64,000 nt of DNA from Nitrospirales bacterium (lineage in GTDB: Bacteria > Nitrospirota > Nitrospiria > Nitrospirales > UBA8639). The notes beneath the pieces were generated by a model. That model worked only from the letters and a program-made list of their open reading frames with translations. It was not told the DNA's origin and searched no databases. Shown here piece after piece: positions 1 to 64,000 of the stretch. Location of the stretch: NCBI GenBank assembly GCA_022828225.1, contig JAJEJG010000023.1, positions 224,199 to 288,198 on the forward strand, given 5' to 3'. The position numbers were made by a program, and so were the translations under genes. Position 1 is the stretch's first letter. Each line of letters opens with the position of its first letter.

Positions 1-287
1 GGATACCCTCTCTTCTCACCATCCACCGGCCCCGGAGACGATCATCATGCCAAGCTGGCTGCTTGGTTCCGCTGTGTTGCGCCAGTCCCCCAGTGCCCGT
101 GCCGTCTCGCCGAGCAACATGTGCCGCGGTCCTGTCTTGGCTTTCCTCAGTTTTCATGAGCATTTGAAATATGAATTAGTGTTTCCCTACATTAAAACGT
201 TATGAGGAAAACGACTTTGCCTTTCCCGGCTACGGAATCCGGTGATCCAGGAAGGGAGCCGGTCGCAGCCACCGAGTAGCCCCGCCC

Positions 288-3200
288 ATGGAGTCTTCCG
301 ACCACACCGCTTCCCGACCCGGGCCGATTGCGTGGATGACTCACCACACGGTTGCGGCCAACCTCGTCATGCTGATCTTCATCATCGGCGGGTTGGTCAT
401 CGGCACCGACCTCAAGAAGGAAGTCTTTCCGGCGTTCACATCCGATCGCATTCGTGTCTCCATGGCCTATCCCGGCGCCAGTCCGGAAGAAGTCGAGCAG
501 GGGATCATCCTGTCCGTTGAAGACGTGGTGCGGGGGTTGGACGGGGTGAAAAACGTCACCGCCACAGCCGCGGAGGGGATGGCCTTCATGAAAATTGAGT
601 TGGTGATGGGGGTCAACGCCGATAACGTCCTGCAGGACGTCGTGAACGAGATTGACGGCATTCAGTCGTTTCCGGAATTGGCCGAGGAACCCATTATCAG
701 TCTGGAGGAGGCGCGCCATCAGGTCGTCACCGTCATGGTGCACGGTGACCAGGAAGAACAGGTCCTGCGTGACGTGGCCGACCGCATGCGGGATGATTTG
801 TTGCAACGACCCGGCGTCACGCTCGTGGAACTGGGCTCGGCCCGTCCCCGGGAAATTGCCGTTGAAGTTCCCCAACGGCATCTGCGCGCCTACGGCCTGA
901 CCCTGAACCGGATTGCCCGGGAGATCGGGGAGGCGGCCATCGAGCTTCCGGGGGGAGGGGTGAAAACTCCCGGCGGCGAAGTGCTGGTGCGGACGCAGGA
1001 ACGGCGTGATTTCGGCCGGGAATTCGCGGACATTCCCCTGATTTCGACCCCGGATGGTACGACCGTGACAGTCGGCGATCTGGCGACGATCAGAGACGGG
1101 TTTGAGGATATCGACCAGGAAGCCTATTTCAACGGTCAGCGGGCGATCGAGGTCAAGGTATTCCGGGTCGGCAAGGAAACGCCCTTGTCCGTCTCCGATA
1201 GCGTGCATGCGTATTTGGAGGAATTGCAACCGGAATTGCCGGACGGCATCGGCGCGGCGGTCTGGGAGGATTGGGCCGTGATCTATCGTGACCGGATGTC
1301 CCTGTTATTGAAAAATGCGTTTCTGGGATTGATTCTGGTCCTGTTGCTGCTGGGATTGTTCCTGGATCTCAAGCTGGCGTTTTGGGTCACGGTGGGCCTG
1401 CCCGTGTCCATTATCGGGTCGTTTCTCTTCATTCCGTTCACGGGCGCTTCCATCAACATGATTTCCCTGTTTGCGTTCATCATCACGCTGGGGATCATCG
1501 TGGACGACGCCGTGGTTGCGGGCGAAATCATCTATCAGAAGCGGGAGCAGGGTCTGCCTCCGGTCCAGGCCGCGATTGTCGGAGCCCGGGAGATTGCCGG
1601 TCCCATCACCTTTGCCGTATTGACCAATATTGCCGCGTTTCTGCCCCTGTTTTTCGTGCCCGGCGAGCTTGGAATCATTATCCGACAGGTGCCCTCGATC
1701 GTGGTGGCGGTGTTCGTGGTGTCGCTGATTGAATCCTTGTTCGTCCTGCCGGCGCATCTGGCCCATACGCGGGAACCGTCGGGGTTCTGGAAAACGCTGG
1801 ACCGGCCTCGACAGCGGTTCAGTCAAGCCATGCAGACCTTCATAAGGGAACGCTATCAACCGTTTCTCCGCGTGGCGATCGCCAATCGCTGGTTGACGGT
1901 GGCGGTGGGAGTGGCCCTGTTGATCCTGGCGGTGGGGATGGTAGCCGGCGGGCATATCCCCTTCAGTTTTCTGCCGGCCATTGATTCGGAAAACATCACG
2001 GTGCAAGCCACCCTGCCCTATGGGGTGCCCATGAAACAGTCCCGGAGAGTCCTGGATCGTCTTCTGGAGTCGGCGGACGCCGCGCTCGCGCAACGCGGGG
2101 GCGAAGCCGTGCGGCGCGGCATCTATGCCCAAATCGGTGCGCCGTTGGCACAACGGGAGCCGGGGCAACCGACGTCGGGTTCAATCGGGAGCCACATGGT
2201 CGGGGCACAGATTTTCTTGGTGCCGGCGGATCAACGGGATTTCAGCGGAGCGGATTTTGCCAACACCTGGCGGTCGGCTATCGGGTCGGTTCCGGGGGTG
2301 GAGTCGCTGATCTTCAGATTCGAAGTGGGGCTGAGCAATGCCACGCCGATCGACATCCAGCTCTCGCATCGTTCCCGTGACGTTCTGGAAACGGCCGCCC
2401 GGGAATTGGCGGAGCGGTTGTCGCAGTATGCGGGGGTGTTGGATATCGACGACGGGGTGTCGTTGGGCAAACCGCAACTGAATTTTCGCATCAAGCGGGA
2501 GGCCCGCAGCCTGGGCCTCAATGCCACGGATATGGCCCAACAGGTGCGCGGGGCCTTTTACGGCGTGGAAGCTCTGCGTCAACAGCGGGGACGCGATGAA
2601 GTGAAGGTCATGGTGCGGCTGCCGGAATCCGAACGCCGGTCCGCGTTTACGGTCGAACGGTTGATCCTGCTCACCGGGCAAGGCGGAGAAATCCCCTTGG
2701 CCGAGGCCGCGGAGATTGAAGCGGGACGCGCCTACACGGAAATCAAGCGACACAAAGGCCATCGGATCGTGGCGGTCACGGCTGAGGTCGACGAGCAAAT
2801 CGCGAATGCCAACACCGTCGTCGCGGAAGTGATCGCCAATGACGTGGAAGCGTTGATCACGAAATATCCGGGACTCACGTATTCCCTGGAAGGGGAGCAG
2901 GAATTGCAACGCGAATCGCTGGGAACCCTGGCCGCCGGGTTTGCCCTGACGCTGTTGCTGATTTACGGATTGCTGGCCATTCCCTTCAGGAGTTACGTGC
3001 AACCGCTGATCGTGATGCTGGGGATTCCGTTCAGTTTCGTCGGCGTGGTGATCGGGCATCTGCTCTTGGGCTATGGGCTCAGCCTCATCAGTATTTTCGG
3101 CATGGTGGCGTTAGCCGGCGTGGTGGTGAACGATTCGTTGGTCCTGATCGTGGCGACGAATCGCATCTATGACGAGCAGGGCGTTCCCTTCTCCGAAGCC

Positions 3201-3479
3201 GTCGTTCAAGGGGCGACGAGCCGGTTTCGTCCCATCGTCCTGACGTCGTTGACCACGTTCTTCGGGTTGGCCCCGATGATTTTCGAGACGGCGCTGCAGG
3301 CCCGGTTTCTCATTCCCATGGCCATCTCGCTGGGCTTCGGCATCCTGTTCGGGACGGCGGTCATTTTAGTGATTGTGCCCTGTGTCTATCTCATGGTCGT
3401 GCCCCTGTTACGGAGGGACCAGCCGGCCCTAACAGACTCTTTGGCTTCACCGGAACATCCGGAAGCGGGACCGGTGTAA
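288..3479 (+). CDS. RND-family efflux transporter permease (HAE1/AcrB-like)
   Basis: Inner-membrane proton-driven efflux subunit of 1063 residues, a full-length size for the RND family. The first membrane helix lies near residues 18-38. A large periplasmic domain follows, then a block of helices from about 340 to 500 that contains GIIVDDAVVAGEI, which matches the proton-relay Asp-Asp region of TM4. A second periplasmic domain and a C-terminal helix block (about 880-1040) complete the duplicated RND layout. No periplasmic adaptor or outer-membrane channel gene is seen in the 287 bases upstream, so partners are outside the window. Substrate cannot be assigned. An alternative start is Met17, just before the first helix. 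It ends convergent to the TonB receptor gene, separated by palindromic repeats. Confidence 0.93.
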   Translation: MESSDHTASRPGPIAWMTHHTVAANLVMLIFIIGGLVIGTDLKKEVFPAFTSDRIRVSMAYPGASPEEVEQGIILSVEDVVRGLDGVKNVTATAAEGMAFMKIELVMGVNADNVLQDVVNEIDGIQSFPELAEEPIISLEEARHQVVTVMVHGDQEEQVLRDVADRMRDDLLQRPGVTLVELGSARPREIAVEVPQRHLRAYGLTLNRIAREIGEAAIELPGGGVKTPGGEVLVRTQERRDFGREFADIPLISTPDGTTVTVGDLATIRDGFEDIDQEAYFNGQRAIEVKVFRVGKETPLSVSDSVHAYLEELQPELPDGIGAAVWEDWAVIYRDRMSLLLKNAFLGLILVLLLLGLFLDLKLAFWVTVGLPVSIIGSFLFIPFTGASINMISLFAFIITLGIIVDDAVVAGEIIYQKREQGLPPVQAAIVGAREIAGPITFAVLTNIAAFLPLFFVPGELGIIIRQVPSIVVAVFVVSLIESLFVLPAHLAHTREPSGFWKTLDRPRQRFSQAMQTFIRERYQPFLRVAIANRWLTVAVGVALLILAVGMVAGGHIPFSFLPAIDSENITVQATLPYGVPMKQSRRVLDRLLESADAALAQRGGEAVRRGIYAQIGAPLAQREPGQPTSGSIGSHMVGAQIFLVPADQRDFSGADFANTWRSAIGSVPGVESLIFRFEVGLSNATPIDIQLSHRSRDVLETAARELAERLSQYAGVLDIDDGVSLGKPQLNFRIKREARSLGLNATDMAQQVRGAFYGVEALRQQRGRDEVKVMVRLPESERRSAFTVERLILLTGQGGEIPLAEAAEIEAGRAYTEIKRHKGHRIVAVTAEVDEQIANANTVVAEVIANDVEALITKYPGLTYSLEGEQELQRESLGTLAAGFALTLLLIYGLLAIPFRSYVQPLIVMLGIPFSFVGVVIGHLLLGYGLSLISIFGMVALAGVVVNDSLVLIVATNRIYDEQGVPFSEAVVQGATSRFRPIVLTSLTTFFGLAPMIFETALQARFLIPMAISLGFGILFGTAVILVIVPCVYLMVVPLLRRDQPALTDSLASPEHPEAGPV

Positions 3480-3505
3480 CGTGACAATCCTGAAAAACGG
3501 GACTG

Positions 3506-3580
3506 AACCCCCCTTGCCCCCCCTTCTCAGGGGGGAAATGTTCGCTGGCGTCCCCCTGATAAGGGGGATTGAGGGGGTTG
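3506..3580. repeat. C/G-run palindromic intergenic repeat
   Basis: An imperfect inverted repeat begins AACCCCCCTTG and ends GATTGAGGGGGTT, with nested runs CCCCCC and GGGGGG inside. It sits between two convergent genes and can fold into a long hairpin. This composition resembles dispersed intergenic palindromes that I recall from Nitrospira-like genomes; copy number here is unknown. It may also end transcription. Confidence 0.6.
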
Positions 3581-3598
3581 TCTGACAAAGGCGAGTCC

Positions 3599-3672
3599 GT
3601 AGGTCGGATTAGCGCAGCGTAATCCGCCACCGCCCATCCCGTCGGGTTACGCCTTCGGCTAACCCGACCTAC
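3599..3672. repeat. REP-like palindrome with GTAGGTCGG ends
   Basis: The 74-bp element starts GTAGGTCGGATTAGC and ends GGCTAACCCGACCTAC, so its termini are inverted repeats. The GCGTAATCCGCC interior is typical of a widely dispersed bacterial palindrome class. It lies directly next to the C/G-run repeat in the convergent gap between the RND gene and the TonB receptor gene. Confidence 0.65.
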
Positions 3673-3759
3673 TCAACGTTGTGTTCGAGAGGGGGGCACC
3701 TCCCCGTTAAACCAGGGGAGGCGCCTGCTGACAGGAAGAGCCGTCCGGCTCTCGTCAGG

Positions 3760-6255
3760 TTAAAAGAACCACTGGGTGCGGAAGAAAATGGAGCGCGGCA
3801 TGTTGGCATGGGCCACGCCGAGCCCGATACTCTGTTCACCGACGTTCAACAACTCATGCTGGTCGAAGAGATTGATCGCGTCCACGGCCAGCAACAGCTT
3901 TTGTTTTTTGCCAAAGGGGATCACGTGCGTCAGGGAGAGATTATACGTGGTGTTCGAATCCGCGTGTCCCGAATTGGTTCTGCCGCCCGGAGGCGTGCTT
4001 CGCAGACCTGACCCGAAGAGCATCTGTGCGGTGACCGTGGTGTTGGTGAAGGGACGATACGTGACCACCGCCGAACTGGTCCAGTCTTGTGAATGATCGC
4101 AAAACACGCCTCCGCTCGACTCGATGTCTTCCAGTTCAGGTTCGTGCAACAAAAAGTGTCCGGATTGCAGCCCATAGCCCTTGCATTGCCCCCAGGCCAC
4201 GTTACCGCGGGCCGTGAGCGCGTCCGTCAGCTTGGCGTTCACGGACAAGTCGATCCCCCGTTGCCAGCCCCGCTCAAATGCAAAATAATTCAGCATGGGC
4301 GTCGTGTTGAACTGGTGGGCGTCAGCCTGGTTGGTGTTGATTTTGTAGTAGCCCGTCACCTGGACCACGAACTTCGTCCCAAGCGCGTGGGTCGAGCCGA
4401 TTTCGACATAATGCGACCGTTCCGGTTTGGTCCTGACGTTGGCCAGGTGCTCGGGCTGTGCCGTGGTGCCTTCAAGATTGAGGACTTGAAACGGCAGGGC
4501 CTCCAGGTTGGGCGGGGTAAACAGGCGCCCGTAAAAGGCGTGGAACGCATGCCGTTTGTTGGGCGTATAGGTGACACCAATGCGAGGACTCACTTGAAAC
4601 GCCTCCACGTACCCGTGAATATTATCCACCCGCAGGCCGAGGTTCACGGTCCATTGATCATTGGGCGTGTATTGATCCTGGATCCAGAACTCCTCCCGGT
4701 ACCCGATAATCCGCCGGTCGGCATTGCGGCTTAAGACTCCCCCCACGGGCTCAGCGCCATGCCCATGTTCGTGAGCTTCTTCCTCTTCTTCCTCCTCCCC
4801 CTCATGGTCTTCTTCTTCGTCGTCCTCTTCCTCACGCGCAAACACGGACAGGCGGGTTTTATTTCTGGACATCGTCCGGTCCAACTGGAACCCGGCTTTG
4901 ATCAAGTGCCGGGGATTGAGCGCGTGGGTGTAATCGACCCGCATGCCCCCGGCAAAGGCCCACCGGTCCTGGTTTCCCGCGGAAAAGGGTTCGGCGTCGT
5001 CGCTCGTGTAGGCCAGGATGTTCAAGGGGTCGGTGGTGAACGTCGCCCGGCTGTGCCGGAAATAGCCGGCCACGCTCACGAACTGCTTGGCATCCATATC
5101 GTGTCGCCACACCAGGTGCGAGTACTGGTTATTCTCCTCCTGGTTTTCATCGATCCGTTCCGACGGCACCGGCGTAAACCCCGGGACGGTGTGGTCCTGG
5201 ATCAACTCGACAATCTCCTCATTCGGTTCTTGGCCCGGTCGAGTGGGAATTTGCGAGTTTGCCACACTATTCATGAACAACCAGGTCACGTTATTGCGGT
5301 TGTTTACCTGGTAATCGCCGCGCAGGAAGGTCTGGTTGGTTTCGCCGCGACCGTGAAAGATCGACTGGCCCAACGTGGGCGGATCGATGGCCCGGTTGGT
5401 CGTCCGGTAATTGTTCATCACGTAGAACCGGAACCGGTCCCCTGCCGCCCCCCCGTATTCAAACGACGGCAGCACGGTCTCATTCGAGCCCCCGAACACG
5501 CCGAGCGACCCGAATCCCGGTTTGGTTCCGCTTTTGCTGGTGATGTCGATCACCGCAGCCGTCCGATTCCCGTATTGGGCTTCCATGGCGCCGAGCGTGA
5601 TGTCCGCCCGCTCCCAGACCCGCGGGGAAAGCAGGTCCGAAAATTGGCTCGTGACGGTGTCCGGAATGGGCACCCCGTCAATCCGGAATTGGAGATTCGC
5701 ATGATCCTGCCGGATGTGTACTTGTTTCAGACCGCCGTAGGCTGCGCTGGGGATCGTGGCCAGGACGTCATGTAGATCAAGATTGTTGCCCCGAGGCAGG
5801 GCTTCGATGTCTTTCCGGCTGACGGAATAGGTTTCACTGGACGAGTTAGGTTTGATGGGAAGGAGCGGGGCCACGATTTCCAGCGCAATATCCTTGGTTT
5901 CCGTCATGGTCAACACGACGGGGTCGGGCGTCTCTCGACCGATTTTGATCACCACGTGCTCGCTCCGATAGGTGTCCTGAACGGCTTGGATGGAAAACAC
6001 GCCGTCGTCCGGAACAACCAGTAAAAACTCGCCCGTGTCGGTTGAGGCTCCCGAGGTCACCAGGGTCCCTTCCTGGTCCCGCAATTCCACGGTGGCTTGG
6101 GCCACGCGCCGCAAATCCGCATTCTGGACGTAGCCGGTAATCGTCTGACTGACCGGCGCGGCAGCGCCGTGCTGCGGCATCCCCCACGGCAGCGCCAGGG
6201 CGACGCCAAGGATGAGCAGGGCCCCCCTGACGGGCTGAATCGTTCGAGTTGTCAT
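3760..6255 (-). CDS. TonB-dependent outer-membrane receptor with His/Glu-rich loop
   Basis: The likely start is Met23 of the track ORF, giving about 831 residues beginning MTTRTIQPVRG, with a hydrophobic signal peptide ending near GAAAP. A carboxypeptidase-regulatory-like beta domain follows (about 35-105), then a plug domain (about 125-240, with QVHIRQDHANLQFRIDG) and a 22-strand-type barrel ending in aromatic WFF, as outer-membrane proteins do. An extracellular-loop-like stretch contains long Glu/Asp runs followed by EEAHEHGHGAE. Such acidic/His loops occur in receptors for divalent metals, so a zinc, nickel or copper substrate is an inference. It ends convergent to the RND pump gene. No Fur/Zur box was recognised. 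Confidence 0.9.
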   Translation of the reverse strand: MTTRTIQPVRGALLILGVALALPWGMPQHGAAAPVSQTITGYVQNADLRRVAQATVELRDQEGTLVTSGASTDTGEFLLVVPDDGVFSIQAVQDTYRSEHVVIKIGRETPDPVVLTMTETKDIALEIVAPLLPIKPNSSSETYSVSRKDIEALPRGNNLDLHDVLATIPSAAYGGLKQVHIRQDHANLQFRIDGVPIPDTVTSQFSDLLSPRVWERADITLGAMEAQYGNRTAAVIDITSKSGTKPGFGSLGVFGGSNETVLPSFEYGGAAGDRFRFYVMNNYRTTNRAIDPPTLGQSIFHGRGETNQTFLRGDYQVNNRNNVTWLFMNSVANSQIPTRPGQEPNEEIVELIQDHTVPGFTPVPSERIDENQEENNQYSHLVWRHDMDAKQFVSVAGYFRHSRATFTTDPLNILAYTSDDAEPFSAGNQDRWAFAGGMRVDYTHALNPRHLIKAGFQLDRTMSRNKTRLSVFAREEEDDEEEDHEGEEEEEEEAHEHGHGAEPVGGVLSRNADRRIIGYREEFWIQDQYTPNDQWTVNLGLRVDNIHGYVEAFQVSPRIGVTYTPNKRHAFHAFYGRLFTPPNLEALPFQVLNLEGTTAQPEHLANVRTKPERSHYVEIGSTHALGTKFVVQVTGYYKINTNQADAHQFNTTPMLNYFAFERGWQRGIDLSVNAKLTDALTARGNVAWGQCKGYGLQSGHFLLHEPELEDIESSGGVFCDHSQDWTSSAVVTYRPFTNTTVTAQMLFGSGLRSTPPGGRTNSGHADSNTTYNLSLTHVIPFGKKQKLLLAVDAINLFDQHELLNVGEQSIGLGVAHANMPRSIFFRTQWFF

Positions 6256-6430
6256 CAAGCTTCGTCCCCCTCTCTCGTTCGGTGGTCGTTCCAAGTTCCT
6301 CTTGAGAGGGGCCTTATACACGACCGACTCGTATTTCGTGAGTCGTTTTCAACGAACGGGCGAAGATCATCCATAAACAGCGTCATGAGAGAAACGAATG
6401 GGATTGGAACAGGGGAGATGGGAAACCGGA

Positions 6431-7306
6431 TTAGTCAGCCTCAGAGAGCTGAGACTTGCGGCTGAGAAGCTCCGCGGCGTGCTCACCGGCCTCTTTGACC
6501 AGGATCCCCATTTTGGCATGGGAGGGTTCGAAGTCCACTGGCAGATGATGGTCACGGAGCCGTTGGCTGGTGACCGGGCCGATCGAGGCGACCATGGTTT
6601 TCTCCAGGGCCTCCCGAAAAGCCGAGAGTTTTTCGCTGTCGTCGAGCAGTTTCACGACGTGATCGACTTGGGCGGCACTCGTGAACATCACGACGGATGT
6701 TTGTCCGTCCACAATGTTGCGGAGCGCCCGTTTGAGCGGCTCCACGTCATCGGGAAGGGCCCACCGGTACACCGGCACGCTCCTGACTTGCGCGCCACGC
6801 TCGGTCAATCCCCGCGCCAGGTCCGGGTTTGTCGTCCCGTATTCTTGAACGGCAATGCGGAGTCCGGAGAGTCCCTCCGGTTTGTACTCATCCAGGGTGT
6901 GGAGGATATCCCGCCAGGTATTGGGTTCGGGCACGGTGACGTGGGGTTTCAACCCCAACTCCTTTAAGGCCGCAATGGGTTTCGGCCCCCGGCACACGAG
7001 GGTCGTGCTCGTCAGGGCTTGCCGGATTTCTTCGAGAGCAAACTGCGGTTTCCACATGTCCACCAACGTTCGTGTGCCCACGCCCGTCAGGAGGATCAGC
7101 AGGTCCACGTCCCCGGCCATGAGGCGTCCCGCAAAGTCCAGGGCTTCCGTATTGTTTTCCAGGGGAATCTCTCGCAAGGCAGGGGCCACCTGAGGATTCC
7201 CGCCGTGCCGGGTAATCAGCGTAGCCATCTGATCGCCCATCCGGCTCTCGAAGGCAACGACAGTCATGCCGCCGAATCCGCGTGTAGCGTCCGGTTGAGT
7301 GTTCAT
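6431..7306 (-). CDS. hemD: Uroporphyrinogen-III synthase
   Basis: About 291 residues. HemD closes hydroxymethylbilane to uroporphyrinogen III, the last shared step before heme, siroheme and cobalamin branch. Sequence support is the two-lobed HemD pattern: FESRMGDQMATLITRHGG near the N-terminus, DLLILLTGVGTR in lobe one, GLRIAVQEYG at the lobe hinge, and VVMFTSAAQVDHVV and ASIGPVTSQRLRDH in lobe two. Start MNTQPDATRGF is chosen because the upstream DNA and ATG align exactly with those of the neighbouring lipoprotein gene, although no clear Shine-Dalgarno is present. An internal Met at 7267 is possible. No other heme gene is adjacent. Confidence 0.88.
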   Translation of the reverse strand: MNTQPDATRGFGGMTVVAFESRMGDQMATLITRHGGNPQVAPALREIPLENNTEALDFAGRLMAGDVDLLILLTGVGTRTLVDMWKPQFALEEIRQALTSTTLVCRGPKPIAALKELGLKPHVTVPEPNTWRDILHTLDEYKPEGLSGLRIAVQEYGTTNPDLARGLTERGAQVRSVPVYRWALPDDVEPLKRALRNIVDGQTSVVMFTSAAQVDHVVKLLDDSEKLSAFREALEKTMVASIGPVTSQRLRDHHLPVDFEPSHAKMGILVKEAGEHAAELLSRKSQLSEAD

Positions 7307-7324
7307 CGGGGGTGATGGTAACAC
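7273..7324. repeat. Duplicated gene-start segment, copy 1 (hemD)
   Basis: This 52-bp segment spans the hemD start and shares ordered blocks with 8497..8547: CGAATCCGCGTGT, TGTTCAT and GATGGTAACAC, with the ATG of both genes at the same offset. It appears to be an old duplication of a translation-initiation region rather than a mobile repeat. Confidence 0.55.
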
Positions 7325-7360
7325 GGGGCATGTTTTGTAGGGAACAACGCTCGTTGTTCC

Positions 7361-8530
7361 CTACTTGGAAATCGCAATGGGCAACGAAGGGATTTGAGAA
7401 ACATCGGTCACGGCGATGTGATACAGTTGGTACAGCAGGTCGAACGCTTCGTGATTCCACCGGTCGACCGACGCTCCTTCCGTGGATTCCTGGTCGATGT
7501 AGTACGACAACCCGCGTTTCCGAACGGAGATGATGGCTTCTTCTGGTTGGGTACTTGACTCCAGGATGGTCAATGTTTTGGCCGGATTCACGGTTACCGG
7601 GCCTGTCCTTGGGTCCGGGTCCACGTGAAATTCCGGTTCCTCGGCAATGCCGAGTCCGATAAATTCCAGGATCGCCTTGAAGCTGCGCAATATGATCTGG
7701 CCGGACATGGGGAATTCGCCGCCCGGATGGCCCGGCCGGATGTCGACAAGAAGATGATGCTGAGGGAAGCGTTCCGCTCGCCGCTGTAACATCTGACGTT
7801 CATCGTTGGAGAGTGTATTCAGATCATAGTTGGTCATCACGATCCGTCCGGTCTCCCGGTGGCCCTCGTCGATGAAATGAAGCGCGCCGATAAACAGTTT
7901 TCGCTTGAAATAGAGCCATGACAGGTGCATGACCCGCTGCCGGAATTTCCGGTACTCCTCTTGCCGGTGAGGTTTGTTCGACAAGACTTCTGATTCCATG
8001 TTGATCCCGCGAGACACCAGACGAAAGAGGATGGCGGGATCGATCCCCTGTTGCGCCAGGAAGAAGACGGTCTTTTCCGTAATCGGGGTCAGCAGGCGCT
8101 CTGCGAATTCCCTGCCTTGAATCGGGATGATCGTCACGGTGGGGTTTTCCGCTGCGGAACTGCCCAACGTCAACGACAACGAGTCGGAGCCGGGGACTCC
8201 CGCCAGTAATCCGGCCAAGCCGGTGTTGACCCGGAAATCAAACGTGGCGGCGATGTTGGACACGGCCGTGAAGTGAATCGGCTCATGGTAGCGCGTGCGG
8301 GCGATATTGAGCAGCAGAAGTTCGGTTTCGATCCGGTTGACGGTCCAATCGTATTCCAGCACCGCGCGATGCATGGCTACCGGCGAGACGCACCCGCTCC
8401 AGAACAGGCTCATACACCACAGGGTGCACCAGAGCAGCACGGCGTTGCGCGTCCGCCGTGGACGTCTGCGTCCCGCTTGGGAATTCCGGCGTGCAACGAA
8501 TCCGCGTGTTGTGAACGGTTCGGTGTTCAT
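7361..8530 (-). CDS. Putative lipoprotein of unknown function
   Basis: 389 residues. The N-terminus is Arg-rich and followed by a hydrophobic segment ending in LFWSGC, a plausible lipobox with Cys near residue 48, so a lipid-anchored envelope protein is inferred. The rest is soluble, with a conserved-looking stretch EYDWTVNRIETELLLLNIAR just after the anchor and a mixed alpha/beta body. I recognise no enzymatic motif and cannot assign a function. It lies upstream of hemD on the same strand with a 54-bp gap, and its first codons (MNTEPFTTRGF) resemble those of hemD through a duplicated start region. Co-transcription with hemD is plausible. Confidence 0.75.
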   Translation of the reverse strand: MNTEPFTTRGFVARRNSQAGRRRPRRTRNAVLLWCTLWCMSLFWSGCVSPVAMHRAVLEYDWTVNRIETELLLLNIARTRYHEPIHFTAVSNIAATFDFRVNTGLAGLLAGVPGSDSLSLTLGSSAAENPTVTIIPIQGREFAERLLTPITEKTVFFLAQQGIDPAILFRLVSRGINMESEVLSNKPHRQEEYRKFRQRVMHLSWLYFKRKLFIGALHFIDEGHRETGRIVMTNYDLNTLSNDERQMLQRRAERFPQHHLLVDIRPGHPGGEFPMSGQIILRSFKAILEFIGLGIAEEPEFHVDPDPRTGPVTVNPAKTLTILESSTQPEEAIISVRKRGLSYYIDQESTEGASVDRWNHEAFDLLYQLYHIAVTDVSQIPSLPIAISK

Positions 8531-8547
8531 GAATTGGATGGTAACAC
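8497..8547. repeat. Duplicated gene-start segment, copy 2 (lipoprotein gene)
   Basis: This is the partner of 7273..7324. The matching blocks CGAATCCGCGTGT, TGTTCAT and GATGGTAACAC occur in the same order, and the start codon sits at the same offset from the segment edge. Confidence 0.55.
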
Positions 8548-8655
8548 ACGGCCCGTCCCGTGGGGAACAACGATGATTCTGCCCTCGACAGCAGGGTTGC
8601 TCTGCCCGGTGCGTCCCTTTAAGATGACCGCCGGGAATCGGGAACCCGGATCAAC

Positions 8656-9087
8656 ATGTCCGAACAACAAGATATTCCACAGGGAAAAGGCTTTCGCCAC
8701 GTGGCCTTGAACGTGACCGACGTGGAAGTCTCGAAAACGTTCTATCAGACCTGGTTCGGGATGAGGATCGTCTGGGAGCCTGATGCCGGGAACGTGTACA
8801 TGAGTTCAGGGGTCGATAATCTGGCACTGCATCAAATACCCAATGAGAAGATGCCGGTTGATCGTCAAGCGCAATTCCTCGACCACTTGGGGTTTGTCAT
8901 GGAGTCACCGGAAAGCGTGGACCAACTGTATGAACGGGTCGTGCAAGCGGGCGTCGAGATCATCCATCACCCGAAACAACATCGGGACGGCAGTTACTCC
9001 TTTTATCTTCGGGACCCCGACCGCATCGTCATCCAGATTTTATACGAACCCGCCATCAGTCCGATTCGGTTTTCAACTGAAACGTAA
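8656..9087 (+). CDS. VOC/glyoxalase-fold protein
   Basis: 143 residues in one vicinal-oxygen-chelate unit made of two beta-alpha-beta-beta-beta modules. The first module opens with FRHVALNVTDVEVSKTFYQ and the second with LDHLGFVMESPESVDQLYE. It ends with YLRDPDRIVIQILYE, where the last Glu is placed like a metal ligand. Candidate metal ligands are His in HVALNV, His in DHLGF and the terminal Glu. VOC members include glyoxalase I, dioxygenases and resistance proteins, so substrate is undetermined. Start ATGTCCGAACAAC has no strong Shine-Dalgarno. The gene is followed closely by an MBL-fold gene on the same strand, which may be co-transcribed. Confidence 0.85.
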   Translation: MSEQQDIPQGKGFRHVALNVTDVEVSKTFYQTWFGMRIVWEPDAGNVYMSSGVDNLALHQIPNEKMPVDRQAQFLDHLGFVMESPESVDQLYERVVQAGVEIIHHPKQHRDGSYSFYLRDPDRIVIQILYEPAISPIRFSTET

Positions 9088-9149
9088 GGGATCGCCCCGG
9101 TCGGTTGCCTCATGACCTGAGGGTGTCACCTCTTACGCGGAAAGGTTTT

Positions 9150-10772
9150 ATGGCTCTCTGGGATCACATTGGCCTCAATCAGTTCGTCGGGCTTCAGCCG
9201 TGGGTGTGGGTGCAACTGGAAAGCGCCGAGCCGCCGGGGCCTTTCCCGTTTATGGGCGGCGTCGATCCGGAGGTCGTCGCGAGTCTCCATGAAGTCCACG
9301 GCATTCTCATGAGCGCGGTGGAAACGGCCATCAGTGACGTGTTCGCGCATCGCACGCCGGTCGATGATGCGGCGGCCGGTCGCCGGTTGGAGGATGCCTA
9401 TGCGGAAGTAGTGCAGTCACGACCACGGCTCCGGCAACACATCCGGTGCGGACGGAGTCCCGACGGCACGTTTTTCTGGGACTTTCCCAAGGATCGCCGT
9501 CAGTCAGCGGTCATGAACTACGGCGGCCTGCGTATTTTCAACGCGGTGAAGCGGCAGGCGCTGCCCATGGGATTCGAGCGCCTGCTCTCCCCCGAGGTGG
9601 GCAAGCTGTTGGGCTGCTTGAACGGAACCCGGACCGTCTCGGAAATCCGCACCGTGGTCATGACCGCGGGTCGTGACAAGGCGTCACAACTCGAGCACCT
9701 CCTTGAACAACTCGATTCACACGAATGTTTGGCCGTAACGGACCGTTCCTCTGTTCGCCGACAGTGGCTCGACGCGACCCGGGACCAGGATATGGTTCAT
9801 CTGGGTCACGCGGCCTTGATCTATCGACAACAGGACCGGTTTCTCTGGTTTGATCCGTGGCTGATGCCCTGGTTTGCCGAATCCCCGGTTCCTTCGCTGT
9901 GGACGCCGTTGTTGCCGCCACCGGCCGCCGTGTTCCTGACGCACGACCATGACGACCACGTCGATCCCCGCACGTTGCTGCATCTGCCCAAGGACGTACC
10001 CGTGATTGTGCCCAGCCGGAAAAACCGGAAGACGTGGCATTTCGATTATCTGTCCTTGATGCGCGAACTGGGCTTTACGAACGTCATTGAACTGGCACAT
10101 GGAGAATCCTGGAAATTCGACGGCGGGCAGGTCGCGTCGGTTCCGTTTTTCGGAGAGGATCCCTGCGACCTGGCGCTGCCGCGCAATTGCTATTTGATCA
10201 GCGACCGTGGACACAATACCCTGGTGCATGCCGACAGCGGACCCACGAACGACGGGCATTCGGCGATCGAGGACGGCGTCATCGCCGGGCTTGTGGAGCA
10301 GTATGGTCCGATTGCGACCGTCTATGCCTCACAGCAACAGTTGAAAGAGATTCGTTCGTACGCGGCGCATGCGAGCCTGTCCCATCCCGGAAAGTGGTTG
10401 GAGGTGGGAGAAAACGGATTCCTCACCAACGACTACCTGTCGGACTTGATGAGACAAGCGCAAGCCCAATTGTTCGTCTCGTACGCGACGGGGGGCGCGG
10501 ATTGGTATCCGGACCATTTGTCGTTCATGTTCAGCGATCGCAATCCGGCCCGGACGGCGTTACTCACCGCCCACTGGGATCCCCCGGAATCCCTGCGAGA
10601 CGTGCTGGCGGCCTCCGGCCGTCAGTACCATCATGGCCAAGCCTTGGACATTGTGCGCGCGTCGGCGCCGGGCCAAGTCCACATCATCGAAAAGAACGAG
10701 GCCCTCGACCCGCTCGTTCTGTATCAACTCGACCATGAGGTGCCCGCGTTCCTGAAAAGCGTTCAGCGGTAG
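9150..10772 (+). CDS. MBL-fold metallo-hydrolase/oxygenase-like protein
   Basis: The start is set at ATGGCTCTCTGG because GGAAAGG lies just upstream; the track start is a TTG 45 bases earlier. The 540-residue protein has an N-terminal part of unknown fold, a small helical segment around 145-205 (GFERLLSPEVGKLLGCLNG to SHECLAV) that resembles a PqqD-type winged helix, and a C-terminal metallo-beta-lactamase domain with VFLTHDHDDHVD (HxHxDH metal site). The multidomain layout recalls CmlA-type di-iron oxygenases as well as plain hydrolases. Which one it is cannot be decided from sequence alone. It follows the VOC gene on the same strand and ends before a hairpin. Confidence 0.8.
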   Translation: MALWDHIGLNQFVGLQPWVWVQLESAEPPGPFPFMGGVDPEVVASLHEVHGILMSAVETAISDVFAHRTPVDDAAAGRRLEDAYAEVVQSRPRLRQHIRCGRSPDGTFFWDFPKDRRQSAVMNYGGLRIFNAVKRQALPMGFERLLSPEVGKLLGCLNGTRTVSEIRTVVMTAGRDKASQLEHLLEQLDSHECLAVTDRSSVRRQWLDATRDQDMVHLGHAALIYRQQDRFLWFDPWLMPWFAESPVPSLWTPLLPPPAAVFLTHDHDDHVDPRTLLHLPKDVPVIVPSRKNRKTWHFDYLSLMRELGFTNVIELAHGESWKFDGGQVASVPFFGEDPCDLALPRNCYLISDRGHNTLVHADSGPTNDGHSAIEDGVIAGLVEQYGPIATVYASQQQLKEIRSYAAHASLSHPGKWLEVGENGFLTNDYLSDLMRQAQAQLFVSYATGGADWYPDHLSFMFSDRNPARTALLTAHWDPPESLRDVLAASGRQYHHGQALDIVRASAPGQVHIIEKNEALDPLVLYQLDHEVPAFLKSVQR

Positions 10773-10784
10773 CCAGGGAGAGAG

Positions 10785-10813
10785 ACGGCAGAGCCGTCGG
10801 CTCTTCTTGCCGT
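10785..10813 (+). terminator. Hairpin after the MBL-fold gene
   Basis: Arms ACGGCAGAGCC and GGCTCTTCTTGCCGT pair with a small bulge, 13 bases after the MBL stop codon. No long T-run follows, so it may be only a structured spacer. Confidence 0.35.
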
Positions 10814-10863
10814 GTAGCCGTGTAATGTGATAGGACCACGTAGGTTTTTCGAGGGGAGGACGC

Positions 10864-11610
10864 GTGATGACCGAGCAATCGTTTTCCGGACCCGACATTG
10901 ATCAGGAAGAGGTGTTTCCTGAATGGGTCACGGTCGTGGGATTGAAAATTCGCGATCATGGTGAGGTCAAAACCGCGAAGACGACCGACCTCACCTTGAA
11001 GGTCGGGGACCACGTGCTCCTGGAACTGGAAAAGGATACGACCTACGGTACGGTCTATTCCCCGCCGCATACGCAACCGTTCCTTCCGCCCATGCGCGTG
11101 ATGCGGAGCGTCCTTCGGAAAGCGACGACGGAAGACGAAGCCGCCATTGCGCAGCAGAAAGAGCTCTCCTCCTCCGGTATCGCATTCTGTCGAGAGCGGG
11201 CACTGGCCCTAGGTTTACAGATGAAGTTGGTCGAAGTGTACGGATCGCTTCGCCGCCGGGCCCTGACGTTCAGCTACACCGCGGAATCCCGCGTCGATTT
11301 TCGGCAACTCGTCAAGGACCTGGCGCGCGAGTTCAATTGCTGGATTGAAATGCGGCAAATTTCCAGCCGGGATGAAGCGCGCCGCCTCAGCGGGGTCGAT
11401 ACCTGCGGGCTGGTCCTCTGTTGCTCGAAATTTCTCACGGATTTCAAGCCCGTGAATCTCAAGTTGTCCCGTCGTGAAGCGGCGTGGTCGAATGACGCGC
11501 ATCGCATCGGGGTCTGCGGACGGTTGAAATGTTGCCTGATGTTCGAAAACGAGGATTGGCCCACCTCCAAGGCGCCCGGTCAGCAACTCATTCAGCCCAC
11601 TCGGTCGTAA
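10864..11610 (+). CDS. PSP1-domain protein, RicT-like
   Basis: 248 residues. The C-terminal half carries the PSP1 signature with clustered cysteines: DTCGLVLCCSKFL and GVCGRLKCCLMFEN, plus the preceding FRQLVKDLAREFNCWIEMRQI. RicT (YaaT) of Bacillus works with RicA and RicF in an Fe-S-containing complex affecting RNase Y and phosphorelay. In other phyla the partners are absent and the role is less clear. The N-terminal 60 residues form a beta-rich region (VTVVGLKIRDHGEV). Start at ATGACCGAGCAATC follows GAGGGGAGGACGCGTG, a strong purine-rich site. Downstream, the DsrE-like gene begins after 52 bases, so the two may form an operon. Confidence 0.85.
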   Translation: MMTEQSFSGPDIDQEEVFPEWVTVVGLKIRDHGEVKTAKTTDLTLKVGDHVLLELEKDTTYGTVYSPPHTQPFLPPMRVMRSVLRKATTEDEAAIAQQKELSSSGIAFCRERALALGLQMKLVEVYGSLRRRALTFSYTAESRVDFRQLVKDLAREFNCWIEMRQISSRDEARRLSGVDTCGLVLCCSKFLTDFKPVNLKLSRREAAWSNDAHRIGVCGRLKCCLMFENEDWPTSKAPGQQLIQPTRS

Positions 11611-11662
11611 CGGTTGTCCGGCCCTGCGCGCGGATAGGCCGCAGTCTCAAGAGGTGTTTCCG

Positions 11663-12082
11663 ATGAGTGCCCCGCCTCGTTTTGTCATCTACGCCCATAA
11701 CGCCACCTACGACAAATTACACCAGGTCGCGACCATCGGCCTCACGGCCTCGGCCATGGGAAAAGACGTGGCGGTCGTGCTGTTGTTCTGGACCATCAAA
11801 AAGCTCGCCGAGGGCAAGCTGGATGACGTCGATTTTCCCCCGGAGTATCAACGCTATCACGATGAAGTCGCCCGGCTGCTTGCCGAGCGCAAGGTTCCCC
11901 TGATTTCGGAAATGTTTGAAGAGGCGAGGAAAGTGGGAACATTTCGCCTGATCGCGTGCAGCGCCGGGTTGGAATACATGGGCGTCGACGCGGACGCCGT
12001 GGCCAACCAGGTGGATGAGGTGATGGGGCTTCCCGCCATCCTTGCCATGGCGGCTAATGCCGAGACGACCCTGTTCGTGTAA
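11663..12082 (+). CDS. DsrE-family protein
   Basis: The start is ATGAGTGCCCCG, preceded by AAGAGGTG at good spacing; the track used a GTG 9 bases upstream. The 139-residue protein has the DsrE/DsrF-like alpha/beta fold: RFVIYAHNATYDKLHQVATIGLTASAMG, then VAVVLLFWTIKKL, and CSAGLEYMGV near the C-terminus. Family members handle sulfur transfer or bind small ligands. The single Cys in the LIACSAGLEYMG region is the only sulfur-transfer candidate. Function remains inferred. Its stop codon directly abuts a MITE-like repeat with GGAACCTCTGATTTATTG ends. Confidence 0.8.
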   Translation: MSAPPRFVIYAHNATYDKLHQVATIGLTASAMGKDVAVVLLFWTIKKLAEGKLDDVDFPPEYQRYHDEVARLLAERKVPLISEMFEEARKVGTFRLIACSAGLEYMGVDADAVANQVDEVMGLPAILAMAANAETTLFV

Positions 12083-12225
12083 AGGAACCTCTGATTTATT
12101 GCACTATCGGGCGCATTGCGGTGTTGTGTCCTCGCTCAACCCTCGCCTATCTCTGTGATAAGCCTCGGGTTTCGCTGCGGGACGCCTTGCACTGCATCCC
12201 GCTATCACAACAAATCAGAGGTTCT
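12083..12225. repeat. MITE-like element, copy A
   Basis: A roughly 143-bp element bounded by imperfect inverted ends AACCTCTGATTTATTG and CAAATCAGAGGTT. It is the reverse complement, about 90 percent identical by eye, of the element at 51347..51490. It has no coding capacity. It abuts the DsrE stop codon, and the remaining bases to 12304 hold nothing recognisable. Confidence 0.8.
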
Positions 12226-12304
12226 TAAATAGAATGTGATCGGTTTCCGATGAGGTCGCCATGAGCAGGAATCGAAACGTTCTTGTTCATCATGTCTCAA
12301 CCGG

Positions 12305-15220
12305 TCAAGCCATTTGGCGGCTGACAAGATCCCGGAACACACCTTCGGTGGCCACCAGTTTCGTGAAAATCCCTTCCTGAACCACCTTGCCGGCCTGCAT
12401 CATGTAGATGCGATCCGCTTGACGTAGCGTCGACAGGCGGTGGGCAATGACGATCCGCGTCGATGTCAGTCCCGCGAGGTTGACCATGATTTTGGACTGA
12501 CTTTCGTTGTCCAGCCAGTTTGTGGCTTCGTCGAGCAGCAGGATCCGGGGATTTCTGATCAGTGCGTGGGCGATCGTGATACGCTGGCTTTCGCCTCCGG
12601 ACGTGACGCTGGCGCTGTCCCCGACGTTCGTGAACATCTGCATCGGCATGGCCGCGATATCGCGGTCGACGGCCGCGAGCTTGGCTGCGTGCCAAGCATT
12701 CTCGGCGGTCGCTTCTTCATGGCCTCCGATGATGTTGTCCCACAGGTCTTGCGGATGGAGTTGCACCGTCTGCGGAACCGCGCCGATCTGCCGGCGCACC
12801 TGCTGGATATTGAGGTGCTTGAGATCGCGCTCGTCATAGTACACGGCTCCACGTGACGGCTGGTCCAACCCGAGTGCAAGCCGGAAGAGCGTGCTCTTGC
12901 CGGCCCCCGACTCACCGGCAATGGCAATGAACTCGCCGGGACGAGCATGAATAGAGACGTCGTCCAGGATCAACGGACCATCGGGATCATACTGGAAACT
13001 GACGTGGTCGAATACGATTTCGCCGCCCAGCGTCTCCACGGGTTCTCCTTCGACGCTGATCTCCGGGGGCTCGGCGAGAAACGGCCGGACCTGTTCCAGG
13101 GCCGGCATGATGGCGGAAACGGTGCTGAACGATGCACCCAGGCGGATCACCCCCGTCAGGAACAACATGAGCAAGAGGTAGACGACGAAAAAGTCTCCCG
13201 CCGTGATCGTCACTCGCCCCGGAAGCGTGACTGCCAGGATCAGGACTGCTCCGGCAAGAAGCGGGAGAGCCGTACCGAATGCCTGTAAATGCGTCTCGAA
13301 AGTCCCTCGTTGTAACTCCGCGAGTTTCTGTTCACGATAGTCGCGCGCCCAGACGGCAAACGCCGACCCTTCCGCGCCGTCGACACGCAACTGGGAAATG
13401 CCATTGATGAGTTGGAACAGGCGGCCTGCAAGATGATGTGTCGTCCGGATCGCCCGGCCTTGAGGCGATATCTGTCCCAAGCCAAGGAGGATGGTCACAA
13501 TGACGGACAGGAGACCGAAAGCGGCGGCAATGGCGCCCAGCATGGCATCATAGAAGCAAATGATCACGAACGCGGGCGACAGGAACATAATCGATAGCAC
13601 GGCGTTGGCGACCACGCCCTGCACGGTGTCGCGAAGCTGCTGGAACGTCATCCCCCGCATGGCGAGGTCCCCGGCCGAGTAGCGATGAAGACAGCTCAGA
13701 GGGAGCCGGAGCAAACGATCCCAAAACGCGGCTTCGGCTCGCGCCGTGGCGCGTCCTTCCAGACGCATCAGGGCCGTTCCTTGGAGAACGTGCAGCAGCG
13801 CCCGGATCAAGGCCAATGCGGCCAGTGCCGCGGTCGCCGCGTACAACAGGCTGGTTGTGCCGGTGGGGATCACCTCGTTGAGGATGAAACCGGCCACCAC
13901 GGCAGGCAATAACATGATCAGACCACTCATCAGCCCGGTCAATCCGAAGCGTACGAAGTCGACAGTCAACCTTTTTCCGGCGAGCCGGAACAGATCGCGT
14001 AGCCCGGCGACGCCGGACGGCAGTGGTTGATAGAACAGCCATGCTTCGGGACAGAGCGATTGCGCGCGTTCCGGCGTAATCTTGGTCTTACAGCCGAAGG
14101 AATCCACTTCCCGGTAGTGTCCCAGCAAGCCGGGTAACAACGCCACCGGCCGTCCATCGTCTTTCCGAAACGCCAACATCGCGCCGCTGTCACCGATCCA
14201 CCACTTGTCCGTTTGGGCGAGCTGCACCCGGCGGCCGCGTACGGCGGACGCATCCAGCACGTCGCTGAGAGCTGCAGCGGCCCCGGCCGTGTCGGTTTTC
14301 GCGGGCCATTTGAAGTCAATTCCCTCATGGCGACCGATAATCTGCAGGACATCGAGCAATGCGGCGGCGTTCCCGCCGGCTTCTTCCGGTTCCAACAAGC
14401 CGTACAGGTTGAACAGCCGGCACCGGGCGCCTTCCTCATCGGCGCGGCGGTTGGTCGCCCGTGCCCGATCCAGGTTTGCTTGGTCCACGATTGCCAGGCG
14501 GCGGTTGAGTCGCTCCAGGGAGAACGCCACGGCGTGGAAGTGTTCCAAGGCGGGCAGCAGGAGGCTCTCTTCGGCGAGCGTTTCGGAGGAACGGGTGTGC
14601 AACTGTCTCTCTTCCGTCAGAGTGAGCCAACTGACGGGCGTGAGCGGTATGGCTGCCGAGGCGGCTCCGCTCTTGCCTTGCACCGCGTCGATGAGGCTCA
14701 TGAACAGTCCCGCGCCTGGCGTCAACTCTGACACCCATACGACTTCTCGTTGCGCTGAGAGCCTGCCGCTTCTCGTCTCAGGCTTCTGTGTGGGTCCGAC
14801 GAGCACGTCCGGGCGTGGTCGGGGCACGGCGTCTCGTGACAGCATGGTCGAAACGTCCATGACCCAAGTGTCGACGTGTTCAGCCAATTCTACAGACCGG
14901 ACCACGGCCAGGTCGGTGCTGGGTAGACGCCGCAGCACGGTGCCCGGCAACCCCTTGGCGATCAGACTGAGGGTCGTGTTTCCCGCCTGGGGTGCGACAC
15001 CAAGCAGGAGGCGACCTGAATCAGCTCGCATCACGTGCTGTGGCGCCGATTGTTCCTCCCCATCCCGGTACTCGACCAGAAACAGGTCGACGGTGCCCTT
15101 CTCGATGAACCAAACGAATTGCGGATCATCCATCGCCAGGGGCAGATTGCCGGCACAGGGCACGGGCACTCCCGATTCAACGGCGAGGCCGGCGAGCGAG
15201 CGGCGTTCCGGATTCGACAT
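12305..15220 (-). CDS. NHLP-type peptide export ABC transporter, permease/ATPase subunit without peptidase
   Basis: 971 residues, long for an ABC exporter half. Residues 1-410 form a soluble N-terminal extension with no peptidase motif, as in the second ABC subunit of NHLP bacteriocin exporters. Membrane helices run from about 415 to 700 (TGLMSGLIMLLPAVVAGFI). The ATPase has Walker A GESGAGKSTLF near 768, signature VTSGGESQRITIAHAL near 875 and Walker B ILLLDEATNWLD near 892. The Thr-Ser-Gly-Gly signature and Asn-Trp after Walker B differ slightly from the consensus. It is the last gene of a three-gene operon, 4 bases after the peptidase-ABC gene. Confidence 0.93.
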   Translation of the reverse strand: MSNPERRSLAGLAVESGVPVPCAGNLPLAMDDPQFVWFIEKGTVDLFLVEYRDGEEQSAPQHVMRADSGRLLLGVAPQAGNTTLSLIAKGLPGTVLRRLPSTDLAVVRSVELAEHVDTWVMDVSTMLSRDAVPRPRPDVLVGPTQKPETRSGRLSAQREVVWVSELTPGAGLFMSLIDAVQGKSGAASAAIPLTPVSWLTLTEERQLHTRSSETLAEESLLLPALEHFHAVAFSLERLNRRLAIVDQANLDRARATNRRADEEGARCRLFNLYGLLEPEEAGGNAAALLDVLQIIGRHEGIDFKWPAKTDTAGAAAALSDVLDASAVRGRRVQLAQTDKWWIGDSGAMLAFRKDDGRPVALLPGLLGHYREVDSFGCKTKITPERAQSLCPEAWLFYQPLPSGVAGLRDLFRLAGKRLTVDFVRFGLTGLMSGLIMLLPAVVAGFILNEVIPTGTTSLLYAATAALAALALIRALLHVLQGTALMRLEGRATARAEAAFWDRLLRLPLSCLHRYSAGDLAMRGMTFQQLRDTVQGVVANAVLSIMFLSPAFVIICFYDAMLGAIAAAFGLLSVIVTILLGLGQISPQGRAIRTTHHLAGRLFQLINGISQLRVDGAEGSAFAVWARDYREQKLAELQRGTFETHLQAFGTALPLLAGAVLILAVTLPGRVTITAGDFFVVYLLLMLFLTGVIRLGASFSTVSAIMPALEQVRPFLAEPPEISVEGEPVETLGGEIVFDHVSFQYDPDGPLILDDVSIHARPGEFIAIAGESGAGKSTLFRLALGLDQPSRGAVYYDERDLKHLNIQQVRRQIGAVPQTVQLHPQDLWDNIIGGHEEATAENAWHAAKLAAVDRDIAAMPMQMFTNVGDSASVTSGGESQRITIAHALIRNPRILLLDEATNWLDNESQSKIMVNLAGLTSTRIVIAHRLSTLRQADRIYMMQAGKVVQEGIFTKLVATEGVFRDLVSRQMA

Positions 15221-15224
15221 CAGA

Positions 15225-17390
15225 TTATTCCTCTTGGATGAGCCGGTAGTACAACCCGGTTTCGTCCTTCATCAGTTCGTCATGGGTGCCGCGCTGTACG
15301 GCTACTCCCTTGTCGAGAACAATGATCTCGTCGCAATCCCGGATCGTACTGAGCCGGTGTGCGATGATCAGGCAAGTGCACCCGCGACGTCGCAATGCTG
15401 CGTCGACGTACTGTTCGGTCGCGGCGTCGAGCGCGCTCGTCGCCTCATCCAGAATGAGCACCGTCGGGTTGCCGACCAACGCCCGGGCGATCTCCAGCCG
15501 TTGCCGCTGGCCTCCGCTGAAATTGCCTCCGTCTTCCACAACCCGCGTCGTATACCCGAGGGGCCGGCGGAGAATTTCATCATGGATGCAGGCATCCCGG
15601 GCCGCGTCAATCACGTCATCATCCGGAAAGGAGGAGTTCCATAGCGTGATGTTTTCCCGTATGGTGGCGGAGAAGAGGATGCAATGCTGGTCCACGAGCG
15701 ACAGGGAACGGGAGAGGACTTCTTCGGGAATCTCGTGTCCCGGACGGCCATCGAACAGGATTTCGCCAGACCAGGGCTGATAGAGGCCGGAGACCAAGCG
15801 CGACAGTGTCGATTTTCCGGAACCGCTTGGACCGACCACCGCGACCCGCTGTCCCGGTTTGATGGTCAAACTGAAATCCTTGATCAGCGGCGGCCGGCCT
15901 CGATTGTACCCGAAGGTCACGCCGCGCAGGTCCACGTGGCCGGTCAGCCGCAGCCGCCCGTCGAACGTTGCGATAGCCTTCGCTTCTTCACGTCGACGCG
16001 TCAACCTTGGATCTTCGCGGATTTCCACGATGTCGTCAAAGCGCTGCATATTCGTCTCGAGCGCTTGACGCTTGTCCGCGAGCTCAACGAATCGCCCGAC
16101 GGGCTCCAGGAACATGGCGGCGACGATATAGAACGCCACCAGCGCGCCCAGCGTCAACTCGCCGGCCATGACCTGGGTTGCTCCGAAGATCAAGACGGCA
16201 CCGTTGCCTAGAATCATGAAGAGGTTCGGCATCGCCTCGTTGAAGCGGCCGAGTTCGGAGAATCGTTGGCGTGCGGCCAGTTCTCTGGCTTGATGGCCGC
16301 TCCACCGGGAGAAAAAGGTTCCCTCCTCGGCGTTCATCCGCAGGCGCTCCGTCTGGTTCATCATGAGCATGCCGACGCCAACCAGTAACCCTTGCTCGCG
16401 TCGCCAAGCATGGCTCTCGTCGGTCTGCATGCGAGTGATCACGCGCATCAGCAGCCCGTTCAAGACTGCCATGCCCAGGATGATCAGCGCCAGCGCCGGA
16501 TCGTACGCCACCATGACCATCAGAAATACCACGCTCATCGTGATTTCGATGAACACGCCGAGAAAATGCTCCGATAACCCTTTGGCGATCTTGTCGATGG
16601 ACAACACCCGGTCAGTCAGTTCGCCGACCAGCCGGTGGTTGAAATATTCTATCGGCAGCCAGAGCAATTTTGAGAGGCAGCGATTGCCGGCGATAATTGA
16701 AATCTTGATGGACAGGCGATGGAGACACCACTGCTTCAGCCAGGTAAGTCCGTAAACCAGGATCGCGGCGCCAGCCAGAACCGCGGCGACCATCCCGCCC
16801 CAAGGCTCATTTTCACCCAGCACCTGATCGACGAATATACCCAGTGATGCCGGCGTGACGAGGGCCAGCATGGCCAGCATCAGGCCGCATCCGAACGCAT
16901 ATGCCAGTGTTCCCCAGGAGTCGCGAAGCCAGAGCCGGATACGTTCCAGGAGGTTGGGGGGGGCGCCTCCCCGCTGAAATTCCGGCCCGGGATTGAATTT
17001 CAAGACAATGCCGGAAAAGCCTGCACTGAATTCTTCCGGGCTGAGCTTGCGTCGCCCGGTGGCCGGGTCGTTGAGATAGAAGGACTTTCGATCATAGCCT
17101 TCCAGGATGAGGAAATGGTTGAACTCCCAGAACACAATAAGCGGAAGCGGCAGATCCTTGAGCTGGCGGATGTGTACGTTCAGGCCCTTGCACTCGAGGC
17201 CGTAGGACTTGGCGGCCCGTACGATGCCCGCGGCGGTGGACCCGTCCCGGCTGACCTCGCACTTGCCGCGCAGTTCGATGAGCGGCACCCAGCGCCCAAA
17301 ATAGGCGAGCACGCTGCCGAGGGACGCGGCGCCGCACTCGGTGGCATGCGTCTGCAGCAGGAGTGGAGTGGTGACGCGTTGCTTGGCCAT
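15225..17390 (-). CDS. NHLP-type peptide export ABC transporter with C39 peptidase domain
   Basis: 721 residues. The N-terminal C39 peptidase (about 1-140) has LLQTHATECGAASL with the catalytic Cys, NHFLILEGYD with the catalytic His and LNDPATGRR with the Asp. It should cleave leader peptides after a double-Gly-type site during export. The exporter membrane domain spans about 165-440. The ATPase carries Walker [12 protein letters not shown] near 521, signature FSGGQRQRLEIARAL near 620 and Walker B VLILDEATSALD. All catalytic residues seem intact. The gene lies between the HlyD adaptor (66 bp upstream) and the second ABC (4 bp downstream). Together they match the NHLM exporter set that secretes ribosomal peptides with nitrile-hydratase or Nif11 leaders. 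Confidence 0.94.
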   Translation of the reverse strand: MAKQRVTTPLLLQTHATECGAASLGSVLAYFGRWVPLIELRGKCEVSRDGSTAAGIVRAAKSYGLECKGLNVHIRQLKDLPLPLIVFWEFNHFLILEGYDRKSFYLNDPATGRRKLSPEEFSAGFSGIVLKFNPGPEFQRGGAPPNLLERIRLWLRDSWGTLAYAFGCGLMLAMLALVTPASLGIFVDQVLGENEPWGGMVAAVLAGAAILVYGLTWLKQWCLHRLSIKISIIAGNRCLSKLLWLPIEYFNHRLVGELTDRVLSIDKIAKGLSEHFLGVFIEITMSVVFLMVMVAYDPALALIILGMAVLNGLLMRVITRMQTDESHAWRREQGLLVGVGMLMMNQTERLRMNAEEGTFFSRWSGHQARELAARQRFSELGRFNEAMPNLFMILGNGAVLIFGATQVMAGELTLGALVAFYIVAAMFLEPVGRFVELADKRQALETNMQRFDDIVEIREDPRLTRRREEAKAIATFDGRLRLTGHVDLRGVTFGYNRGRPPLIKDFSLTIKPGQRVAVVGPSGSGKSTLSRLVSGLYQPWSGEILFDGRPGHEIPEEVLSRSLSLVDQHCILFSATIRENITLWNSSFPDDDVIDAARDACIHDEILRRPLGYTTRVVEDGGNFSGGQRQRLEIARALVGNPTVLILDEATSALDAATEQYVDAALRRRGCTCLIIAHRLSTIRDCDEIIVLDKGVAVQRGTHDELMKDETGLYYRLIQEE

Positions 17391-17456
17391 TTCCCTCAGG
17401 GGGTTGTTTGCTTAGCCTGATTCCAGTCTCAAGGCGGATGAATACATTCAGGACCG

Positions 17457-18338
17457 TCAGAAGCCGAAGAGGGCCGTTATGGGTTGTTGGCCAAGCACGA
17501 TTCGAACGCGACACGGAGTGACGTGCGGCAGGGAAAGGTCTGATGCGTGGTGGAGGACAACGTCAACCCGATGAGTGGCGTCCGGAACCGTGGGCCGTAG
17601 CGTCGCCAGCCAGTTGGGCAACGGTCCGAAAGTCACGGAAGAGACCTCGCCGTCGAACCGCCGCTGTGCATCGTCGGGTATCATGATCTCGACCGACGCC
17701 CGCATACCGGGTTGGATGCGTTTCGCCATGCGCGGGGCGACCTGCAGCACCGCTTGAAGCGGCTGGTCTTTCGTTTCGCGGAGTTGTGCGACGGCGCCGC
17801 CGGCCGGCAGGTATTCGCCGGGGGCGGACCGCAAGGCGGTGACCTTGCCGGCCACCGGGCTGACGATCATTTCTCTCGCGGCGCGCCGGGCTTCCATTTG
17901 CAACAATGCTACTTGGGCCGCGGCTAACAGCGAAGACAAGCCATTCCCCTTTCCGTCACCCTGTCGGAGTTCCGACTTGAGCACTTCGATCCGATTGCGC
18001 AGAGCTGCGGTCTCGCCATCCAGTTCCGGTACGCTTTGCCGAGCAATCGGATCTCCGATTTCGACGTGGTCTCCGGGCACGACCAGAAATGCCTCGAGAT
18101 ATCCGGGCTCGCTGGAGACCAACTCGTGGCGAGCTCCCGGCTCGATCAGGACTCCGTCGATGGTCACGCTACGGACGATGCTGCCGAACAGCGCCCATGC
18201 CACGAGTGCCAGCATGACCAGACCGATGCCGGCCAGGATCATGCGTTCGTGAGGCGCCGTGACCCTCAGTAAATGGTCGAGTTGCTGGTACTTGTTCCTG
18301 CTGTTCGCGGCCTGGTCGAGAAATGGGTTGCCGAACAT
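17457..18338 (-). CDS. NHLP-type secretion adaptor (HlyD family)
   Basis: 293 residues. The N-terminus has YQQLDHLLRVTAPHERM, close to the characteristic start of NHLM-system HlyD proteins. One membrane helix follows (about 36-55, GIGLVMLALVAWALFG), then a periplasmic lipoyl/barrel region (GVLIEPGARHELVSSEPGYLEAF, SPVAGKVTALRSAPGEYLPAG). The coiled-coil hairpin is short, which suits this subfamily. It is the first gene of the exporter operon; no clear Shine-Dalgarno is visible before the ATG. The upstream 249 bp are comparatively AT-rich and contain two direct repeats, so the operon promoter is probably there. Confidence 0.9.
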   Translation of the reverse strand: MFGNPFLDQAANSRNKYQQLDHLLRVTAPHERMILAGIGLVMLALVAWALFGSIVRSVTIDGVLIEPGARHELVSSEPGYLEAFLVVPGDHVEIGDPIARQSVPELDGETAALRNRIEVLKSELRQGDGKGNGLSSLLAAAQVALLQMEARRAAREMIVSPVAGKVTALRSAPGEYLPAGGAVAQLRETKDQPLQAVLQVAPRMAKRIQPGMRASVEIMIPDDAQRRFDGEVSSVTFGPLPNWLATLRPTVPDATHRVDVVLHHASDLSLPHVTPCRVRIVLGQQPITALFGF

Positions 18339-18519
18339 CGGTTACCGTTTCCAAACTGATAATAAGAACCCGCCGAAACCACCGTCGAGTTTCGAACCTG
18401 ACAAAAAATGGCGTATATTACATCGTTTGTTCAAATATTGGCTCAAAATGTATCTCTCGCCCTCATGCCTAAAAAGCATGATCGTTCACGATGCCATGAT
18501 TGCCAGAACCATAGATTTT

Positions 18520-18560
18520 GTCAAGAACTCAAGTGTTGTCGATTTGCACGTCAAGAACTC
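18520..18560. promoter_or_regulatory. Direct repeats upstream of the exporter operon
   Basis: GTCAAGAACTC occurs at 18520-18530 and again at 18550-18560, exactly 30 bp apart, which places both copies on the same face of the helix. They lie 180-220 bp upstream of the HlyD start in an AT-richer gap. A dimeric regulator site is an inference. Confidence 0.4.
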
Positions 18561-18587
18561 GGTTGGCCGGAGCCATGACTCATATAC

Positions 18588-19244
18588 TTACCGTGAGGAT
18601 CGCACGCCGACTTTTTTACAGTATTGGCTCACCGGACATTGGCTGCAAAATGGCGAAATGGGTCGACAGAGGTGTTGCCCAAAGGGAACCAACCAGTCAT
18701 TGAACGTGATCCAATATTTCGCGGGAAGTTTGTGTCGAAGCGCGCGTTCGGTTTCCTCCGGGGTCTTTGTTTGAACGTAGCCCCACCGGTTGCTGATGCG
18801 GTGCACGTGAATATCCACGCAAATCCCGGGCTTTCGATATCCGACGGTCACCACCAGATTGGCCGTCTTGCGGCCGACGCCCTTCAACGTCAGGAGTTCG
18901 TCGATAGTGTCCGGCACTCGTCCCCCGAAGTCCCGGAGCAGGCTCTGGCAAATCCCCCGGATCTGCCGGGCTTTGTTCTTGTAGAATCCTACCGGATAAA
19001 TGGCCTTCTCTATCGTTTTGAGGGGTAGCACCCTCATGCGCTTCGGCGTGTCGGCCAATCGGAATAACCGTTGGCTGGCGTCGGCTGTGGTTTGATCCTT
19101 GGTCCGGAGACTCAGAAGACAGGCGATCAAAATGTGGAAAGGGTCGCGGGTTTCCCGGGCCACGACGCCAAGTATCGGTTCCTTCCAACGGCGGATGGTT
19201 TTCTTGACTTCGGAAACAACCGCGTGAATATCGGCATCACGCAT
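18588..19244 (-). CDS. nth: Endonuclease III (base-excision DNA glycosylase/AP lyase)
   Basis: About 218 residues from MRDADIHAVV; the longer track start would overlap rpsU. Nth removes oxidised pyrimidines and cleaves AP sites. The helix-hairpin-helix is LLTLKGVGRKTANLVV with the catalytic Lys in GRKTAN, and the catalytic Asp is in VDIHVHRISNRWGY. The 4Fe-4S cluster ligands appear as C-x6-C-x2-C-x5-C in HLCRPISPFCSQCPVSQYC. Family length and motifs are complete. No Shine-Dalgarno lies before the chosen ATG, which would fit read-through expression from rpsU 50 bases upstream. Confidence 0.92.
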   Translation of the reverse strand: MRDADIHAVVSEVKKTIRRWKEPILGVVARETRDPFHILIACLLSLRTKDQTTADASQRLFRLADTPKRMRVLPLKTIEKAIYPVGFYKNKARQIRGICQSLLRDFGGRVPDTIDELLTLKGVGRKTANLVVTVGYRKPGICVDIHVHRISNRWGYVQTKTPEETERALRHKLPAKYWITFNDWLVPFGQHLCRPISPFCSQCPVSQYCKKVGVRSSR

Positions 19245-19294
19245 TGAGGAGGTGTTGAACGAGGAGGGATGGGGAGGTGACGGAACGGTGTGAC

Positions 19295-19489
19295 CTAACG
19301 AAACGCACGCTTTGCCAACCATTTTTGTCGTCGCCGGGCTGCTTCCCGCTCTTTGGCTTTCCGCTTCACACTCGGCTTTTCGTAAAAACGTCGGCGTTTC
19401 AATTCACGAAACAAACCATCGGCTGCGAGTTTTTTCTTCGCAACACGAAGAGCTTTCTCGACATTGTTGTTGACTACCTTGATTTCCAT
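19295..19489 (-). CDS. rpsU: 30S ribosomal protein S21
   Basis: 64 residues, MEIKVVNNNVEKALRVAKKK, then the conserved FRELKRRRFYEKPSVKRK and a basic tail. S21 binds near the 3' end of 16S rRNA and assists initiation. Length and sequence match bacterial S21. It is followed by nth on the same strand. The 265 bases upstream are AT-rich and separate it from the pnt operon, so it probably has its own promoter there. Confidence 0.96.
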   Translation of the reverse strand: MEIKVVNNNVEKALRVAKKKLAADGLFRELKRRRFYEKPSVKRKAKEREAARRRQKWLAKRAFR

Positions 19490-19742
19490 TGTCCCTCGTG
19501 ATCGGTAGAAGTTCCTTGTTTCTTACTCGAGCGTCGTACGCTAACGTACCATACGGCTCTTTCCAGAGACAAGTTTGCCTGTAAGACACAGGCTAACGCA
19601 AGGAAATCTTATAAATTACATAAAATCAACAAGTTACACGAAAATATTCTTGATAATTTCCGTAGTTTTTAAAAGAAATACAGAGTGTTTTAACTAATTA
19701 TAAATACTGTAAAAATGAAAGAGATTCTGCGGCCCGCGTGCG

Positions 19743-19755
19743 ATCAGAGGTTCCT
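19743..19755. repeat. Possible MITE end fragment
   Basis: ATCAGAGGTTCCT matches the terminal bases of the MITE-like elements at 12083 and 51347. It touches the pntB stop codon. With only 13 bp it may be the relic of an excised copy or chance. Confidence 0.35.
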
Positions 19756-21143
19756 CAGGTATCTTTGAGCGCGGCGATGATATCCAGCACCATCTTCTTC
19801 CCGTCGCCGAACAGCATGAGCGAATTGTCCAACGCGAACAGGGGGTTCGGGATTCCGGCAAAACCCGGGCTTAGACTCCGTTTGATGATCACCACGGTCT
19901 TCGCCTTATCCACGTCGATGATCGGCATCCCGGCAATGGCACTGGTGGGATCGGTCCTGGCCAGCGGGTTGACCACGTCGTTCGCGCCGATGATCAGGGC
20001 CACGTCGATTTGATCGATATAGGGATTGATGTCGTCCATGTCCTTGAGCGCCTCATAGGGCACGTCGGCTTCGGCCAACAGGACGTTCATGTGGCCCGGC
20101 ATGCGACCGGCCACGGGATGGACGGCGTATTCCACTTCAATGCCGCGTTCGTTTAGAACGGACGCGAGGTTGGCCACGGGGTGCTGGGCTTGGGAGACCG
20201 CCATGCCGTACCCCGGCACGATGGCCACCCTGCGAGCCGCATCGAAGAGGAGTGCGACTTCTTCAGGCGAGGCGGATTTGACTCGCCCGGCATAAACCTC
20301 GTCCGCGGTGGCCCCTCCGCCCGTTGGCGCCAGGACCCCAAAGAGGACGTTGGTCAGGGAGCGATTCATGGCCCGACACATGATTTCCGTCAGGATCAAA
20401 CCCGACGCCCCCACGAGGGAGCCGGTGATGATCAGCACGTTATTGGACAGGACAAATCCCGTGGCCGCAGCCGCTAATCCGGAGTAGGAGTTGAGGAGCG
20501 CGACCACGACGGGCATGTCGGCTCCACCGATCGGAATCACGAGCAGCACTCCCAGGAGGGAAGCCACGGCAACCAATCCCCAGTACAGCATCAGATTGGA
20601 AGGATCGATGATCACTCCTGCGCTTAACGCCAGGGCAATGATCGCCAACACCGCATTAATGACCTGTTGGCCTGAAAACAGGACGGCGTTTTCATTGATG
20701 AGACCTTTGAGCTTTCCAAAGGCCACGAGGCTCCCCCAAAACGTGACCGCCCCGATCAGCCCGGAGGCCGCAATGGCCACGGTGACCTGCGTGAACGGGA
20801 CTCCGCCGTTGAGGGTGCTTTCGATCAGGGCGGCGCCCGCCACCAACACCGAGGCAATGCCGCCAAACCCGTTGAACAACGCCACGAGTTCCGGCATGGA
20901 CGTCATTTCGATTTTTACGGCCAGGACGGCCCCGATCGCCGCGCCGATGACGATCCCGGCGAGGATGACTTCAAAGCCGACGATACCCTGGTCCGTGAGC
21001 GTAATGACGATGGCCAGCAGCATGCCGCACGATCCGAGCAGGTTGCCTCGAACGGCGGTGCGCGGGTGGGTCAGGCCCTTCAGCCCGAAGATAAAGAGGA
21101 CTGCGGCAACGAGGTACCCGCCATTGATGAGTAAATCGGTCAT
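19755..21143 (-). CDS. pntB: NAD(P) transhydrogenase subunit beta
   Basis: 462 residues. PntB supplies most membrane helices (about 1-260) and the NADP(H)-binding domain III. The C-terminal domain shows VPGYGMAVSQAQHPVANL, EYAVHPVAGRMPGHMNVLLAEA and VNPLARTDPTSAIAGMPI, all characteristic. With PntAA and PntAB it couples hydride transfer between NADH and NADP+ to proton entry, supplying NADPH. It overlaps pntAB by 4 bases, so it is translationally coupled. The operon order is pntAA-pntAB-pntB on the minus strand. Confidence 0.96.
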   Translation of the reverse strand: MTDLLINGGYLVAAVLFIFGLKGLTHPRTAVRGNLLGSCGMLLAIVITLTDQGIVGFEVILAGIVIGAAIGAVLAVKIEMTSMPELVALFNGFGGIASVLVAGAALIESTLNGGVPFTQVTVAIAASGLIGAVTFWGSLVAFGKLKGLINENAVLFSGQQVINAVLAIIALALSAGVIIDPSNLMLYWGLVAVASLLGVLLVIPIGGADMPVVVALLNSYSGLAAAATGFVLSNNVLIITGSLVGASGLILTEIMCRAMNRSLTNVLFGVLAPTGGGATADEVYAGRVKSASPEEVALLFDAARRVAIVPGYGMAVSQAQHPVANLASVLNERGIEVEYAVHPVAGRMPGHMNVLLAEADVPYEALKDMDDINPYIDQIDVALIIGANDVVNPLARTDPTSAIAGMPIIDVDKAKTVVIIKRSLSPGFAGIPNPLFALDNSLMLFGDGKKMVLDIIAALKDT

Positions 21144-21421
21144 GATTTCTTCTTGAACATTTCCAGCATGCGGTTGGTGACCATAAAGCCGCCGACCACG
21201 TTAATGGTCGCGAAGACGACGGCGAGGCCTCCGAGCGCGGTGGTCAACGTTGTCTGTTGGCTGCCTGCCGACAGGATGGCTCCCACGAGTGTGATGCCCG
21301 AGATGGCGTTGGCGCCCGACATGAGGGGAGTATGCAGCGTGGGCGGAATCTTGGTGATGATTTCGAAGCCCACGAAAATGGCCAAGACGAAAATCGTAAT
21401 ACTGGAAATCAATATCTCCAT
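21140..21421 (-). CDS. pntAB: NAD(P) transhydrogenase subunit alpha, membrane part
   Basis: 93 residues with about three hydrophobic helices (LISSITIFVLAIFVGFEII, SGANAISGITLVGAIL, ALGGLAVVFATINVVGGF). This is the separate membrane portion of the alpha subunit found in split transhydrogenases. The conserved HTPLMSGANAISGI is present. It lies 3 bases after pntAA and overlaps pntB by 4. Confidence 0.95.
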   Translation of the reverse strand: MEILISSITIFVLAIFVGFEIITKIPPTLHTPLMSGANAISGITLVGAILSAGSQQTTLTTALGGLAVVFATINVVGGFMVTNRMLEMFKKKS

Positions 21422-21424
21422 GGC

Positions 21425-22600
21425 TTACTTCTCCTCTCCCTTACTCGCGGAAGGGTCCAGGATTTCACGGATTTGGGGATGGACCACGTCGCCATCACAC
21501 GTCAGGAGGGTTCCACTGGTGATTTCGTCTTCCCGGTTGATCGTGAGTTCGCCCTTCTTCACCAAATGAAGCAGGAAGGTCGCGATATTTTTGCTGTACA
21601 TCTGGCTGGCGTGATAGGGAACCAGGGAAGACAGATTTTCCGTTCCGATAATGGAGACCCCATGGGCGACCACCGTCTGGTTGGCCTGGGTCAATTCACA
21701 ATTCCCGCCTCGTTCGGCCGCCAGATCGATAATGACCGATCCCGGAGACATGCCGGCGACCATATCGGCCGTAATCAGCGTAGGCGCCTTTTTCCCGGGG
21801 ACCGTCGCGGTGGTAATCACCACGTCGCTCGAAGCGATCACCTTCGTCAACAATTCGCGCTGGCGTCGATAAAACGATTCATCCTGGGCTTTGGCATAGC
21901 CTCCCTTGTCTTCGGCTTCCTGCGTGTCCAACGGCAGATCCACAAACTTGGCCCCAAGGCTCAGGACCTGCTCTTTGACCGCGGGTCGCACGTCATACGC
22001 CTCGACCGCGGCACCCAGACGGCGTGCCATGGAAACCGCCTGCAGTCCGGCCACACCGGCCCCGATGATGAAGACCTTGGCCGGCGCCACGGTCCCGGCC
22101 GCCGTCATCAACATCGGAAACATTTTCGGCAGCGCATCCGCGGCCAGGAGCACGGCCTTATACCCGGACACGGTGCCCATGGACGAGAGTACGTCCATGC
22201 TCTGGGCGCGGGTGATGCGCGGCATCAATTCCATGGCAAAGGCCCGGACCCGTCGCGTCGTCAACTCCTTGATACTGTCGGGATTGGCCAAGGCATCGGC
22301 CATGCCGACGATGATTTGATCGGGTTGCATCAGAGGCAGGTCGGTTTGGCCGTGTTCGGGATTCGCACCCAACAGCCTGACCTGGGTAATGATTTGGGCG
22401 GCTTCGAAGAGTTCCGCGCGGGAGGAGACAATGGTGCCTCCCTTCTCCGCATAGGCGTCATCGGGATAGCCGGACGCGGCCCCTGCTCCCGTTTCAATCT
22501 GCACGTCCATCCCTTCCTTTTTCAAAGACGGGAGGGTGGCGGGGATCAGGGCGACCCGCTGTTCACCGGGATACGTTTCTTTGGGAACACCGATTATCAT
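21425..22600 (-). CDS. pntAA: NAD(P) transhydrogenase subunit alpha, NAD-binding part
   Basis: 391 residues. This is soluble domain I, which binds NAD(H), and is homologous to alanine dehydrogenase. Evidence is MIIGVPKETYPGEQRVALIP at the N-terminus, VFIIGAGVAGLQAVSMARRLGA as the Rossmann motif, and RAQSMDVLSSMGTVSGYKAV. It is the first gene of the split pnt operon, followed 3 bases later by the membrane part. Confidence 0.96.
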   Translation of the reverse strand: MIIGVPKETYPGEQRVALIPATLPSLKKEGMDVQIETGAGAASGYPDDAYAEKGGTIVSSRAELFEAAQIITQVRLLGANPEHGQTDLPLMQPDQIIVGMADALANPDSIKELTTRRVRAFAMELMPRITRAQSMDVLSSMGTVSGYKAVLLAADALPKMFPMLMTAAGTVAPAKVFIIGAGVAGLQAVSMARRLGAAVEAYDVRPAVKEQVLSLGAKFVDLPLDTQEAEDKGGYAKAQDESFYRRQRELLTKVIASSDVVITTATVPGKKAPTLITADMVAGMSPGSVIIDLAAERGGNCELTQANQTVVAHGVSIIGTENLSSLVPYHASQMYSKNIATFLLHLVKKGELTINREDEITSGTLLTCDGDVVHPQIREILDPSASKGEEK

Positions 22601-22727
22601 GATCGTATTTCACAGTCCATCCCCGGGCGGCCGAAGAGCCGGCTAGGGAAAACTGGACACGAATAGCATAAACATTTCATGGGAATCAAAGGATTTTTTG
22701 GGAAAATGAGACCGGTCAGGAGGCGCT

Positions 22728-23990
22728 TCAGGCCCCATAGAGCGAATCGACGATGTGGCTGGTTTGAAACAGCAAGGCGTCGAGCCGCGTGTAGCAGGCA
22801 TGGCCAAAAAGGTGTTCCTCAGGGGAGCCCCCCGTCGCATCGTGGTAGTCGATCAGCAGGCACTGGCCGTCGTTGGGGCAACGGGTCACGCGACGTGCGC
22901 ATTCCAACCACCGTTCAAACCCGTCATACGGCTCCAAATTTTCCCGCAAGGCTTGGTCGAGTTCAACTTCCCACGGTGAAGCGGGGACGGCATCGGTCCC
23001 GGCAACGGCAAGCTGGTGCACGTAATCGCCGCCGGATGCCATGGGCATTTCCATCACGACTTGGGGCAACTCCATTTTGGCCAGCCACCGCTTCCCGTCC
23101 TGGCGGATCGGGCGGTGATTGACGACGTGGAGCAGTTTGCCGAGACCATCAGTGTCCCAGCCGTACCGGATGGGGGTGCCGAGGGTGACCACGTCGAGCG
23201 ACGGCCAGGCGGCAAATTCGTTCTCGGCCAACAACCGGTCCAGTTCCTGCAAATGTTCAACGGCTGCGGATGGGGTCTCCTGTTGCTCATAAAAGTAGGC
23301 CAGGGTTTCAAACACGGTCTCGCGCACCGACGACTCCCCCGGAGCCATCAGATTGGAAAGGAGCGCCGGCAACTGGCCGGCATGGCCATGGGCCACTATC
23401 AAGATACGATCGTCTGCGCGTAAGTCTTGTTGAGCCTTGAGGTAATTGAGTTCGTGGAGTAGAGCCAACGCGCCTTCCATTCGACCGGGATGATGGTGCA
23501 GGGACGACCACAGGTGTCGTTGAACAACCAGCCCATGAGCACTCGTGAGTCCGTCCCTGAGCGCACTGACGTACTGTTCGGAAAAATTTGCTTTGTCGTT
23601 CAGAAGGTTGTCCAGCGTGGTTTTGCCGGCATCGTCATTGACAAAGGGGGGGCGGCAGGAGGGATCTTGAGACGAGCGTTGATAGTCATTGGGACGAAGG
23701 GCCGCAAGCAGAGATTCCAGACCCGGAATGCCGCGGGAATAGCCTCGTTTCAGCCCGCCGACTTCATCGAGTCGTCCCGATCCAAAGAGGTCGGCCCCCA
23801 AATAGGATCCATGCACCAGGACGACCGCGCGGACTCCTTCGTCCCACATGCGCGCGCCCAGGCGTCCGAGCGCATCGCGCCAGGCAGGGGAAAAAGGCGG
23901 AGCCCCGGGTTCAAAGGACACGTACCGGACCCGGTCCCCCGGATCGGAGCGGGAATACTTGGCATGCAGGAAGTTGTTGGCCTGGGGCAT
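22728..23990 (-). CDS. Alpha/beta-hydrolase-like protein lacking the nucleophile Ser
   Basis: 420 residues, cytoplasmic by appearance. An oxyanion-region-like AVVLVHGSYLGADLF occurs near residue 60. The expected nucleophile elbow reads ILIVAHGHAGQLP: compared with the usual VAHSxGG, Ser is replaced by Gly. A later VTLGTPIRYGWD resembles the TLGTP segment of lipase-like hydrolases. I therefore see a hydrolase fold whose activity is doubtful. It is alone on its strand, divergent from the phosphatase-like gene at 24289 with a 298-bp gap holding nothing else recognisable. Confidence 0.7.
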   Translation of the reverse strand: MPQANNFLHAKYSRSDPGDRVRYVSFEPGAPPFSPAWRDALGRLGARMWDEGVRAVVLVHGSYLGADLFGSGRLDEVGGLKRGYSRGIPGLESLLAALRPNDYQRSSQDPSCRPPFVNDDAGKTTLDNLLNDKANFSEQYVSALRDGLTSAHGLVVQRHLWSSLHHHPGRMEGALALLHELNYLKAQQDLRADDRILIVAHGHAGQLPALLSNLMAPGESSVRETVFETLAYFYEQQETPSAAVEHLQELDRLLAENEFAAWPSLDVVTLGTPIRYGWDTDGLGKLLHVVNHRPIRQDGKRWLAKMELPQVVMEMPMASGGDYVHQLAVAGTDAVPASPWEVELDQALRENLEPYDGFERWLECARRVTRCPNDGQCLLIDYHDATGGSPEEHLFGHACYTRLDALLFQTSHIVDSLYGA

Positions 23991-24288
23991 GAGAAAGAAT
24001 TTGGATGAGTCGATCGTTGCTTTGCCCTTCTGTCATACCTTGAACGGGGATCCCCGCGCAAATCGAGGACGGCGGTGAGAGCGGTTGCAGCGCGCTCGTT
24101 CGCGTAGTTGACCACGGAAAAACCGGCATGGTAAGTTGACTTTCTAGCCTGTTACAGAGAGGCATTAGAGGCTTTTTTATTGGAAACACAGAACGTTGGT
24201 GCGTGCTCCAGTCCCCTGCAATTCGACACCACGCAACACCACGTCCTCCAATAATTTTCACTAACCCTGAAAACAGAATTCTGGAACC

Positions 24289-25305
24289 ATGTTTACAAAA
24301 ATTACGATCTCTCTCATTGCGATTTTGGCTCTCGGTTTTCCCGGTAACAATCAGGTTTTTGCGGCTTCGAGCCCGACCCAAGCCGATCACGTCGTGCTGT
24401 TTGTCCTGGAGGGCGTGGGTAATGACTCGATACAAAATGGGACCATGCCGGTTCTCCAGAAGCTCGCCCAGGAAGGGGCGGTCACCTGGAAAGCCGAATC
24501 GGTGTCTCCATACACGGTCCCGTCCATGGCCAGCCTCCTGACGGGGTTACCCGTCAAGAAGCACCGCGTGAATCAGGAATGGGAAACGTATGATTTTTCC
24601 AGGTCCTTTCTTCGGTCGCCGACCATGTTCGATTATCTTGATCTTGCCGGCGGGATCGATACGGCGCTCTTCATCATGGATGAGCGGTTTTATCAATTGG
24701 CCAGACCGGAAATCTACGTGGACCTGCAAACGTGCGGAAAAGCCAAACCCCAGTGCAATCCCTCGACCCAGGTGGAATATATCGATGATTACCTGAAAAA
24801 AGTGACCAGCCCCGGCGGCTTTAATTTTCGTATCTTCGAGATACCCGGGCTCCTGGTAGCCCATCTTCCCGAGCCGGCGGACGTCGCGCACAAACGCGGA
24901 TGGGAGTCACGGCAGTATGCCCAGGCCCTCCAAGACGTTGATACGGCCATCGCGGACGTGATGGCGCTCTATCAGAAATACGGGGTCCTGGACAAAACCA
25001 TGGTCATGGTCACGGGCCTGAAAGGAGCGGATTCCCCCAAAGCCTCGAACGCGAAAATGGGAACGCCCAGGCAAACGGCGATCCCGTGGCTTGCCTGGGG
25101 AGTGAACGTGAAGCCGGGGTATACCATTCCCGGTCACGTGAATATCATGGACGTCGGGGCAACGGTGCTTGAAGCACTCGGCTTGGAAACCCATACCGAG
25201 TGGGAAAGTCGCGCGTTGACGGGCATCTTTCAAAAGCGACCCGAACGAAGGACAACGGGAAATGAGACGTTTGAGCTTAAATCTTCTTCAATTCGTAAAA
25301 AATAG
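24289..25305 (+). CDS. Alkaline-phosphatase-superfamily-like exported protein, metal site degenerate
   Basis: 338 residues with a signal peptide (ITISLIAILALGFPGNNQVFA). The core resembles nucleotide pyrophosphatase/sulfatase proteins: DHVVLFVLEGVGNDS, PYTVPSMASLLTGLPVKKHR, DVAHKRGWESRQYAQALQDVD and IMDVGATVLEALGL in the usual order. However, the first metal Asp is Glu (VLEG) and the usual SDHG motif reads VTGLKG, so two ligands are missing. It may be a binding protein or a different chemistry. Its 3' end overlaps the next gene by 44 bases in another frame, indicating tight coupling. Confidence 0.75.
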   Translation: MFTKITISLIAILALGFPGNNQVFAASSPTQADHVVLFVLEGVGNDSIQNGTMPVLQKLAQEGAVTWKAESVSPYTVPSMASLLTGLPVKKHRVNQEWETYDFSRSFLRSPTMFDYLDLAGGIDTALFIMDERFYQLARPEIYVDLQTCGKAKPQCNPSTQVEYIDDYLKKVTSPGGFNFRIFEIPGLLVAHLPEPADVAHKRGWESRQYAQALQDVDTAIADVMALYQKYGVLDKTMVMVTGLKGADSPKASNAKMGTPRQTAIPWLAWGVNVKPGYTIPGHVNIMDVGATVLEALGLETHTEWESRALTGIFQKRPERRTTGNETFELKSSSIRKK

Positions 25306-25723
25306 CATCCTGGTATGCAGTCTTGTCGGAACCGTGCTGGTCGGTGACGTGGCCGCGGCGCGGGAAGCCGTCAATCCGCTCACGCGGGAATATACGATCA
25401 CGATCGATCCCACGGCGCTCGACCCCCCGACTTGGTGGCACGTGCCTGGTGTCACTCCGTTAATCTGGACCAAAGATCCCATTACGTATGAGTCCTACAA
25501 GACGACCGACGTGCGGGAAATTAAATTGAAACCGGGCGAGTACCGCTTCGGGACCTTCACGTTCGATTTTGCGTTCCTGGTAACATTAGAGGGCAAGTTG
25601 GAATTTGATCGAACCTTGGAGCAATGCGTGGACGGACTGGGGACGGCCAAACTCGTGATCCGGTGTAGCCACACACAACCCTACAAGCAAGAACGTGATT
25701 ACGACTATCCCTCCGCCCCATAG
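25262..25723 (+). CDS. Small exported protein of unknown function
   Basis: 153 residues. A signal peptide runs to about residue 35 (SILVCSLVGTVLVGDVAAA). The mature part is beta-rich and aromatic: TITIDPTALDPPTWWHVPGVTPLIW, then KLKPGEYRFGTFTFDFAFLVTLEG. Two Cys (EQCVDG, IRCSHT) could form a disulfide. I do not recognise the family. It overlaps the phosphatase-like gene upstream by 44 bases and is followed after 22 bases by the HEAT-repeat gene, so the three probably share a transcript. Start ATGAGACGTTTG follows GGACAACGGGAA. Confidence 0.75.
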   Translation: MRRLSLNLLQFVKNSILVCSLVGTVLVGDVAAAREAVNPLTREYTITIDPTALDPPTWWHVPGVTPLIWTKDPITYESYKTTDVREIKLKPGEYRFGTFTFDFAFLVTLEGKLEFDRTLEQCVDGLGTAKLVIRCSHTQPYKQERDYDYPSAP

Positions 25724-25745
25724 ACGCAGCATCAATCCCGGAACC

Positions 25746-27131
25746 ATGTCACAGACTGTAGAACACTGGATCGAAGCGTTAGACGACGTTGACGACGCCA
25801 CGCGGGAAGAGGCCGCGAAGGCGCTGGCGGAGTTGGGCGATCCCGAGACCGTCGAAGCACTCTCTACGGCCTTGGAGGATGATTATTGGGCCGTTCGGGT
25901 GCACGTGGGCCGGGCATTCGCCAAAATCGGCGGGGACGTGGCCATCAACGCGCTCATCACGTTGTTCAACGACAACATGATGGAAGTGCAGGATGATGCC
26001 GTGTCCGCCATGGCTTCCATAGGGACAAGCACCGTCCCGAAACTTATTCCCTGTTTGAAAGATGACCGCTGGCGCGTTCGGCAGCAGGCCGGGAAGACCT
26101 TGGGGTTGCTCAAAGAGGCCGATGCCGTCCAACCGTTGATGATTGCCTGTCGAGATCGCGACGGGGCCGTGAAGAGTGCGGCAGCCGAGGCGTTGGGGCG
26201 GATCGGTGATCCGCGAGCCGTGCCGGCTTTGATCAAGTTGTTCAAGGACACCTCGAAAATCGTCCGGGAGACCGCCGGAACGGCTCTCGTGTATATCGGA
26301 GAAGCTTCCATCCCCGCACTCCTGGAAACGCTGAACGATCCGCACTTCGTGGTCCGCTGTCATGGCGTGCGGGCATTGGGCGGTATGACGACCGACTATC
26401 AAATGGGGCGGGCGTGGACCCGGGACGAGCGCGTGGTCGAGGCCTTGATCCGGGCGTTGAAGGATGAAGACCGGGCGGTTCGCGAAGATGCCACGATTGC
26501 CTTGGGGATTATCGGGGATCCCATGGCTGTTGACGGGCTCATCGATGCCATGAGGGACGGAGCCGTGAAGCGTCACGCGATCGCCTCACTGGGCATGATC
26601 GGGGACGCCCGAGCCTTGCCACCCGTGTTGGATGCCCTGAAAGGTAAGGGCATTGCTCAACAGGGAAGGCCGACGCCGGGATGCATTATCAGCGAAGATC
26701 AACTCATCAAAGAAGCCGCAGCCACGGCGCTGGGCCATTTTCGTGATCCCAAGGTGATTCCGGATCTGATCCTGTTGTTAAAAGACATCGTGCTGCGGGA
26801 GTACGCCGCCTCGTCGTTGGTACTGATCGGAGACGCGGCCGTCGAACCGTTGGTGGCCTTTCTTCATGATCCCGAGGCCTCCAAGGTGGAAAAGGAAAGC
26901 GAACGGGTGTTGGCGTTTGCTTCCACCAGGTTGACGGCGTCGAGTGCGTTAAAGAAAACCGTGGTGGAAACCCTGGAGAAACTTGGCTGGGAAGCGCCCA
27001 AAGACGATGCACATGTGGGCGTCAAGGATATCGAATACACCGACCCGGATAAGGTGCTCGGTGAAGAAGGCCGGTTCGGGCCGTCCGGGGACTTTGCCAA
27101 GCCCGCCAAACCCTACCGAATCGAACGCTGA
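25746..27131 (+). CDS. HEAT-repeat protein (PBS-lyase type)
   Basis: 461 residues from ATGTCACAGACTG; the track start would overlap the previous gene. The protein is nearly all about 31-residue EZ-HEAT repeats of the kind ALAELGDPETVEALSTALED and DRAVREDATIALGIIGDPMAV, at least ten units. A 15-residue insertion (GRPTPGCIISEDQ) interrupts the array near residue 310 and holds the only Cys. Such arrays are protein-binding scaffolds. There are no phycobiliproteins here, so lyase activity is not implied. It belongs with the upstream exported genes but has no signal peptide itself. Confidence 0.88.
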   Translation: MSQTVEHWIEALDDVDDATREEAAKALAELGDPETVEALSTALEDDYWAVRVHVGRAFAKIGGDVAINALITLFNDNMMEVQDDAVSAMASIGTSTVPKLIPCLKDDRWRVRQQAGKTLGLLKEADAVQPLMIACRDRDGAVKSAAAEALGRIGDPRAVPALIKLFKDTSKIVRETAGTALVYIGEASIPALLETLNDPHFVVRCHGVRALGGMTTDYQMGRAWTRDERVVEALIRALKDEDRAVREDATIALGIIGDPMAVDGLIDAMRDGAVKRHAIASLGMIGDARALPPVLDALKGKGIAQQGRPTPGCIISEDQLIKEAAATALGHFRDPKVIPDLILLLKDIVLREYAASSLVLIGDAAVEPLVAFLHDPEASKVEKESERVLAFASTRLTASSALKKTVVETLEKLGWEAPKDDAHVGVKDIEYTDPDKVLGEEGRFGPSGDFAKPAKPYRIER

Positions 27132-27196
27132 CCCGCCTGCACGATCGCGGGCAACCCTCACCCCAACCCTCTTCCAGTTGGAGAGGAACTTCTACA

Positions 27197-28843
27197 TTAC
27201 GGTTTTTGGAAGTGGAGAATTCCCCAGGTGAGGTGACCGCCCTTGCCCCCGTCGATCCAGTGTTGGAGACCGGACTTCATCCGCTCGATGTAGTCTTCGC
27301 TGCAGACTCTCACCAAACTCCACTGATTGGCCAGGACTTCTTCCAGGACCCGGCTATAATGAGTACCCAGGTGTTCGGAAAGATCCTCTATGGCAAGCTC
27401 TTTGAACCCGAGTCCCAACAATATATCCTTGTAGCGCGGAATTGAGCCCAGCGAGTCGAGGTGAATGCGGTCGAGAATGGGTTGCAAGGCTTCCTGCGGA
27501 CACGTTTCGCTCTGCATCGGGTCGGTAAAAATGAACTGCCCTCCCGGGGCTAGGACCCGATTGACTTCTTCAAAGACCTTCTCGCGATTTCCGCTGTGCA
27601 AAATGGCATCCTGCGACCACACCACGTCCGCACTGTCGTTCGGCATGGGAATCTCTTCAAAACTGCCGTCAACCACGTTAATGACCAGAGAGTACTTTCC
27701 CTGGGCGTTGAGTTCGCGGTTTCTGGTATTTTGGGTTTCGCTCAAATTCAGACAGCCCACCGGGCATCCATAGTGCTTGACCAGATACCTGGCTGACCCG
27801 CCGTACCCCGAGCCGATGTCCAACACCCGGGTCGCCGGCCCCAGATCCTTGACCATGGAGGCCATTTTCTCGACTGTCTTGCGACTCGCGTCGAAAATGG
27901 TATCAGTGTCGTGTTCATAGAGGCCGACGTGTATGTCCTCGCCCCCCCACACGGTGGCATAAAACCGGTCGGCGTCATGGCTGTTGTAGTAGCTTCTGGC
28001 GGTCTCGACGGGCTGGGAGTACTCCACTGAAACTTTAATGGACCGTTCCTCGTTCTTGTACAGTTTTTCAGCCATGTGGATATAGAAATCAGGGTCTTCG
28101 ACGCGGTGCGTCTCTTGAAAGTCCGCAAAGGTTTTGACTTGTTGAAATCCCACCTCTCCCATGAGTTTTCTTACGTAATCCTTGCGGAGGGGGAACATAT
28201 TGAGGTGATATTCCGAGTCGTCCGGGAATCGGTACCGGAAGCGGGCCAAGCCTTCATCCACGTATTCAGGCTCGGCGCTCACGTTATCCCCACAGTAATA
28301 ATACACGTGCTTGGAAGTGAATCCGTTGTCGAGGATACCGTCGTAATTCCGTTGATCCAGGATCAGGACGCCGTCGTGGTTCAGCACCGAATAGAATTCG
28401 GCCAGGGCTTTCCGTCGATCCTGTTCCGAGAACAAATGGGTCAGGGAGTTCCCTAGGCAAATGACCGCGTCATATTGGGTGTGGACATCCCGGCTCAGCC
28501 ACCGCCAGTCGGCATGCAGGGTCTTCATGATAAAGCCCGCGCGTTTGGCGTTTTCAAAGGCCTGAGCCAGCATTTCCGGGCTGCCGTCCCCGCTGGTCAC
28601 GTCGAATCCGGCCTTCAGGAGCCGAATGGAGTGAAAGCCCGTGCCCGTTGCCACGTCCAGGACCCGACGGACCCCGCGTTCTTTGAGGATATTGATGAAA
28701 AAGTCCCCTTCACTTTTGGCACGGGCCTCCCAGTCGATGAGTTCATCCCATTTTCTGACAAAGCCATGGACGTATTCGCGTTTGTATTGGTCGGTTTTTC
28801 GTTGGGCGATGGGATTGTCACCGTACAACTGTTCTTTACCCAT
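27197..28843 (-). CDS. Fused glycine/sarcosine N-methyltransferase and sarcosine/dimethylglycine N-methyltransferase
   Basis: 548 residues with two SAM-dependent methyltransferase domains. The first (about 1-265) has VLDVATGTGFHSIRLLKAGF and resembles glycine/sarcosine N-methyltransferase. The second (about 285-548) has VLDIGSGYGGSARYLVKHYG, SQDAILHSGNREKVFEEVNRVL and resembles dimethylglycine methyltransferase. Together they would convert glycine to glycine betaine using three SAM. Fused forms are known in halophiles such as Actinopolyspora. A strong site GAGGAGGTGGACC precedes the ATG. The 5' leader holds a terminator-like hairpin. Neighbouring porin and ABC importer genes fit osmolyte handling. 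Confidence 0.92.
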   Translation of the reverse strand: MGKEQLYGDNPIAQRKTDQYKREYVHGFVRKWDELIDWEARAKSEGDFFINILKERGVRRVLDVATGTGFHSIRLLKAGFDVTSGDGSPEMLAQAFENAKRAGFIMKTLHADWRWLSRDVHTQYDAVICLGNSLTHLFSEQDRRKALAEFYSVLNHDGVLILDQRNYDGILDNGFTSKHVYYYCGDNVSAEPEYVDEGLARFRYRFPDDSEYHLNMFPLRKDYVRKLMGEVGFQQVKTFADFQETHRVEDPDFYIHMAEKLYKNEERSIKVSVEYSQPVETARSYYNSHDADRFYATVWGGEDIHVGLYEHDTDTIFDASRKTVEKMASMVKDLGPATRVLDIGSGYGGSARYLVKHYGCPVGCLNLSETQNTRNRELNAQGKYSLVINVVDGSFEEIPMPNDSADVVWSQDAILHSGNREKVFEEVNRVLAPGGQFIFTDPMQSETCPQEALQPILDRIHLDSLGSIPRYKDILLGLGFKELAIEDLSEHLGTHYSRVLEEVLANQWSLVRVCSEDYIERMKSGLQHWIDGGKGGHLTWGILHFQKP

Positions 28844-28913
28844 GGTCCACCTCCTCGATGGTCAAATCCCTTTCCCGTCCAGCCGAGGCTCGACCGTGGT
28901 TGGATGAAACAAC

Positions 28914-28969
28914 GAAAAAGGGTTGCGGAAACCCCTACTCTAACGATTTGGTCCTCGTTGAGCAACCCC
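28914..28969 (-). promoter_or_regulatory. Possible attenuator in the betaine methyltransferase leader
   Basis: On the minus strand, GGGTTTCCGCAACCC is followed by TTTTT, an intrinsic-terminator shape, about 70 bases before the start codon. An upstream GGGGTTGC could pair with the same GCAACCC and prevent it forming. It could instead be a late terminator for the porin transcript, though that gene ends over 300 bases earlier. Confidence 0.4.
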
Positions 28970-29215
28970 TAACCTGTCCCCCGCTTGAGGGGTCCTGATG
29001 TCCCGTCAGGACGATCCCGTGTGCGAGACGTGTCAGGATTCAGGGCATGGAATGGCTTTGCAACCAATTGATTATCATGAATTTTTCCGAACCGGATGGA
29101 GCCGCATGCGACGAAGCGGATTCATGCCTTCGCTTCATTCGTTGTGGTTCAGGATAAGCAGGTAAACGCCTTCGGCCTGGACGACGACGGCAGGCCACCG
29201 GCTTTCGCAGGAAGA

Positions 29216-29236
29216 CGGCGGGATAAGATCCCGCCG
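29216..29236. repeat. Short perfect palindrome CGGCGGGAT-AAG-ATCCCGCCG
   Basis: Nine-base arms with a three-base loop, about 40 bases after the porin stop codon. It may serve as the porin terminator but lacks a T-run. It resembles REP-type intergenic palindromes. Confidence 0.5.
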
Positions 29237-29276
29237 CTACAATGAGGAGAGGCCGTCAACTATTCAGGATAGTTCA

Positions 29277-30812
29277 CTAAAAATAATACCTGAAGTTGAT
29301 GTTCAGGCGGTTTTGCCAGGCGTCACGGCCGCTGGCACCATTACCCCCGCCGGTGTCGTAGATGTTGCAAAAGTTGCAGCCTCCATAATCGTTGCCGACG
29401 AAGAGGTTCCCGTTGGAAAACGCATAATCGGCCAGGATGTACCAGCCTCCGCGGGCAATCGCCGCGCCCACGATGAGCAACATGTTGTCGTTGAAGGCTT
29501 GGCCGCTTATATCTTGGTCGGCCACGTTGGTAATACCCTCTGGAACGTTCGCCAGTTTCATAATGGAACTCCACTCGACGTATGGCATGATGCTGTCGGG
29601 CCTGATGTCCTTGAGCAGGGAAGGCCATATGGTGTCGGGGTCCAACCCGGTATACCGGATATTGAATGCGGGGACCCATGCCCCGGAGGCCGTCAGCCAG
29701 GCAAAATCATAGCCCCCCATCGGAATCAGGTCTTTGCTCCCCCAGGGCACCTGATCCGGAAGGTCGTACTCGTAGTACGTGAGTTGTGAATAGAGCGTAA
29801 AGTCACCGAATGAATTCTTGGCATGCGCGGAAACGGCGACGTGGGTGCCGTCCTCATCATCACCAGGGATATTCGTTCCCTCCAGCATCCCATACTGAAA
29901 CGAAGCTCCGAACTCTCCGACGTTGTCCACCGCATAGATCCCACGCACGTTGAATTGATGCTTCTCCTGAAAACCACAATCACAAGTTTGGCCTTGCCCC
30001 AAGCGATCATAGTCAACGGCACCAGTATTGGGGTTTACTAGAACGTCCCACTTGGCCACGTCATAGTCGTATCGGATGGCGTCACGAGTGGAACCGCCTT
30101 CCCCATTGGGTTGGGCCTGAAGATAGTAGCCAAGATCAAGCGTCAGGTTATCAAAGGTATTTGTCCATCGGATACCAGTATCCCTGTCGTCGGCAAGGCC
30201 GACGTAAAAATGCTGGTCATAGAACCAACTGCTGGACACTCCATAGGGGCCCGGTCCGAACGGGACGCGCACGATCCCGGCTTTGAGCGTGCCGTTCTCC
30301 CCGAAATCATATCCCAGCCATGCCCTGGACAGCGAACTGTAGCCGGGGTTTTTGAGATACCACCACCACCGGTATTCGAAGGAACCGCTCCAGTCGTCAT
30401 AGGTGAAATCCACGTTCTGACGGAAGGTATCCAACAGAACCCCGCCAACGTTTTGGCCTCGACGGTCGCCGTGGGGTGCTGGGACAAAAGGGTCGAAATA
30501 CCTAGGACGCTGATGGTAGCTCCCATAGGCATAGCTCACCCCGATGGTCCCGCCGATCTTCAGTTCTCTCTTCTTGCCTTCCGCAGCCTCCTTGACCTCC
30601 GCAACCTCGGTCACCTCCTCCTTGGGGGGTTCCACCTCGGCCAGCTCTTTTCGGGCCTGCTCCAACTCTTTTTCAAGATTTTCAATACGCTGTCTGAGCT
30701 CCTCTGCTGTATCAGCCATCACAGAAGAAACAAAGAGCAAGCTCGCAATGATCACCAGCGTACCCAGCAACAAAGCCTTTGATTGCACAAAAATGCCAGA
30801 GAAGTCCCTCAT
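29277..30812 (-). CDS. Outer-membrane porin-like protein with N-terminal coiled coil
   Basis: 511 residues. A signal peptide ends at VSSVMA. A charged coiled coil follows (about 35-80, TAEELRQRIENLEKELEQARKEL), as in trimeric porins that need a periplasmic or peptidoglycan-facing stalk. The rest is a beta barrel rich in Tyr, Trp and Gly, ending RLNINFRYYF with the terminal Phe used for outer-membrane insertion. Two Cys pairs (QTCDCGF and CNFC) are unusual for a barrel and may form disulfides in loops. It is divergent from the Pot-type ABC importer with a 252-bp gap, and lies upstream of the betaine methyltransferase, suggesting a solute pore for osmolytes. Confidence 0.82.
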   Translation of the reverse strand: MRDFSGIFVQSKALLLGTLVIIASLLFVSSVMADTAEELRQRIENLEKELEQARKELAEVEPPKEEVTEVAEVKEAAEGKKRELKIGGTIGVSYAYGSYHQRPRYFDPFVPAPHGDRRGQNVGGVLLDTFRQNVDFTYDDWSGSFEYRWWWYLKNPGYSSLSRAWLGYDFGENGTLKAGIVRVPFGPGPYGVSSSWFYDQHFYVGLADDRDTGIRWTNTFDNLTLDLGYYLQAQPNGEGGSTRDAIRYDYDVAKWDVLVNPNTGAVDYDRLGQGQTCDCGFQEKHQFNVRGIYAVDNVGEFGASFQYGMLEGTNIPGDDEDGTHVAVSAHAKNSFGDFTLYSQLTYYEYDLPDQVPWGSKDLIPMGGYDFAWLTASGAWVPAFNIRYTGLDPDTIWPSLLKDIRPDSIMPYVEWSSIMKLANVPEGITNVADQDISGQAFNDNMLLIVGAAIARGGWYILADYAFSNGNLFVGNDYGGCNFCNIYDTGGGNGASGRDAWQNRLNINFRYYF

Positions 30813-31064
30813 GCGGGCCTCACGATTCCGACGTAACGGATGTGTTAAGCGTGTTAATGATAAAGGAGTATCCTCTGATGGAACTGAAGTGAGCCGGAAT
30901 ATACTCCAGCCGGAAATAAAAGTCTACAGACGGTATCGATTCAGGCGAGATTGACACGAATTCGGGTGTGGTGGCATTTACATGCGGGACACAATAAGGA
31001 TAAACTCGCGCTCTCATTCAACCATCCGCGAGTCCGGTTCGGCACACCTGAGGCGTAAGGCAGT

Positions 31065-32177
31065 ATGAACGGCAACGATTCCCTGGTTCGCTTCGTCAAT
31101 ATCCAAAAAAGCTACGATGGGGAGACCCTCGTTATAAAGAACCTGAATCTGAACGTTGAAACGAACGAGTTTCTGACCATTCTCGGACCGTCCGGTTCCG
31201 GTAAAACCACGTGTCTGCTGATGCTGGCCGGTTTCGAGCCGGCCACCCACGGCGAGATTTATCTGAAAAATCAGCCGATTAACCGGGTGCCGCCGCACAA
31301 ACGCGGCATCGGCATGGTGTTCCAGAACTACGCGTTGTTCCCCCACATGACCGTTGCCGAGAATCTTGCCTTTCCCCTTGACGTACGCGGCATGAGCAAA
31401 TCGGAAAAGACGCAACGGGTCAAGCGAGCGCTGGATATGGTTCAACTGGGCGGGTACGGCAACCGGCAACCGGCGCAGCTCTCCGGTGGCCAGCAACAAC
31501 GCGTGGCGGTGGCACGATCCTTGATTTTCGACCCTGACCTGGTGTTGATGGACGAACCCTTGGGGGCACTTGACAAAAATTTGCGCGAGCAGATGCAATA
31601 TGAAATCAAGTCCATTCACCAGAATCTTGGGATCACGGTGGTGTACGTGACCCACGACCAGAGTATCGCCTTGACCTTGTCCGACCGTATCGCGGTGTTC
31701 GACGACGGCATCATTCAGCAATGCGCCGCGCCGGACGTGCTGTACGAACAACCCGATAACGCCTTCGTCGCCAACTTCATCGGCGAGAACAATCAGTTGT
31801 TCGGCACCGTGGTCGAAGACATCGGCGACACCGTCAAGGTGGACGTCAACGACGGCCATATCGTCGAGGCGAAAAAGGTCAAGGTGGAAGGCATTGGTTC
31901 GCGGTCCACGTTGTCGTTGCGACCGGAGCGCGTGATCGTCGATCCTGAGCCGCACAGCCTTCCGAACGTGTTTCTGGCAAAGACCAAACAGTTGATCTAT
32001 CTGGGCGATCATATCCGCACGAGGTTTTCGATCTGCGGAACGGATGATTTTATCGTCAAGATTCCGAATTCCGCGGTCCACGCCGCCATCTCGGAGGGAG
32101 ATGAAGTGAACATCGGGTGGAAAGCGGAAGATTGTCGGGCCTTGGACGTGTGGCCGTGCCCGACTTCTCATTTATAG
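31065..32177 (+). CDS. Pot/AFP-type ABC importer, ATP-binding subunit
   Basis: 370 residues. The ATPase has [12 protein letters not shown] near residue 43, signature [15 protein letters not shown] and Walker [16 protein letters not shown] with the conserved TYVTHD-like VVYVTHDQS switch. A C-terminal TOBE-type regulatory domain follows (about 240-365). It is the closest to the spermidine/putrescine PotA group. It begins a four-gene operon (ATPase, binding protein, two permeases). RBS-like AGGCGTAAGGCAG precedes the ATG. The substrate could be polyamine, betaine or another small cation; context next to betaine synthesis favours an osmolyte but is not proof. Confidence 0.92.
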
Positions 32178-32243
32178 CCCACAGACGAAAGTCGGACGTT
32201 TGACGAACTGCTCCGGGGGTAACCGGAGAAAGAAGGAGGAACC

Positions 32244-33329
32244 ATGATGCGCAACTATGTACTCACAACCGTATTCTCCGCCGTTGTTGCCGTGGGAATG
32301 ATCGGAACCGCTCAGGCCGAGATCAACGTGGTGACGTGGGGCGGAGCCTATGCCGTGTCGCAACAGAAGGCCTACGGCGACACCTGGAAGGGAGAGAAGA
32401 TCAACTGGATCAACTACAACGGTGGTCTCGGCGAGATCCGCACACAAGTTGAATCCGGTGCCGTGACGTGGGACGTCGTGGACGTGCTGCCGGACCAAGT
32501 CCGCACGGGTTGCGATGAAGGCTTATTCGAGTCGCTTGATCGCGGTATGTTCGTTCCCGCCCCGGACGGGACGCCGATGGATGAAGACACCATGAACAAA
32601 GTCCCGAACGACTGCGTGGCGCCGAATATCTTCTGGTCGTACCTCGCGTTCTATGAGGAAGGGACGTTCAAGGGCGAGCAACCGTCGACCATTGCGGATT
32701 TTTTCGACGTTGAGAAGTTTCCGGGCAAGCGCGGCATTCACACCTGGCCCAATGCGTTGATCGAAATGGCCCTGTTGGCGGATGGCGTTCCCATTGACCG
32801 GATCTACGAGGTCATGCGCACGGACAAGGGCATTGATCGTGCGTTCGCCAAACTGGATCAGATCAAGGATCACGCCGTATTCTGGTCGGCCGGCTCGAAG
32901 CCCATCGAACTCGTCAAGAGCGGTGAAACGTCGATGGCCCTGGCCTACAACGGCCGCGTCGGGGCCGCGGTCCTGAACGAAGGCGAGAAATTGGTGCCGA
33001 TCTGGGATGGACAGGTGGTGGAAGAAGAGTGGTGGGTGGTGATGAAGGGGGCTCCGAATGCCGAAGCGGCAAAGAAGTTCCTGGTCCATGCCACGGCCCC
33101 TGAACAGCAGGCCGCTCAAGCCAAGTGGATCAACTATGGCCCGATGCGCAAGTCCGCGCTGGATCTTATCAAGGCCAATGAGCCATGGCATAACAGCGGC
33201 GTGAATATCATGCCGTACATGCCGACCCGGGAAGAGGTTCTGCCGCGTTCTATTTTCGCTGATCCGTCCTGGTGGGCCGACTACGGCGGAGAGATTTCCG
33301 AGCGTTATACCTCGTGGATGAGCCAATAA
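32244..33329 (+). CDS. Pot-type ABC importer, periplasmic substrate-binding protein
   Basis: 361 residues with a signal peptide ending GTAQA. The mature protein starts EINVVTWGGAYAVSQQKAYG, typical of PotD/PotF-like family-1 binding proteins, and has DVVDVLPDQVRTGCDEGLFE, IFWSYLAFYEEG and TSMALAYNGRVGAAVLNEG in the expected order. Many Trp and Tyr residues could form a cation-binding cage. A strong AGAAAGAAGGAGGAACC site precedes ATGATGCGC. Second gene of the operon. Confidence 0.92.
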   Translation: MMRNYVLTTVFSAVVAVGMIGTAQAEINVVTWGGAYAVSQQKAYGDTWKGEKINWINYNGGLGEIRTQVESGAVTWDVVDVLPDQVRTGCDEGLFESLDRGMFVPAPDGTPMDEDTMNKVPNDCVAPNIFWSYLAFYEEGTFKGEQPSTIADFFDVEKFPGKRGIHTWPNALIEMALLADGVPIDRIYEVMRTDKGIDRAFAKLDQIKDHAVFWSAGSKPIELVKSGETSMALAYNGRVGAAVLNEGEKLVPIWDGQVVEEEWWVVMKGAPNAEAAKKFLVHATAPEQQAAQAKWINYGPMRKSALDLIKANEPWHNSGVNIMPYMPTREEVLPRSIFADPSWWADYGGEISERYTSWMSQ

Positions 33330-33420
33330 TCCGATAACCTGGACGGTTTTGAGACGTCGGGGCTGGTTTTCGGACCGGCCCCGCGTCCTCCCTTCTCCGT
33401 TAATCGAGAATTTTTTGACG

Positions 33421-34683
33421 ATGCCCGCCTCTCCAGCCAAACCCGGCGGTCCTCTCCTGACGGCCGATGGAATGCCTCTGAAAACCAGCCTGGAGCGGTC
33501 CCTGAAGCTCAGCAAAATCCGCGCCCTCGGGCTGATCTTTCCGCCCCTGTTATTTCTGGTTATCCTGTTTGTCATTCCAATCGGCAGTTTGTTGACGCGC
33601 AGCGTCGACGACGGTTTGAGCAACAAGGTGTTGCCGAAGACCCTGGCGGCGTTTGAGCGCTGGGATAAGACCTCCGAACCGGATGAGTCCATGTTCGAGG
33701 CCGTGTATCTCGACATGCAGGCGGCGGACACGCTTGACCTCAGCAAGCTCGGTACGCGCATGAATTACGAAAAATCAGGATGGCGCAGCCTGGTCAAGAT
33801 TACGATGCGCGGGTTGAACCGCATCGACGGGCCGCCGTACAAGCCGGCGATGCTGCAACTCAACAAGCGATGGGGTGATATCGAGTTCTGGCAATCGCTC
33901 GGCGCGATGAAGGACCCCGTGACCCTGGGATATTACCTGAAGGCCGTTGATCTCAAATATGATGGAAACAAGAACATCATGAGGGTCAAGAAACACAACA
34001 GGATTTACCAGATGCTGTGGTGGCGGACGTTCCTGGTAAGCATCATCGTCACCGTCGGCTGTCTGATCCTGGCCTATCCGGTGGCTCACCTGTTGGCGAA
34101 CCTGCCGCTTCGGCTCTCCAACCTGTTGATGATCTGCGTCCTGATGCCGTTCTGGACGTCGCTGCTTGTGCGCATCGTGTCCTGGATGGTCATGCTGCAA
34201 CAGAACGGCGTCGTCAATGATTCACTGGTATCTCTGGGCATGCTCCACGACGAGAACCGGTTGTCGATGATGTACAACTTCACCGGCACGGTCATCGTCA
34301 TGACGCAGATTCTCCTGCCGTTCATGATTCTGCCGATTTACAGCGTGATGAAAACCATTCCACCGAGCTATATGAAGGCGGCTCAGAATCTCGGCGCGAC
34401 GCCGGCCCTGGCTTTTATCAAGGTGTATATGCCGCAAACGATTCCCGGCGTCGGGGCGGGTTGTATCCTGGTGTTTATCGTGGCGATCGGGTACTACATC
34501 ACGCCCGAACTCGTCGGCGGTAAAGACGGGCGATTGATCGGCAACCTCATCGCCCATCACATGCAGAACTCGTTGAACTGGGGTCTGGCTTCGGCCATGG
34601 GGGCGATCCTGTTGATCGCGATCCTCACCCTGTATTGGGTCTACGACAAACTGGTCGGCGTCGATAACATGAAAATGGGTTGA
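33421..34683 (+). CDS. Pot-type ABC importer, permease subunit with large periplasmic insert
   Basis: The start is ATGCCCGCCTCTCC rather than the upstream TTG of the track, giving 420 residues. After a first helix (GLIFPPLLFLVILFVIPIGSL) there is an insert of about 125 residues (RSVDDGLSNKV to KKHNRIYQML) before the remaining five helices, much longer than the loop in ordinary PotB proteins. The inner-membrane coupling motif is present as SYMKAAQNLGATPALAFIKV. The insert probably faces the periplasm and may contact the binding protein. Third gene of the operon, followed 3 bases after its stop codon by the second permease. Confidence 0.9.
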   Translation: MPASPAKPGGPLLTADGMPLKTSLERSLKLSKIRALGLIFPPLLFLVILFVIPIGSLLTRSVDDGLSNKVLPKTLAAFERWDKTSEPDESMFEAVYLDMQAADTLDLSKLGTRMNYEKSGWRSLVKITMRGLNRIDGPPYKPAMLQLNKRWGDIEFWQSLGAMKDPVTLGYYLKAVDLKYDGNKNIMRVKKHNRIYQMLWWRTFLVSIIVTVGCLILAYPVAHLLANLPLRLSNLLMICVLMPFWTSLLVRIVSWMVMLQQNGVVNDSLVSLGMLHDENRLSMMYNFTGTVIVMTQILLPFMILPIYSVMKTIPPSYMKAAQNLGATPALAFIKVYMPQTIPGVGAGCILVFIVAIGYYITPELVGGKDGRLIGNLIAHHMQNSLNWGLASAMGAILLIAILTLYWVYDKLVGVDNMKMG

Positions 34684-34686
34684 CAC

Positions 34687-35577
34687 ATGGCACTTCCGCC
34701 GTACGCCACTCCGGGACAGCGAATCTGGCACTTCTGCTATTTGACGATCTGTGCGTTGGTGCTGTTTTTTCTGGTTTCACCGCTGATCGTTGTGATCCCG
34801 CTGTCGTTCAACTCGGCGCCGTTTTTGCATTTTACCCCGGAAATGCTGACGCTGGACCCGAACGGGTACTCCACGCTCTGGTACAAGTCCCTGTTCGGAA
34901 TGTGCGACGCAGAGGGGGCTTCGCTATGGACTTCGTGTACGGACAAATGGAAGGTGGGTGCCTTCAACAGTGTGGTGATCGCCGTCATGTCTACGATCCT
35001 TGCCACCAGCCTCGGCACGCTCGCGGCTTTGGGTTTGAGTCGGGACCACGTACCCTTTCGTCGAGCCATTATGGGGCTGATGATCTCGCCGCTGATCGTG
35101 CCGTTAATCATCACGGCGTCGGGCATGTTCTTTTTCTTCGCCAAAATCAATCTGGTTTCGACGTTGCCCGGAATCGTCTTGGCGCACACGATTTTGGGGC
35201 TTCCGTTTGTCGTGATTACCGTGACCTCGACGTTGGTCGGGTTCGACAATACCCTGATGAAGGCTGCGGCCAATCTCGGCGGATCCCCTGCCTACAACTT
35301 TTTCAAGATTCAGATACCCTTGATTGCCCCGGGGGTCATCTCCGGAGCCTTATTTGCGTTTATCACCTCGTTCGACGAGATTGTGATTATCCTGTTTCTC
35401 GGAGGACCGGATCAGCATACCCTGCCGCGGCAGATGTGGTCCGGGATCCGTGAGGAAATCAGCCCGACGATTCTCGCCGCGGCCACGATTCTCGTACTGC
35501 TGTCGATCGTGTTATTGACTACCCTCGAATTACTGCGCCGGCGCAGCGAACGCCTGCGCGGCATCTCGCCCTCATAA
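34687..35577 (+). CDS. Pot-type ABC importer, second permease subunit
   Basis: 296 residues with six predicted helices, including LVLFFLVSPLIVVIPLSF and SIVLLTTLELL. The EAA-loop reads LMKAAANLGGSPAYNFFKIQIPLI, which couples to the ATPase. Between the first two helices a small Cys-bearing loop (MCDAEGASLWTSCTDKW) could carry a disulfide. It begins 4 bases after the first permease gene ends and is the last gene of the importer operon. Confidence 0.92.
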   Translation: MALPPYATPGQRIWHFCYLTICALVLFFLVSPLIVVIPLSFNSAPFLHFTPEMLTLDPNGYSTLWYKSLFGMCDAEGASLWTSCTDKWKVGAFNSVVIAVMSTILATSLGTLAALGLSRDHVPFRRAIMGLMISPLIVPLIITASGMFFFFAKINLVSTLPGIVLAHTILGLPFVVITVTSTLVGFDNTLMKAAANLGGSPAYNFFKIQIPLIAPGVISGALFAFITSFDEIVIILFLGGPDQHTLPRQMWSGIREEISPTILAAATILVLLSIVLLTTLELLRRRSERLRGISPS

Positions 35578-35773
35578 TTATTCCACCTCATTCCCCACTC
35601 GGGGTTGGCTCGCTGTCCTTCCCCGTCCATTTTATTGACCCTCAAAAAATCGCTGTGCTAAGTTGCCGGGATGAGGTTGCCTCGGCATTTCCCCTTATCC
35701 ACAGAGGGAAAAATCAGGCAACCCGGACTTTTTCGGGAGTGGGAGCCGGCGCTGAGCCCCGCCCCACGAAGGG

Positions 35774-36871
35774 ATGACCATGACCGATAGTGTGGCGGAG
35801 CATATTGCTGCCTTGAAGGATGAGGATTGGGGTATCCGCGAAGATGCGGCCATGGCCCTTGGCGAATCCCGTGACCCCAGAGGAGTGAGTCCGTTGATCG
35901 AAGCGTTACGAGATTCCGATCGAGCCGTGAAGACGGCCGCTACCGGTGCGTTGACGGCTATCGGAGGCCCGGCTGTCGTGGATTTGAGTTACTGCCTGCA
36001 GGACCCGGATTTGTCCGTGCAGGAGGCTGCGGCGTCCATTTTGTCCGAGATTGCCGATGAGCGGGTACTCGAACCCTTGGAGTCCGCGCTCCTGAACCAG
36101 GATTGGGTGGTGCGCATGCATGCCGCCCGCGCCGTGGGGCGACTCGGGAACCCGGGGTCGGTCGAGACCCTGGTCCTCTTGCTCCAGGATAAGGTGCCGG
36201 CGGTCCGCGATGAAGCCATTGCAGCGCTGGTCGCCATTGGTGAGTCGTCGGTCGAGCCTCTGGTAGCGGCGCTCAAGGATCAGGATTGGCGGGTCCGCCT
36301 GCGAGCCACGGAAGCGTTGTGCGTCTTGAAATCCGCGACCGCGGTCGAGCCCCTGGTGGGTCTTGTGCAGCACGATCCCGATACGGCCGTGCGCCAGGAA
36401 GCCATTCGGGCACTCGGATATATCGGGGACAAGGCCGCAGTCGATGCGCTGGTGGGGGTTATCGAGGAACCCCGTTTACAGGTTCGCGTCATCGAAGCAA
36501 TCGGGAGAATCGGCGACCGGCGGGTCCTTCCGATGTTGTTTCGACTGGTGAGGGAGTTGAAGACGAGCGATTATGAAGATCGAACCCCGGCCTGTGAGGA
36601 TAACCGGTACGAAGAGGATCTGGCCAGCGTGGAAGAAGCCATTCGGGCGATTGCGCGCATCCATGACGAGGAAGCCATTCCTCTGTTGATCACGGCTCTG
36701 CAAAGTACCCTGATACGGAACGAAGCGAGTGACGCCCTGGTTCAGTTCGGACAGAAGGCCGTGGCCCCTTTGGTCAGCCAACTGCAACGTGAACAGGACG
36801 AGAACATTCGCTACCATATCAAGGAAACCCTGACCCAATTGGGATGGAACCCCAAACGGGTGCGGCTCTAG
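35774..36871 (+). CDS. HEAT-repeat protein
   Basis: 365 residues composed of about 11 EZ-HEAT units, for example DEDWGIREDAAMALGESRDPRG and NQDWVVRMHAARAVGRLGNPGS. Nothing besides repeats is evident except an inserted acidic segment near 265-285 (TSDYEDRTPACEDNRYEED). No signal peptide, so probably cytoplasmic. First of four consecutive HEAT genes on the plus strand, 197 bases after the importer operon. ATGACCATGACC offers two starts; the first has GAAGGGATGACC nearby. It likely acts as a docking scaffold, partner unknown. Confidence 0.88.
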   Translation: MTMTDSVAEHIAALKDEDWGIREDAAMALGESRDPRGVSPLIEALRDSDRAVKTAATGALTAIGGPAVVDLSYCLQDPDLSVQEAAASILSEIADERVLEPLESALLNQDWVVRMHAARAVGRLGNPGSVETLVLLLQDKVPAVRDEAIAALVAIGESSVEPLVAALKDQDWRVRLRATEALCVLKSATAVEPLVGLVQHDPDTAVRQEAIRALGYIGDKAAVDALVGVIEEPRLQVRVIEAIGRIGDRRVLPMLFRLVRELKTSDYEDRTPACEDNRYEEDLASVEEAIRAIARIHDEEAIPLLITALQSTLIRNEASDALVQFGQKAVAPLVSQLQREQDENIRYHIKETLTQLGWNPKRVRL

Positions 36872-36907
36872 CACCGACTGCGAATAAAGGGATAACACCA
36901 CACCGCC

Positions 36908-38005
36908 ATGCCGAAAGAAACGCTTGACGTCATCGTGTCCGAGTTGGCCCATGAGGAAGATTGGCGACGTATGCGTGCCACGGCCACGTGTCTGAAGGGC
37001 GGTCCCAACGTCGTGGCCCTGGTCATCGAAGCCATGAAAACCGGGTCACCGGATTATCAGATTGAAGCGGCCCGCATGTTGGCGCGGGTTCGTGACCCTC
37101 AGGCCGGGGTGCCGCTCGTCGAGTTGATGCAGGGCGAGAACGAGAGCGTCCGGGAGGCCGTGGTGGCTTCCCTGGAACAAATGGCCGGCATCGTGAATGA
37201 AGAGACCGCGGCGGCCCTAGTCGAGTTGTTGAAACATGAATCGCTTCGGCCGTCGGTCACCAAACTCTTGGGAGTGATTCCCACGTCGATCGGCCCCCTG
37301 ACCGTCATGCTCAAGGACCCGGATGAGGAGGCGCGGGTCAACGCCGCCGAAATCCTGGATCACCTCCTGGACCCGCGCTCCGCGGATGCGTTGGTCGATG
37401 CGATGGGAGATCCCGCGTTATGTGATCTGACGATCGGGACCCTGAAAAAACTCAGCGCCATTCGGGATCGGATCGACGAGGTGATGGATGAATTACGGGA
37501 CGTGGAAGAGTCCGAACTCCGGGAAGGGGCGCGGCAGGAAGCCGTGCACAAACTGCATCCGATCGGCCGGCCGAGTGTCGAGATTCTCATTGAATACCTC
37601 GAAGATGATGATTGGGTCGTGCGTGAAGCCGCGGCGGACGTGTTGGGAAAAATCGGCGACGTCCGGGCGGTGGAGCCGCTGATCGATCGTCTCAAGCGGG
37701 ATAAGGATACGGGCGTCAAGGAACTGGCGACCAAGGGCTTGGGATTGATCGGCGACGCCAGGCCCGTTCCTCTCCTGATTGACATGATTCCCATCAAACC
37801 GTTACGGGTATTGGCAGTGGAAGCCTTGGAAAAGATCAAGGACGTGGAGGCCCTGCGTCCCTATGCGGAGATGTTCAAGAAAATGAAGGACGACCGTGAC
37901 GGATTGGTTTCGTACAACTCCGGGGTCATCATCGATAAACTGGAAGCCGCGGCCGCGCAGATGGATGAAGCGCAGTGGGCGGAAAAGGAGCAGGTGAATG
38001 GCTGA
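36908..38005 (+). CDS. HEAT-repeat protein
   Basis: 365 residues. Repeats are more diverged at the N-terminus (LKGGPNVVALVIEAMKTGSP) and canonical near 225-290 (DDDWVVREAAADVLGKIGDVRAV). The middle has a helical linker around 185-210 (RIDEVMDELRDVEESELREG). The C-terminus is a charged helix ending AQWAEKEQVNG. Its stop overlaps the start of the next gene by 8 bases, so they are translationally coupled. No catalytic motif was seen. Confidence 0.87.
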   Translation: MPKETLDVIVSELAHEEDWRRMRATATCLKGGPNVVALVIEAMKTGSPDYQIEAARMLARVRDPQAGVPLVELMQGENESVREAVVASLEQMAGIVNEETAAALVELLKHESLRPSVTKLLGVIPTSIGPLTVMLKDPDEEARVNAAEILDHLLDPRSADALVDAMGDPALCDLTIGTLKKLSAIRDRIDEVMDELRDVEESELREGARQEAVHKLHPIGRPSVEILIEYLEDDDWVVREAAADVLGKIGDVRAVEPLIDRLKRDKDTGVKELATKGLGLIGDARPVPLLIDMIPIKPLRVLAVEALEKIKDVEALRPYAEMFKKMKDDRDGLVSYNSGVIIDKLEAAAAQMDEAQWAEKEQVNG

Positions 38006-38753
38006 GAGTCAGCGCATTGAACAATTGTTGGCCGCGCTTCGGGACGAAAACGAAGGTCTGCAAAATTATGCGGCGGCCGGGCTCGGGCAAATGGGCGACT
38101 CGGCCATCCCCCGCCTGATCGAGATGTTCGAGGATGATGATCTCGTGATCCGTGAGGCCGCGGTCACTGCCATCGTGCAAATCGGGGAACCGGCGATTGA
38201 TCCCTTGATCGAAGCGTTGGAAGAAGACGAATGGACCGTGCGGGAGCAGGCGGCATCGGCGCTCGGGAAATTGAAGAGCTCCCGGGCGGTGTCCCCGTTG
38301 GCCAAGGCGTTGAAAGACAAGGACGGCGGCGTCCGCACCGCCGCGGTCTGGGCCCTGGAACGGATCGGCGATCCCGAAGCGGTGCCCGCCTTGGTGGACT
38401 GCCTCATGGATGCAATGTTGCGTGAAGACGTGGCTCGTGTGTTAAAAAAGATCGGTGACGCCAGAGCTACGGATGCCTTGATCGACGGGCTGCAAGGATC
38501 CAATTGGATCGTCCGCCGGCATGCGGCCGAAGCGTTGGGAAAAATCGGTGATCCCAAGGGGTTCACTCCGCTGGTGGAAGCCTTGACGGACGAGGACTGG
38601 CTGGTACGCCGGAACGCGGCTGAATCCTTGGCTCGGATAGGCGATGCTCGCGCCATTCAGCCGGTGGTTGCCTTGTTGGAAGATGAAAATGAAATGGTCC
38701 GTGACACCGCTGAAGGCGTGTTGGCGAGTTTAGGATGGAAACCCGAGTCATGA
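37998..38753 (+). CDS. HEAT-repeat protein
   Basis: 251 residues of about eight very regular repeats such as DDDLVIREAAVTAIVQIGEPAI, EDEWTVREQAASALGKLKSSRA and DEDWLVRRNAAESLARIGDARA. It has no other domain and no signal peptide. Regularity at protein and DNA level suggests recent repeat expansion. It is coupled to the preceding HEAT gene through an 8-base overlap and followed after 19 bases by the fourth member. Confidence 0.88.
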   Translation: MAESQRIEQLLAALRDENEGLQNYAAAGLGQMGDSAIPRLIEMFEDDDLVIREAAVTAIVQIGEPAIDPLIEALEEDEWTVREQAASALGKLKSSRAVSPLAKALKDKDGGVRTAAVWALERIGDPEAVPALVDCLMDAMLREDVARVLKKIGDARATDALIDGLQGSNWIVRRHAAEALGKIGDPKGFTPLVEALTDEDWLVRRNAAESLARIGDARAIQPVVALLEDENEMVRDTAEGVLASLGWKPES

Positions 38754-38772
38754 AGAAGAAGGAGACATAGAT

Positions 38773-39444
38773 ATGGCAGATCCAGCTCCAACCCCTCTTG
38801 TGCAAATCACTCCCAAGAGTGCCAAGAAAGACGGCTTTAACCTGGTGACCGAAAACGTCATTGCCGTCAACCTGGAGGCGATGCAACTCGAAGTCGAGTT
38901 GTTGGCCTATGATGGAAAAACCGTATTATTGGACGTAGCCGAGGACGCGCTTGAAGAACTGCAAAAGATCAAGCCTGGTGACGGGGCGACTCTCCGCATC
39001 GTCGAGGAAGACGGCAAACGGCTGGTCAAACAGTTTCGGATTCGGGCGAAAGATCCGAACGTCGTCAAAGTCGACGCCGCGTTGATGGATTTGAAGGATT
39101 CACACTGGCTCAATCGCAAATATGCCATTGAGACGTTGGGCGAGCTGAAGGCCGCCGATGCCGTGGATCCTTTGGTCGACTGTTTGGAAGACGAGGTGGG
39201 TGACGTCCGGCATCGAGCCTATGACGCGTTGATCAAGATCGGGGCGCCTTCGGTTTCCAAGATCATTCCGTTGCTGGTGTCGGAAGAAGATGAATTGCGT
39301 CAATCCGCGACCGAGATTCTGCGGAAAATCGGCAAGCCGGCGGTCGAACCCTTGGCCACGGCCCTCGTCGATGCCGAGGGGCCGCTGAAAAAGAAGATTA
39401 CCAAGGTGTTGGATCGCATGGGGTATAAGCCCAAAGAGGCGTAA
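38773..39444 (+). CDS. HEAT-repeat protein with N-terminal beta domain
   Basis: 223 residues. The first about 100 residues form a distinct beta-rich domain (GFNLVTENVIAVNLEAMQLEVELLAYDGKT read in part as ENVIAVNLEAMQLEVEL, then GDGATLRIVEEDGKRLVKQF) that I do not recognise. Four HEAT units follow (LNRKYAIETLGELKAADAV). A Shine-Dalgarno AAGAAGGAGACATAGAT precedes the start. As the last gene of the four-gene HEAT set, its extra domain could be the piece that connects the scaffolds to a ligand or partner. Confidence 0.87.
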   Translation: MADPAPTPLVQITPKSAKKDGFNLVTENVIAVNLEAMQLEVELLAYDGKTVLLDVAEDALEELQKIKPGDGATLRIVEEDGKRLVKQFRIRAKDPNVVKVDAALMDLKDSHWLNRKYAIETLGELKAADAVDPLVDCLEDEVGDVRHRAYDALIKIGAPSVSKIIPLLVSEEDELRQSATEILRKIGKPAVEPLATALVDAEGPLKKKITKVLDRMGYKPKEA

Positions 39445-39475
39445 GCCCGCCCCGCCGGGCCCGGCGGCTCCACGG

Positions 39476-40807
39476 TCACGAGGTTGCGTAGGGGTTCATG
39501 CCGGCGGCGGGACGGCCGACCGACACGTAATGAAAGCCGCAAGCGGCGACCCGTTCGGGGTCGTAGACGTTCCGGAGATCGATAAACACCGGCACGCGCA
39601 GAAGCGATTTCATATGCTCCAAATCCAGGTTCCGGAATTGATTCCACTCCGTCGCCAGCACCACGGCATCCGCGCCCGTCACGGCATCATACGCATCCTG
39701 ACAGCCGATCAAGCCGGGTAACGCGTTCAGCGCGCCGGCCAGTCCTTCCGGGTCATAGGCCCGGATGGAGCAACCTTCCTTCATCAGGTGTTCCGCAATC
39801 ATCAACGCGGGCGAATCCCGGAGGTCGTCGGTATTGGGTTTAAAGGACAACCCTAAAAGGGCCAGGGTTTTCCCCTGAACGCCGTTCACCGCGTCTCGGA
39901 TTTTGTCGACCATGCGAGCCCGCTGTTGTTCATTCACGCGTTTGGTCGTGGCGGCCAGCTTCATGGCATATCCGGCTGTTTCGCCGATGTGAACCAGCGC
40001 CGCGGTGTCCTTTCCGAAACAGGAGCCGCCGAACCCGGGCCCGGCGTGCAGGAACTTGGCCCCGATCCGTTTATCCAGCCCCATGGCCTTGGCCACGGTT
40101 TGCACGTTCGCATCCACCAGTTCACACAGATTGGCCACTTCGTTGATAAAGGAAATCTTGGTGGCCAGGAAGACGTTCGACGCGTATTTGATCACTTCGG
40201 CCGTTTGTACCGTGGTGACCACGAACGGCGTTTCAATCAGGTACAACGGCCGGTACAAATCCTTCAGGATAGCTGCGGCCTGTTCGCTCTCCACGCCGAT
40301 GACCACACGATCCGGACGCATGAAATCTTCAATCGCCGACCCCTCGCGGAGAAACTCAGGGTTGGAAGCCACGTCGAAGTTGACGGGTTTGGATTGATGG
40401 GCTTTGATGATCTCTCGCACGCGGGTTGCGGTCCCCACCGGGACGGTCGACTTGGTGGCCACCACCTTGTACCCCGTCATGCGGCTCCCGATGCTCCGGG
40501 CCACTTCATCGATGTAAGACAGATCCGCTGAACCGTCGAGGTTGGAGGGTGTGCCGACCGCAATGAAGATCACCAGCGCCGTATCCACGGCTTGGTTCAA
40601 GTCGGTGGTAAAGGTGAGTCGACCGGATCGGAGGCCTTTGGTCACCAATGCGGCCAAGCCGGGTTCATAAAACGGCACCTCACACCGCTCAAGTTGTTGA
40701 ACGCGCCCGGCATCCACGTCCATGCACGTCACGTTGAGTCCGAATTCCGCAAAACACGCGCCGGTGACGAGTCCCACGTATCCCGTTCCGAGAACACTGA
40801 TATGCAT
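39476..40807 (-). CDS. UDP-glucose 6-dehydrogenase family protein
   Basis: 443 residues starting MHISVLGTGYVGLVTGACFA, a Rossmann motif. The catalytic Cys lies in PGFGGSCFGKDTAAL; the common form has Pro where Gly follows Phe. FLATKISFINEVANLCE and LGLSFKPNTDDLRDSPAL complete the family signature. It oxidises a UDP-sugar (probably UDP-glucose to UDP-glucuronate) for polysaccharide or lipopolysaccharide synthesis. No other sugar gene is adjacent. The second Met is chosen as start; the track began one codon earlier. Confidence 0.93.
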   Translation of the reverse strand: MHISVLGTGYVGLVTGACFAEFGLNVTCMDVDAGRVQQLERCEVPFYEPGLAALVTKGLRSGRLTFTTDLNQAVDTALVIFIAVGTPSNLDGSADLSYIDEVARSIGSRMTGYKVVATKSTVPVGTATRVREIIKAHQSKPVNFDVASNPEFLREGSAIEDFMRPDRVVIGVESEQAAAILKDLYRPLYLIETPFVVTTVQTAEVIKYASNVFLATKISFINEVANLCELVDANVQTVAKAMGLDKRIGAKFLHAGPGFGGSCFGKDTAALVHIGETAGYAMKLAATTKRVNEQQRARMVDKIRDAVNGVQGKTLALLGLSFKPNTDDLRDSPALMIAEHLMKEGCSIRAYDPEGLAGALNALPGLIGCQDAYDAVTGADAVVLATEWNQFRNLDLEHMKSLLRVPVFIDLRNVYDPERVAACGFHYVSVGRPAAGMNPYATS

Positions 40808-40935
40808 CACAACCTCTTGGATGAGGGGACAGCACCCCGTGGTTGTCCCTCGAAATAGCCGTCGCGCCTACACGGGGTTTTCTTGACAGGGTAGCATACG
40901 CGAACTAGAATCAAAATCTAAAGTCCTTCCCAAGA

Positions 40936-41010
40936 GCGGGAATAGCTCAGTGGTAGAGCATCGCCTTGCCAAGGCGAGGGTCGGGGGTTCAAATCCCCTT
41001 TCCCGCTCCA
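40936..41010 (+). tRNA. tRNA-Gly (anticodon GCC)
   Basis: The acceptor stem GCGGGAA pairs with TTCCCGC, followed by TCCA. The D arm GCTCAGTGGTAGAGC, anticodon arm with TTGCCAA loop (GCC) and T arm GGGGGTTCAAATCCCC are all intact. CCA is encoded. 75 nt. Confidence 0.97.
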
Positions 41011-41088
41011 ATCTTCCCACAACACAACCGCGGGATTTGAACGTCCGACCGGGGATTCCGAAAGGGGTGTGCCGATGGACGGGCGTTT

Positions 41089-42462
41089 TCACTCTGCCGG
41101 CACCCGTTCCGGCACGAGCACGAGGTGCCAGGGAGGCACTTCTTCGCTCATGTGACGGAATCGTCTGGCAGTGCTACCCGCGGGCATCCCGGGAAAAACG
41201 GCGCCGCGGCGGATCTCCACGAAACGGAAACGGTAGGCGATCGGGTTCCGTTCTCGAGGAGTCGTGCTGACGGGCAGGGTCCGTCGCAACGGGGTGGCAT
41301 CCGGCAGGTTGCAGCGTTCTCCGATTGTCAGCGACGCCAGGGTTTGATGAACGTGCCCGAAGATTTCCGGAATCGTTTCCGGAGTGAAGATGACGTCCGG
41401 AGGTCGCATGCCGGAATCTTCAACGAGTTGAGCGAGGATTTCCCAAAACACTTCGTCGTCAATGGCCGAGAGTATGCAAAGTGCGCCGCGACGAGCCGCA
41501 AGGTTCAACAGCGCCAGCGGACCGTGAATCACGAACTTCCAGTGCGGAAAGGTCAAGGCCTGGCCCCGATGCATGACTTCCAGGGCTTTCTCTCCGCGGA
41601 CCCGAACCGTCCGGTAGTCGCCCTTGGTTTTGGTGAGGTGGGAGTGGATGGCGGCCGGCGATAAGCGCGTGGGCTCATAGGCAAAGGTCGGGGTGGCCGG
41701 CGCGTGACAGGTCACCATGGTGTACTCGTGAAGCAGGTGGGGGTGCGTCGAAAGATCCAGCATGTCTACGCCGCCCCAAAACCGGAATTGCAGACTGTCC
41801 GGAGCATCGCGGGTCAATCGGTGAAGACGTTTCGGGTCGGCATGGTATGCTCCACCCAATTGTGAGCCGGGTTGAAGGCGGTCCACGGCATGAAGGGTGA
41901 GATCTTTCCCGCGGTGTTGCAGCGAAGGCAGGTAGTGATCCAGGAATTCCTCTTCAAACGACAAATCTCCCGCACCCAAATCCAGCAAGGACGGCTTCTC
42001 CACCTGAAGGAGAAGATCATAGGGCGAGGGGTTCTGTTTCACGAAGGCCTCAACCTTCTCAGGCACGGGCCCGGACGCGGGCGCTTGTTCCCGGACGAGG
42101 GCGAAATACACGCACAACGCTCGAATCGCCTTTGTGGGAGGCAACCCCGTTAATTCTTTGAGCCGTACCTGGTCGATTCCCCCTGCCGAAGCAGGGTTCA
42201 GGCCGGCAACCAACTCGTCCCGAAGCGTGCCGGGCAAGGGGCTATGCTGAATACGTTCCACGAGCCGGGCCAGGGTGTGTTCAAGCCTGGAGCGGTGTAC
42301 CAGTTTCCTGGCAGATTCCCAGGCAGAGGGATCTGCGGATTTGCTTTCTTGGAGGAACCTCCGAAGTTGAGCGGGGTCTTGTGGCGTTCCCGGTTCGGCC
42401 GCCGGTCTGGAAGGTGGGCTCGACACGCAGGGAGCGTAGCTTTCGGTTTCACCAAGCGTCAA
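41089..42462 (-). CDS. Putative SAM-binding methyltransferase-like protein
   Basis: 457 residues. A glycine-rich segment LLDLGAGDLSFEEEFLDHYL near residue 160 resembles motif I of class I methyltransferases, followed 25 residues later by LTLHAVDRLQPGSQLGG, an acidic strand suited to ribose binding. No residue pattern identifies a substrate. The N-terminal 150 residues are helical, Pro-rich at the start. C-terminal region has basic loops (TPRERNPIAYRFRFVEIRRG). The ATG start at 42462 gives MTLGETESYAPC; downstream starts are possible. It lies alone between tRNA-Gly and a divergent ChaN-like gene. Confidence 0.65.
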   Translation of the reverse strand: MTLGETESYAPCVSSPPSRPAAEPGTPQDPAQLRRFLQESKSADPSAWESARKLVHRSRLEHTLARLVERIQHSPLPGTLRDELVAGLNPASAGGIDQVRLKELTGLPPTKAIRALCVYFALVREQAPASGPVPEKVEAFVKQNPSPYDLLLQVEKPSLLDLGAGDLSFEEEFLDHYLPSLQHRGKDLTLHAVDRLQPGSQLGGAYHADPKRLHRLTRDAPDSLQFRFWGGVDMLDLSTHPHLLHEYTMVTCHAPATPTFAYEPTRLSPAAIHSHLTKTKGDYRTVRVRGEKALEVMHRGQALTFPHWKFVIHGPLALLNLAARRGALCILSAIDDEVFWEILAQLVEDSGMRPPDVIFTPETIPEIFGHVHQTLASLTIGERCNLPDATPLRRTLPVSTTPRERNPIAYRFRFVEIRRGAVFPGMPAGSTARRFRHMSEEVPPWHLVLVPERVPAE

Positions 42463-42510
42463 GATTTACGGGAGTGATAAGTTGCGGCGCAGCACCCCCT
42501 ATGCTACATC

Positions 42511-43491
42511 ATGCCCATGCTGCAATCCGTTACTGGCCGTCCAGTCAACATATTGGCGTTCGTGGGACTTGCCTGCGGACTCCTGGTGGCCACGATTGCC
42601 TCTGCCACTGTCCCTTCTCCCGGCACCTATCGAGTCGGCCAGATCATTGAACCCCAAGAAAAGGCCACGCTGTCAGACCGGGAATTCCACGCGATTCTCC
42701 AATCGGTTGATATCATCTATCTCGGTGAGGCTCATTACACACCGTCTCATATCGAGGCCGCACTGCAGGTGCTCCAAAGTGTGGTCAACGGAGGCAGAAA
42801 ACCGGTTCTGGGCATGGAAATGTTCAGTTGGGACGGGCAAGCCGGACTTGACCGGTACCTCACGGGGGCGGTGACGTCCACGGAAGATTTTCTGGCCGAA
42901 TCCCGATGGAAGAACAATTGGGGCGGAAAATACGGGGATTACTCGCCGCTCGTCGATTTTGCAAAAACCCATGGCCTCACGTTACTGGGCCTCAATCCGC
43001 CTCGTCCGCTCGTCAGGACCGTGGCGAAACAAGGACTCGGGGCCGTTGAAAGCAGTCCGGAGGGGCAACGATGGACCATTCCCGTCCCGTTCCCTGCCGA
43101 CGACCCTGAGTATCGACGGGTCATCTACGAGCAAATAGAACAGTGTCATACAGGCTTGTCACAGGAGGTCTATCAGAAAATCTATGAAGCGTCCGTTTTT
43201 CGTGATGAAGGTATGGCGTCCGTCATCACGGCGACGGTCAAATCGGATGGGCCTGCACCAACGACCTTTGTCAGTTACACCGGTGCAGGGCATATCCAAT
43301 ACGGACTTCCGATTCCCAAACGGGTGCAACGGCAGTTGGGCGTACCGGTCAAAGATGTGACAGTGTATCTCCACGCGCTGGACCCCGAACACCCGGAGGA
43401 CATTGCCCAATTGCTCGACAAACGCATTGCGGACTACATATGGCTCACGGCCTTAGGCCCTCAAGGCAGGCAACCCCGGTGCGGGGAATAG
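42511..43491 (+). CDS. ChaN-family (haem-binding uptake, Tiki-like) exported protein
   Basis: 326 residues. An N-terminal hydrophobic signal (ILAFVGLACGLLVATIASA) indicates export; no lipobox Cys is at the cleavage site. The family core is DIIYLGEAHYTPSHIEAALQVL, then LGMEMFSWDGQAGLDRYL and a late TFVSYTGAGHIQYGLPIPKRV. ChaN of Campylobacter binds haem pairs; TIKI relatives are metalloproteases that use a GEAH-type motif, so either role is possible. Start could also be the ATG 6 bases downstream. The CDGSH gene follows after 76 bases. Confidence 0.85.
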   Translation: MPMLQSVTGRPVNILAFVGLACGLLVATIASATVPSPGTYRVGQIIEPQEKATLSDREFHAILQSVDIIYLGEAHYTPSHIEAALQVLQSVVNGGRKPVLGMEMFSWDGQAGLDRYLTGAVTSTEDFLAESRWKNNWGGKYGDYSPLVDFAKTHGLTLLGLNPPRPLVRTVAKQGLGAVESSPEGQRWTIPVPFPADDPEYRRVIYEQIEQCHTGLSQEVYQKIYEASVFRDEGMASVITATVKSDGPAPTTFVSYTGAGHIQYGLPIPKRVQRQLGVPVKDVTVYLHALDPEHPEDIAQLLDKRIADYIWLTALGPQGRQPRCGE

Positions 43492-43567
43492 AAACACCTC
43501 ATGCTTGGGAAATGACATTCGTGGTTACGAAAATCGTCATCATCAGGAAAACACAAGGAGGAAGAGG

Positions 43568-43813
43568 ATGGGAGATCCGGTCAAGATTGCGCAACGGATG
43601 CCGTACGTTCTGGAGATGGAGCCCGGCAAGTATTATTGGTGCCGGTGTGGTCGATCCAAGACGCAACCTTTTTGCGATGGGTCACATACGGGCACGGAGC
43701 ATTCACCGGTGGAAATCGAACTCACCGAAAAAAAGCGAGTGGCGTGGTGTGGATGTAAACATACGAAAAAACAGCCGTTTTGTGATGGCACCCATTCCGA
43801 CCTGGAAGAATAG
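43568..43813 (+). CDS. CDGSH iron-sulfur protein with two cluster motifs
   Basis: The start is ATGGGAGATCCGG after AAGGAGGAAGAGG, giving 81 residues. Two CDGSH motifs are present: CRCGRSKTQPFCDGSH and CGCKHTKKQPFCDGTH, each with the 3Cys-1His ligands of a labile 2Fe-2S cluster. Tandem-motif versions occur in mitochondrial Miner2 and many bacteria, and are linked to iron, sulfur or redox handling. No membrane anchor is present. It is followed by a small membrane-protein gene on the same strand. Confidence 0.94.
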   Translation: MGDPVKIAQRMPYVLEMEPGKYYWCRCGRSKTQPFCDGSHTGTEHSPVEIELTEKKRVAWCGCKHTKKQPFCDGTHSDLEE

Positions 43814-43899
43814 CGTTGCCTTTCCCAGCAGAGTTTTTATATAATCCCATACTTCCGGACTTGAATTGAATTCTTCTGCTTGCCAAGGAGGATGAGACA

Positions 43900-44073
43900 A
43901 TGAAGAAGACCATACAGGGAATTCTCGGTGCGGCGGTCCTGGTTGCGAGTGCCTCGCCTGTTTTCGCCAATGAACCGGGTGGCGGCTATGAAGGGATCAC
44001 CGCCATGTACTATGGGATGATCGCCTTGGTTCTTGCTTATGGGGCGTGGGATATTTTCTTCAAGAAAGACTGA
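43900..44073 (+). CDS. Small membrane protein, 57 residues
   Basis: This gene is below the ORF track cutoff. It has a strong AAGGAGG site before the ATG and encodes a signal-peptide-like N-terminus (MKKTIQGILGAAVLVASASP then VFANEPG) followed by GGGYEGITAMYYG and one helix (MIALVLAYGAWDIFF) ending KKD. The mature form would be about 35 residues with one membrane span and a periplasmic Gly-rich tip. Function unknown; such single-span peptides often assist respiratory or transport complexes. It sits directly after the CDGSH gene and ends 26 bases before a perfect terminator hairpin. Confidence 0.8.
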   Translation: MKKTIQGILGAAVLVASASPVFANEPGGGYEGITAMYYGMIALVLAYGAWDIFFKKD

Positions 44074-44098
44074 GGAACCCTGACTCCTCTTCGAATAC

Positions 44099-44146
44099 CG
44101 CCTCCTTTCATGCCCTCTCAGGGCTGTGAAAGGAGGCGCTTCTTTT
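44099..44146 (+). terminator. Strong terminator overlapping the end of the tesA-like gene
   Basis: CGCCTCCTTTCA pairs perfectly with TGAAAGGAGGCG, with an inner GCCCT/AGGGC hairpin, followed by TTCTTTTT on the plus strand. It ends transcription of the small membrane-protein gene. The right arm encodes the last residues of the convergent tesA-like gene, so the sequence has a double role. Confidence 0.85.
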
Positions 44147-44903
44147 TGAGTAACGGTTCGATCACGTCAAATACCGTCTGCGAGACGATCCTGTACCCCT
44201 CTGCGGTGGGATGAATGCCGTCAGCCTGATTCAATTCCTTCCGCGTCGCCACTCCTTCAAGAAAAAAAGGGATTAAGGTCACCGAGTGGTCTCGGGCTAA
44301 TTGCTGAAACAGCGAGGCAAAGCCCGTAGTATAGTCCAAGCCGTAATTCGGCGGTATCTGCATCCCTGCCAGTACGACAACAACGCCAGCTTCCCGTAAC
44401 CCGTCGATGATTTGCGCTAAATTCGATGCCATGAGAGACAGGGGCTGTCCGCGGAGGCCGTCGTTTGCGCCCAATTCGAGAATCACCATCGACGGCCGGT
44501 TTTTGAGAATCCAGTCGAGGCGGCGCAATCCGCCCGTCGTGGTGTCTCCGCTGACGCCGGCATTGATAACTTCATGGTGATACCCGGCCTCGCGCAGGCG
44601 ACGTTGCAGTTGAGCGGGATAGGATTGGTCGGGAGAAACGCCCAAGCCGGCGGTGAGACTGTTCCCGAACGCCACGATGCGAGCGGGTTCTGCGACAACG
44701 CGATCCGAAACGTTCGAAACCCCCGAGGATGTAACATTTCGTGCATGTTGCGTTTCCGCTGTGGCCAGAGCAGGATCTTTGGAGTCACAGCCGCCCATCC
44801 CTGCCACGAGCAGGAGAATCCCTATAGCGGTCCACAACCATCGTTTCGATTGTCTGAATCGTTGTGTCGCGAAACAGTGAATGGCGTGAAGGTCCGAAGC
44901 CAT
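44118..44903 (-). CDS. tesA: GDSL-type esterase/lysophospholipase lipoprotein (TesA-like)
   Basis: The start is taken at MASDLHAIHC, giving 261 residues; the longer track start would run into the divergent ABC gene. A hydrophobic segment ends LLLVAGMGGC, a plausible lipobox, so the protein is likely lipid-anchored. SGNH blocks are VAFGNSLTAGLG (GNS instead of GDS at the first position), INAGVSGDTTTGG, VILELGANDGL and DGIHPTAEGY, giving Ser, Gly, Asn and His. The Asp-to-Asn change next to the nucleophile is conservative. It is divergent from the ABC ATPase gene, as tesA is from ybbA-ybbP in Escherichia coli. Confidence 0.9.
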   Translation of the reverse strand: MASDLHAIHCFATQRFRQSKRWLWTAIGILLLVAGMGGCDSKDPALATAETQHARNVTSSGVSNVSDRVVAEPARIVAFGNSLTAGLGVSPDQSYPAQLQRRLREAGYHHEVINAGVSGDTTTGGLRRLDWILKNRPSMVILELGANDGLRGQPLSLMASNLAQIIDGLREAGVVVVLAGMQIPPNYGLDYTTGFASLFQQLARDHSVTLIPFFLEGVATRKELNQADGIHPTAEGYRIVSQTVFDVIEPLLKKKRLLSQP

Positions 44904-44907
44904 AGTG

Positions 44908-44913
44908 TATAAT
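44908..44913 (+). promoter_or_regulatory. TATAAT in the divergent tesA/ybbA spacer
   Basis: A perfect -10 hexamer lies 49 bases before the ABC ATPase start. No convincing -35 box was found at 17 bp, so this is a weak call. Confidence 0.3.
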
Positions 44914-44961
44914 AGACTCCTTTGCTGAAGGTTTGCCAAGAGGAAAGAGACGTTTGAGGCC

Positions 44962-45639
44962 ATGATCCGCGTTGAGAATCTGACCATGCAACTTCGGGGC
45001 GGCGGCCACGTGGTATCCATCCTCAAGGGGTTGAACTTCGAGGTACCGCACAAACAGATGGTGGCCATCGTGGGTCCGTCTGGGAGCGGGAAATCCACCT
45101 TACTCGGCCTCTTGGCCGGCTTGGATAAACCCACTGCCGGCTCCATCCGGTTGAACGGCCAGGAGATCACGACGTGGACGGAGTCGCAACTGGCGCACTT
45201 TCGACGACAGAACATCGGATATTTGTTTCAGGCGTTTCATCTGATTCCTACCCTGACGGCCTTGGAGAACGTCATGCTTCCCATGGAACTGAGCAACGAT
45301 TCGTCTGCCTCGGACCGCGCCCGTGACTTGTTGGAAGCCGTGGGTCTTCAAGACCGCCAGCACCACTATCCCACCCAACTCTCCGGAGGCGAGCAACAGC
45401 GCGTGGCCGTGGCGCGAGCCTTTTCCTGCCGTCCTCCGATTTTGCTGGCGGACGAGCCGACCGGGAATTTGGACAGTGCCACCGGGCAACTCGTGATTGA
45501 TTTGCTGCTCAGGCTCCATCGCGATCAGGGGAGCACGTTGCTCCTCGTCACGCACGACCCCACGCTCGCCGAACAAACGGAGAGAATCATCACGCTTCGC
45601 GACGGCACGATTGCGTCGGATACGCTGCTTCGGTCGTAA
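44962..45639 (+). CDS. ybbA: LolD/MacB-type ABC transporter ATP-binding subunit (YbbA-like)
   Basis: 225 residues. Walker [22 protein letters not shown], signature [15 protein letters not shown] and Walker [18 protein letters not shown] all match the MacB/LolD subgroup. These ATPases power mechanotransmission on the periplasmic side instead of ordinary solute flux. It overlaps no gene, ends 3 bases before the permease gene, and is divergent from the tesA-like gene. The role is probably extraction or processing of envelope lipids or lipoproteins, which suits the adjacent esterase. Confidence 0.94.
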
Positions 45640-45642
45640 CTC

Positions 45643-48294
45643 ATGCAACGAGTACCCATTTCGTTCCTCATGGCGTGGCGGGAAATTCGAGGCAGTTGGC
45701 GTCAGTTTGTCTTCTTCCTGGCCTGCTTGGCCGTTGGCGTCGGGGCCGTGGTGGGCATCGAATTGTTTGCGACGAACGTGGAAAGTCTCATTCTCCGCGA
45801 TGCCAGGAGTCTCCTGGGCGGCGATCTGGAGATTCGTGCGGCCCATGAGTTGAGTGAATCCGGGAAAGAGACGTTGGATTCCCTCCGAGAGCGCAACATC
45901 GAGGTCACGCACGTGAGGGAACTCGTGGGCATGGCGGCCGTTCCCGTGGCGGAGCATTCTCAACAGCCCGGTGCTCAAGCGACGCAGTTGGTTGAACTCA
46001 AAGCCGTTGAAGACCAATACCCGTTGTATGGACAGGTGGAGATGACCCCACAGCAGCCGCTTCATGCGTCGCTTGCCTCCCTCGACTGTCCTTTCCTCCC
46101 TTGCTTCGGCGCGCTGGTACAGGAATCCTTACTGATCGGCCTTGGGCTTCAGCTCAACGATCACGTCAAGATCGGACAAGCCTGGTTTGCCGTGACGGGG
46201 ATCCTCGTCAAAGAGCCGGACCGCGTAGCCAGCGCTTTCAGCCTGGGCCCGCGAGTCCTGATCTCCAGTCAGGCGTTACACGCGACGGATCTGGTCAAGC
46301 CGGGCAGCCGGATTCGTGAGCGCTACCTGCTTCACGTTCCGGAATCACTGGCCCTTGGCCCGCTTCGAGGGGAACTGCAAGGACGACTCGGGTCTGAGGG
46401 GGCCGGTGTCTCATCGTATCGTGACGCCCAACCGCGGATTCGGAGATTCCTGGATCAGTTGACCACCTATTTGGGACTCATCGGTCTGACCTCACTCTTT
46501 GTGGGCGGGATCGGCATTGCCTGCACCATCCATGGATTCATGCGACAGAGACTCACGGCCGTGGCGATTCTGAAGACCCTGGGAGCCGACGCCGGCCTGC
46601 TGATCCGGGTGTATCTGCTGCAGAGCCTGTTCATGGGATTACTCGGCAGCGTGGCCGGAGTGGCAATAGGAGTCGGACTGCAAAGGCTGTTGCCCGTGCT
46701 CTTGGGTGAACTCATTCCGGTTGCCGTCAGCAGCCAGGTTACCGTGTTGCCCCTGGGTAAAGGCCTTTTGGTGGGGGTGATCACGACACTCTGTTTTACG
46801 ATTTGGCCGTTACTTACGATCAGGGAAATCCCGCCGGCGTTGGTCTTCCGACGTGAAGTGGAGCAGCATCACGCTCCGGCGGGTTCACGTTGGAAATTGA
46901 TACGGGACTCGGCAATCGGGATTATACGAGACCGCCGTCGACTTGGCACCGCCGTGACGATGGGTTGCGGCCTGACCGTCCTGGCCGCGTGGCAAGCGCG
47001 CTCATTCATGTTGGGGGCGCTCTTTACCGTGGCGTTTTGCGCCGCGGTGATCCTGCTTCAAGTCGGTGTCTGGGCATTGCTCCACGGTCTGCGCAAACTT
47101 CCCCGTCCACGTTCATTCGTGATCAGGCAGGCGTTAGGCAACGTGCAACGACCGGGCAATTTCACGCGGGGTATGGCCGTGGCGATCGGGGTCGGCGTCA
47201 TGGTCATCGTGACGGTCGCGCTGGTCAAATCGTCCTTACTCGTTGCCCTGGGAGAACGCATCCCGAAGGATGCCCCGACGTTTTTCTTTATCGACATTCA
47301 GCCGGATCAAAGAGAGGCGTTTGAAGAGATCGTGCAACGGGAAGCCGCTCAGGCTCCGTACCGGCTCACCCCCGTGGTCCGGGCGCGATTGCGGGCGATT
47401 GACGGTCACGTGATTGATCCGGAAGAGCACAAGGGCAAAAAGAACGGATGGTATTTCACTCGTGAATACGTGCTCACGGCGCTCATGGCGCTTCCTCGGG
47501 ATAATGTCGTCGTCAAAGGGGCATGGTGGACGAGCGATTCGACAGACGTGAAGCAAACGGATGCTCAGCAGGAGGAAGCCTCTATCCGCGTGTCGATTGA
47601 GGACAAGGCTGCCGCCAATCTCGGCGTGGACGTGGGGTCCACGATCGAGTTCACCGTGCAAGGGGCTCCCGTGTCCGCGGTCGTCCAAAGTATGAGGCAG
47701 GTTGACTGGGGAGGTTTCACCATGAACTTTTTCATGATTCTGTCACCGGGTGCGCTTGAGGGGGCTCCCATGACCTACATTGCCTCGGCGAAGGTCGAAG
47801 CGGAAGAAGAACTGCCGCTCCAGCACGCGCTGGTTCGAGCCCTTCCGAATGTCACGGCGATCAAGATCGGCGACGTGCTCGCCAACGTGGCGAGGTTATT
47901 GGAACAGTTGGCCTGGGCGATTCAAGGCATTGCGCTGTTGAGCATGGTGAGCGGCGCGGTCGTCATGACTGCAGCCGTCTCCTCGACGCGGTTCCGCCGT
48001 TTGTATGAGTCGGCCATTCTGAAGGCGATCGGCGGGACACGAGGGGTCGTCGTGGCATCCTTTGCCGTGGAATTCGCCGTGATCGGTGGCTTGGCGGGTC
48101 TGATCGGCGTGGGATTAGCCAGCGCGCTCTCCTGGGCCATCCTGCATTTTTTCCTGGATCTGGCTTGGACCGTTCAACCCCTGGTGCTGGGCTGGGGTCT
48201 CATGGCGACCGTGGGTCTGGCCGTGGTCGTAGGGTTTCTGAGCACCTTCAAGATTCTCGGCGAACCGCCCCTAGCCGTGTTGAGACAGGAATAG
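45643..48294 (+). CDS. ybbP: FtsX-like ABC transporter permease (YbbP-like)
   Basis: 883 residues. An N-terminal helix (FVFFLACLAVGVGAVVGIELF) is followed by a large periplasmic domain, then two blocks of FtsX-like helices (about 260-400 and 430-520), a second periplasmic domain, and a C-terminal FtsX block (about 760-875). This double-FtsX, two-periplasmic-domain layout matches YbbP. It works with the ATPase encoded 3 bases upstream. A predicted duplicated permease is expected for this family, so the length is normal. Confidence 0.92.
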   Translation: MQRVPISFLMAWREIRGSWRQFVFFLACLAVGVGAVVGIELFATNVESLILRDARSLLGGDLEIRAAHELSESGKETLDSLRERNIEVTHVRELVGMAAVPVAEHSQQPGAQATQLVELKAVEDQYPLYGQVEMTPQQPLHASLASLDCPFLPCFGALVQESLLIGLGLQLNDHVKIGQAWFAVTGILVKEPDRVASAFSLGPRVLISSQALHATDLVKPGSRIRERYLLHVPESLALGPLRGELQGRLGSEGAGVSSYRDAQPRIRRFLDQLTTYLGLIGLTSLFVGGIGIACTIHGFMRQRLTAVAILKTLGADAGLLIRVYLLQSLFMGLLGSVAGVAIGVGLQRLLPVLLGELIPVAVSSQVTVLPLGKGLLVGVITTLCFTIWPLLTIREIPPALVFRREVEQHHAPAGSRWKLIRDSAIGIIRDRRRLGTAVTMGCGLTVLAAWQARSFMLGALFTVAFCAAVILLQVGVWALLHGLRKLPRPRSFVIRQALGNVQRPGNFTRGMAVAIGVGVMVIVTVALVKSSLLVALGERIPKDAPTFFFIDIQPDQREAFEEIVQREAAQAPYRLTPVVRARLRAIDGHVIDPEEHKGKKNGWYFTREYVLTALMALPRDNVVVKGAWWTSDSTDVKQTDAQQEEASIRVSIEDKAAANLGVDVGSTIEFTVQGAPVSAVVQSMRQVDWGGFTMNFFMILSPGALEGAPMTYIASAKVEAEEELPLQHALVRALPNVTAIKIGDVLANVARLLEQLAWAIQGIALLSMVSGAVVMTAAVSSTRFRRLYESAILKAIGGTRGVVVASFAVEFAVIGGLAGLIGVGLASALSWAILHFFLDLAWTVQPLVLGWGLMATVGLAVVVGFLSTFKILGEPPLAVLRQE

Positions 48295-48315
48295 GTTATC
48301 TTAGCCAATACGAGG

Positions 48316-48852
48316 CTATTCGCCCGAGCGGATGAAAATCGCGTTCTCGATTCTTTCGAAGGCGTTGGTGTAAATCTTGACGTCCAGAATCGGGGTATCT
48401 CTTCGGCTGTTTTGTCCTTGGGCTGAGGACAACTGTCTCGTAATGACAAAATTCAATCGCACCCGCGCCCTGTTGCCGATTTCTTCTATGAATGCAGTCG
48501 CTACCGTCTGCTCAACACTTTGAGTCGTTCTGGTTGGTTCACTCCCTAAAACACCCCCTATGACGCCGATAAAGATTTCCTCTCCGGGACCGATCGACGT
48601 GTCCTGTGCGGCACTTTCCGCATTGATGAAGCCGGTGTTCAGGTCTGCGTTCTTGATTGTATACCCCAAATCCTGAAAGACCGAGACGACGCTGGCAAAC
48701 ACGATCTTCTTGGGAGATTCAAATTCTCGTGTCTGGATACTTTGAATTTCCAGCGGGGTCATGGGTGGTTTCTGTTGTTGGACGACGCATCCGGCAAGGG
48801 TGAGCCCGATGGCGGTCAGCATGAGCGATACGTTTGTCAAAAACACGTTCAC
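48316..48852 (-). CDS. Putative outer-membrane lipoprotein, unknown function
   Basis: The start is a GTG at 48852 preceded by AGGAGGACCAC; the track ORF begins 60 bases upstream without such a site. That gives about 178 residues with lipobox LTLAGC at the N-terminus. The mature part has IQTREFESPKKIVFASVVSVFQDLGY, a pattern I have seen in conserved envelope lipoproteins of unknown role, then VEQTVATAFIEEIGNRARVRLNF. It lies 61 bases after a BamE-like lipoprotein gene on the same strand and probably shares its transcript. Confidence 0.75.
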   Translation of the reverse strand: MNVFLTNVSLMLTAIGLTLAGCVVQQQKPPMTPLEIQSIQTREFESPKKIVFASVVSVFQDLGYTIKNADLNTGFINAESAAQDTSIGPGEEIFIGVIGGVLGSEPTRTTQSVEQTVATAFIEEIGNRARVRLNFVITRQLSSAQGQNSRRDTPILDVKIYTNAFERIENAIFIRSGE

Positions 48853-48912
48853 GTGGTCCTCCTGCGTGATGTATCGGCGTGGTCGATAGAGATGGGGTCG
48901 GAGTTCTGTCAA

Positions 48913-49314
48913 TCAGAACTTTGACGTTCGACTTCGAAAATCACTCACCACGTCGTTCTGATCGAATTTGATGATCAGGGTGATCATGCTCGAACTGCTT
49001 TCGAACCCCGATGAGCGTGAATTTTGGCCGGCGAGAATAATCGTCCAATAGCCCGATTGGCTTGAGGATTGAGAAATCTGCGCCGCTCGCTGGTATGTCC
49101 AGACTTCACGTTCCGCTCCGTCACGAGTCGTGATATTCGGCGCTCCAAAATGTTCCAGGACCTGGGCTTTCGTCGTCTGACCGACGATCAGGTTCATCTG
49201 GACGTTTCCCTGCGTAAGTTGGGAATTGCGCTGGGTTACTGGTTCCGGTGGGTTGACACATGCACCTAGGGTCATGACGACACCAAGGATTATCAGCAAT
49301 TTGTGAATGTGCAT
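48913..49314 (-). CDS. SmpA/BamE-like small lipoprotein
   Basis: 133 residues from MHIHKLLIILGVV with AAAAGGA upstream. The lipobox is TLGAC. The mature domain NLIVGQTTKAQVLEHFGAPNITTRDG and EREVWTYQRA matches the SmpA/OmlA/BamE fold (GxTkxxVxxxxGxP, then WxY). In proteobacteria BamE assists outer-membrane barrel assembly, but this fold is used in other lipoproteins too. A Ser-rich segment (QISQSSSQSGYW, GFESSSSM) makes it less typical. It is upstream of the second lipoprotein gene. Confidence 0.82.
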   Translation of the reverse strand: MHIHKLLIILGVVMTLGACVNPPEPVTQRNSQLTQGNVQMNLIVGQTTKAQVLEHFGAPNITTRDGAEREVWTYQRAAQISQSSSQSGYWTIILAGQNSRSSGFESSSSMITLIIKFDQNDVVSDFRSRTSKF

Positions 49315-49342
49315 GTTCCTTTTCTCCATATCTCTGTTCGGG

Positions 49343-49365
49343 ATGGTGCCGAAGCCGGGACTCGA
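49343..49365. repeat. Direct repeat of the tRNA-Leu 3' end
   Basis: Twenty-three bases beginning ATGGTGCCGAAGCCGGG repeat exactly the 3' end of tRNA-Leu at 49552..49574 in the same orientation, 209 bp apart. This is the pattern left by tRNA-targeted integration. The DNA between has no gene and includes an AAGGGGGAACACCCCCTT hairpin. Confidence 0.7.
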
Positions 49366-49552
49366 GTCGCATGAACGGCAGCCTGTTCATGCTCGCACTA
49401 GGGGGCCCCGTCCCCTCGTGCCTCGCCTGCGGCTCGGTCACCCCATGAAGGGGGAACACCCCCTTCAAAACCCCCGTTCGAAACCCGGCTTCACGCTCAT
49501 CGTCGATGGTCGTGTCTCTGGGGGGAAACACCATTTAAGATTATTTCGCTTA

Positions 49553-49637
49553 TGGTGCCGAAGCCGGGACTCGAACCCGGATGGGTTGCCCCACACGCCC
49601 CTCAAACGTGCGTGTCTACCAGTTCCACCACTTCGGC
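49553..49637 (-). tRNA. tRNA-Leu (anticodon GAG)
   Basis: On the minus strand the acceptor GCCGAAG pairs with CTTCGGC followed by ACCA. The anticodon stem CACGT/GCGTG encloses loop TTGAGGG (GAG). A long variable arm (TGGGGCAACCCAT) and T arm CCGGGTTCGAGTCCCGG confirm the Leu class. CCA is encoded. 85 nt. Confidence 0.95.
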
Positions 49638-49734
49638 ATAATTCGATTATAGGTAGGGGTTCAAATGGTTGTCAATCGACGGAACCTTCGGTAAAATCAA
49701 GGGATTATATTGGTAGTACTCCAAGAAATGGTTC

Positions 49735-50424
49735 ATGTCTGATTCTACTTCCCACGTGTCCGGTTCTCCCCCCAGCAAGGTTGCGGCATTTTTTGATGTC
49801 GATAATACCTTGATTCCCGGTCAATCCATTGAAATTCATTTCGTCCGGTATCTGTGGAAAACCGGTCTGTTATCCAATCGCGTGTTGGTCGACAGCGCTT
49901 TGTATCTGCTCTTCAACCTTCTTGAGCTTTCCCTGAGACCTCTGCGGGAACGAAAGATTTACCTGACCAATAAGCGACCGGAAGGCATCGAGCCCCTGGC
50001 GAAATGGTTTGTGCGGTCGGAGATCTGTCCTCGACTGTCCCTGCAAGGAACAGCGGCCTTGGCCCAGCATCAGCAGGCCGGCCATCAGGTGGCCCTCGTC
50101 AGCGGCACCCCGGAGTTCCTGATCAAACCGCTCGCGCATTATCTGGACGTCCCGAACATCCTGGCGGCGCAGTTGGAAACCAATGAGGACGGGTATACGT
50201 GCCGGGTCCTGTCGCCCTATCCGTACGGTGAAGGCAAGCGGCGCCTGCTCCAGACGTTCGCGGACAGTCACGGGGTGGACCTGGCGCAAAGCTACGCGTA
50301 TGGCGACAGCCCGGGCGACATTCAGGCCCTGGAATCCGTGGGACATCCCCTCGTGGTCAATCCCATTCGCGGAATGGCCAGGATTGCGCGTCGGCATCGG
50401 TGGCCCACGACCGTGTGGGCGTAA
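49735..50424 (+). CDS. HAD-superfamily IB phosphatase (SerB-like)
   Basis: 229 residues. Motif I is AAFFDVDNTLIPGQSIE with nucleophile and acid/base Asp. Motif II lies in VALVSGTPEFLIKPLA, and motif III/IV in SYAYGDSPGDIQALESVG, with a typical small cap domain between about 30 and 110. Subfamily IB includes phosphoserine phosphatase and lyso-lipid phosphatases such as CicA; exact substrate is unknown. It overlaps the track start of queE by 25 bases, but the preferred queE start lies 36 bases after its stop codon. Confidence 0.88.
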   Translation: MSDSTSHVSGSPPSKVAAFFDVDNTLIPGQSIEIHFVRYLWKTGLLSNRVLVDSALYLLFNLLELSLRPLRERKIYLTNKRPEGIEPLAKWFVRSEICPRLSLQGTAALAQHQQAGHQVALVSGTPEFLIKPLAHYLDVPNILAAQLETNEDGYTCRVLSPYPYGEGKRRLLQTFADSHGVDLAQSYAYGDSPGDIQALESVGHPLVVNPIRGMARIARRHRWPTTVWA

Positions 50425-50459
50425 ATCCGAAGTCACATCATGAAGAATCTGCTGAAGCG

Positions 50460-51149
50460 ATGACGACGCGAGTTTCCGCCTCTCCGCCTGCTCTGCGAAT
50501 CACGGAAATCTTTCATAGTATTCAGGGAGAATCCACCCGCGTGGGAGAACCCTGTGTCTTTGTTCGTCTGACGGGCTGTCCCCTCCGGTGCACGTGGTGC
50601 GATACGGCTTATGCGTTTTACGGAGGGACCGATATGAGTCTCGAAGCCGTAGTGGATGAAGTCACACGTTACGGGTGTTCCCTGGTTGAAGTCACGGGCG
50701 GGGAGCCGTTGGCCCAACCCGCGGCGTTCGAGTTGATTAGGCGACTGTGCGAGGAAGAGTTCGACGTGCTCATCGAAACGAGCGGGGCCATCGACGTGGC
50801 TCCGGTTGATTCCCGGGCAAGTATCATTCTGGACGTCAAATGTCCCGGCAGTGAGATGGATGACCGCATGCACTGGGACAATCTGCATCATCTCCGTCAG
50901 AAAGATCAGGCGAAATTCGTCATCGGCGACCGCCGGGATTATGAGTGGGCCGTTGACGTGATCAAACGATACCGACTCACGGAGACGTGTCCCGTGTTGT
51001 TCAGCCCGGTGTTCGCGACGGAAGGGAACGACGATCGGTATTCCCTCCTGCGGCCGTTGGCGGAATGGATTCTCCAGGACCGGTTGCCCGTGCGCTTGCA
51101 GGTTCAATTGCATAAGTTCATTTGGGATCCCGACACCCACGGCGTCTAG
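50460..51149 (+). CDS. queE: 7-carboxy-7-deazaguanine synthase
   Basis: 229 residues from ATGACGACGCGAG; the track start overlaps the HAD gene. A radical SAM enzyme, it turns carboxytetrahydropterin into CDG on the queuosine route. Cluster motif CPLRCTWC is CX3CX2C, preceded by HSIQGESTRVGEPCVFVRLTG, typical of QueE; VEVTGGEPLAQP follows as the SAM-binding GGE motif. Length matches the compact QueE type. No other queuosine gene is nearby. Its TAG stop overlaps the first bases of a dispersed repeat. Confidence 0.93.
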   Translation: MTTRVSASPPALRITEIFHSIQGESTRVGEPCVFVRLTGCPLRCTWCDTAYAFYGGTDMSLEAVVDEVTRYGCSLVEVTGGEPLAQPAAFELIRRLCEEEFDVLIETSGAIDVAPVDSRASIILDVKCPGSEMDDRMHWDNLHHLRQKDQAKFVIGDRRDYEWAVDVIKRYRLTETCPVLFSPVFATEGNDDRYSLLRPLAEWILQDRLPVRLQVQLHKFIWDPDTHGV

Positions 51150-51274
51150 CAGGATGTTGAAAAAAGTCACCAGCTTTGTTCTCGCGGCACTCGGAGGCTC
51201 AACGTACCCCCAATGTACGCCTCGCCTCCTCGCTTGCTGCGGCCGCGCTGGACGGCCTTTTTGAACATCCTGCT
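51148..51274. repeat. MITE-like repeat with AGCAGGATGTTGAAAAA ends
   Basis: The 127-bp element begins AGCAGGATGTTGAAAAAAG and ends CTTTTTGAACATCCTGCT, so it has imperfect inverted ends of about 19 bp. The core (CGTACCCCCAATGTACG) is palindromic. It is similar in style to a repeat common in Nitrospira genomes by my recall. It overlaps the queE stop codon. Confidence 0.7.
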
Positions 51275-51520
51275 GCTGCTGTGGTGGTGGTGTTCATGAT
51301 CCCCTGAGTTGGAAGAAGTGCACCAAACTTCTCAGGATAGTGTCATGGAACCTCTGATTTATTGTGATAGCGGGATGCAGGGCAAGGCGTCCCGGAGCGA
51401 AACCCGAGGCTTATCAGAGAGATAGGTGAGGGTTGAGCGAGGACACAACGCAGCCATACGCCCGATAGTGCAATAAATCAGAGGTTCCTTATCTTCATTC
51501 AGGAAGGAGAGGAGAGTCGC
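51150..51520. other. 371-bp gap before pepA
   Basis: No gene seen. It consists almost wholly of two separate repeat elements (51148..51274 and 51347..51490) with a short spacer. The pepA site AAGGAGAGGAGAG lies at its end. Confidence 0.75.
51347..51490. repeat. MITE-like element, copy B
   Basis: Ends GGAACCTCTGATTTATTG and CAATAAATCAGAGGTTCC are inverted. It is the reverse complement of the element at 12083..12225. It lies just before the pepA ribosome-binding site, so its insertion may affect pepA expression. Confidence 0.85.
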
Positions 51521-53026
51521 ATGAAATGTCAGATTAAGGAAGGTCCTGTTGCTCAAGAAGCCACGGACGTACTCGTGATCGGTGGCTATGAAAACGAGAA
51601 CGCGTTGCCCAGGACCCATCAAGCGTTGGATGACGCGTTGGGCGGACAACTCAGGGAGTTGAGGGAAACCGGAGAGTTTTCCGGCAAGCATCAACAAGCC
51701 GTATTGATTCATACGCGACAGGCCCTTCCGGCCAAGCGGGTACTGCTGCTGGGATTGGGAAAGAAAAAGGACGTGACCCTGGAGCGCATTCGTCAAGCCA
51801 TGGGCACGGCATGCAAGAAGGTTCGGCAGATAGGGGCGGACACCTTTGCCGCGCCCGCGCTGGGAACCGATGCCGTCAAGGCGCCGGTGGCCGCTATCGC
51901 CCAAGCCATGGTGGAGGGCGCCGTGCTGGGCGGGTACCGGTTCACGCACTACCAAGCCGACAATGAGGAACCGTCGAAAGAAATCAGGACGATGACCCTG
52001 CTGGCGAGTCGCGCGAATCAAGTCAGCGGCATGAAAACGGGAGCCCGGCGGGGAGAAGCCAGTGCCAACGCCACGTGGTTCGCACGTGACCTGTGCAATC
52101 ACCCGGCCAACGTCATGACGCCCTCTCGCGTGGCACAGGAGGCGCAAGCCATAGCCAAAGAATTCAGCATCAACTTCACCGTGCTCGAACGCAAGGACCA
52201 GGAAAAATTGGGAATGGGCGGCATGCTGGGCGTCGCGCGTGGAAGTCAGGAGCCGCCGAAATTCATCGTTCTGGAATATGCGGGAGGAAGGAAGAAAGAC
52301 GGGCCCGTGGTGCTGGTTGGGAAAACGGTCACCTTCGATTCCGGCGGCATTTCGCTGAAACCTTCAGAAAATATGGAACAGATGAAGGCGGATATGACGG
52401 GCGGGGCCGAGGTGTTGGGCGCGATCCGGGCTGCGGCGCAATTGCGTCTGCGCATCAATGTCGTGGGTATCCTGCCGGCGACGGAAAACATGCCGGGCGG
52501 GCGGGCCACGAAGCCGGGGGATATCCTGCGCATGCTCAACGGCAAAACCGTGGAGGTGCAAAATACCGACGCCGAAGGCCGGCTGATCTTGGCGGATGGG
52601 TTGGCCTATGCGGCCCGGTTCAACCCGCAATGTATCGTCGATATTGCCACCTTAACCGGCGCGTGTATCGTGGCCTTGGGTCAGTTCGCGATCGGGATGC
52701 TCGGGAACGACGACGCGCTCAAGGCCGACATGAAGAAAGCCGGTGAGCAGGCCGGCGAACGCGTGTGGGAGATGCCGCTCTGGGAGGAATATTTCGAACA
52801 ACTCAAGAGTGACGTGGCCGACATGCGCAATATCGGCGGCCGTGGAGGGGGCATGATTACGGCAGGCATGTTCTTGAGCAAGTTTGTCGGCGATTGCCCC
52901 TGGGTGCATCTCGACATTGCCAGCACCGATTGGAGTTCGTCCGAGCGTCCGTATATCGGCAAAGGACCGACGGCCATCGGCACGCGTTTGTTGGTGCAGT
53001 GGTTGATCAACCGCTCGGCTAAATAA
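51521..53026 (+). CDS. pepA: Leucyl aminopeptidase (cytosol aminopeptidase)
   Basis: 501 residues, normal for M17 peptidases. The signature NTDAEGRLILADGLAYA is complete, with VGKTVTFDSGGISLKPSENM supplying metal and catalytic Lys residues and MTGGAEVLGAI following. The N-terminal domain (about 1-170) is the regulatory/DNA-binding-like macro domain. It releases N-terminal amino acids, with two metal ions. A strong AGGAAGGAGAGGAGAG site precedes the ATG. Two dispersed repeats fill the upstream region. nagZ follows after 45 bases. Confidence 0.96.
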   Translation: MKCQIKEGPVAQEATDVLVIGGYENENALPRTHQALDDALGGQLRELRETGEFSGKHQQAVLIHTRQALPAKRVLLLGLGKKKDVTLERIRQAMGTACKKVRQIGADTFAAPALGTDAVKAPVAAIAQAMVEGAVLGGYRFTHYQADNEEPSKEIRTMTLLASRANQVSGMKTGARRGEASANATWFARDLCNHPANVMTPSRVAQEAQAIAKEFSINFTVLERKDQEKLGMGGMLGVARGSQEPPKFIVLEYAGGRKKDGPVVLVGKTVTFDSGGISLKPSENMEQMKADMTGGAEVLGAIRAAAQLRLRINVVGILPATENMPGGRATKPGDILRMLNGKTVEVQNTDAEGRLILADGLAYAARFNPQCIVDIATLTGACIVALGQFAIGMLGNDDALKADMKKAGEQAGERVWEMPLWEEYFEQLKSDVADMRNIGGRGGGMITAGMFLSKFVGDCPWVHLDIASTDWSSSERPYIGKGPTAIGTRLLVQWLINRSAK

Positions 53027-53071
53027 GGAACCTGTTGCAGGCCGGTCGCCTGCACCTCAAGTGAGTCCTCC

Positions 53072-54169
53072 ATGACGATTCGAGACACCGTCGGGCAACT
53101 CGTGATGGCAGGGTTTCACGGGACGGACCTCTCCCGGACGTTTCTCGATTGGCTGGAGGAGTATCGACCCGGTGGCGTGATTCTCTTTTCGCGCAACCTG
53201 GAAGATCCCGAACAAGTGGCGCGGCTGACGAACGCCCTGCAAGAGCATACGCCTACCCTTCCCTTGTTGATTGCCATCGATGAGGAAGGCGGTCGCGTAT
53301 CACGCTTGCCTCAGGGCTTTACGACGTTTCCGGCCGCTTCACGGGTCGCGGCGTGTCATGCTCCGGACGTGGCCTATGAAGTGGCGGCGGTCACGGCCCG
53401 GGAACTGCGGGCGGTCGGGATCAACATGAACATGGCGCCGGTGTTGGATGTGAACAGCAATCCGGCCAATCCCATTATCGGCGACCGGGCGTACGGCACG
53501 GAGCCCGAACCGGTCTGCGCGTACGGTCTGGCCGTGGCGCGGGGGCTTGAAGACAATGGCATCATTCCATGCGGTAAACATTTTCCCGGGCATGGCGAGA
53601 CCAACACGGATTCCCATCACGGACTGCCCGTGGTCGAGGCGGACTGCGCACGACTCGACGCCGTGGAACTGGAACCCTTTCGACGGGCGATCAGCCGGGG
53701 ATTACCCGCAATCATGACCGCGCACGTGCGCTACCCGGCGCTCGACGCGGAAGCGCCCGCGACGCTGTCCAAACCCATCCTCACCGATCTGTTGCGGAAC
53801 CGGTTGGGGTTTGAAGGCGTCACGCTGACCGATGATATGGAAATGCGCGCCATTCTCGACCACCAGCCCATCGGAGAAGCATCGGTCCGAGCGTTACAGG
53901 CCGGTGCCGACATGGTCGTCATCTGTCATGAGCAGGAGCAACAAGGAGCGGCCATCGCAGCCATCGAACACGCGCTTGAAGGCGGCGAACTCTCGTGGGA
54001 GAGGCTCACGGCCAGTGTCGCGCGTGTCCGGGCATTGAAAGACAAACACCTCGCGTCGTTGCAGCCCGTTGATCCGTCCCGGGTCGCGCAAACCGTTGGG
54101 CATCCGAGGCACCAAGCCTTGTTGGCGAAGATTCACAATGGTGTCGGCGAGCCGGATTCACCACGCTGA
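53072..54169 (+). CDS. nagZ: Beta-N-acetylhexosaminidase
   Basis: 365 residues, glycoside hydrolase family 3. PGGVILFSRNLEDPEQV, IAIDEEGGRVSRLP and GKHFPGHGETNTDSHHGLPVV are the NagZ signatures, with the catalytic His in the DSHHGLP loop. The nucleophile Asp lies in GVTLTDDMEMRAI. It removes GlcNAc from muropeptides during cell-wall recycling. No signal peptide, so cytoplasmic. It follows pepA in the same direction and precedes the Cys/His protein after a 34-bp gap. Confidence 0.95.
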   Translation: MTIRDTVGQLVMAGFHGTDLSRTFLDWLEEYRPGGVILFSRNLEDPEQVARLTNALQEHTPTLPLLIAIDEEGGRVSRLPQGFTTFPAASRVAACHAPDVAYEVAAVTARELRAVGINMNMAPVLDVNSNPANPIIGDRAYGTEPEPVCAYGLAVARGLEDNGIIPCGKHFPGHGETNTDSHHGLPVVEADCARLDAVELEPFRRAISRGLPAIMTAHVRYPALDAEAPATLSKPILTDLLRNRLGFEGVTLTDDMEMRAILDHQPIGEASVRALQAGADMVVICHEQEQQGAAIAAIEHALEGGELSWERLTASVARVRALKDKHLASLQPVDPSRVAQTVGHPRHQALLAKIHNGVGEPDSPR

Positions 54170-54203
54170 ATCAATGCCGGCAGAGTTTTTTACGGAGGAG
54201 AAC

Positions 54204-54590
54204 ATGGGGTTAAAAAAAGGCGACATCATCGACGAGCACAAACGCCACCCGGAAAGTTGTGGCTTGCTGATCAAAGTCATGGCCGGCGGATCGGGGTTTG
54301 AAAAAGTCGTGTGCTGCGGGCATGAACTGACGGAAGAAGACGTGATCCCGGCATTTTCGCGTGGCCGAGGACGGAAACGCGGCACACTCCCGCCGGCCGT
54401 GCTTCTCGATGAGAAAAAGCTGCACCCGGATTCCTGTGGGCTCCGCGTCATGATCATGGACGGGGGAGAAGGGTTTCAGGAAATCAGGTGTTGTGGCCAT
54501 TCGCTCAGGCTCAATGCAATGAAGGAATTCAAATATGGTGAAGAAAAGCGAGCAGATTTGCCTGAAACCGGGCCGACTGGTCATGCCTGA
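54204..54590 (+). CDS. Duplicated Cys/His-site protein, desulforedoxin-like
   Basis: The start is ATGGGGTTAAAA after ACGGAGGAGAAC, giving 128 residues. Two copies of a 26-residue unit are present: HPESCGLLIKVMAGGSGFEK with CCGHEL, and HPDSCGLRVMIMDGGEGFQE with CCGHSL. Ligand candidates keep identical spacing (H15, C19, C37, C38, H40 and H74, C78, C96, C97, H99). CCG plus an upstream Cys resembles desulforedoxin/rubredoxin-like sites, but the first Cys is His. It probably binds zinc or iron. A basic linker (SRGRGRKRG) separates the units. No family was recognised. Confidence 0.8.
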   Translation: MGLKKGDIIDEHKRHPESCGLLIKVMAGGSGFEKVVCCGHELTEEDVIPAFSRGRGRKRGTLPPAVLLDEKKLHPDSCGLRVMIMDGGEGFQEIRCCGHSLRLNAMKEFKYGEEKRADLPETGPTGHA

Positions 54591-54768
54591 GGGCCATTCA
54601 GTAGCCTTCAATGACCATACAGTTTGTTCTGTGCATTAAGAAAGGAAGCGTCTACTATTATTATTCTCTACGGCTAAATAGGTAGGCGCAGGATCATGCC
54701 GTGCCCTTCGCTCGTCCTCAAGCAAACGACGGTTGCCCCGGCAGGCATGTTCTGTAGAAAGAAGGAAA

Positions 54769-55116
54769 ATGGCAATCGATAGTCAATTCGAGCGGAAAGA
54801 GGAAATCCTGATAGGGAAGCTTGACGGTCGTATCGACACAATCAATGCCGAGGAACTTCAGAGTCAATTGGACGCTGAAATAACGGCGGAAGACCATGCC
54901 TTGATCCTGGATTTCGAGCACGTGTCCTACATCAGTAGTTCAGGCCTTCGGGTGGTGTTGCGAATGGCAAAGAAATTCAATGAGCCGGGCAAACGATTTG
55001 CGGTTTGCTCACTATCCGGGCCGGTCCGTGCAATTCTCACGATGAGCGGGTTTAATCAGCTTATCTCGATTTTTGAATCGCAGTCTGCGGCAATCAGCGA
55101 CATCAAGAACGGTTAA
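54769..55116 (+). CDS. STAS-domain anti-sigma-factor antagonist-like protein
   Basis: 115 residues from ATGGCAATCG with GAAGGAAA upstream. It is a single STAS domain: IGKLDGRIDTINAEEL, then DFEHVSYISSSGLRVVLRMA, in which the second Ser of the SSSG region is the usual phosphorylation site. A partner kinase (anti-sigma factor) and phosphatase are not visible nearby. It is the first gene of the region before the two small paralogs and the PKS, and could regulate that locus. Confidence 0.88.
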   Translation: MAIDSQFERKEEILIGKLDGRIDTINAEELQSQLDAEITAEDHALILDFEHVSYISSSGLRVVLRMAKKFNEPGKRFAVCSLSGPVRAILTMSGFNQLISIFESQSAAISDIKNG

Positions 55117-55178
55117 GTTCTTTCTTTATCGTTGGAGTTTCTCCATCAACAAAATCAAGACGCAGGGGGGTAAAAAAG

Positions 55179-55463
55179 ATGGCTATCAGTGACGAAGAAA
55201 AACTCGGGTCGGTAAGAAGCGCTGTGGATTTGGCGATCGTAGGGGATAACATCAGCGATATTGCCGCGTTCACACTGGAGAAACATGAATTCAAAAATGA
55301 CACGACGCTTTCTGCCGAGGTGCGTGAGGCAGGGGACGCCAGGATCAAAGAGGTCTTGTGGAAGCGGGTGGAAGAATTGAAAAAGCGGCGTATGCAGATT
55401 CTGGCGGAAATGTTCACCCTGGCCGAAACCACGCTTGAAGAAGTTCTCAGCAAAGGGAAATAA
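55179..55463 (+). CDS. Small conserved helical protein, paralog 1
   Basis: 94 residues with start after CAGGGGGGTAAAAAAG. Mostly helical: GSVRSAVDLAIVGDNISDIAA, then DARIKEVLWKRVEELKKRR and ILAEMFTLAETTLEEVLSKG. No signal peptide, no Cys and no double-Gly motif. About 85 percent identical by eye to the protein encoded at 55909. I do not recognise the family. It follows the STAS gene by 62 bases. Confidence 0.8.
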   Translation: MAISDEEKLGSVRSAVDLAIVGDNISDIAAFTLEKHEFKNDTTLSAEVREAGDARIKEVLWKRVEELKKRRMQILAEMFTLAETTLEEVLSKGK

Positions 55464-55908
55464 GCCGCTCTTCCACGTCACGCTTAAAGACCTCCCTTAA
55501 AGCTCAAAAAGACAAACGATCAGCCGGTACCGAAGAAGCGTTCGTGCATTCGAAAGTGTCGGGCTACCCACTAACGGTCCGATGGGTATGAATGGCTTTT
55601 CGGAACCGGCGAGTGTTTCCTGTAATTCCCTCACTGTCAGCCACTTGACCGGCTGCCTCAAGCCCAGCCGCAGATCTTTGCTTTCGAGAAACCAGTTGTT
55701 TTTCTGCTGACTCTATAATATTATGGACTGCACTATTTTGGTGACAGCTACAACCATGACGGACAAGTCGTGAACTCCAGGGCTTGGGGCGCGGATCGCA
55801 CTCGATTTGAGCGTGAACGTCAGACCGTCGTAAACGACGCCAGTGACCGTTAGATGTTGCCTCCGGGTGACTATCTATCACAAACCAAACAAAAAGGAGC
55901 AGAAAGGT
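55464..55908. other. 445-bp gap between the two small paralogs
   Basis: No supportable gene. It contains TATAAT at about 55711 in an AT-richer patch, and the sequence just before the second paralog (AAAAAGGAGCAGAAAGG) is a strong ribosome-binding region. The rest may be remnant DNA from the duplication. Confidence 0.6.
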
Positions 55909-56187
55909 ATGAGAGACGAAGAAAAAATCGGGTCGGTGAAAAGCGCGGTGGATTTGGCAATCGTGGGGGATAACATCAGCGATATTACGTCGTTTACCCT
56001 GGAGAAATATGAATTCAAGAATGACACGACGCTTTCTGCCGAGGTGCGTGAGGCAGGAGACGCCAGGATGAAGGACGTTTTGTGGAAGCGGGTGGAAGAA
56101 TTGAAAAAGCGGCGCATGCAGATTCTGGCGGAAATGTTCACCTTGGCGGAAACCACGCTTGAAGAGGTTATCAATAAAGGGAAATAA
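55909..56187 (+). CDS. Small conserved helical protein, paralog 2
   Basis: 92 residues from ATGAGAGACGAAG with AGCAGAAAGGT upstream; the track start at 55843 lacks such a site. It begins MRDEEKIGSVKSAVDLAIVG and is nearly the same as paralog 1 from FKNDTTLSAEVREAGDAR through to its end. DNA identity is high, including the third codon positions, so the duplication or gene conversion is recent. Function unknown. It lies 247 bases before the PKS gene on the same strand. Confidence 0.8.
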   Translation: MRDEEKIGSVKSAVDLAIVGDNISDITSFTLEKYEFKNDTTLSAEVREAGDARMKDVLWKRVEELKKRRMQILAEMFTLAETTLEEVINKGK

Positions 56188-56434
56188 AACAATCTCTGAA
56201 GACATGAGGCTCTGGCCTGATGGTGCGCCAGCTTCACGGATGCCGAGTCATCCCAAAATTGTCAGCCGTTTGCGCGGCTTCATGTTCCCAGCCTCAAATG
56301 ATTTGTCTCGCCATTAACGGGTTGTTTTTCACGTCTTTCGGATTGATAAGTATGTTTACCAGTATGGAGCCTGGACCAAGACAGGCAAGCCTTAAGGTGC
56401 GGATTTCGAGTTGCCGAGTGCGTTGGAGAGAAGC

Positions 56435-59400
56435 ATGAACCAATCACCCAACCCCGTCGCCATCGTTGGATACAGTTACCGCATGCCGGGCGGAATCCGG
56501 ACCGACGATGACTTCTGGCGTCTGCTGAGCGAACGTGAGATCGTGCAGGAGTCCGTGACCGATCGCTACGGCAAAGGGTACCGTCCGATCGGCGGGTTTT
56601 CCGGCCCGGGGCGCTTCGCGAGTCCCTACGAGGGACTGATCCGCGAGGATGGAGAGAAGTTTTTCGATCGCAGTCTCTTCGGTTTGTCTCATAAAGAAAT
56701 GACGTTAGCGGACCCGCAGGTACGGATGTTGTTGACCTGTGCCTGGGAGACCTTCGAGCGGGTCGGCTGGGATTTGCACGCCTTGCGCAACAGTCCGACG
56801 GGCGTCTTTATCGGTGCGCAGGTACCTGCAGTGGCCAGTTGGCGTCCGATGCACGGGGCCTCCGAGTTCGACGTGACCAGCATCAGTCTGGCCATGCTGT
56901 CCAACAGGATCTCCTACCACTTCAACCTGATGGGCCCGTCAACCACCTATTGCACCGCGTGTTCCGCCGGGCTGACCGCGCTGCACTGGGCGATGACCGC
57001 GCTCCGGTGCGGCGACTGCGAACAAGCTCTCGTCGGGTCCGTCAATTACTTGGGCACCGCCAAGCTGAGTGCGTCCTTCAATGCGCTGGGTGTCATCAGT
57101 TCGGATGGCCGGTGCCATTCCTTCGACGCGGAAGCCAACGGCTACATGCGCGCGGAAGGGGCGTTCGTCTATGCCGTCAAGCCCTTGGCCGCGGCCGAAA
57201 GAGACGGGGATCCCATCTACGCCGTCATCGAAGCCACCGCGGTCAATGCAGCCGGTGCGGCCGACGGAACCGAGGGCTTGGCCCAAGGGCGCTACATCAC
57301 CGCGCCCACCCGCCATTCGCAAGTGGAGTTGATGCGTATCGCCTGCGCCCGCGCCAATCGTGCGCCTCAGGAGTTCGATTACATCGAAGCCCATGCGACC
57401 GGTACCGTGGTGGGTGACCGTATCGAGGGGAATGCCATCACGGAGGCGTTCGGCGGTTTCGACCGCCAGGTTCCGTTGCGGGTTTCCAGCGTCAAGAGCA
57501 ACGTGGGGCACATGGAAGCCGCCGCGTTTCATTGCGCCTTGCTCAAGGTCATCCTGATGATGCAGCGCCGCACGTTCGCGCCGATCTCCAAGAATTTCCT
57601 GGTGCCGAATCCGGAGATCGACTTCGACAGGGGTCCCATGCAGGTGCAGACGACCTGCGAACCTTTTCCCGACCGTCCGGTCCTGGTCGGCATCAATTCA
57701 TTCGGTTTCGGCGGGGCCAACGGGCATTGCGTGGTACGGGAATACCGCCCGGCGCAACCACGGATCTGGTCAATGGCCCTGGCTCCGGAGGCGGGCTTCA
57801 TGATCCCCCTGTCGGCGCGGACGTCCGGGACGCTGGTTCAAAGCGCACGACAACTGCGGGAGGCACTCGAGAAACAACCGATGGACCTCTATACGCTGGC
57901 CGGCAATCTCAGCCGTCGCCGTACTCATTTCCCTGCGCGGACGGCTTTTGCGGTGCGCAACCAAATAGAATTGATCGAAGCGCTGGATGCCTTTGAAAAA
58001 GACCCCGCGCCGGTCGCAACGGTCAGCGAAGGCGAACGACGTCTGGTGATGGTGTTCTCAGGACAGGGGACGCAGTGGGCCGGTTGCGGTCGCGGGCTCT
58101 ACGACGCCGACCCCGTGTTCCGCCGCGTCATCGATGCGATCGAGGGATACTGGCGTGAGCACTCGGACGTCTCGTTGCGTGCAGCCTGTTTCTCGGCCAG
58201 TCAGTCAGAACTCGACGAGTGCGAGTTGGCCCAACCCGTCACGTTCATGATCCAATGCGCTCTGGCGGAATTGTTCAAGACGTGGGGGGCGTACCCTGAC
58301 TGCGTGGTGGGGCACAGTTCCGGCGAGGCCGCCGCGGCTTACGCATGTGGGGCTCTCTCTCTGGCGGAAGCCACACGCCTGATTTTTCATCGCGCCACGT
58401 TGCAACAGCGCGTGGCCGGTTCCGGTCGCATGCTGGCGATCGGCCTCGACCGGCCTGGCGTGGAACAACTGCTCGACACGCTACACGTTCCCTTTCGGGA
58501 CGGGGAAGCCCGGCAGGTTGAGATCGCCTGCGAGAACGCGCCGGCCAGCACCGTCATCTGCGGGAAGGAGGCTGCCTTGCGGCCCGTCATGGAGGAATTG
58601 GACCGGCGCCACCTGCAGAATCGGCTGCTTCAGGGCAATATCGCCTTCCATTCCACGGCGATGGATCCGCTCAAGGACGACGCCGGGGTGTTCCTGTCCT
58701 TTCTGAACGATTGCGCCTTCGACGCCGAAGTGCCGTTGGTTTCTTCGGTGACCGGACAGACGACGCAACGGCTGGACAGCGCCTACTGGTGGAAGAACAT
58801 TCGCCAGACGGTCCTCTTTGCCGCGGCGGTGGAAACCGTCAAGCGGGAGTACCGGCCCGACGTCTACTTGGAACTCGCGCCGCACAGCGCCCTGCAATCC
58901 ACCCTTTCGCAGTGCCTGGAAGACAGCGTGCCGGCGCCGGTCTGCATTCCGACGCTGATGCGAGACACGGACGTCTGCCTCAGTTTCAAACAGGCGTTAG
59001 GCGCCCTGTTCAGGGCCGGTGTGGACCTGGACTTCGCCGCCCAGTATCCGCGACCGGAGCCCATTGTCCATTTGCTGCCCGGTCATCCGAAAGAAGAGCA
59101 GGTGACGATGGATATCATGTGTGACAACGAGTTTTTTGTCCGGCAAGGCGAGTATTCTCACGGCCCGCTGGTCGGCCACAAGGTGCCGAGTGACCATATG
59201 CTCTTCGAGGCGCGGCTTTCCGAGAAGGACTTTCCCTGGCTGGCGGACCACCGCGTACATCACGCGCCGATCATGCCCGGGGCCGGATACATCGAGTTAA
59301 TCCTGGAAGCCCTCGGAGGCGTTCCGCTTCATTTCGACGTGCTCGAATTCCTTCAGCCTTGTCCCATCCCCAAGACGCCGGTTCGCTTGCAGACGGCCTT

Positions 59401-62400
59401 GCATCCGGTGCCCAATGTACCGGACGAATTCACCTTCACCATCTCTTCCCGGCCGTACGACGTCGAGGCGCAGAGCGAGTTGCACGGCCGCGGCAAGGTT
59501 CGGCGGGTGAGCGGCGAGGTGCCGGCGGATGTGTCGGGCCGGCTGGCCGACATAGATACCGGCGGCTTTGAACGTTCGTCTCTGGCTGACGACAAGGATT
59601 TTTACGAACGACTGGAAGCCGTCCTCAGCGAAACCTTCCAGTACGGTCCCTTCTTCAGGACCATTCAGCGCGTTTTGGTGGATACGACGTCCAAGGCTTA
59701 TCTTTTCGATGTAGAGATGGATGGGGGGTTATGGACGACGGGTCGAGAAGAGGGCTATGTCTCGTGTCCCCCCTTGTTCGACGGGGGCCTGCAGATATTT
59801 CTTTATCACTTGCTCAATGCCGCTGACCTCTTCGCCATACCGCAGCGGGCCGAAGGCATCACGTTCGTTCGCCCGCCGACCGGCCCGAGAGTTACGTGTC
59901 ACGTCACCAAACCCCGTGAAGATTGGATGGATGCCAACGAGAGGGGGCAGCATTCCGTACGTCGGGGCGAAAGATCCGGCGGAAGCATCAGTTTTTACGA
60001 CGGCGCCACCGGAGAACTCATCGCCCACATCCGTGAATACACGTATTTCACGTCCAATCCGAAATGGAACGACTTGCTGAACAGCAAGCACAGGATTTCC
60101 TGGCAACCGAAATTCATCCCCACCGGCCAAGCACTGATCGACAGACTGCCCGACGGAGAGATCGAGCCCGTCGCGCTCATTGTCGCCCTCGAGCAGCCTG
60201 AAAGGGGCGAACGCTACGCCTGTCACGTCATCGAGTTCGCGGGTGGTCGCGAGCCCGACCGGACCGTCCTCAAACAATGTATCGACTATCTCGCGAGTGG
60301 CGAGGCACAGACCGAGTTCTGGCTCGTCAGCGACAACGAAGACGGCACCCGAGCCCATTACGACGCCTTCCATCAACGCGATGCCGCGTTGCGTTTCGAA
60401 AGCCTCGATCCTGCCGTTCAGCCGGAACTGGAAACGGGCTTGCTTCGTCCGGCCGCCGCCGAGATCATCTTCTTGCATGGGGGCGATGCGCCTGGGCCGG
60501 AGGCATGGCAAATTCTGCAGCGGTTGGCAGTAGCCGGAGGCTTGGCGCTGGTCTGTCATGACGAGGGTGCCGTTATCGACCCGAGCGCCGGCTGGACCAC
60601 GGTTCGCGCCGGCCGGTGCACGACCCTGCTGCAGGCGCCGCCGAACTACGCCGATTTCGCGGACACGACGAAATCTTCAGGCCCCCGGTGGGTGCTGGGC
60701 GAGCCGGGAAGCTGGGCTGAGGATTGGGCGGCCGTGCTGAACGCACCCGATGTGCATTCGATTGCTGCTGAACGCCTTGCCGCTGATTTTCTCTCGATCG
60801 ACGCGTGGCCGCAGGCGGCCGACGTGCGGGACATCGATTTCTTTTGCGGTACGGATTCCGAGGATCCGACCGGCGAACAGGCAGCGTCGCGTTTTATCGC
60901 CTTTGTCCAGTCTCTGGTTTCCTACAGGATCGAGCATGCGAGTTCCCCCTGCCGTTTGACCGTGGTGACGCGCGGAGCCGCCTTCGAGGTGGAAGACCCG
61001 CGCGGGAGTGCACTGTGGGGAGCGGTTCGAAGTATGGCCATGGAAATCGGTGAAGAAGCCGGGATCGATTTCCGCTTGGTGGACCTGGGTGGCTCCGATG
61101 ATTTGAAGACGTTGGCGTGGCTCAATCGTCACGACGTGCGCGAGCGCGAATTGGCAGTGCGACAGAACCGTTTATGGGTGCCGCGGATGGTCAGCATTCG
61201 GGAGCGCTATTCGCGGGTACCTCCCGGTGAGGACACCGCGTACCGGCTCTGCCTGGACAATCCGGGGCAGATGACCGGTCTCGAAATGAAAGCGTACGAG
61301 CCCCCGGCAATGGGGCCGAGCGACGTGGAAATCGATGTGGCCGCGTCAGCGCTCAACTTCCGTGACGTCATGGTCACGCTGGGGCTGTTGCCGGCATTGG
61401 CCTACGAACGCTCGGCGCTGGGTCATGAAGTCGGCATGGAGGCGAGCGGGGTCGTGCGTCGCGCCGGGTCGGAGGTGCGGCATTGTCGCGTTGGCGATGA
61501 GGTGGCCTTCATCAAGGGCGGGTGTATCGGCAATCGCGTGGTGGTCAACCAATACCTCGTATTCGTCAAACCAAGCCGCCTGAGCATGGAGGAAGCTGCG
61601 TCATCATTATCGGTCTACGTCACCGCGTACTATTCCCTGATCCATCTGGCCCGGCTGCGGAAGGGCCAGCGCGTGCTCATTCACTCGGCCATGGGCGGCG
61701 TCGGGCAGGCGGCCATCGCCTTGTCCAAGCACGCGGGGGCAGAGATCTACGCCACGGCCGGCAGCGAGAGCAAGCGTGACCAATTACGGGCGTTGGGCGT
61801 CCGGGCGGCGTTTGATTCGCACAGCTTCGACTGGTACGACGAGTTGATGGCGGCGACCGGGGGCGAGGGTGTCGACGTCGTGTTGAATTCCCTGGCCGGC
61901 CGCCACGTTGAATTGTGCCTGCAGGCCTTGCGTCCGGCGGGCTGGCACTGTGAGATCGGCAAGGTCGATATCTATGCCGACAACGAACTCAACCTGCGGA
62001 TCTTCCGGAAGAACCTGCGGTTCGCGGCCATCGACGTGGATCGCCTGATGATCGACGATCCGTTGCTTTCTCGCGAACTCTCTCAGGCCTGTCTGGACTT
62101 GCTGGATCAAGGCGCGTTGCCGCCGTTGCCAATCACCGTCTTTCCGTACAAGGATTACACCAAGGCCCTGCGCTTGATGACGACCGGCCAGCACCAGGGG
62201 AAACTCGTCCTGAAGGCTCCGCCGGCTTCCGTCGCTCCCGAATTCCCGATTGCGGACGTGCGGCCCCTGTTCGATCCCGAGGCGACCTACCTGGTGACCG
62301 GCGGCCTTGGCGGCTTCGGCCTGCGATTGTTGCCGTACTTGGTGGCCTCGGGTGCGCGCCATCTGACCTTGATGGACCGTGACCCTCAGCGACATCGGGA

Positions 62401-63472
62401 CGCCGAGTGGATTCGCCAGTCGAGCGCTCTGGCTTACATGGATGAGCACGTCGAATTCGACATCGTGCCTGGTGATGTGGCGAAGGAAGAGGACGTCCGG
62501 CGCTGCATCGCGCAATTGCAGAGGCCGCTGAAGGGTGTGTTCCATTTGGCCGGGACGCTGGACGATCGGTTACTGGCCGACATCTCGGATGAATCCCTGA
62601 CCAAGGTGTTCGCACCCAAGGTGCAGGGGGCTCTCCATCTGGAACGGGCCACCGAGGGCTGCGCTCTCGATCACTTCGTGTTGTTTTCCTCGACGGCCTC
62701 GATGTTGGGCAATCCCGGGCAGATCAACTACAGTGCGGCAAACGCGTTCCTGGACGCGTTGGTGGCCAGTCGCCGCCGGCAGGGTCTGCCGGGTTTGTCT
62801 TACAACATGGCCGCCGTGGCCGATGCCGGCATGGCCGCGCGCAGTCTCCCGGTCTTGCGCATGATGCGCGCCGCCGGGCTGCCGCCGGTCAGCAGCGATT
62901 TCGCCATTGCCAATCTTGACTATGCCTTGCGCTCGATGCCCGACCGGGATCACCTGGTCACCGTCCTGTTCGAACGTCCGACGTGGACGGTTGACTTTCC
63001 GGATTACATGCGCATCGGACGCTTAATGCACAATCAGGATGCCTTCAACGTTGGCGCCGCGGGCGAACTGACGCTCGACAGCGTGGTGGCGCAGATTGCC
63101 GCCAAGGTCGCCGAACTCTGCGGCCACGAGGAGGGCGGCGTGGAGGAACCGTTGTCCAGTTTCGGGCTTACGTCGATCTCGGTCGCCGAGTTGGGGACGT
63201 TCATCCAGACGCAGTTCAACTACCGCGTAAGCGCGCTCGAACTGATGACCACGGCCTCCGCGCTGTCGCTGGCACAGGGGATCATTCATGGAAAGACGGA
63301 CGTCGAGGAAGATCAGGCCGAGGCGGATAAGGCTGACGCTGAAGATGCGCTCGTTGTGGTCCAGCGGCACGTTCGCCGCACGCCATCAGCTTTTGCCAGC
63401 GCGCCGGATGATCACTTTCCGTCCGGGGCCGGGATTGAATCAAGCATCGCGGAAGAACCCGCTGTCCGCTGA
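56435..63472 (+). CDS. Single-module highly reducing type I polyketide synthase
   Basis: The start is ATGAACCAATCACC after TTGGAGAGAAG, giving 2345 residues. Domain order with rough positions: KS 5-425 (TYCTACSAGLTA, EAHATGTVVGD, KSNVGHMEAA), AT 535-840 (GHSSGEAAAAY; IAFHS suggests malonyl), DH 905-1210 (WLADHRVHHAPIMPG, LFDGGLQ), a pseudo-KR linker 1220-1580, ER 1620-1930 (LNFRDVM, HSAMGGVGQAAI), KR 1945-2200 (TGGLGGFG, NYSAANAF) and ACP 2225-2295. The ACP motif is FGLTSISVAEL, where Asp before the modified Ser is Thr. No thioesterase. It should fully reduce its chain, giving a fatty-acid-like product. A radical SAM gene follows. Confidence 0.95.
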   Translation: MNQSPNPVAIVGYSYRMPGGIRTDDDFWRLLSEREIVQESVTDRYGKGYRPIGGFSGPGRFASPYEGLIREDGEKFFDRSLFGLSHKEMTLADPQVRMLLTCAWETFERVGWDLHALRNSPTGVFIGAQVPAVASWRPMHGASEFDVTSISLAMLSNRISYHFNLMGPSTTYCTACSAGLTALHWAMTALRCGDCEQALVGSVNYLGTAKLSASFNALGVISSDGRCHSFDAEANGYMRAEGAFVYAVKPLAAAERDGDPIYAVIEATAVNAAGAADGTEGLAQGRYITAPTRHSQVELMRIACARANRAPQEFDYIEAHATGTVVGDRIEGNAITEAFGGFDRQVPLRVSSVKSNVGHMEAAAFHCALLKVILMMQRRTFAPISKNFLVPNPEIDFDRGPMQVQTTCEPFPDRPVLVGINSFGFGGANGHCVVREYRPAQPRIWSMALAPEAGFMIPLSARTSGTLVQSARQLREALEKQPMDLYTLAGNLSRRRTHFPARTAFAVRNQIELIEALDAFEKDPAPVATVSEGERRLVMVFSGQGTQWAGCGRGLYDADPVFRRVIDAIEGYWREHSDVSLRAACFSASQSELDECELAQPVTFMIQCALAELFKTWGAYPDCVVGHSSGEAAAAYACGALSLAEATRLIFHRATLQQRVAGSGRMLAIGLDRPGVEQLLDTLHVPFRDGEARQVEIACENAPASTVICGKEAALRPVMEELDRRHLQNRLLQGNIAFHSTAMDPLKDDAGVFLSFLNDCAFDAEVPLVSSVTGQTTQRLDSAYWWKNIRQTVLFAAAVETVKREYRPDVYLELAPHSALQSTLSQCLEDSVPAPVCIPTLMRDTDVCLSFKQALGALFRAGVDLDFAAQYPRPEPIVHLLPGHPKEEQVTMDIMCDNEFFVRQGEYSHGPLVGHKVPSDHMLFEARLSEKDFPWLADHRVHHAPIMPGAGYIELILEALGGVPLHFDVLEFLQPCPIPKTPVRLQTALHPVPNVPDEFTFTISSRPYDVEAQSELHGRGKVRRVSGEVPADVSGRLADIDTGGFERSSLADDKDFYERLEAVLSETFQYGPFFRTIQRVLVDTTSKAYLFDVEMDGGLWTTGREEGYVSCPPLFDGGLQIFLYHLLNAADLFAIPQRAEGITFVRPPTGPRVTCHVTKPREDWMDANERGQHSVRRGERSGGSISFYDGATGELIAHIREYTYFTSNPKWNDLLNSKHRISWQPKFIPTGQALIDRLPDGEIEPVALIVALEQPERGERYACHVIEFAGGREPDRTVLKQCIDYLASGEAQTEFWLVSDNEDGTRAHYDAFHQRDAALRFESLDPAVQPELETGLLRPAAAEIIFLHGGDAPGPEAWQILQRLAVAGGLALVCHDEGAVIDPSAGWTTVRAGRCTTLLQAPPNYADFADTTKSSGPRWVLGEPGSWAEDWAAVLNAPDVHSIAAERLAADFLSIDAWPQAADVRDIDFFCGTDSEDPTGEQAASRFIAFVQSLVSYRIEHASSPCRLTVVTRGAAFEVEDPRGSALWGAVRSMAMEIGEEAGIDFRLVDLGGSDDLKTLAWLNRHDVRERELAVRQNRLWVPRMVSIRERYSRVPPGEDTAYRLCLDNPGQMTGLEMKAYEPPAMGPSDVEIDVAASALNFRDVMVTLGLLPALAYERSALGHEVGMEASGVVRRAGSEVRHCRVGDEVAFIKGGCIGNRVVVNQYLVFVKPSRLSMEEAASSLSVYVTAYYSLIHLARLRKGQRVLIHSAMGGVGQAAIALSKHAGAEIYATAGSESKRDQLRALGVRAAFDSHSFDWYDELMAATGGEGVDVVLNSLAGRHVELCLQALRPAGWHCEIGKVDIYADNELNLRIFRKNLRFAAIDVDRLMIDDPLLSRELSQACLDLLDQGALPPLPITVFPYKDYTKALRLMTTGQHQGKLVLKAPPASVAPEFPIADVRPLFDPEATYLVTGGLGGFGLRLLPYLVASGARHLTLMDRDPQRHRDAEWIRQSSALAYMDEHVEFDIVPGDVAKEEDVRRCIAQLQRPLKGVFHLAGTLDDRLLADISDESLTKVFAPKVQGALHLERATEGCALDHFVLFSSTASMLGNPGQINYSAANAFLDALVASRRRQGLPGLSYNMAAVADAGMAARSLPVLRMMRAAGLPPVSSDFAIANLDYALRSMPDRDHLVTVLFERPTWTVDFPDYMRIGRLMHNQDAFNVGAAGELTLDSVVAQIAAKVAELCGHEEGGVEEPLSSFGLTSISVAELGTFIQTQFNYRVSALELMTTASALSLAQGIIHGKTDVEEDQAEADKADAEDALVVVQRHVRRTPSAFASAPDDHFPSGAGIESSIAEEPAVR

Positions 63473-63499
63473 TTCATCGGGACGGAGGATGCCATAGCC

Positions 63500-64000
63500 G
63501 TGCCACATGCGCTTCTGGTGTATCCCGAACATCCCCCGACTTACTGGGGCGCGAACTTTGCGCTGAAGCTCCTTGGGATCAAAGCGGTTTTTCCCCCTCT
63601 GGGTCTGCTCACTATCGCCGCGATGTTTCCGCCGGACTACGACCTCCGCCTCGTGGATATGAACGTGACGCCCTTGGAGGACTCCGACCTGGAGTGGGCC
63701 GATCTGGTCTGTACCTCCACCATGATCGTTCAACGACACTCCCTGCAAACCGTGATCGAGCGGTGCAACCGGACCGGCGTTCCCGTGGTGGCCGGAGGCC
63801 CCCATCCCACCACGTTTCATGCAGAAATTCCGGGCGTGACCCATTTCGTGCTGGATGAAGCCGAGGAAATCTTTCCCGAATTTCTGCGCGACCTGGAGAA
63901 CGGCACGACCAAAGCCATCTACCGGGAGCCGCGCAAACCGGACGTGAGCCTCACGCCGGTGCCCCGCTTCGACCTCATCGATACCAAGGCCTATCACTCG
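63500..64000 (+). CDS. B12-binding radical SAM protein, 5' part only
   Basis: Reading frame open to the window end, so the ORF track omits it. It starts at GTG with GGAGG 11 bases upstream. The first 167 residues are a cobalamin-binding-type domain: ALLVYPEHPPTYWGANFALK, FPPLGLLTIAAMFPP, LRLVDMNVTPLED and VVAGGPHPTTF. The usual DxHxxG His is absent, as in many radical SAM relatives. The N-terminus resembles the DUF4070 radical SAM group. The 4Fe-4S motif should lie beyond the window. It begins 27 bases after the PKS stop, so the two are probably co-transcribed, and may methylate or otherwise modify the PKS product. Confidence 0.85.
   Translation, partial: MPHALLVYPEHPPTYWGANFALKLLGIKAVFPPLGLLTIAAMFPPDYDLRLVDMNVTPLEDSDLEWADLVCTSTMIVQRHSLQTVIERCNRTGVPVVAGGPHPTTFHAEIPGVTHFVLDEAEEIFPEFLRDLENGTTKAIYREPRKPDVSLTPVPRFDLIDTKAYHS

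Follow-up and report, generated by a model that had tools for sequence, protein, structure and literature searches.

What does a reducing polyketide synthase gene lying close to the end of a contig make, and does it belong to a pathway that is still undescribed? The window analysed here, a stretch of 64,000 nucleotides, ends with base 64000, which is the last base of contig C19 (288198 bases). The features of interest lie at its right end and, beyond the contig end, on contig C6 of the same genome:

54769..55116, plus strand: STAS-domain protein, 115 aa, SpoIIAA-type anti-sigma-factor-antagonist family (Pfam STAS, E 2.7e-20)
55179..55463, plus strand: small predicted helical-hairpin protein, copy 1, 94 aa, POR_0546-like (alignment of 20 homologues; co-occurrence with swf)
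55909..56187, plus strand: small predicted helical-hairpin protein, copy 2, 92 aa, tandem duplicate, 88% identical to copy 1
56435..63472, plus strand: swfA, KS-AT-DH-ER-KR-ACP synthase, 2345 aa (Pfam; motifs; full-length identity to swfA of four phyla)
63500..64000, plus strand: first 167 codons of swfC, B12-binding domain (Pfam B12-binding, E 3.4e-12)
Contig C6, L037:19999-18905, minus strand: continuation of swfC (orthologues; DUF4070 match)

The domain architecture and motifs match the published description of swf, and the locus is therefore very likely a swf cluster (SwfA, SwfC, SwfB) in a Nitrospira-like, probably sponge-associated bacterium. A Nitrospira-like host also fits the evidence. 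The swfA-swfB-swfC cluster was described in 2013 from Plakortis and Aplysina symbionts (Della Sala et al., PMC3908369). The pathway is thus already described, and the Nitrospira-like locus is a further copy. It had been judged undescribed because the contig ended early; past base 64000, the continuation on contig C6 supplies the rest of swfC, a reductase-sulfotransferase gene and a CysN/C-like gene.

The synthase SwfA

The predicted protein of 2345 residues is borne out by an open reading frame from the ATG at 56435 to the stop at 63470-63472 and by its Pfam domains: KS (6-384), AT (539-864), DH (911-1006 and on), ER (1627-1926), KR (1950-2129) and ACP (2220-2281). The KS carries TACS, DPQVR at 93 and HATGT at 320. 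The published marks of swf KS domains are DPQ(I/V)R replacing DPQQR and HATGT replacing HGTGT (PMC3908369). The AT carries GHSSGE at 626, IAFH at 736 and QCALAEL at 607; this last signature is one substitution away from the published QCALVEL, which is present in other swf members found. The KR motif is YSAAN and the ACP motif is GLTS. Over its full length, SwfA is 66-89% identical to swfA of four phyla. Likeness to PS11G3, PSA11D7 and POR_0547-0550 was judged from the motifs, lengths and gene order in the published description.

The solved structure nearest to SwfA is mycocerosic acid synthase, which provides a precedent for an iterative reducing single-module synthase. All evidence fits the original prediction of an iterative reducing type I PKS whose product is a saturated, possibly methylated lipid; nothing backs the cross-linking that was also suggested. 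The window PKS did not reach NCBIfam membership as Pks2 (899 against a cut-off of 2400 bits) or as the PUFA synthase PfaA (225 against 1010 bits), and it has one ACP match and no tandem ACPs. Readings of the PKS as a PUFA, Pks2 or Pks13 (mycolic) synthase were rejected, since NCBIfam membership was not reached. A methyltransferase domain in the window PKS gave no Pfam match.

SwfC, SwfB and the proposed product

A B12-binding radical SAM gene had been placed within 27 bases of the synthase. Indeed, swfC starts with GTG at 63500, 27 bases past the PKS stop, and Pfam identifies its N-terminus as B12-binding. The gene is incomplete in the window because contig C19 stops at 64000; its radical-SAM core lies outside the window and was confirmed on contig C6 and in orthologues. 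SwfC has the architecture B12-binding, radical SAM and DUF4070. In this genome the B12 domain and the C-terminal half are seen, and 59 codons that include CX3CX2C fall in the assembly gap; the motif is present in 11 of the 11 SwfC orthologues examined. SwfC reached no NCBIfam equivalog of a characterised enzyme, the best matches falling far below cut-offs. Its kinship with characterised enzymes is only distant, which leaves methylation uncertain.

SwfB (835 aa) lies on contig C6, outside the window, and consists of NAD_binding_4 (56-291; PF07993, E 5e-47) fused to Sulfotransfer_3 (518-776; PF13469, E 1.8e-33). Its motifs are the SDR YxxxK, the PAPS-site GxNRTGTT and THREP, and the PAPS motifs of the sulfotransferase domain are kept in 12 of 12 sequences examined. 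The nearest solved relative of the reductase domain is the MxaA reductase; the sulfotransferase domain matches two uncharacterised solved proteins. The original prediction was right that there is no thioesterase, but chain release is not missing, because this gene for reductive release follows swfC just beyond the contig end.

The genes are members of one cluster, and we infer each catalytic step from domains, motifs and family. SwfA, judged by its domains and AT motifs, would use malonyl units iteratively to build an acyl chain that is fully or mostly saturated. SwfC, as a methylcobalamin-type radical-SAM protein, may methylate an unactivated carbon of the chain or of an intermediate. The thioester-reductase domain of SwfB would release the ACP-bound chain by reduction to an aldehyde or alcohol, and the fused sulfotransferase domain would add sulfate from PAPS to give a long-chain alkyl sulfate. 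The most likely putative product is a sulfated, possibly methyl-branched long-chain alcohol, and on balance we favour a long-chain alkyl sulfate. The same alkyl sulfate was proposed in 2013; the whole Plakortis cluster gave no detectable product in E. coli, and sponges are not known to contain a widespread alkyl sulfate (PMC3908369). One published swf cluster is without swfC, and none of swfC is seen after swfA at locus L119; both count against the proposal.

The genome holds PAPS-reductase/CysD-like and CysN/C-like genes, which can supply PAPS; a Sat-type ATP sulfurylase was found in no member of the genus. In the CysN/C-like gene after swfB (L037:14011-15780, minus strand), the stretch of the GTPase domain from P-loop to DxxG-type motif is shortened and the APS-kinase half is complete. 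A firm claim that this is the operon's dedicated PAPS gene was rejected. It adjoins swf only in Nitrospira and has the shortened GTPase part, swf-free genomes of the same genus hold longer orthologues, and another CysN/C-like gene lies in this genome beside PAPS-reductase/CysD-family genes.

Two other products were weighed. The nearness of SwfA to mycocerosic acid synthase, together with Pks2 of sulfolipid-1 as the closest NCBIfam model, would suit a mycocerosate-type product, an ordinary membrane fatty acid with methyl branches or a very long chain, with SwfB only reducing or transferring the chain. This is unlikely, given that the AT motif IAFH suggests malonyl over methylmalonyl (PMC3908369), that the Pks2 score is far under the cut-off and that the PAPS motifs are so uniformly kept. 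It is distinctly improbable that the sulfotransferase activates a beta-hydroxyl for elimination, so that an olefin is made and sulfate is only the leaving group. Curacin biosynthesis, which PMC3908369 names, likewise has a sulfotransferase beside a PKS, but the curacin step requires a thioesterase for hydrolysis and decarboxylation, and here there is none and the partner domain is a reductase. An alkyl sulfate is the preferred reading.

Distribution, decay and probable exchange between phyla

A genome scan found relatives of the reductase-sulfotransferase fusion at 21 MAG loci labelled Nitrospirota, Latescibacterota, Gemmatimonadota and Acidobacteriota, labels that could be wrong for some bins: the "Gemmatimonadota" bin L069 resembles Latescibacterota copies. 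Most of these loci also carry swfA and swfC; in one Acidobacteriota MAG (L072), swfC occurs twice in tandem. Full-length fusion matches are confined to this genus among 396 Nitrospirota genomes, and no SwfB relatives were found in viral contigs.

The swf cluster is absent or decaying in several genomes of the same genus, and it is dispensable. In one of them (L062, G011:C58), swfA has large internal deletions, swfC is gone and swfB has one stop; CysN/C is reduced to its C-terminal part and the 92-aa gene is intact. In G010 and G004 little remains beyond the swfB 3' end. These relatives lend some colour to the idea that the locus is a non-functional relic in the window genome as well, but this is very improbable: the catalytic motifs are intact in all sequenced parts, and dN/dS against the closest relative is 0.09-0.27 over the locus and 0.09-0.26 for swfA, swfB and swfC. 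The cluster copies are under purifying selection.

The trees suggest that swf has moved between phyla. The five Nitrospira copies fail to group as a single clade for SwfA (AU p 1e-10) or for SwfB (AU p 6e-5, in a tree with long branches that meet), and a single Nitrospira clade has AU p 0.02 for SwfC. Two Nitrospira copies (L063 and L075) are 96% identical in SwfA and 58% identical in SwfB, with dS of 0.12 and 1.18, and the SwfB of one of the two shares 83% identity with a Latescibacterota copy. This mismatch in identity and dS argues for exchange of swfB independently of swfA, which appears to explain the pattern best. Over the last 86 residues the two swfB copies return to 88% identity, and the sharp switch from 96% to 58% and then to 88% marks a likely recombination tract.

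Proposed join of contigs C19 and C6

To find the continuation of swfC, the genome was searched for DUF4070, which radical-SAM proteins of this kind are expected to carry at their C-terminus. A match lies at the right end of contig C6, where an open frame of 364 aa enters from the contig edge; swfB and then the CysN/C-like gene follow. Three genomes of the same genus (G001, G003 and G005) carry the small gene, PKS, radical SAM, reductase/sulfotransferase and CysN/C genes on a single contig, and in these the C19-matching and C6-matching parts of swfC lie about 177 bases apart; in a fourth (G013) the contig ends inside the reductase/sulfotransferase gene. We infer the C19-C6 join from this synteny and not from base overlap. 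That the join is wrong and the remaining operon belongs elsewhere is scarcely credible: the two contigs share no overlapping bases, but the three relatives keep the same order, no other swfC second half was found, and DUF4070 is otherwise matched in the genome only by a separate frame of 629 aa.

The small helical protein and its STAS companion

The two paralogous small genes and the STAS gene noted upstream of the PKS are all real, the small pair having 90% DNA identity, and co-occurrence with swf in other genomes places them with the cluster. Further upstream, between the nagZ-like and STAS genes, a conserved small protein (window 54069-54590) is kept in relatives; it has a weak desulfoferrodoxin-like match, below cut-off.

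Of 60 Nitrospirales genomes, 8 have the 92-aa protein; these are exactly the genomes with swf or a swfB remnant, and none of the 52 others has it (Fisher p 4e-10 over the 60 genomes and 3e-4 within the genus, n=14, figures that overstate the case since relatives are non-independent). It also occurs in 4 of 396 Acidobacteriota genomes, each time beside swf or a remnant, and in 13 of 13 further swf genomes tested. The gene adjoins swf in four phyla, and its tandem duplicate is seen only in the window genome among its genus. In one of those further swf genomes, at L115 (G419:C38:164000-178112, about 9531-9770), a second, unlinked gene of this type, 49% identical, lies near a short-chain dehydrogenase and a peptidase. 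The AlphaFold model of copy 2 (pLDDT 88) has helices at 16-37 and 44-91, and the protein is confidently predicted to be a helical hairpin. It matched no Pfam family and no PDB fold at E<=0.001.

In loci labelled Latescibacterota or Gemmatimonadota, a STAS-type gene lies upstream of the small gene. Six Acidobacteriota-labelled loci have a fusion of 215-216 aa instead, its N-terminal half STAS and its C-terminal half of the 92-aa type. The structure model of the fusion was set aside for its low confidence (pLDDT 65). A transporter as a shared neighbour of the fusion was set aside, an MFS protein adjoining it at a single locus. SpoIIAA and TM1442 are the proteins that the STAS domain resembles, and it keeps the double serine found at the phosphorylation site of this family. 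The 2013 table has a fusion of this kind (ORF15) as well as an unfused pair (ORF18 and ORF19), and leaves them out of the operon; ORF18 of fosmid PS11G3 is the STAS-type gene (PMC3908369).

The STAS and 92-aa proteins make up a conserved accessory pair that probably acts as partner to the synthase, in regulation or as a scaffold. A stronger reading, less likely than not, is that they are an obligate accessory module that moves with the synthase between phyla and controls or scaffolds it, for example by phosphorylation-dependent partner switching. We know of no such partner-switching device dedicated to a polyketide or fatty-acid synthase. The swf-linked pair had been overlooked and is new here.

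The source of the Aplysina swf cluster

The source of swf in Aplysina became uncertain once the poribacterial copy was dropped from the WGA-A3 genome. In that sequence, POR_0547/0548 represent an out-of-frame split at about SwfA residue 1108 (PMC3908369). Relatives of the window genome include Nitrospira bin75 from Aplysina aerophoba, and some relatives' bin names resemble sponges of PMC8163846. In bin75, swfA is split out of frame at about residue 1113 and the small gene lies upstream, as POR_0546 does. The shared split and the small gene point to a Nitrospira symbiont as the putative source of the Aplysina "poribacterial" swf. The bin75 split is a one-base difference at a C/T run; a programmed frameshift was set aside, mutation or assembly error being simpler.

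New here are the companionship of the 92-aa and STAS proteins with swf, the apparent interphylum movement with exchange of swfB, the release and sulfation gene, the bin75 split and the decay in some relatives. The STAS and helical pair is a concrete new suspect that stood outside the published operon count.

Comparison with known systems

Like mycocerosic acid synthase and Pks2 of mycobacteria, SwfA is a single KS-AT-DH-ER-KR-ACP module, but it differs from Pks2 in scoring far under the family cut-off and in a different arrangement of release and sulfation genes. SwfC is nearest to HpnP, the B12 radical-SAM hopanoid C-2 methylase, in the 2013 tree (PMC3908369).

The sup cluster shares with swf a mono-modular reducing PKS and a wide distribution in sponge symbionts. 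The sup-type PKS carries a methyltransferase domain, to which the window PKS gave no match; the sup-like PKS found in this genome is another protein, on contig C22. This second type I PKS (G000:C22:130675-140352; L148:4676-14353) has 3225 aa and the order KS-AT-DH-MT-ER-KR-ACP-KS, is followed by a Xan_ur permease and resembles a sup-type cluster; several genomes of the genus, some of them without swf, have similar PKSs.

Clusters like swf in Nitrospirota, Latescibacterota and Acidobacteriota were listed by Loureiro et al. 2022 (PMC9426513), and an orthologous PKS was reported in 2023 from Thalassonella (Tectomicrobia). The present locus resembles published swf in the domain order, motifs and size of SwfA (2345 against 2349-2361 aa), in the reductase and sulfotransferase domains of SwfB (835 against 832-839 aa) and in a B12 radical SAM SwfC. 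It shares the A-C-B gene order with POR_0547-0550 of the Aplysina aerophoba "poribacterium", and its upstream STAS gene and 92-aa ORF correspond to ORF18 and ORF19 of PS11G3. It differs from published swf in its Nitrospira-like host, in the duplication of the small gene and in the CysN/C-like gene that follows swfB in Nitrospira only.
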